From positions 1 through 23,656 of the IMG/VR virus record IMGVR_UViG_3300033141_000982: 23,656 bases of DNA. The stretch is one strand, 5' to 3'. The notes under the pieces were generated by a model. It made no database searches. It was not told where the DNA came from and saw only the letters and a list, made by a program, of their open reading frames with translations. Both the position numbers and the translations under genes were made by a program. Positions 1 to 23,656 of this stretch are shown in pieces. Each line of letters starts with the position of its first letter. Within the stretch, counting starts at the first letter, position 1. The DNA is from a virus.

Positions 1-359
1 GATTCCCACCAGAGATCACAATTAAAATCAAAGCAGCAATTTTCGCAAAGCGCGAGTTCTATTGCTTGATAGACAGTTGTTTCAATTGTAAGGTCAACGA
101 CATTATCTGGACTCTCTGTTGTGGACACAGCCAGAATATTGTCTGAGTATCTGTTCCATGGTGCCAAAATCTGAGAGAAGTCAATTGCAAAGTCTCCAGC
201 GAGATCGGTAACAAAAGGCCATGTGTACAGATTTCCTTTAGCATCCTGAACTAAAAGAAAGTAAGCGGTGTCAGGGCTGAGTCCTGCACTAACTGTAAAT
301 GAATCACAGTTAGGCCGACTCAGCCTGTAACACGCAGAACAACTATCGATCAAGCTCAT
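1..359 (-). CDS. cysteine-rich phage structural protein, partial (C-terminus beyond window edge)
   Basis: An open frame starts at ATG 359 and stays open for 119 codons to the left edge of the window, so the gene is truncated by the window, not by mutation. The start overlaps the stop of the preceding tail-tube-like gene as ATGA, which argues for coupled translation and the same operon. The visible part is mostly beta-type sequence with cysteines at residues 7, 10 and 18 and a cluster at 105, 108, 109 and 114 (LCENCCFDFNC). That pattern could mean disulphides or metal binding. Its place after the tail completion, terminator and tube genes suggests a virion or tail protein, but I do not recognise the family and the function is unknown. 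Confidence 0.7.
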   Translation of the reverse strand, partial: MSLIDSCSACYRLSRPNCDSFTVSAGLSPDTAYFLLVQDAKGNLYTWPFVTDLAGDFAIDFSQILAPWNRYSDNILAVSTTESPDNVVDLTIETTVYQAIELALCENCCFDFNCDLWWE

Positions 360-892
360 GGGGCTGGCTCGATGATTTCATCAAAGATTCCAACAGGGGC
401 TTCCTGTGGTTTAATGAGGTCAACCTGCTTTACGGTTGCCGTCACAGTCCAATAGTGTTGGTTCTTGTCGTCAATTGGGTTTGAAGCAATTGCAGTACCT
501 ACACCGTCAGAAAGGTGAACATATTGCTCGTCTCTCCATCCGATTTTCCAACGCTTTGATTTGATGTAATCAGCAAATTCAGCATTAGCAAGGTAGTCGC
601 GCCACTCGGCAGACACCTCGTAATTGTACGTATCGTGTACGATCTCCTGACCACCAAAACCTTCTGTTGTTTCGGGGTTTGGAGCGACAGTACCACGGGT
701 ATTGTACAACATTACTACGTCCCGGTTTCCGATAGCGTTACGCCATTCAGTCGGGTTGGTAATGTCTTGAAACGTGTATGTAGGTTCGACCAAGAACATG
801 TGTTGAACGTCACCACGTGCGTCAACTGGACAATCTCGGTTTGTGGGATTAACTTGCGAACTTGCGCAGTCATCCACAATGTAATAAGCCAT
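356..892 (-). CDS. putative major tail tube protein
   Basis: This 178-residue protein starts at ATG 892, five bases after the stop of the tail-terminator-like gene, and ends in an ATGA overlap with the next gene. It has no signal peptide or membrane segment. The sequence is rich in short beta-type stretches with many aromatic and charged residues (for example EVSAEWRDYLANAEFADYIK) and two N-terminal cysteines (residues 9 and 21). The call rests mainly on synteny: in long-tailed phages the tail tube gene follows the tail completion and tail terminator genes, and size and composition fit. No diagnostic motif was seen. A baseplate or decoration protein is the main alternative. Confidence 0.5.
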   Translation of the reverse strand: MAYYIVDDCASSQVNPTNRDCPVDARGDVQHMFLVEPTYTFQDITNPTEWRNAIGNRDVVMLYNTRGTVAPNPETTEGFGGQEIVHDTYNYEVSAEWRDYLANAEFADYIKSKRWKIGWRDEQYVHLSDGVGTAIASNPIDDKNQHYWTVTATVKQVDLIKPQEAPVGIFDEIIEPAP

Positions 893-897
893 GATTA

Positions 898-1470
898 TTA
901 GCTACAGAGCTGAGCCGAACAGCTTTCAATTCTCATATTATATCTCATAGCAAGTAATATTGAAGTGGGACGGATTGCGGGACGTGTGCTCGCAAACTCC
1001 GATTGCCATACTTGATTAATATTCGAATTCAAATCTATCGGGTCAACATCTAAGGAAATGATGTTTAGTGCCTGAAATTCACTTTGCTTAATTCGCGCAG
1101 GGAATCCCTGTGTAAGGCCAAGGGCTATATCTTCTTTTGAAAGCCCGGAACTAATGCGGTCAGCTATTACTATGAATACCATTTCCGCCAAAACACTCTT
1201 AACCTTTCGGCCACCAAAGCCACCGTTTGGACTGTCGATTTCTTGGGGGACGAATCGAATAGCCCGGTGGTAGGTAGTGAAAGAATCTGAGTTGAAAGTT
1301 ATTACTTCGGCATTTTTGCCGGTTAATACAGTTGGTTTTGTTTCTTGGTTGACCGTTTGGCTAATGGGTTCAACAACTCCAAACCAATTTCCATTCTGAA
1401 AAAAGGAGCTATTGAAAACATTAGCTTTCAACTGTTCATCTATAAGCGATATGATTTGCTTAAATCGCAT
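898..1470 (-). CDS. putative tail terminator / tail completion protein
   Basis: This 190-residue protein starts at ATG 1470, inside the end of the upstream gene (11-base overlap). Tail terminators cap the growing tail tube and join it to the head. The N-terminus (MRFKQIISLIDEQLKA) is an amphipathic helix, followed by mixed beta-alpha sequence, which fits the usual small alpha-beta fold of this class. The gene lies between a tail-completion-like gene and a tube-like gene, the normal terminator position. The C-terminus has two cysteines close together (CSAQLCS). The assignment is by position and general look only; no catalytic or signature motif is visible. Confidence 0.45.
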   Translation of the reverse strand: MRFKQIISLIDEQLKANVFNSSFFQNGNWFGVVEPISQTVNQETKPTVLTGKNAEVITFNSDSFTTYHRAIRFVPQEIDSPNGGFGGRKVKSVLAEMVFIVIADRISSGLSKEDIALGLTQGFPARIKQSEFQALNIISLDVDPIDLNSNINQVWQSEFASTRPAIRPTSILLAMRYNMRIESCSAQLCS

Positions 1471-1999
1471 TAAAGATGTTTTGATTTTGTTCGGTCAACA
1501 CCTCGCCGAAAACATCTTTTCCACGGCTTCCAAGTCCGTAGATCGGTTTTTTAAACCGGCGCTCTGCACCAGAGGCTTTATTTGCCGCTGAAGATGTCGT
1601 AAATCCTGCTACGTACTCACCTCCTCTTAGTTGCAGGTTGTATTCTTTACTTAGTTTACCTGACAATGAAAGGTTAACCACGTTCACTTCTCTGCCAATG
1701 AGAGATCGATACTCTTTGTAGCCTTGTGGGAAATATCGAGACTTGCGTGTCTTACCGTTTTTAAACTTTGATGACCTTCCGGTTTGTCCGCGTGGCGTAA
1801 ACTTTTTCGGACTTCGTGACGGACTAACGTATATTGGACTGGTTGAATACTGCCCAATGGATGACCCGTTTAATGCCTGACCCTGGTTGTGTACTGCAAA
1901 GAGGTTATCAGCAACCACGGCGGCAACCGCTGGAGCTTCATACGATGGCTCTTGAAACTTATGCAGCGCCTTGACGAGGCCAGCAATCAAAGATTCCAT
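1460..1999 (-). CDS. putative head-tail joining / tail completion protein (gp10-like)
   Basis: About 179 residues from ATG 1999, seven bases after the preceding stop. An upstream in-frame TTG at 2026 would overlap the neighbour and is less likely. The centre is basic and glycine/serine-rich (RGQTGRSSKFKNGKTRKSR), followed by a segment that contains NLSLSGKL and a late GLGSRGKDVFGEVL stretch. This arrangement resembles head completion and virion morphogenesis proteins of long-tailed phages, which are basic and bind at the neck. The position between the connector and the tail terminator agrees. Confidence in the coding region is high; confidence in the exact role is moderate. Confidence 0.5.
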   Translation of the reverse strand: MESLIAGLVKALHKFQEPSYEAPAVAAVVADNLFAVHNQGQALNGSSIGQYSTSPIYVSPSRSPKKFTPRGQTGRSSKFKNGKTRKSRYFPQGYKEYRSLIGREVNVVNLSLSGKLSKEYNLQLRGGEYVAGFTTSSAANKASGAERRFKKPIYGLGSRGKDVFGEVLTEQNQNIFNAI

Positions 2000-2006
2000 A
2001 TTTGTG

Positions 2007-3077
2007 TTAAACCCTAGCACGTACAATTTTCACTTCTTGCCCGCATATAATACAGGCATCGTTCTTATCAAGTTCGATGTTTGAAATAACCTGCTTTAGC
2101 TCACCTGGGCGGTCTACCTCGTTGGAGTCTGTACCACCCCTGTATTCCGCTGTAAAGTCGGTTAATGCAAATTCAAACTGTTCACGATCAAAAGACAATA
2201 CATTGCTTACGTTTGAGGAACGCAGTGCATCCTCCATAATTTCTGCGCCAATCAAGTACTGTAATGCTCTCGCAAATAGGTTTCTATTTTGGCAAATAAT
2301 CGGTTCAATTGAGCACTGAACGCTTGCAGATACTACAAGTCCGTATGAGTCACTACCTGTAGACAACTCGTATGGGTTTGAAATATCAGCCTCAGCGCCT
2401 CTAAACCACATCTTAGCGCCAATATCGGTATAAGAATAACCCCAGAAACTCCCGGAGCGATTATTAGGAGAACCTGTTAAGTACCACCTATACAGGCTTG
2501 GTACTTCGCTTTTTACCGGATCAATTTCTGAAGAGTCATAACCGATAAAAAACTTAAAGCCTTCGTATTCTTTGTCAATTGCAATCGTATTCCATCCCGC
2601 ACTTGTAATCTCCCACGAATCAAGTTCGATTTCAAACTCTGTTTCAAAGAGTTTTACCTCTACAACTCCGCTCACAGGAAGTGAAGGAATGTAAACAGAC
2701 ACTTCATTTAAGCGTAGTAAACGAAGGTTAGAGCGCGTGATCTTATTGTACAACCAATAATCAAAGAGTATTTCCTGCCCTCTGTACTTAGAGTCAGCCG
2801 TAACGGTAGAATCCTCTTTTCGCTGGCGTTGCCTTACTGAGTCGATTATACTTTGCATTCGGAAGTTTCTTGCGAACTCCGCTCGCGCATCGGTCATAAA
2901 CCGACCAATTGCACGCTTTTGCACATCCTCATAATACCCTTTAAAGTCAACCTGGTGCTCATCCGCCAAAGCGTTCAGTAAAGGTGTAGTTATTCGAGGC
3001 AAAGACTCTATATAAAGGCCGGAGGGTGAAACACCCCCACAGCCTTTAGAGTAGATATAATCGAGGAAACAACTCAC
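2007..3077 (-). CDS. putative head-tail connector protein following the major capsid gene
   Basis: A 356-residue protein directly after the major capsid gene (two bases between stop and start). The start is GTG 3077; no in-frame ATG lies nearby, so a non-ATG start is required. The N-terminal third is helical (KGYYEDVQKRAIGRFMTDAR), as in adaptor proteins that dock on the portal. The rest is beta-rich with WGYSYTDIGAKMWFRG in the middle and a C-terminal CIICGQ cysteine pair. Immediate location after the capsid gene suggests an adaptor, possibly fused to a beta domain, or a decoration protein. The protein is about twice as long as typical adaptors. I cannot name the family. Confidence 0.45.
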   Translation of the reverse strand: MSCFLDYIYSKGCGGVSPSGLYIESLPRITTPLLNALADEHQVDFKGYYEDVQKRAIGRFMTDARAEFARNFRMQSIIDSVRQRQRKEDSTVTADSKYRGQEILFDYWLYNKITRSNLRLLRLNEVSVYIPSLPVSGVVEVKLFETEFEIELDSWEITSAGWNTIAIDKEYEGFKFFIGYDSSEIDPVKSEVPSLYRWYLTGSPNNRSGSFWGYSYTDIGAKMWFRGAEADISNPYELSTGSDSYGLVVSASVQCSIEPIICQNRNLFARALQYLIGAEIMEDALRSSNVSNVLSFDREQFEFALTDFTAEYRGGTDSNEVDRPGELKQVISNIELDKNDACIICGQEVKIVRARV

Positions 3078-3079
3078 TG

Positions 3080-4243
3080 TTAGGTGTTTGTTACCGAGTA
3101 GCGGTAAGAACCACGGTTTCCAGCCATAACGTCGTTATCCTTGTAGGCATTCGCCGAAATGGTGTGGATTCCTTGCGTCAAAGACATAATCATGTTCCAT
3201 CCTTTGTTAACTCGATAGGTCGAGCCGTTGTATGGGTCTGTAATGTCTTGTGCGCAGTCGAACGCTTTCAATTGGAAGTCGAACTCGACACCGTTAACAA
3301 TTGGCTCTCCATTCATCCCAAACGTGCTGAAAGGAACAACGATAGTTCCGAACGTAGAGTTTGCGTGAACGCCAGCATTGATACCACGGTTTTCGTTAAA
3401 GCTTACCAATCGAACAGCGTCAGGTTGGTAAACAAGGATTTCATCGGTTCCAAGCGCGGTAGTTGCAAATGGATCGTAGAAGAAATCGAAGTTTTGAGCC
3501 AGAATAGTTGTATTTAAACCACTCTGATTCATTCCAACTGATTGGTTTTGGATTGCGTATTTATGGAACAGTCCAGCGCCAACGATTTGAGGACGCATAT
3601 TACCACCTTCGTTCTCTTGGAAATCCGCTAGGATATCCGTTTCCATAGCGGAGAGGTTACGATTGGTAGTGTCGAGCGTTACGTTTACCGGTGTCGCAAG
3701 GTTGTTCCCTGTGCGAACGTTAGTACCGATTTTGGTAACTGCATCAGTGAAAAGAGCTTTCGAAGATGAGGAAACCAGGGCGTTTGCAGCACCATTAATG
3801 CGTTCCCACATTTCCATCGATACCGATGTAAGCGGAGAACTACCATTTGCGGTAACTGAGCGCTGATATTCAGCTTCATAAGCGTTCAGAATCCGAGAAT
3901 CCAACGGGATACCTACGGACTTTGAAGCTACAAGCTCGACATCTTCCGTAACATACGGCTGATCCGTTCCTTTAAAGCAATCAAAATTTTGGCTATCGTC
4001 TACATCAAACTCAGAGAGTCGTTGAGCAGATTTAACCTTTACTGTGCGGCGGTGGCCGCTTGGTTCACCAAGGGTGAAGTCGGTTACTTCAGACTGTGCT
4101 AATAGCATAGCCATGTAACCAATCGGGCGCATACTTTTACGAGGATTGGATTCTCCAAATACTCGATCAAGTGTTGTCTGGATAAATGGCGCTTGTCCAG
4201 CGCCTCCGACAAATGCCCCCGAATTAGGGGGAATAAATGACAT
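3080..4243 (-). CDS. major capsid protein (HK97-fold type, inferred)
   Basis: This 387-residue protein starts at ATG 4243, after an A-rich leader typical of Bacteroidota starts, and lies directly downstream of a coiled-coil scaffold gene. Length, lack of transmembrane segments, an N-terminal region ending near the FTLGEPSGHRRTVKVK hairpin (a possible E-loop equivalent), a long central helix region and a beta-rich end all suit a major capsid protein of HK97 fold. The order small protein, scaffold, capsid, connector, tail joining genes is the standard head module, which is the strongest support. The gene stands in a segment driven by the promoter at 5449-5480, in keeping with high late expression. 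The fold is inferred, not seen. Confidence 0.75.
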   Translation of the reverse strand: MSFIPPNSGAFVGGAGQAPFIQTTLDRVFGESNPRKSMRPIGYMAMLLAQSEVTDFTLGEPSGHRRTVKVKSAQRLSEFDVDDSQNFDCFKGTDQPYVTEDVELVASKSVGIPLDSRILNAYEAEYQRSVTANGSSPLTSVSMEMWERINGAANALVSSSSKALFTDAVTKIGTNVRTGNNLATPVNVTLDTTNRNLSAMETDILADFQENEGGNMRPQIVGAGLFHKYAIQNQSVGMNQSGLNTTILAQNFDFFYDPFATTALGTDEILVYQPDAVRLVSFNENRGINAGVHANSTFGTIVVPFSTFGMNGEPIVNGVEFDFQLKAFDCAQDITDPYNGSTYRVNKGWNMIMSLTQGIHTISANAYKDNDVMAGNRGSYRYSVTNT

Positions 4244-4247
4244 TTTT

Positions 4248-5126
4248 CTAGGCTTGAGCGCCGTGGGCTGCTGCTACCTTACGCTGGTAGGGGGTCATGT
4301 TTGGACCTTGATTATCTACCTTTATTGTTTGCGTACCTGGTGCGGCATTGCCTTCGGGCTTCTTCGCGAGGTATTCTTTTGCAGTGCGTTCAACGAGATC
4401 ATCAAATTTTACAGGGATGTTCTCTTCAAATACTTTACTGCCGTCCTTTGTTTGGAGGGTAAAGGAACCCGCTTGCGTGTCGTGTATTACTTGGTAGCCT
4501 TTTTCCGCAACTACAGAGTTAAATTTATCCCTAACGATCTTAGCCATATCCGTATTGGTCAGAGGGCCGCTAACAGCGTAATTCTGGCTGCTAAATCGCT
4601 GGAATAAATCGCGCTCGAAGATTTGCTGATTGAATCCGGCATTTAGTTCATCGACTTGCGATTGGTGGAGTGACTTCAAAGACGCATTGTCTGCGTTGAT
4701 CTGTTCAACCTCCCGTTGCAGTGCTTCAGCTTTGGTTTTCCACTCTGAGTCGTCCCCACCCTGAGCTTTACCAGCTTCTTCAAGTGCTGCTTTATGTTGG
4801 TCCTGAAGTAGTTTTAAAGCGAGCGGCCCCTTTTTGTAGGAGTTTGTTTCGCCCTGAACCTTTTTCAGGAGTTCTTCATTTTCAGAAAGAGCCGAGTGCA
4901 ACTCATCGTCCACCGACTTTAATAGTTGACCGCGAAAATGCGCTTTAATGTCAACGTTTGACTTTGCGGCCTCTGGAGCCAAAAGAACACGCATTTTTGA
5001 TTCCATTTCTGCCGGAATCTCAGTGTTCATATTTACGCCATCCGCGCCGAAAACCTTTTGAAACTCTTCGGGTTCGATTCCAGTGCTTTCACGAACCCAA
5101 TTAAGGAAATTGATAATACTAGGCAT
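4248..5126 (-). CDS. capsid scaffold protein
   Basis: About 292 residues from ATG 5126 (protein start MPSIINFLNW), overlapping the preceding stop by eight bases. A longer reading from TTG 5210 would run deep into the neighbour and is rejected. The middle third is a charged coiled coil (SALSENEELLKKVQGE, then KTKAEALQREVEQINADNAS), which is the hallmark of phage scaffolding proteins. These form the internal template for procapsid assembly and leave before DNA packaging. The C-terminus is lysine-rich (YQRKVAAAHGAQA), as expected for the end that binds the capsid shell. No protease gene is visible nearby, so how the scaffold is removed cannot be told. Position immediately before the capsid gene supports the call. 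Confidence 0.75.
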   Translation of the reverse strand: MPSIINFLNWVRESTGIEPEEFQKVFGADGVNMNTEIPAEMESKMRVLLAPEAAKSNVDIKAHFRGQLLKSVDDELHSALSENEELLKKVQGETNSYKKGPLALKLLQDQHKAALEEAGKAQGGDDSEWKTKAEALQREVEQINADNASLKSLHQSQVDELNAGFNQQIFERDLFQRFSSQNYAVSGPLTNTDMAKIVRDKFNSVVAEKGYQVIHDTQAGSFTLQTKDGSKVFEENIPVKFDDLVERTAKEYLAKKPEGNAAPGTQTIKVDNQGPNMTPYQRKVAAAHGAQA

Positions 5127-5421
5127 CCTGGGCGTTTTCGTGGTTAACAATAGCGTTAGAAAGCGCCGTTTTATTGTCTGCTTGTTCGTATAAAAGGCCG
5201 AACGTGTCACAAAGTTCTTGTAGCTCCGACTTTTTCAAAAGCATCAATTCGTCAAAGCGTGAATTGGCCTCAACGACCTTCTCAACAGCTTTCTTAGGCG
5301 TTTCACCAATAACCTCTACAACCTGGTGTGAGTATTGCTTTTGGATGCGTGGTAGATTGCGTTCAGTTGTGGCAAATGGCAAGCCCCCACCAACTCGAAC
5401 GGTTATTTTCTTGTTCTGCAT
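5119..5421 (-). CDS. small protein with HeH/SAP-like C-terminal segment, first gene of the capsid block
   Basis: About 100 residues from ATG 5421 (protein start MQNKKITVRVGGGLPFAT). An in-frame TTG at 5451 is rejected because it lies inside the -7 element of the promoter. The C-terminal part (LLKKSELQELCDTFGLLYEQ followed by NKTALSNAIVNH) has the helix-turn-helix spacing of the HeH/SAP/LEM-like motifs that occur in small phage head-region proteins. The gene overlaps the scaffold start by eight bases and is the first gene after the strong promoter, roughly 22 bases from the predicted transcript start. Role is unknown; an assembly or DNA-binding accessory is possible. Confidence 0.55.
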   Translation of the reverse strand: MQNKKITVRVGGGLPFATTERNLPRIQKQYSHQVVEVIGETPKKAVEKVVEANSRFDELMLLKKSELQELCDTFGLLYEQADNKTALSNAIVNHENAQDA

Positions 5422-5448
5422 TATCTCAGTATTATCTATTGCGTTAAG

Positions 5449-5480
5449 CAAATATAACGGAAGATAATTTTCTTTCCAAA
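5449..5480 (-). promoter_or_regulatory. Bacteroidota-type promoter for the capsid block
   Basis: Read on the minus strand, TTTG (5480-5477) is followed after exactly 20 bases by TATATTTG (5456-5449). This equals the consensus of the Bacteroidota primary sigma factor, TTTG at -33 and TAnnTTTG at -7. Transcription would start near 5443, giving a leader of about 22 bases to ATG 5421. The site lies in the only gap between the second glycosyltransferase and the capsid block, so it would raise capsid, scaffold and tail-tube expression independently of upstream readthrough. Confidence 0.75.
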
Positions 5481-5484
5481 GAAA
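5469..5484. repeat. inverted repeat over the -33 element (candidate operator)
   Basis: The sequence TTTCTTTCCAAAGAAA is a perfect palindrome with 7-base arms and a CC centre, flanked by an imperfect TAAT/ATTA extension. It covers the -33 TTTG of the promoter above. It has no G/C stem or T-tract, so it is not a terminator. A protein bound here would compete with RNA polymerase or help recruit it. The AT-rich composition means a chance palindrome is possible. Confidence 0.4.
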
Positions 5485-5503
5485 TTACAGTTGATTATTC
5501 TGT

Positions 5504-6256
5504 TTAATTACAAGTCAATGACGCCAAAGCCAATTTTTTAGGACGACTTTTCAGATATTGCAAAACATTCTTCTTTCCTGTCACCCCTCCGAATCTTGTA
5601 AGTGTGTTGCCTGTTCGGTGTTGCCTGTAAATGTAGATAGCCTCGGCAATCACTTTGAAGCGGCCTCCTGATAACTCCAAGGCGGGCCACATATAGGCTA
5701 CGTCTGTGCAGTTTTCGATCCATTTACCGTCAATCTGCAAGTCATCCAACTCCAGGTGGTTAATTAGTTCTAATCTGAATGTGTTGGGCGCTGTTGAGAT
5801 AAAAGTGTAGTTCCTATACGCACTTTTCTTTATTACGTCAGTTGGGAAGTAGGAAATCTGGTGTCTGGTTCCGCGCTCGTTCACCCAATTGCCATAAGTA
5901 AGAAATGTATTGTCGTCGTATGTGTTTGCTATTACTTCTAACGCATTTGGCCTCAGCAGGTCGTCCAGTCCTAAAAGGACAACTATAGCATGCTGAGGTT
6001 CACCGTCATTAAGGGCGTCGCGCATTGCGGTGTATCTACAATAGGTAGCGCCTTTGTTTTCTTCGATTCGATAGATTTCAAATCGGTTATCCTTCCCAAA
6101 AGGCTTAATAGCCTGATAAGTATCGTCGGTGCTTGCGTCGTCAAATACGTATGCTTTCCAGTTAGAATACGTCTGGTTTGAAAGGCTGTTTAGACACGCG
6201 TTAACGTAGCGGGCGCAATTCCATCCAGACACGATAACTATCACTCTATTGGGCAT
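5504..6256 (-). CDS. GT-A fold glycosyltransferase, family 2 type
   Basis: About 250 residues from ATG 6256, overlapping the end of the minor head gene by 11 bases. Family 2 enzymes transfer a sugar from a nucleotide-sugar to an acceptor. Seen here are the N-terminal beta strand and early helix (VIVIVSGWNCARYVNACLNS), the nucleotide-binding FDDASTDDT at residues 38-46, the metal-binding region LLGLDDLL around 94-101, and a late acceptor/base-like region (ENCTDVAYMWPALELSGG). The usual DxDD reads G-L-D-D, so the first aspartate is glycine while the DD pair is kept. No membrane segment is present, so it should be cytosolic. It sits inside a virion morphogenesis block, which suggests a virion protein or host surface glycan as target; that is inference. 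Confidence 0.75.
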   Translation of the reverse strand: MPNRVIVIVSGWNCARYVNACLNSLSNQTYSNWKAYVFDDASTDDTYQAIKPFGKDNRFEIYRIEENKGATYCRYTAMRDALNDGEPQHAIVVLLGLDDLLRPNALEVIANTYDDNTFLTYGNWVNERGTRHQISYFPTDVIKKSAYRNYTFISTAPNTFRLELINHLELDDLQIDGKWIENCTDVAYMWPALELSGGRFKVIAEAIYIYRQHRTGNTLTRFGGVTGKKNVLQYLKSRPKKLALASLTCN

Positions 6257-7142
6257 CACGGATTCTTTTTGGAACATTAGAACTAGGCACAGGCATCATA
6301 AGGTGGTTGCAGCGCCACCCCCCTCGGTATATTTGGAAGTTTGTTTTATTCGTCCCGCGCTTCATTCCTTCCGGTAGGCCCGTTGATGAGCTTCGCTTCA
6401 CCCGGACGTTACCGACGTGACCTTTTAGAAAGCCTGGGATTTCCGATTTATGAAACCACCTTTTCTTAACTAGAGCCTTACAAAATGGGCGGGAATCAGA
6501 AACCAACGAACCGACGTACTGATACCACTCTAGTCCTAAATTTGTAGCAACTGTGTCGTTGTAACTGGAAGAGTACATGTTTATTGAGTCAGTAGTGACA
6601 CGACCAACAAAAGAATCTAATGCGCCCACCGTGCTTTCTGTACCCGTGATATATCCCTTCAGTTGGGATTGAAGGTCTACAATGGTTGATCCTGACTTTA
6701 CGTTAGAGCTTAGTATTTGTCGAACGCCCTCTAGCACTTCAGTCTGCAACCCATCCTTAGCCATTAAAGAAACTGTATCCTCAATTGCGGTTTCTTGTAG
6801 CGCGTTCAAGGTTACCGGGATAGTAAAAGCCTCGATTGCAGATTGGAAGTAGGCCGTTTGCGTTTTGGTTACCAGATTAAAAGACTTTGCGAAGCCCTTT
6901 ACAAGATCACGGTAGCCTGTGTTCATTAATATTCGTTCAAACCTGCGGACAATTCGGTTTATCATCCGTATGTTTTTCGAACTGGCTCGAATCACGCCGT
7001 TTTTAATTTCAAGCTTGGCTAACTCATCCTGCAACTCAGAATAGGCCCTCCTTTGGATGGCTGGCGCAGCTGAGTTGGCATTCATTACCGAGCTATCTAG
7101 TATTTCCACCAGAGCGCCTAAAATTTCACTCGTCGTCGGCAT
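6246..7142 (-). CDS. minor head protein, phage head morphogenesis (Mu gpF-like)
   Basis: This 298-residue protein starts at ATG 7142 within the last codons of the portal gene (17-base overlap). Mu gpF-like proteins bind the portal and act in early capsid assembly or DNA ejection. The N-terminal two thirds is helical. The C-terminus carries the family-type pattern: YVGSLVSDSRPFCKAL near residues 209-224, followed by GGWRCNHLMMPV near 275-286, with conserved-looking Cys and His residues. Placement directly after the portal is the standard site for this gene, which together with the C-terminal motif makes the call fairly safe. Confidence 0.75.
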   Translation of the reverse strand: MPTTSEILGALVEILDSSVMNANSAAPAIQRRAYSELQDELAKLEIKNGVIRASSKNIRMINRIVRRFERILMNTGYRDLVKGFAKSFNLVTKTQTAYFQSAIEAFTIPVTLNALQETAIEDTVSLMAKDGLQTEVLEGVRQILSSNVKSGSTIVDLQSQLKGYITGTESTVGALDSFVGRVTTDSINMYSSSYNDTVATNLGLEWYQYVGSLVSDSRPFCKALVKKRWFHKSEIPGFLKGHVGNVRVKRSSSTGLPEGMKRGTNKTNFQIYRGGWRCNHLMMPVPSSNVPKRIRDAQ

Positions 7143-8931
7143 TTATCTCTACACGTTCGATTTCTGGAGCTTGAACAGGTTCAAGTTCCTTTAGTTTCTC
7201 TTCTAACATTGGCGTGATAAGTTTCATTTGTTCTTCTGGAGACTTCCGAAGGAATTGCGGCTCTAAAAGCTGGGCTTGCTCAATAAAATAAGGCAGGTAT
7301 GAGCTTAGAACTACATCCCGATTGCTAAGGCTTCCATTAAGCTCCAGCTCTACTATTTCAGTAGTAGACATGTTGTCAAAAGGGTTTAGCAATAAAGTGG
7401 TGTTCACACGTGCGCGTACTTCAGGTTGAGCAGCGTATCTCTTATCAGCGAGTTGCTTTTGCATTTCCCGTACAATGGACGGATCAACACCAGCTTTTTT
7501 AGCTTCTTCAATCTGCTTTACTAAGTCGTTTGACCCGTACACATCAAAGCGCTCCGGTATCGGCTGAATCGGCATTATTTCGAGCCTCTGATCTTCAGTT
7601 AGCTCCATTCCAAACATTAAGTCTACTATACGCTTAGTCGCTGGCTTGGCAATACAATTAACCACGTGGGTTGCAATACCTGTTAATGTAGTATGCACCG
7701 CGTCGTGATCGACTTCCTTTGCTTTTCCTGATTGGTTCAGTGGAGTTTCGTGCAGATGTTCAGCGTTTACAGCGGCAAGAGCGTCGTAAAGGTGGTCGTC
7801 GATGCGTGTAGTTTGCACCTTAACCATCTCTTTATCTTTCTCTATGTAACCTGCACCCGGTAGCGTAAACCCAGGGTCGGTATTTGAAGGCCGTGGAAAA
7901 GTTATGACTTGATACTGATTCATTGGAAGCGCTCCGGTCCCATTACAATCTTTACAGACTGCTTGTACACCGTTATCCCCTTCAGTCACCCATCCAGACC
8001 CATTACAAGTAGTGCAATCCTGACCTTCAACTGACCAAAATTGAGAGTGGACATGCAAAACTACCTCTGCTTGGTTGTCGGAATATTCACGTGCGGCCTC
8101 ATCGAGCTTTGGGGTCATTGGCTCAATAGGGGAAAAGTAAATCGGGCGGTTTTCGATCATCTTGTTATAATCGCCTCCCGGCATAAACCCAGGATTGTAA
8201 CCTAGTCCATGCGTAAACCTACGAATCACCTTGATTTCTGCTGTATATGGCAAATAGACGATCTCAATAAATTCGTCCTGGTCAATTAGCCAGAAAGGTT
8301 GTATTTTAACACTATTCCCTCCGCTATCCTGAACAACTACTGTGCTCGGAGCTTGGACTATTGTATTCTTTTCGTTTATGTCTACAACGTCGGAAGAAGG
8401 GATGATCGTAATACCTGGATTGAATCGGTCGGAAACCTCACCGCTGGGCCATAAATCAAGAACGATTATAGCACAATGCGGATCTTTCGCCCACCACTTA
8501 GTAGCTGTTCCAAATAGCCAATTATCAAACGACTTAAAGATTGGCACGCCGTTAACCATGTAGTCCTTCAAGACTTCAATGTCCTGGCGACGGGCCGTTG
8601 ATTTAGGTGTTGGGTATTGGGTTATCCAATCCTCAGCTCTAAGAATCTTTTGCCAAAAAGAAATAAATCGACCAACTGTCCCGGCGGTTATCGGCTTGTA
8701 GATTGACTTACGGTATTCAAAAGATGTTTCATCCTCCCCCGGACGACGCTCTCCAATCAGCAAATTGAAGTACCTGTTCTTTGGCTGTAGCCCCGAAGAA
8801 ACTTTAAACGGATCAAACCCATCTACGTGAAAGCGCAAAGAATCGTAATAGGCAACCTTGGCCGCTTGGCTCGGGTGGCGGATAATACCCTCTTTAGTAA
8901 AGTATGCGCGAATATCTTCGTTCGTAAACAT
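7126..8931 (-). CDS. portal protein with DnaJ-type Cys4 zinc-finger insertion
   Basis: This 601-residue protein starts at ATG 8931 in a TAATG overlap with the glycosyltransferase stop. Portals form the dodecameric DNA gate at one capsid vertex and the docking site for terminase and tail. Length, position immediately before a Mu gpF-like gene, a C-terminal half with long helices (DLVKQIEEAKKAGVDPSIVR, near residues 470-490) and an acidic tail support the call. At residues 306-333 two CxxCxGxG repeats occur (CTTCNGSG and CKDCNGTG, 12 residues between them), the spacing pattern of DnaJ-type zinc fingers. No J-domain is present, so the protein is not a DnaJ homologue. The finger may stabilise a portal subdomain or bind another assembly factor. 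Confidence 0.75.
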   Translation of the reverse strand: MFTNEDIRAYFTKEGIIRHPSQAAKVAYYDSLRFHVDGFDPFKVSSGLQPKNRYFNLLIGERRPGEDETSFEYRKSIYKPITAGTVGRFISFWQKILRAEDWITQYPTPKSTARRQDIEVLKDYMVNGVPIFKSFDNWLFGTATKWWAKDPHCAIIVLDLWPSGEVSDRFNPGITIIPSSDVVDINEKNTIVQAPSTVVVQDSGGNSVKIQPFWLIDQDEFIEIVYLPYTAEIKVIRRFTHGLGYNPGFMPGGDYNKMIENRPIYFSPIEPMTPKLDEAAREYSDNQAEVVLHVHSQFWSVEGQDCTTCNGSGWVTEGDNGVQAVCKDCNGTGALPMNQYQVITFPRPSNTDPGFTLPGAGYIEKDKEMVKVQTTRIDDHLYDALAAVNAEHLHETPLNQSGKAKEVDHDAVHTTLTGIATHVVNCIAKPATKRIVDLMFGMELTEDQRLEIMPIQPIPERFDVYGSNDLVKQIEEAKKAGVDPSIVREMQKQLADKRYAAQPEVRARVNTTLLLNPFDNMSTTEIVELELNGSLSNRDVVLSSYLPYFIEQAQLLEPQFLRKSPEEQMKLITPMLEEKLKELEPVQAPEIERVEINADDE

Positions 8932-9797
8932 TATACGGCTTGGCGTGTCGGGATAAAGTCCCTTTTGTTTTTAAGTAGTAGTGGGTACTCACCTGTACCC
9001 CGAAAAGCGTTCATAACGATGTCCCTGTACAGACTCTTTTGCTTGTGGCTTTGGACTTTTCCACCGAAGGAAACTCCTTCGAACCTGCGGAATAAATCAG
9101 GGCGACCAATGCCTCTGTTGGTTGCTTCCCAATAAATAGGTTGGTAGTTCTCAGAGTGGGGATATAAATTGGTTTGGGCCATGGCAATCGAAAAAGCAAG
9201 TTCGTCCGCAGTCATCTGTGCAATACGTAGTTTTTCGTTTACTCCGGGTTTATCATAAGCCTTTTGAGCCTTTCTGAATAGTTGACCTACCTCTTTACTT
9301 TTTTTAAACCAGATAAGCTCTGAGTGAAGCCTGTATAGCTTGGAATCAGGGTAAGCGCTGAAGAAATCCGAATCAGAAACCCAATCCGTATAAGCGTCGT
9401 TGCCGGTCGGACTAGTTATTGCGCCAGAATTCTTCATTGTGAAATCAACATCCGCAAGCGTGTCGAGAAAATCTGCGGCTTTCTTTTTCGGGTTCCATAG
9501 GATGTCAGCGTCTAAGAATAACGTCTCCTTAAAAGGAGAAAGCTGGTAGATGTGAGTTTTTGCCTTAAAGTATTTTGGAATGGTTGAATTCCCATCGTAA
9601 CACTTATCTGGAACCCGGATCAAGTTGCTAAACTCTGATTTCGCAATATCCGACAGGTGGGTAATTGCTGCTTCATCGTAAAGTAAAGCTATCGGTGTTT
9701 CAAGGTCATTTTTTCTAATTGACCGTAGTAGGTTGTACGCATATTGGCCGTAATAAGGGTGACCTAATGCTAATAGAAGTATTCCGCGTGTTTTCAT
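8931..9797 (-). CDS. GT-A type glycosyltransferase with DxD motif
   Basis: About 288 residues from ATG 9797, in a TAATG overlap with the stop of the preceding gene; an ATG two codons upstream (9803) is also possible. The N-terminus (GILLLALGHPYYGQYAYNLL) and the ETLFLDADILW segment, with the DAD triad at residues 96-98, are typical of nucleotide-sugar transferases of the family 8-like kind. Late features include ELIWFKKSKE and DELAFSIAMAQ, which resemble sugar-donor and acceptor regions. The C-terminus is basic. There is no membrane segment. The gene is squeezed between an unknown gene and the portal, so it is transcribed with the structural genes. Donor, acceptor and true family remain unresolved. 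Confidence 0.65.
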   Translation of the reverse strand: MKTRGILLLALGHPYYGQYAYNLLRSIRKNDLETPIALLYDEAAITHLSDIAKSEFSNLIRVPDKCYDGNSTIPKYFKAKTHIYQLSPFKETLFLDADILWNPKKKAADFLDTLADVDFTMKNSGAITSPTGNDAYTDWVSDSDFFSAYPDSKLYRLHSELIWFKKSKEVGQLFRKAQKAYDKPGVNEKLRIAQMTADELAFSIAMAQTNLYPHSENYQPIYWEATNRGIGRPDLFRRFEGVSFGGKVQSHKQKSLYRDIVMNAFRGTGEYPLLLKNKRDFIPTRQAV

Positions 9798-10525
9798 TAC
9801 CATTTGTATTCGTATTCGCCGTCGTGGCCTATCTTAATCACGTTTTCTATAATGTCGGCTTGATTGTAGCCGTTGATAGTCTTAACCGTGATGTGCGCAA
9901 ACCCAGGAACAGCATCCGAAGCGCCAAAACCATTATCACCTACAACCCAATTCAGAATCCCAGGTGTTGTATCGCCGTAGTTGATTCCTGCAATGCCATG
10001 CTCAATAAAGTGGTCTTGCAAGTCTGTGCCAGCTTGTTTGATTACGTCAAGAGTTCCGAGAACTGTTAATCGGTCGGCCTCATCTACGTTAGTTAGTATC
10101 CAAGCCTTCATGAGTGACCATCGATGTTTTCGACACTGGATAGACGCTTCGTTATAGTCGCTCATTCTCCTTTCAGCATCATCGTAAACCGATTTAACGC
10201 GAAGCTCAGAGCAAGCTTTATATGAGGCAATGATCTCTTTTGTCTCTTGGTCATACATATCCCAAACCACATCTTCTACTTGTCCATGCGGTTTAAGCTT
10301 GTCCCGAACCCATTTATAGTCTCGGTTGAGCATTTTTCGCTCTAAGTGCCAATGCTTAGGTTCGTTGATTTCTGTGTAGTCATTAGGGAGATCATCCCCA
10401 GCAATCATAAACGGGCGATCTCCGACTTCAGTTGTAGCGTATGAGTGGTTTAGCTCACTGATTTCAATGACACTCTTTAGCGTATTATCGCTTAGGTCTG
10501 TGAGTTTTAAAGCTCCTAATTTCAT
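9797..10525 (-). CDS. hypothetical protein upstream of the glycosyltransferase
   Basis: A 242-residue protein with ATG 10525 in a TAATG overlap with the preceding gene and a TAATG overlap with the next. The N-terminal region contains KHWHLERKMLNRDYKWVRDK, the centre is helical and charged (YDDAERRMSDYNEASIQCRK), and the C-terminal third is glycine- and asparagine-rich with alternating hydrophobic residues (GILNWVVGDNGFGASDAVPG). No signal peptide, membrane segment or catalytic motif is apparent. I do not recognise the family. Tight coupling on both sides ties it to the tail-appendage gene before it and the glycosyltransferase after it, so a tail accessory or a partner or substrate of that enzyme are both possible. 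Confidence 0.6.
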   Translation of the reverse strand: MKLGALKLTDLSDNTLKSVIEISELNHSYATTEVGDRPFMIAGDDLPNDYTEINEPKHWHLERKMLNRDYKWVRDKLKPHGQVEDVVWDMYDQETKEIIASYKACSELRVKSVYDDAERRMSDYNEASIQCRKHRWSLMKAWILTNVDEADRLTVLGTLDVIKQAGTDLQDHFIEHGIAGINYGDTTPGILNWVVGDNGFGASDAVPGFAHITVKTINGYNQADIIENVIKIGHDGEYEYKW

Positions 10526-11097
10526 TATGCGTTTTTGTAGATACGTATACTGGCGTACTCTATTGTGGTAGGGTTTCCGAGTGAATCACTTCCGTAGTTG
10601 GCAAGTAAATCGACATTGGATGTTGCCCCAATCGTAAAGTCATAAGTAAATAGCCGATAATCATCGGTTGTGACGTCTTTAAACTCAACTCGAAATGGTG
10701 TAGGATATGGGCTAGTATTGCTTCCGCCGTTAATGCTGTACAATGGCCTTAAAAGGGCGTCGTTATTTGTTGAAGGCTTGTTAAATAGGTAATCCGTGTA
10801 AACCGTATAAGAGCCAGCGGGTAAGTTTGCAATACTAAGAGTTAAGTAGTTGGCGTTTGGTCCCCCTGAGCTTTCAGAAGTTGACTTAGGAAGGTAAGCG
10901 TACTCTTGTCCGAACGTGACGAACTGAATAATCTCATTCACACGAACAAAACGCCCTAAGTTGGTTGCATTAAGAAGATCAGAAAGTTCAGCGGGAGGTC
11001 TTTTTGTAACCGCTCCACTATTCTGAATCAATTGCACATCATTAGGCGAAACGATGTTTGAGCTATCTGGTTTATTTTCGAGGTTAAATGTTGCCAT
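10525..11097 (-). CDS. putative tail appendage / fibre-like protein
   Basis: This 190-residue protein starts at ATG 11097 in a TAATG overlap with the preceding tail gene. The N-terminus (SPNDVQLIQNSGAVTKRPPA) resembles the attachment segments of short tail fibres, and the remaining sequence is low in charge, rich in Ser, Asn, Thr, Tyr and Leu, with alternating beta-type patterns (YLTLSIANLPAGSYTVYTDY) that suggest a beta-sandwich. No cysteine and no membrane segment is seen. Position directly after a carbohydrate-binding-like tail protein suggests a receptor-binding accessory. The function is inferred from composition and context only. Confidence 0.5.
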   Translation of the reverse strand: MATFNLENKPDSSNIVSPNDVQLIQNSGAVTKRPPAELSDLLNATNLGRFVRVNEIIQFVTFGQEYAYLPKSTSESSGGPNANYLTLSIANLPAGSYTVYTDYLFNKPSTNNDALLRPLYSINGGSNTSPYPTPFRVEFKDVTTDDYRLFTYDFTIGATSNVDLLANYGSDSLGNPTTIEYASIRIYKNA

Positions 11098-12758
11098 TAT
11101 CCTGGGATTAAAAGGGTGAATCCTGTGTTAGGTTCTGCGAATTCGTCACCCGATGCCGGCTCAACGAATACTACCTCCTCGTCGCCGCCACCGGCAGTAT
11201 CTCCGATGTCGCCGTTAACGCGGAATTTCTCTAGTAGCTGGGTTGTTTTCTCGACTTCTATCTCAAGCGTGCCTACTTGACGCTCTGCATCCCACCTGAT
11301 CGCTGGAAAGGCATCTTGTGGTACTGTGTGTTGGATGTCGTCAATTAGGAGCACGTCGGCCCCATGAATCATCCGTAGGAAGTCGTGGGTGTATTCAGGT
11401 TCGCCGTAAAAGGCTAGGGTTCGGTTTTTTCGAGAAATGTAGTACTGGTTACGATTCGTTCCCAGCGTGTTTTTATGCAGCGTGTTGGTAAAGTCTGAAT
11501 ACGGGTTGTCTGAATTTACTAACCGGGCGTCACTGCGATAGGTCAGCGTAAATTCAGTATCGATAAATGCAAAGCCCAGCGAGTCTTGTAGGCAATACAT
11601 TTCAAGAAAAGTAGTGCAAGGGTAAGAGCCTACCGCAAAGTTTTGGCTTTGGGAGTTGCAGGTTATGTCACTTCCGTTCCGAAGTTGTATACTAAAGCCG
11701 TCCCACACAATCGTACCGGTTCCTGCTGGCGCGTTAGTGTTGCGAAGCTGGATAATCGGACCTCCTGCCACTATAAACTCAAAGTAAGAGCCGGGGGCGT
11801 TTCGTGGAGTGCCAAGAACGCCCCCGAGGCTAACTTGGGCTGTGCAACCTGCTGTTAACGTTGCAATAGTATACTGAACGAAGTAGGAAAGGCCACTAGT
11901 TACACTCGTAATCTGATTGTCAAAGTTGACGTTTGCAAGGGGAGAATTGGAAATAAATGTTGCCTGATTATTAGCTATAGTGATCGACCCTAAACCTGTT
12001 TGACCGGTTTCTAACCATCCAGATTCTACCGGATCTACGTTATCAAACTCAAAGTCGCCATTGTAGACTCCGTTTTGACCGTTGTTGTTGATACATGGGT
12101 CGCTCAGACAGAGGTAATAACACCCATCTACCAATCCCTCATCGGTCCAGTCAACGGTTACGGTTACGGTGTTCTTTACAAAGACGAATAGATCCGGGAA
12201 ATCCGCCTGTGCGATGGACTTAACGAACGTGCCGTCCGCATTCCATGCTGATACAAGTAGGTTCTGAAATACTTTCTTCGCGGATATTGAGCTAAGACAG
12301 AGCGTATCATCTATAGATTGGGGTTGAATCGCTAAAGTGCCGTTGTTGGTGGCTGTGGCAAATACATTGTAGGTTCCAGCTTCACTGATTTCAAATAGCT
12401 GAGTGTTGCCAGCAAATACGAGAATACGACCTGAGATTTCTACTACCTCGATAATTACCTGGTAGTAATTACCTACTACAAATACGTCGTCTTGAAAAAG
12501 AGTACCTAAAGAACCCTCCGCTTTACACGCCTGACCGTTATTGATTGTCCACCCGGCACCAAGTACCCATTGACCGCTACCGGCAAAATCAGGCTGATCT
12601 ACCAATTCTGGGGAGTTGTCGCATGGCTCAACATTCAACTGAAACTTTGTAACATCAAAGTTGTCTACAAGTTGAGATTTAGACCTGCGAAGAGCTTTGC
12701 AATCTATAGGTGTGTAACCAAAGGTAACGGGCTGATTTTCAATCGGCGTATAACTCAA
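11097..12758 (-). CDS. tail protein with two carbohydrate-binding-like beta-sandwich segments
   Basis: This 553-residue protein uses a TTG start at 12758; a TGA stop lies in frame two codons upstream and the nearby ATG (12765) is out of frame. Two segments look alike in layout: residues about 50-165 (DQPDFAGSGQWVLGAGWTIN to SISAKKV) and about 230-355 (NGDFEFDNVDP to WDGFSIQLRN). Both start with an asparagine/aspartate-phenylalanine element, a glycine-tryptophan stretch and end with a strand typical of CBM or galactose-binding-like domains, so host glycan recognition is a sensible guess. Cysteines in the C-terminal third (CTTFLEMYCLQD) are notable. Gene order after the tail-tip gene supports a receptor-binding or distal tail role. 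Domain assignment is by eye. Confidence 0.55.
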   Translation of the reverse strand: MSYTPIENQPVTFGYTPIDCKALRRSKSQLVDNFDVTKFQLNVEPCDNSPELVDQPDFAGSGQWVLGAGWTINNGQACKAEGSLGTLFQDDVFVVGNYYQVIIEVVEISGRILVFAGNTQLFEISEAGTYNVFATATNNGTLAIQPQSIDDTLCLSSISAKKVFQNLLVSAWNADGTFVKSIAQADFPDLFVFVKNTVTVTVDWTDEGLVDGCYYLCLSDPCINNNGQNGVYNGDFEFDNVDPVESGWLETGQTGLGSITIANNQATFISNSPLANVNFDNQITSVTSGLSYFVQYTIATLTAGCTAQVSLGGVLGTPRNAPGSYFEFIVAGGPIIQLRNTNAPAGTGTIVWDGFSIQLRNGSDITCNSQSQNFAVGSYPCTTFLEMYCLQDSLGFAFIDTEFTLTYRSDARLVNSDNPYSDFTNTLHKNTLGTNRNQYYISRKNRTLAFYGEPEYTHDFLRMIHGADVLLIDDIQHTVPQDAFPAIRWDAERQVGTLEIEVEKTTQLLEKFRVNGDIGDTAGGGDEEVVFVEPASGDEFAEPNTGFTLLIPG

Positions 12759-12930
12759 GCTTCATATACTACAGAATCAGAATTTTATTGCGCTCAAGTG
12801 AGCCAAAACAAAGTTTGTGTTTTGTAAAGTTAGTGAATTGCAGAACAAAATGGAAATTATTAGGCATTATGCAGTAGATTGTTTTGATTCGAATTAAATT
12901 CACGAAATACTATTTTGCTATATTTCGAGT
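12759..12930. promoter_or_regulatory. 172-bp divergent intergenic region with weak promoter-like sequences
   Basis: The gap separates the minus-strand tail gene (TTG 12758) from the plus-strand lipoprotein pair (ATG 12931) and is very AT-rich. Toward the lipoproteins, TTTG at 12883-12886 is followed by a TATTTTG-like sequence (12911-12917) at a longer than ideal spacing; TATATTTC at 12919 is a better -7 match but only a few bases from the start codon. Toward the tail gene, TTTG (12807-12804) is followed by TAAAATTC (12787-12780), a poor -7 match. At least one promoter must lie here for the plus-strand genes, but I cannot fix it. No RNA gene or terminator was seen. Confidence 0.35.
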
Positions 12931-13530
12931 ATGAAAACCATCCTAACCACAGTAACTGTGGCGATTCTTTTTGCTTGCTCAACAACGAATTCAGATGTTG
13001 GTCACGAGCCGGAACCTTTATGTGAGAATCCTTTTACTGAATCCGAAAGAGATTCAATAACTGAGGAGTTAAGTACGATTAGCGACGGAGACTTGGAAAT
13101 TAGTCGAGTTTACCGATCAACGGTCCTTCAAGGTGGGGTTAGCACGTATTGTCGAATCATTAGGGTGAAGGGTGAAGCTCCTACACTTGATATGTTTTGC
13201 TTGGTAAACGGGGATGAATATATGCGCCCGAAGTCATTTATCCTTGATAATAATGGTCAAAAGAGGCTTTTTGGCAAGGAACGGCAGCCAACGGTGACGC
13301 AGGATGTCACGGCGTCGGGCATGCATATCGAGGAGATATACACACCTGTAAATGTCGAGGATTTTGACTACCTAAGCAGTATTAGCATTGGCGATACAGT
13401 GCGTGTTGACGTACTTGGTGAAGGTCATAATGCAACCACGTTCCTGCATGGTGAGCGAATTGAAGGGATTGCCGCCTTGCTGCGGGCATATAACGCACTA
13501 GGTGGGTGCAGAGAAAATTTACCGGAATGA
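12931..13530 (+). CDS. predicted lipoprotein, moron-like cargo gene 1
   Basis: A 199-residue protein with an N-terminal lipoprotein signal peptide: MKTILTTVTVAIL followed by FAC, with cysteine 16 as the likely lipidation site. It is therefore predicted to be exported and membrane-anchored, unlike the phage assembly proteins around it. The mature part is acidic at its start (NSDVGHEPEPLCENPF), with further cysteines (SVYCRIIR-like and MFCLVNG) and a GGCRENLPE end. It is on the plus strand within a minus-strand block and overlaps the next lipoprotein gene by ATGA, so both form a coupled cassette. Function unknown. Lysogenic conversion or superinfection exclusion is an inference from location and export signal. 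No family recognised. Confidence 0.7.
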   Translation: MKTILTTVTVAILFACSTTNSDVGHEPEPLCENPFTESERDSITEELSTISDGDLEISRVYRSTVLQGGVSTYCRIIRVKGEAPTLDMFCLVNGDEYMRPKSFILDNNGQKRLFGKERQPTVTQDVTASGMHIEEIYTPVNVEDFDYLSSISIGDTVRVDVLGEGHNATTFLHGERIEGIAALLRAYNALGGCRENLPE

Positions 13531-13937
13531 AAAAACTTTCATTGATCTTAGTTGTGGCAATCATGTTTGCATCCTGCAAAAAGGATGATGAACCACAAAA
13601 CCAAACAGAAGAGCCACCAGTGGATTATTACGCTCAGTTTGTAGGGAGCTGGGATGTTCGATTCCTTGATAATTGCACATCAACACAATCAGTTCCCGAC
13701 GGCACCCAAGTTCAGGTTATTACCTTCAATGCGGATGGCACCGGAAACGTGTTAAGTAACGGCACCCAAAACGACCCATTCACCGTTTCGGCGACCGAAG
13801 CGCGCATAAGTGGTGATCTACTGTCTTTTAGTTACTGGGACTATTCATATTCAGGAGACACCCTAGTACTTGTTAGCTCGCCGATCGGTTGTAACGGCAC
13901 GCAGGGAAACTACATCCGAAAAGCTATCAAGCTATAG
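13527..13937 (+). CDS. predicted surface lipoprotein with lipocalin-like domain, moron-like cargo gene 2
   Basis: About 136 residues from ATG 13527, which overlaps the upstream stop as ATGA; a start seven codons earlier would lack a signal peptide start and is rejected. The signal peptide MKKLSLILVVAIMFASC ends at lipidated cysteine 17. It is followed by KKDDEPQ, matching the K-(D/E)2 surface export signal described for Bacteroidota lipoproteins, so surface display is predicted. The mature domain (FVGSWDVRFLDN, then VITFNADGTGNV, ending NYIRKAIKL) is of the small lipocalin-like beta-barrel type common in Bacteroidota lipoproteins. Its end overlaps the convergent tail-tip gene by six bases. 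Role in blocking or altering phage receptors is plausible but unproven. Confidence 0.7.
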   Translation: MKKLSLILVVAIMFASCKKDDEPQNQTEEPPVDYYAQFVGSWDVRFLDNCTSTQSVPDGTQVQVITFNADGTGNVLSNGTQNDPFTVSATEARISGDLLSFSYWDYSYSGDTLVLVSSPIGCNGTQGNYIRKAIKL

Positions 13938-15902
13938 CACTTTGCTGAACTCTTCCAGTGAAGTAACGTATTCGTGATCCGTTTCACCGGTAATTGCATT
14001 GGTTACGACTCGGCTAATCCAGCCTTTAACTGATCCTATTGGGTTCCCCTGCTGATCCCGCTTTATTATCTTAACGAAGCCTAGCGGTTTATTTGCAAGA
14101 AGGTTAAACTGCTCATCGCTCAAGGGGTGGGTAAAGTTCATACGGATATTAGTGAAGCTCGGCGGATCCGCAGGGTTTATGATTCCCCCGCTAGTTGCTG
14201 CTTGGATGATTTCGAAAGTAGCGCCGGACTTTAGTTGCCACTGAATGAATGGAGCGCCGCAACCCTCATCAGGTGGGCTAAAGAAGTTAGTGCTAAACAC
14301 AGCGTCGATAGTGTCTCCCGCGTTGCAGTAGATCGGGCTCAGGAACTCAGTTCGATAAAGACCAACACCGTTAAAAATCCCGAATTGTGTCTCGATGTTG
14401 TCGATTGGCGCTCCTCCAACCTTTCTAAAGATTTTCACATTGTACTTGATCCCTAAGTTGCAAGAGTCAAGTATCTCAAACGGCGTCACGATCCGCACGT
14501 AATACACCCCACTTTCAGGGCACGTGTATTCATTGGCTACCGTATCCCAATTATCGTTTGGGTCAAAGTTTGGAGGTGTAGAATCATCGTTGAATGGTAG
14601 AGGCGTTTCAATTACCACCGCACTACTCAATATAGGGCCATCCGCAGTGCGAGAGGCTTGCATTTCGTCGTTACCATCACCAAAGTTTGCCGCTATAGCC
14701 CCTCCTACATTCCATCGTTGTGCTACGTTGGTGTTAAGTAGTGCATTGTTGTAGATTACCGGAAGTGCCGCAGATGGGTTGATAACATTTGTCTGGGTGG
14801 CTGACCCTGGCCCCACAGTTGGGTCGTACTGAATAAAGAATACGTTGTCATCGTAATCGGTATCGCCATTTAGAGCCGCTATAATGGCCCCGTGATCTGT
14901 AGAGTAGTCGGTAGTAAGGTCCAATTTACTTTGCCCACCATTTACACCTTGGAGCACGTAAGACTCCCTAGTATGAGAAAGAAAAGGGATGTAGGGGAAT
15001 GAAGTAACGCCAACCGGGTCTTTTTCGTAGTCCTGTGATCCAATTTCTACCGCTGAGTAATTTAGGGAGCTTGCAATCTGGTTATCGTTCAGGTCGATCC
15101 CTTCTAATTGGGTGATTTGGTCAATGCGGGTGTTTTCGTCCTGTTCCAATCGTGCTTCAAACACTCCATCGCTGATTTCTACGAATTCTAACCATAGGTT
15201 ATACAGTCGTCCGATGGTCTTTAGCATTAGGTCGTAATTAACCAAAGGGTCGGTGTTTAGGGTCAGGGTTCGGATGTTTTGCCCGAGGGTTACAGCTATT
15301 CTCTCGTTATTGGGAAGACTGTTATACCAGTTACTAACAATCGGAACTGTACCACCCGTGTAGTAGTCTAGAATATCCTGCATTGCGTCCAGGAAGTCGA
15401 AAGAGTGGCAGTCATTGCCAAAGTATACTCCTGTATCAGGGTTAAAGAGTCTCAGCCCGAAAGCTTGCGCGGGTGTGTACTCGTTCCCGTTTATATCGAT
15501 CCCTGAGCCGATGTAGATATTAGTATCTGGTGAGTCGTTGATATACTGACCGTAAACGGAGATATTAAGAGCGTTGGTTTGGGCTGTTCTTCTCGTTATG
15601 TCCCAGATAGTACGGTTTAGAATGATGGTTCCTGACACAAACGTGATGAAGTTCTCACCTTGCAGCCTTCTCTTTACTCGGAACGTCACCAGTTGGGAAG
15701 GGTCTTCTTTGTACTTCTCAGCCAACAAAGTGTAAGCATCAGCATAGAAAGTTACATCTGCATCCGCTTCAATACGAATTCTACGCCCTTCAATGTCTCG
15801 CGCAATTGTCTTCTCCAGCGACTCTTCCCCGAATGGGTTAGTAACTACTGTCCCGGTCGGGTTTTGGTCATTCTCATCAAGTATCCACTGTAATTCTGGC
15901 AT
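13932..15902 (-). CDS. tail-tip / baseplate protein with C1q-like jelly-roll segment
   Basis: This 656-residue protein starts at ATG 15902 in a TAATG overlap with the end of the tape-measure gene, the classic position of the distal tail or baseplate hub. The N-terminal part (ESLEKTIARDIEGRRIRIEA) and middle look like a beta-rich tail-tip scaffold. Around residues 430-560 a segment reads DPNDNWDTVANEYTCPESGV then YYVRIVT, with a later CNAGDTIDAVFSTNF; this matches the layout of C1q/TNF-like adhesion jelly rolls. A C-terminal helical and charged part (SDEQFNLLANKPLGFVKIIK) follows. It probably combines tail-tip assembly with surface binding. The stop sits in the palindrome CTATAG shared with the convergent lipoprotein gene. 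Confidence 0.6.
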   Translation of the reverse strand: MPELQWILDENDQNPTGTVVTNPFGEESLEKTIARDIEGRRIRIEADADVTFYADAYTLLAEKYKEDPSQLVTFRVKRRLQGENFITFVSGTIILNRTIWDITRRTAQTNALNISVYGQYINDSPDTNIYIGSGIDINGNEYTPAQAFGLRLFNPDTGVYFGNDCHSFDFLDAMQDILDYYTGGTVPIVSNWYNSLPNNERIAVTLGQNIRTLTLNTDPLVNYDLMLKTIGRLYNLWLEFVEISDGVFEARLEQDENTRIDQITQLEGIDLNDNQIASSLNYSAVEIGSQDYEKDPVGVTSFPYIPFLSHTRESYVLQGVNGGQSKLDLTTDYSTDHGAIIAALNGDTDYDDNVFFIQYDPTVGPGSATQTNVINPSAALPVIYNNALLNTNVAQRWNVGGAIAANFGDGNDEMQASRTADGPILSSAVVIETPLPFNDDSTPPNFDPNDNWDTVANEYTCPESGVYYVRIVTPFEILDSCNLGIKYNVKIFRKVGGAPIDNIETQFGIFNGVGLYRTEFLSPIYCNAGDTIDAVFSTNFFSPPDEGCGAPFIQWQLKSGATFEIIQAATSGGIINPADPPSFTNIRMNFTHPLSDEQFNLLANKPLGFVKIIKRDQQGNPIGSVKGWISRVVTNAITGETDHEYVTSLEEFSKVL

Positions 15903-18322
15903 TACGCGATGTTTTTACTACGTGTATCAGGTGATTGAAGGCGGTTTAAGGCTTTGAGCTGGGCCATTACGCCCTGGCGGTACTCTTTGGTGAACTCTGA
16001 GCCGGTCAGGCCGTCGTCTTTCAACTCGTTGGCGATTTCACGCGCCAAACTTCCTTGTGTCATTTCTGACTTAGCCTTCATGGCTTCTATGTAATTGCGT
16101 TCGGCTAAATCACGCTCATAAGGGGAGGAAGTGTACTGACGGTGGAATTCCATAGCGTTATGATCGAAAAACGGCTCTGATCCACTCATAATCGCCTTTG
16201 TTTCCTTCGCTGTATGAACCTTAGCGCCTTTAGGTAGATTCACAAGCTCTGGCCCCTCTTCACCTACTAGCGAAAGCCCTCCAGGAGCGCTATCTGTACC
16301 TTTTGCAAATTGAGGAATTGGTGTAGCTGCAATAATCCCTAACTGAGTGGCTACTGTTGCGATAGTGATCGGCAGAATGAATGGACGACCCGCAGCGGCG
16401 GCAATCTGAGCGGCACCATTTATACCGGCTTCAAATAACGCCAGCGCTTTATCTCGTTCGGCTTGTTTACGCTGGGCCTCTGCGATCTGCTTTTCTTTCA
16501 GGGCCTCCGAGGCTGCAATTTCATCTGCAATTTTCTGGCGCTCTTGCTCTGTGGTAATTTCAGTTTCTAATCGTCGTTCAAGGGCTGCTTGGTTTTCGTC
16601 CTCGCGGTTTGTGATTCGCTCAATGTCTCGCTCTGTATTTACAGCGGATAGCTCATTAAGGCGTCCAAAGATTTCAGCGGCGGCGTTAGCAAATTCGAAG
16701 ATGATTTCCAGCCGCCTTGCGTTACGGGCCTTCTCGGACTCCTCGTCCATTTTTCGAAGTTCTTCCTTCTTATCGAAGATTTGCGTTTCAACGTCAACCG
16801 TGTCTTGCCCTGCCTTTTCTTGTAGTTTCTTCTTTTCCTCCAGGTAGAATATCTCAGACTCAAGGTCAAGACGGCGTCGTTCGTCTGCTTCGTCTGTAAT
16901 GCGTCGATTACTCAGGTTGTCAAGCTTTAATTGGTCGGCTAAAACCCGCTCTTTACCCTTTAATTCAAGTTGAGCTAGTTTTTGACGCGCCTTAGTTAAT
17001 TCACCTTCGACCTTAATGGTTTCCTCACCGGCAGCCTCTAACAGAATCTTTTCACCTTCTAAGCGTTGAATTAGAACCCTCTGAAGTTCGAGTGTAAGCG
17101 CTTCGGCATCGGAAATTGACTGCTGTGCTTCTAGTTTTGCTATTTCCTGACTTTGCTTTAAGCCTTGAAGATTGAATTTCAGATTTATTTCCTCTTCTTT
17201 TTTTCTAGACTCTTCTGTGAGTTTAGCTTGTAGTTCCGACGTTTCAGCTTCGGACGCTTCAAGTTCAGCCAGTTTTCTCTTTAGAATCAGGCGCTCGGCT
17301 TCAATTTCTCTTTCCCGATCATCCTCCAAAGCTCGGATTTTAGCATCCTCAAGTTCCTTCGCGAATTTTAACTCATCCGCTACGCGTTGTTTTGCGCGGC
17401 GTTCGGCATCAGCGCGGGCCTTTTTGGCGCGTTTCTCTGCCTCTGCGGCTGCTTCTCGCTCTAATCTGGCTCTTTCTGCTAACTCCGCCTGAAGGGCTTC
17501 GTTGATACCCTCAGAGGTTCCCTTTGCGATTGAAATAAGGGTGTCCGAGTTAATAGCTTGTAAGCGCTCAATTTCCTCCAAAAATGCTTTTTGACCTTCA
17601 ATTCTCAAGGCCAGCTCCGCACGCTCCAATCCTATTGTCGTCTCAATCCGGCTTTCCAGGTCAGCTATTAATTCTCGTGAGGTGTTTTTTTGCGTATCAA
17701 TTTCCTGTTTGCTGAGATCGATAGCTCTGGACGCTCTTTCTTGCCCTGCTTCTACGACCAAAGCTGTAGCATCGTTTATTTGCTTGATAATTTGAGTCCC
17801 GGCACCCTCCCCGCCCGACAGAAAGGATTCGATACTTGCGCCAATTGCGAGAAATGTTTTATCGTTTTCGTTGAGCAGGGTCGTGTTAAACTCATTGGTT
17901 TGCTCTAGGGCCTCAGCTACGCCAGCTTTATAATTTTCCCATCCAATTACAGATTGGGAAATAACCCCATCGCCATCAGCAATGCTTTGCTTTAAGTTTT
18001 CAGTCGCATTGTTAAAGCGTAGCTCTGCTGCCTGAACCCCATCAAGGGTCGTTTCCAGCTCTTCGAGGTTCAGATTTATGTCGTCGATAGTAGTCAGAAA
18101 CTCTAAACCTGCATCCTCACCGGCACCACCGAAAATATCTGCAATAGCCGCGCCTACTTCTGCCGACTGAGGCGGTAACTCATCTAGTTTGCCCCCGATC
18201 TCCTGAATAATCTCAAAGGCTGTCTTTTCACCTGATTTAAGCTGTTTTTCGATCTCCTCACCAGAAAGGCCAATCCCTTCCAGGGCTTCACGTGTTGCAG
18301 GCGCGAACTCTCGCAGTCTCAA
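15902..18322 (-). CDS. tape measure protein, C-terminal fragment (gene split by frameshifting duplication)
   Basis: An open frame of 806 residues in the second half of the tape-measure gene. The coordinate start is a TTG (18322); the true coding sequence continues upstream to 18410 and into the duplicated segment. It is a long charged coiled coil (for example RAKKARADAERRAKQRVADE), then a hydrophobic stretch (GINGAAQIAAAAGRPF, ILPITIATVATQLGIIAA) and FAKGTDSAPGGLSLVGEEGP, a sequence very typical of tape-measure C-termini. Tape-measure proteins fill the tail tube and set its length. With the duplication collapsed the complete protein is 1125 residues, which at the usual 0.15 nm per residue predicts a tail near 170 nm. 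As given, translation would stop at 18451. Confidence 0.85.
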   Translation of the reverse strand: MRLREFAPATREALEGIGLSGEEIEKQLKSGEKTAFEIIQEIGGKLDELPPQSAEVGAAIADIFGGAGEDAGLEFLTTIDDINLNLEELETTLDGVQAAELRFNNATENLKQSIADGDGVISQSVIGWENYKAGVAEALEQTNEFNTTLLNENDKTFLAIGASIESFLSGGEGAGTQIIKQINDATALVVEAGQERASRAIDLSKQEIDTQKNTSRELIADLESRIETTIGLERAELALRIEGQKAFLEEIERLQAINSDTLISIAKGTSEGINEALQAELAERARLEREAAAEAEKRAKKARADAERRAKQRVADELKFAKELEDAKIRALEDDREREIEAERLILKRKLAELEASEAETSELQAKLTEESRKKEEEINLKFNLQGLKQSQEIAKLEAQQSISDAEALTLELQRVLIQRLEGEKILLEAAGEETIKVEGELTKARQKLAQLELKGKERVLADQLKLDNLSNRRITDEADERRRLDLESEIFYLEEKKKLQEKAGQDTVDVETQIFDKKEELRKMDEESEKARNARRLEIIFEFANAAAEIFGRLNELSAVNTERDIERITNREDENQAALERRLETEITTEQERQKIADEIAASEALKEKQIAEAQRKQAERDKALALFEAGINGAAQIAAAAGRPFILPITIATVATQLGIIAATPIPQFAKGTDSAPGGLSLVGEEGPELVNLPKGAKVHTAKETKAIMSGSEPFFDHNAMEFHRQYTSSPYERDLAERNYIEAMKAKSEMTQGSLAREIANELKDDGLTGSEFTKEYRQGVMAQLKALNRLQSPDTRSKNIA

Positions 18323-18410
18323 AAGCCCTTCTTTGATCGTGTCAATGCCTTTATCTGAGAATAGTCCTGATTGGTTAGACTGAGTAATAAAGGCAATGAA
18401 CTTGTCTGCA

Positions 18411-18510
18411 TCTGGACCGGCTGCTGCTTTAAACTGAGCAGGATACTCTTTCAGGATCTCTCTGGACCGGCTGCTGCTTTAAACTGAGCAGGATACTCTT
18501 TCAGGATCTC
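18411..18510. repeat. exact 50-bp tandem duplication inside the tape-measure gene
   Basis: Positions 18411-18460 and 18461-18510 are identical over all 50 bases, head to tail with no spacer. Fifty is not a multiple of three, so the reading frame shifts and meets a stop at 18451-18453. Deleting one copy joins AAAGP to DADKF and restores one continuous frame from 19329 to 15902 (1126 codons including stop). Possible causes are a recent slippage duplication or an assembly artefact at a read or k-mer boundary. Confidence 0.97.
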
Positions 18511-19329
18511 TAAATATTCACCGTTGACGTTAGCCCCTTTTTCAAATCCTTCTGACACCAATTCCGCCGCTTCCGTACCGGTGATGCCGTATTGTTTAGC
18601 CAGCGCGTTAGTTGCCAGTAGGACTTCGTTAAAGTCTTCATCAAAGGTTTTTGCTATAGCCCGTATCCGGGGGGCTAATTCGTTCGCATCCTCACCGCTA
18701 AAAAGAGTTTCGACCTGGCGTGTGGTTTCGGTTACTTCTTTCTGGACATCCAAAAGGGCTTCGACACCCTCCGCTGCAAAAGCTGTAATTGCTACCGCTG
18801 CACCAATTGCCGGAACTGCCTTCAGCGTACTTAGTAAACCATCGAATTGGTCAGTTAGGCTTTCGATCCCCTCGTTGCCCTCTTCTTCGATCCCTTCAAG
18901 TTCCTTTTTGAACTCCTCCAGCTCATCAGTGGTGCTATCTATCTCTTTTCCAAGCTTTCGGTATACGGCAGGATCAGTAGCGTCTTTCTGGGCCTTTTTC
19001 AGGGATTGTATCCGCTTTTCCAGCGAGTTGATGGATTTAGCCTCTTTAGCAACCTCTTGTGTGGTGTCCGCAACAGCTTCCTCGACTTGCTTCTCACTTC
19101 TAATCCTTTGCTCGGCGGCTTGTCCAATAGCAAGCATTGCCTTTTCTTGGCGCTGGAGGTTGGCTACTACGTTCTTTTCTGCTACTGAGCTAGAAGAGGT
19201 GATCCGCTTAAACTGGTTAGCGATTTCTTCTGTAACAAGATTAACCTTTACCAATGCATCGATGATGTCATCAATAGCACCGGTGTCTTTCTGAAATTTA
19301 AGCCTTACGACTTGTACTGAATCTGCCAC
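18451..19329 (-). CDS. tape measure protein, N-terminal fragment
   Basis: This 292-residue open frame starts at GTG 19329; a TGA lies in frame two codons upstream and the ATG at 19336 is out of frame, so GTG is the best start. The sequence is charged and helical (for example KSINSLEKRIQSLKKAQKDA), with a hydrophobic GAAVAITAFAAEGVEALL stretch near residue 180, both typical of tape-measure N-terminal regions. It ends in KEYPAQFKAAAGP followed by four out-of-frame codons created by the duplication, so its last residues are not native. It follows the tail-assembly-chaperone gene, the standard place. As written it would be a truncated tape measure that cannot build a normal tail. Confidence 0.85.
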   Translation of the reverse strand: MADSVQVVRLKFQKDTGAIDDIIDALVKVNLVTEEIANQFKRITSSSSVAEKNVVANLQRQEKAMLAIGQAAEQRIRSEKQVEEAVADTTQEVAKEAKSINSLEKRIQSLKKAQKDATDPAVYRKLGKEIDSTTDELEEFKKELEGIEEEGNEGIESLTDQFDGLLSTLKAVPAIGAAVAITAFAAEGVEALLDVQKEVTETTRQVETLFSGEDANELAPRIRAIAKTFDEDFNEVLLATNALAKQYGITGTEAAELVSEGFEKGANVNGEYLEILKEYPAQFKAAAGPERS

Positions 19330-19357
19330 GGCTCATAATTGTGGGCTTTATTAATTC

Positions 19358-19740
19358 TTATCTCGACTTTCGTCGACTAAATGTCCTGCGTGCCTTTGAC
19401 TTCTGTTCCTGATAGCGCTTCTGCATTTCTACCACTTCACTATGATGCACGCTCTTATACATCATGTATTCGTAATATGGTAGACTATCAACCTCAACTA
19501 TTGACTGATTTAGCGCTCTTGCAACTGAGAGGGTGGAGAGTTGTCGTCTTTCGGCGTTTCCTCCAATAACTGAAAGATGGGATTTGCGTGGGTCTTGAGG
19601 TTCGCGAGTTCCATCATTTGAACCACCTCCGCCGGACTTAGCTCCTCCAAAGCCATTGCTACTTTGATATAAGCTTGCAAATCGCTTTCGGGTAAATCGC
19701 TCAAACCGGTAAAAGAGCGTAGCTTGTTGATAAAAAAAAA
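19358..19740 (-). CDS. candidate -1 frameshift extension of the tail assembly chaperone (gpGT-like)
   Basis: In the -1 frame relative to the chaperone gene, an open frame runs from a T9 tract (19740-19732) to TAA at 19360-19358. A TGA in that frame lies just upstream of the tract. No ATG, GTG or TTG start is present in the part before the chaperone stop that would give an independent gene. The sequence past the chaperone stop is protein-like (LNQSIVEVDSLPYYEYMMYK, then a basic end RRTFSRRKSR). Lambda-like phages make a longer chaperone by -1 frameshift just before the tape-measure gene, and the position fits. The T9 tract contains T TTT TTT in frame and is the only canonical slippery heptamer seen; the true slip site could lie nearer 19560. 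Confidence 0.55.
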
Positions 19741-20262
19741 CTCATCTACTCCGCCAGCCTTCCACTTTTCAATCTTTCGTTTACCGTATTCGTTATCATA
19801 GGTATCGAGGTTTTCGGACCCATCAAACACCATTACCGATGCTATTTTCATAATGCCCGAGGTGGTGCCAATCAGCGAAAGACGCTTTCCTAAATGCTCG
19901 GCCATTATCTTCATGGATTGCGTGGCTGTGTGTGCTTTATTCAGGTCAACCTTACCAGACTCCCCAGAAAGTGCTTTCTGAGCCTTACCAACATCCTTAA
20001 GCACCTCCTCGACGTATTTCTTAAGGAATTCCCTGTCACATCGCATTTGCTCCTCATCCATAAAGGCTAAAAGGGACTTCATGCGTCCGGTGGGAATCTT
20101 TTCTACTGCTGGGAAAACGTAGTACTGTGTACCGTCAAGCTCAAAGAAAGGCTTGGTTTGGATGCCGGACGCCTGGTTTAGGTTCCTCCACTCACTTTCC
20201 CGTTCACGCTTCTGGATATCGAGAATCTTACGGTGCGCCTTTTTAGTCATTAATCCAAACAT
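19510..20262 (-). CDS. putative tail assembly chaperone (gpG-like)
   Basis: A 250-residue protein immediately upstream of the tape-measure gene. Start is ATG 20262, or ATG 20250 which makes a TAATG overlap with the preceding gene. Chaperones of this class coat the tape measure until the tube assembles. The sequence is helical and charged, with a C-terminal helical section (ESDLQAYIKVAMALEELSPA) before a disordered end (KDDNSPPSQLQER). A run of nine T bases encodes three phenylalanines (residues near 174-176). The overlapping -1 frame described above would replace the C-terminus. The call rests on position plus the frameshift signature; there is no sequence motif I can verify by eye. Confidence 0.6.
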   Translation of the reverse strand: MFGLMTKKAHRKILDIQKRERESEWRNLNQASGIQTKPFFELDGTQYYVFPAVEKIPTGRMKSLLAFMDEEQMRCDREFLKKYVEEVLKDVGKAQKALSGESGKVDLNKAHTATQSMKIMAEHLGKRLSLIGTTSGIMKIASVMVFDGSENLDTYDNEYGKRKIEKWKAGGVDEFFFINKLRSFTGLSDLPESDLQAYIKVAMALEELSPAEVVQMMELANLKTHANPIFQLLEETPKDDNSPPSQLQER

Positions 20263-20474
20263 AGAAGAGGGTGTAGTTTTGATTCGTATTCGGAGAAATG
20301 GCCCTTTATGATTTGTCCGGGCTTAATCCAAGCCATGAATTTACTTTTAGAGCGGTACAAATTCACCTTTGGGAAAGGATACCCTGGTCGTATAAACTCC
20401 TTTGCCTTACCTGGGCAATCACACCCTCCGACTTTGGTAAATCCGATAGATTTTAGCTGAACTTCTGGGTTCAT
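20250..20474 (-). CDS. small hypothetical protein with CDC motif
   Basis: A 74-residue protein with ATG 20474 in an ATGA overlap with the membrane-protein gene upstream and a TAATG overlap with the chaperone downstream. Its one distinctive feature is VGGCDCPGKAKEF at residues 15-27: two cysteines one residue apart followed by Pro-Gly-Lys. It is moderately basic with several aromatic residues (KVNLYRSKSKFMAWIKPG). I do not recognise the family. Conserved coupling to both neighbours suggests a real tail or head accessory gene and not a random frame. Metal binding is possible but not shown. Confidence 0.5.
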   Translation of the reverse strand: MNPEVQLKSIGFTKVGGCDCPGKAKEFIRPGYPFPKVNLYRSKSKFMAWIKPGQIIKGHFSEYESKLHPLLCLD

Positions 20475-20788
20475 ACACGATCAGCAATTGATGAAAGCAG
20501 TGTATTTAACCCTGCGAGTGCAAATACGTAGACTATCGCAATAACTGCCATTCCCCAGCTTGGATATTTAATGAGCAAAGCCCCTGCAACGGGAACTCCC
20601 CAAATGGAGGCCATGCACGTAGGGCAATCAAGTAGTGGCTTCTTCAGTTGGGCATGCCACCCATCAAGCCCAAGCACCTTATTGGCAACATGAGTGAGGA
20701 AATAAAGAATCTGACCGCCTCTTGTGGTGTAATGAAGTCCCAAAATTGCCAGAGAATTGAAAATAAGCAACAAAATAATGTTCTGCAT
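20471..20788 (-). CDS. small membrane protein with CxxC motif (three predicted membrane segments)
   Basis: This 105-residue protein from ATG 20788 has an N-terminal hydrophobic segment (MQNIILLLIFNSLAILGL) and two more hydrophobic stretches in the second half (MASIWGVPVAGALLIKY and GMAVIAIVYVFALAGLNTLL). Between them a conserved-looking KPLLDCPTCMASIWG carries the CxxC, a layout reminiscent of DUF1360-like membrane proteins. It is a candidate holin by size and topology, but holins usually lie with lysin genes and none is visible, so the role is open. The 95-base gap upstream contains only weak promoter-like matches (TAGTTTCG at 20841-20834, TAATTGCG at 20823-20816). Confidence 0.55.
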   Translation of the reverse strand: MQNIILLLIFNSLAILGLHYTTRGGQILYFLTHVANKVLGLDGWHAQLKKPLLDCPTCMASIWGVPVAGALLIKYPSWGMAVIAIVYVFALAGLNTLLSSIADRV

Positions 20789-20883
20789 ATTGCTTTGTTT
20801 TGCAGAATAAAATTACGCAATTATCTCGATTTTCGAAACTAAGGCACAAATTTTCCCGGTAAAACACTTTTGTATAGCAAATT

Positions 20884-22197
20884 TTATTCTGTTCTGCTGT
20901 ATCGTGCTCGATGAGCCTTTATCCACTTCTTACAGTAGGTGTCTATTAGGTATCTGAAGCAATCTAAAAAGTCAGCCTGTTGAGCAACGTCTTTACGGTT
21001 TCGCTTAATCAGTGCTCCATAGGCATCAGACTGAACTAATCGCAGGTCGCGCTCCAGACGAACGCACTTAGGGTGTATTTTCACGTCGGCGTGAGCTAAT
21101 ACATAGGCTACGTCGTCGCGTGAGTCGCGATGTAATGGATTCTTAAACGGCGTGTCAATTCTCCTAATCCCAAGGTGTTTTTTGAGCTTTGTAAACATCG
21201 AACTGTTGTTGTACTCCCCTACCCCTTTGTTGCGGCCATTACTGTCCCCTGTCAGTCGGGAGCTAACTACTCTTTTCCCTACTATCGATTTGACGTTCTT
21301 AGCCATATCGACAATAACACCTCCAGGAGTTTCTATTTCGTCAAAGACGTAAATATGCATCTGGCCCTTAGTGTCAGTCCATACATGAGCTAAGATTAGC
21401 CCAAACGGGTCCACGTTAAAGTCAACTGATAACAGGACTTGCATATTTACATTGTAAACTGCGTCAGTGGAAAGGTGCAACTGCTTGTCGTAGTTTAGAA
21501 CCCACGGGTTTTGCGCCTCGGCGTCAACAAACTTCCCGTATATCTCCTGGTCCACCATTACTGTGGACATCTGGCTAATATCCAGCTCAAGCTCTTTAAT
21601 ATCCTGCGGTCGCAAAAGGGGATTGTCGTACGATACGTATTCCAAAAGCGAATACCGTTCATCTCCGGCTTGAGCTTGCTTGTAGAGTGTGTAAAATCGA
21701 TGCTCTGCACCGTCCTTTTTTACTTTCCCTTTTGGCACCCCTGCCGCTATCAGTTGCGAGTCCGGGAAATCCATCAACATAGGAAGGATCGCGTTAGTGT
21801 ACAGGTAGTCGTCTTTTAAGATGATACCGGCCTCATTCAGGAAAATGTGCTTATATCCGAATCCCTCCCAATTTTCCGGCCTATCTGCGCTACGAAAGTC
21901 CATAAACTGACCATTTACGGTCAATTGTGCCTTTTGTACGTTCCATTTCCAGATTTCTTGGGGAAGCTTCTTTAATTCAGGTAGAAAGTACCGTTCAAAG
22001 TATCGATCTATGTTACCTCGAATAGTATCACCCCAAAGAATAGGGCCTTCTCCACTAAGAAGTCTTAAGATGTAATTGATTGCAGCGCCGTGGGTAGCTC
22101 CAAAGCGGCGGCCTTTAGTGACAATAACAAACTTAGCCGACTGTTTCCTAAAGATTTCAATTTGCGGCTTAGTTAACGATACGTCAATCGTCGCCAA
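20884..22197 (-). CDS. terL: terminase large subunit
   Basis: A 437-residue ATPase-nuclease that translocates DNA into the capsid and cuts the concatemer. The start is TTG 22197, because TAA lies in frame six codons upstream and no ATG precedes the ATPase motif; it overlaps the small-subunit gene by 14 bases. The N-terminal ATPase has TKGRRFGATHG (Lys 28), a deviant Walker A as in lambda gpA where the lysine lies at the front, and Walker B HIFLNEAG with Asn 121-Glu 122 in place of Asp-Glu. The C-terminal RNase H-like nuclease shows LLSVDFNVDPF (Asp 259), LTGDSNG (Asp 318) and ADFLDCF (Asp 409, Asp 412) as probable metal ligands. Domain order and size are typical. Confidence 0.93.
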   Translation of the reverse strand: MATIDVSLTKPQIEIFRKQSAKFVIVTKGRRFGATHGAAINYILRLLSGEGPILWGDTIRGNIDRYFERYFLPELKKLPQEIWKWNVQKAQLTVNGQFMDFRSADRPENWEGFGYKHIFLNEAGIILKDDYLYTNAILPMLMDFPDSQLIAAGVPKGKVKKDGAEHRFYTLYKQAQAGDERYSLLEYVSYDNPLLRPQDIKELELDISQMSTVMVDQEIYGKFVDAEAQNPWVLNYDKQLHLSTDAVYNVNMQVLLSVDFNVDPFGLILAHVWTDTKGQMHIYVFDEIETPGGVIVDMAKNVKSIVGKRVVSSRLTGDSNGRNKGVGEYNNSSMFTKLKKHLGIRRIDTPFKNPLHRDSRDDVAYVLAHADVKIHPKCVRLERDLRLVQSDAYGALIKRNRKDVAQQADFLDCFRYLIDTYCKKWIKAHRARYSRTE

Positions 22198-22612
22198 TGA
22201 TGGATATGTTTACATCAATAGATCCTGACTGCTCGACCTGCTGCTTATCTGCGAGTCCAACAAGCCGTGCCACAATAGATGCGTTGTACGATCCGTTTAC
22301 CGCTCCCTCTACTTGATTTGTCTCGATTTTGTCACGTATGCGGGTGCAGACCTCAAAAAACTTTTTGTCTTTATCGTAGTTCAAAAACGTCTGCCGAGTA
22401 ATTCCAAGATGAACACAAAGCCCTCTAATCGTATATGGAGTGCTTACCGGTATCTGTATGATCTCCCCTGCTCTGTCGCCGGACTTAATGGCTTCATTCT
22501 TAAACCACTTGGTGTTATCACATTTTTTGAAATACTCTTCAGCACCAATAGCCACCTCTTCGGGTGATAGTTTAGTTCCTACGGCGTACTTGTTTCCTTT
22601 TGGCGCTCCCAT
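22184..22612 (-). CDS. terS: terminase small subunit
   Basis: This 142-residue protein starts at ATG 22612 and overlaps the large-subunit gene by 14 bases. Small terminases recognise the packaging site and feed DNA to the large subunit. A helix-turn-helix lies at about residues 62-85 (TIRGLCVHLGITRQTFLNYD), followed by a long helix for oligomerisation (FFEVCTRIRDKIETNQVEGA) and LVGLADKQQVEQ, a widely recurring end in terminase small subunits of this type. The acidic end (IIGDD) may contact the large subunit. The neighbouring large subunit makes the call secure. Confidence 0.9.
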   Translation of the reverse strand: MGAPKGNKYAVGTKLSPEEVAIGAEEYFKKCDNTKWFKNEAIKSGDRAGEIIQIPVSTPYTIRGLCVHLGITRQTFLNYDKDKKFFEVCTRIRDKIETNQVEGAVNGSYNASIVARLVGLADKQQVEQSGSIDVNISIIGDD

Positions 22613-22636
22613 GCTATACTACTTGAGGTTTGACGC

Positions 22637-22819
22637 TTAAGCCCATGTAACTATACTTTTTGCTGGAAAACCTTCCCCTAACTCCGGGAATTGCTGAACC
22701 TTACAGCCTGAAACAACTAAAGGGGGTGTTTCCTCTTCTGTTACTGGAGGGATTACTATTACCTCTGGAGACTCTTTTAAGTCTTCTATGATTTGGTTTA
22801 CTCGGTCTAGGCTGCTCAT
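22637..22819 (-). CDS. small hypothetical protein, proline/glutamate-rich
   Basis: A 60-residue protein from ATG 22819, with an ATGA overlap to the gene before it and a 24-base gap to the small terminase. The first third is a short helix (VNQIIEDLKESPEVIVI), the rest is rich in Pro, Glu and Val (PPVTEEETPPLVV) with one cysteine. No recognisable domain. The coding call rests on the tight overlap and strand agreement with its neighbours. A packaging-region accessory is the only statement that location allows. Confidence 0.45.
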   Translation of the reverse strand: MSSLDRVNQIIEDLKESPEVIVIPPVTEEETPPLVVSGCKVQQFPELGEGFPAKSIVTWA

Positions 22820-23031
22820 TGAATTCCTAATTTCTTGTTCTGGTTAGGTTCGCTTGTAAGCTCAAGGTCATAATGCGAGGTTGATACCTCACCTAGCGCG
22901 ACCTCGTAGCAAATAGCATCCGGTGACACTGTAAACCTCGTTACCATTCTCTCGGATTGATGAGGGTCGGTTTTCAGAAACACTCTTGACCCTATTGGGT
23001 GCTTTACTGGTATTTCCTTCTTACCTATCAT
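22816..23031 (-). CDS. small hypothetical protein, possible SH3-like barrel
   Basis: A 71-residue protein from ATG 23031, overlapping both neighbours by ATGA. The pattern HPIGSRVFLKTDPHQSERMV, then ICYEVALGEVSTSHYDLELT, has five beta-type stretches typical of small SH3 or Tudor-like barrels that are frequent in Bacteroidota prophage leader regions. A DNA- or protein-binding role would fit, but nothing in the sequence decides. The C-terminal ten residues are polar and probably disordered. Confidence 0.5.
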   Translation of the reverse strand: MIGKKEIPVKHPIGSRVFLKTDPHQSERMVTRFTVSPDAICYEVALGEVSTSHYDLELTSEPNQNKKLGIQ

Positions 23032-23333
23032 CCTCGAATGTATATTGCTGCTCCTTGAGCGATGTACATAAGACCTTTTAAGCGGTTTTCAGCTATCTCA
23101 ATAGAGTCGTATGCCCTTTCTGAGTAGAAAAGGGCGGAAATCTCTTCTTTTTGATCCTCGGTGAGCTTTGCTAATTCTTCGATCATTTCCTTTAATTCAA
23201 CCTTACGTAGATCAAGGGCTTCGAAAAAGATGTCTTTGCGTTCCTTCCAGGTGGTTTTTCCATCCTCCTTAGCCTCTTTAAGCTCATCCAAGACATCGGC
23301 TAACTCCCAAAGGAACTTCTTTAAATTCTGCAT
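23028..23333 (-). CDS. small helical acidic/lysine-rich protein
   Basis: This 101-residue protein starts at ATG 23333, first gene after the candidate promoter at 23361. It is almost wholly helical and charged (ELADVLDELKEAKEDGKTTW, then KVELKEMIEELAKLTEDQKE), with a C-terminal YIAQGAAIYIRG stretch. No signal peptide or catalytic motif is visible. It overlaps the next gene by ATGA, so it opens the packaging operon. The function is unknown; an oligomerising or protein-interaction role is compatible with the composition. Confidence 0.55.
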   Translation of the reverse strand: MQNLKKFLWELADVLDELKEAKEDGKTTWKERKDIFFEALDLRKVELKEMIEELAKLTEDQKEEISALFYSERAYDSIEIAENRLKGLMYIAQGAAIYIRG

Positions 23334-23360
23334 TATCGGAATTTTCGAGAAGTGATAACG

Positions 23361-23386
23361 CTAAGATACAAAATTTTATTTGGCAA
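23361..23386 (-). promoter_or_regulatory. candidate promoter for the packaging operon
   Basis: Minus strand TATCTTAG (23368-23361) matches TAnnTTTG at five of six defined positions and lies 28 bases before ATG 23333, the same distance as the strong promoter at 5449 has from its start codon. Upstream TTG (23386-23384) is only 15 bases away, shorter than the usual 19-21, so the -33 part is weak. The gap is AT-rich and separates the operon from the HTH gene. Confidence 0.4.
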
Positions 23387-23404
23387 TCAGTTCTATTTGC
23401 AAAA

Positions 23405-23605
23405 CTAAACCGATTCGAAAAACTCTACCAGCGAAACACCGTAAAAGTCAAGTAGCTGCTTTAGTCGGCTAACTGAAATGCTTACGCGACCATTCTCAGC
23501 ACGCCCTACGGCGTATCCGGTCTTTTCTTTCACCTGGTTAGGTGTATAGCCGGATTGCTCACGAACAGCCTTTAAACGCTCTGAAAAGGCTTTATTAAAT
23601 TCCAT
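23405..23605 (-). CDS. small XRE-family HTH regulator
   Basis: A 66-residue protein from ATG 23605, about one lambda-repressor-type helix-turn-helix domain. The pattern LKAVREQSGYTPNQVKEKTG then a recognition-helix region with GRAENGRVSISVSRLKQLLD and VSLVEFFE is that of the small XRE regulators common in Bacteroidota. It probably controls the operon it precedes or an adjacent early region. No partner repressor or divergent gene lies in the window, so lysogeny control cannot be claimed. The 51 bases upstream contain only a poor -7 match (TATATTCC). Confidence 0.8.
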   Translation of the reverse strand: MEFNKAFSERLKAVREQSGYTPNQVKEKTGYAVGRAENGRVSISVSRLKQLLDFYGVSLVEFFESV

Positions 23606-23656
23606 CGTGGAATATAGGTAAGATTGGGGTAGTGGGGTATTACTTACTTGTCAGTG

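Follow-up and report, generated by a model that had tools for sequence, protein, structure and literature searches.

The window analysed here is a stretch of 23,656 nucleotides, positions 1–23,656 of the linear record IMGVR_UViG_3300033141_000982 from an uncultivated virus. Open reading frames tile the window and its genes are intact, except at a 50-base duplication in the gene for the tape-measure protein; no frame break was seen elsewhere in the 23.7 kb. Apart from one glycosyltransferase, the recognised genes in the fragment have packaging, head and tail functions only, and neither an integrase nor a host flank was recognised within the window. The features relevant to the analysis are the following:

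5504–6277 and 8931–9803, minus strand: one of the two is a family 2 glycosyltransferase, identified by a domain match, among the head and portal genes
5504–6277 and 8931–9803, minus strand: the other of the two is a second protein among the head and portal genes, glycosyltransferase-like by eye and without a PHROG match
12931–13530 and 13506–13937, plus strand: a pair of small overlapping genes, oriented opposite to the other genes of the module
15902–18409, minus strand: C-terminal piece of the tape-measure gene, 835 codons with no internal stop
18411–18460, minus strand: 50-base unit, the copy lying downstream in the reading direction of the gene, which encodes EILKEYPAQFKAAAGP in the frame of the C-terminal piece
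18461–18510, minus strand: identical 50-base unit, the copy lying upstream in the reading direction of the gene, which encodes the same residues (EILKEYPAQFKAAAGP) in the frame of the N-terminal piece
18451–19329, minus strand: N-terminal piece of the tape-measure gene, with a GTG start at 19329 and 292 codons, followed by a frame-shift TGA

Both of the small plus-strand genes begin with a lipoprotein-like signal sequence, in which a hydrophobic stretch is followed by a cysteine; neither has a Pfam match, and they possibly encode surface lipoproteins expressed by a lysogen. The portal-like protein (gene 7126–8931) carries motifs of the CxxCxGxG type (CTTCNGSG...CKDCNGTG, at 7930–8016 on the minus strand). 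This stretch resembles the zinc-finger domain of DnaJ, with a weak match below the Pfam cut-off, and is unusual for a portal protein.

The two 50-base copies do not differ at any position, and the period-50 match extends from 18411 to 18511, i.e., two full copies and one further base in an array of 101 bases. The junction between the copies thus shares a single base of overlap. No other exact repeat of at least 18 bases, direct or inverted, is present in the whole window. The unit length, 50 (48 + 2), is not the multiple of three expected of a natural coding array, and the upstream frame ends at a TGA (18451–18453) after the residues ...KAAAGPERS, seven bases into the copy at 18411–18460. The downstream frame is open from inside the duplication to 15902 (835 codons counted from 18409). 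The first-pass annotation of this DNA had described an exact 50-bp tandem duplication at 18411–18510 that shifts the frame and creates a stop at 18451, and this description is confirmed in each respect. Its length of 1125 residues for the protein restored by removing one copy also agrees with the pieces, which contribute 287 residues (to A287), three residues in one unit copy, and 835 residues. To judge from its reading frames, the gene in its recorded form is expected to yield a fragment of 292 residues, and no functional tape measure. The stretch around KEYPA, which the unit encodes, is conserved, so the lesion strikes a conserved part of the protein. Inside each copy there is a run of GCT on the plus strand (18419–18430 and 18469–18480) that corresponds to alanine codons on the gene strand.

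The identity of the gene was assessed with the two pieces searched separately. The N-terminal piece matches positions 199–325 of PHROG 37298 (2.7e-22) and the C-terminal piece positions 329–488 (3.2e-29), so that the two spans are nearly contiguous and in the right order. PHROG 37298 has no named function, but PHROGs named as tape measure match each piece, on the C-terminal piece with a match near the C-terminal end. With tblastn, both pieces adjoin in a single annotated tape-measure gene of Bacteroides phage BKO1-3 (PQ571267) and of Elizabethkingia phage TCUEAP2 (OK632025), and they share a frame in MT835637, a fecal phage record that carries no annotation. The genes of these three phages are homologous on both sides of the lesion, with 47–50% identity before it and 47–57% after it; unlike the gene in the window, their frames are unbroken and without duplication. 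The order of upstream gene, tape measure and large downstream gene is that of BKO1-3 and TCUEAP2, both of which have a tail-assembly or virion gene directly upstream of the tape-measure gene, and the gene in the window is likewise located between tail-assembly and distal tail genes. The profile matches and the tblastn results thus uphold the original assignment as a tape-measure gene. Because the tape-measure pieces match these three phages, the virus is probably of a kind found with Bacteroidota hosts.

A larger set of relatives was drawn with an alignment of the C-terminal side including BKO1-3, TCUEAP2 and MT835637, and comprises 80 viral contigs together with 27 from bacterial genomes. The latter include isolates of Bacteroides, Dysgonomonas, Tenacibaculum and Adhaeribacter, and since relatives of the gene occur in contigs of bacterial genomes, its kin include prophages. 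A single tape-measure piece or the terminase as query gave no useful relatives, the phage collection contains no close relatives at the DNA level, and no viral contig carries a match to a 31-base piece of the 50-base unit, although records very close to the window may be absent from the sets searched. Both flanks of the lesion could be placed in 111 loci from phage records, viral contigs and bacterial-genome contigs or prophages. In every one of these the flanks share a frame that no stop interrupts, and none has a duplication at this site, which supports a single copy as the ancestral state. In 110 of the 111 loci the conserved flanks are separated by exactly one residue fewer than a single unit copy gives here, and in the remaining one by three more. 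The GCT run adjoins the point where the gene has this one residue more than the 110 relatives, and a minor in-frame slip that predates the duplication may account for the extra residue.

For comparison, exact tandem arrays with a unit of at least 40 bases were surveyed in 521 other viral contigs with a total length of 5.10 Mb. Seven arrays were found, with units of 48, 51, 57, 66, 72, 81 and 81 bases, although the number of independent arrays is nearer five or six since a relationship between some of the contigs is possible (the same unit occurs in L137 and L192). All seven unit lengths are divisible by three, as would be anticipated for genuine arrays that selection maintains, and the 50-base unit deviates from this pattern. 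No array in the survey breaks a frame, which places frame-breaking arrays of such size below about 0.6 per Mb (95% Poisson bound for zero in 5.1 Mb), a bound to be read with the caveat that the window was chosen for having such an array. Because the window holds no other exact repeat of at least 18 bases, and the 5.1 Mb hold no other frame-breaking array, chance can be excluded as the origin of the repeat. The absence of a second case also means that artefacts of this kind must be rare in the viral-contig collection, and the survey alone neither supports nor excludes an origin of the duplication in the making of the record.

Further candidates were rejected. Joining of the ends of a circular genome does not apply, as the window ends have no exact repeat of at least 18 bases in common. 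A hairpin-driven event is not indicated, as the site folds no better than shuffled sequence (z 0.51), and the terminator-like stems within each copy belong to coding sequence of the other strand.

It is very highly probable that the duplication is a one-off lesion without function, whether it is an artefact or a real mutation. The first-pass annotation had named these two alternatives, a wrong assembly or a recent mutation, and they are the right ones to weigh. Our estimates for these two origins are judgements and not computed values. We give about an even chance to an origin in the assembly or the library, where two sequence pieces overlapping by 50 bases would have been joined without collapsing the overlap or, by an alternative route, a chimeric library molecule would have been assembled; the tape-measure gene of the actual phage would then be unbroken, as it is in every relative. 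The near-contiguous matches of both pieces to one profile, the nature of the record (linear, from an uncultivated virus), the identical flank spacing in 110 of 111 relatives, and the absence of a stop or duplication in any of them all favour this origin, as do the otherwise intact genes of the window, the position of the lesion in a gene that a tailed phage needs, and a unit length that departs from those of all seven survey arrays. The identity of the copies and their one-base junction point the same way, as slippage mutations usually use several shared bases. On the other hand, a de Bruijn graph assembler by itself makes no junction that is absent from the reads, so that a faulty join or a chimeric molecule is needed, and the survey offers no second case. 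Published work leans towards an error: in a survey of frame transitions in prokaryotic genomes, isolated cases with full-length homologues are expected to be mostly sequence errors, an expectation that mainly concerns small indels and not 50-base duplications (PMC3711429). The lesion resembles these singletons, i.e., single frameshifted genes with full-length homologues, in being an isolated break in a conserved gene with intact homologues, but differs from them in its cause, an exact 50-base duplication instead of a small indel.

A real and recent tandem duplication, made by template switching or slippage in replication and truncating the tape measure after 292 residues, is an appreciable possibility that falls somewhat short of even. 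The carrier would be either a prophage that is defective or a virus genome present as a minority, tailless unless reverted or complemented, and the knock-out would probably have taken place in a prophage. Short tandem duplications belong to the ordinary spontaneous mutations, the identity of the copies suits an event in the very recent past, and lesions of this type can persist in prophages such as those among the kin of the gene; the faulty join or chimeric molecules that an assembly origin demands also count in favour of a real event. Against it stand the single base of microhomology, the lack of a recognised integrase or host flank in the window, the restriction of damage to this one site in 23.7 kb of otherwise intact genes, and the fact that none of the 111 relatives shares the duplication.

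That the duplication is real but tolerated, with ribosomes shifting frame by −1 or reinitiating so that a functional protein is made either with an insertion or as two pieces, is very unlikely. The offset of 48 + 2 would need a −1 shift, which is the commonest kind of programmed frameshift, but the two frames overlap over few codons and no slippery heptamer (X XXY YYZ) is in phase within the usable overlap. Reinitiation is opposed by the first ATG, GTG or TTG codon of the downstream frame, a TTG at 18322 that lies past the segment FSDKGIDTIKE conserved in relatives; no ATG or GTG that could serve as a rescue start was found near the lesion, and no relative among the 111 has the gene split here. 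Equally hard to sustain, and in our view extremely improbable, is the suggestion in the first-pass annotation of an on/off switch of virion assembly, by which the two-copy state would leave a fraction of the phages or prophages in a population without tails and contraction to a single copy would turn assembly on. Perfect direct repeats can indeed contract, and phase-variable tandem-repeat genes likewise have an exact tandem repeat at the frame break. However, here there are only two copies of a large unit, joined over one base and accompanied by no hairpin beyond that of shuffled sequence and no sign of a programmed element at the site, and the gene is not one for a surface or modification function. 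None of the 111 relatives has a repeat at the same position, whether conserved or with a differing copy number. Under published criteria, a phase-variation cluster needs several homologous genes that show a frame transition, as well as members with a prior link to phase variation (PMC3711429), whereas the present case is single. The titles and opening lines of abstracts in the literature provide nothing direct on a described artefact or switch of such kind.

The original observation is thus correct and nothing out of the ordinary: in one record, a one-off exact duplication disrupts the tape-measure gene. If the duplication is real, the virus would be an ordinary inactivated prophage or virus genome, and wider interest would arise only if a reversible change in copy number were demonstrated. 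For the records of uncultivated viruses the case is mainly a warning that an essential gene may seem broken or absent on account of a single exact duplication, which becomes apparent immediately when relatives are compared.
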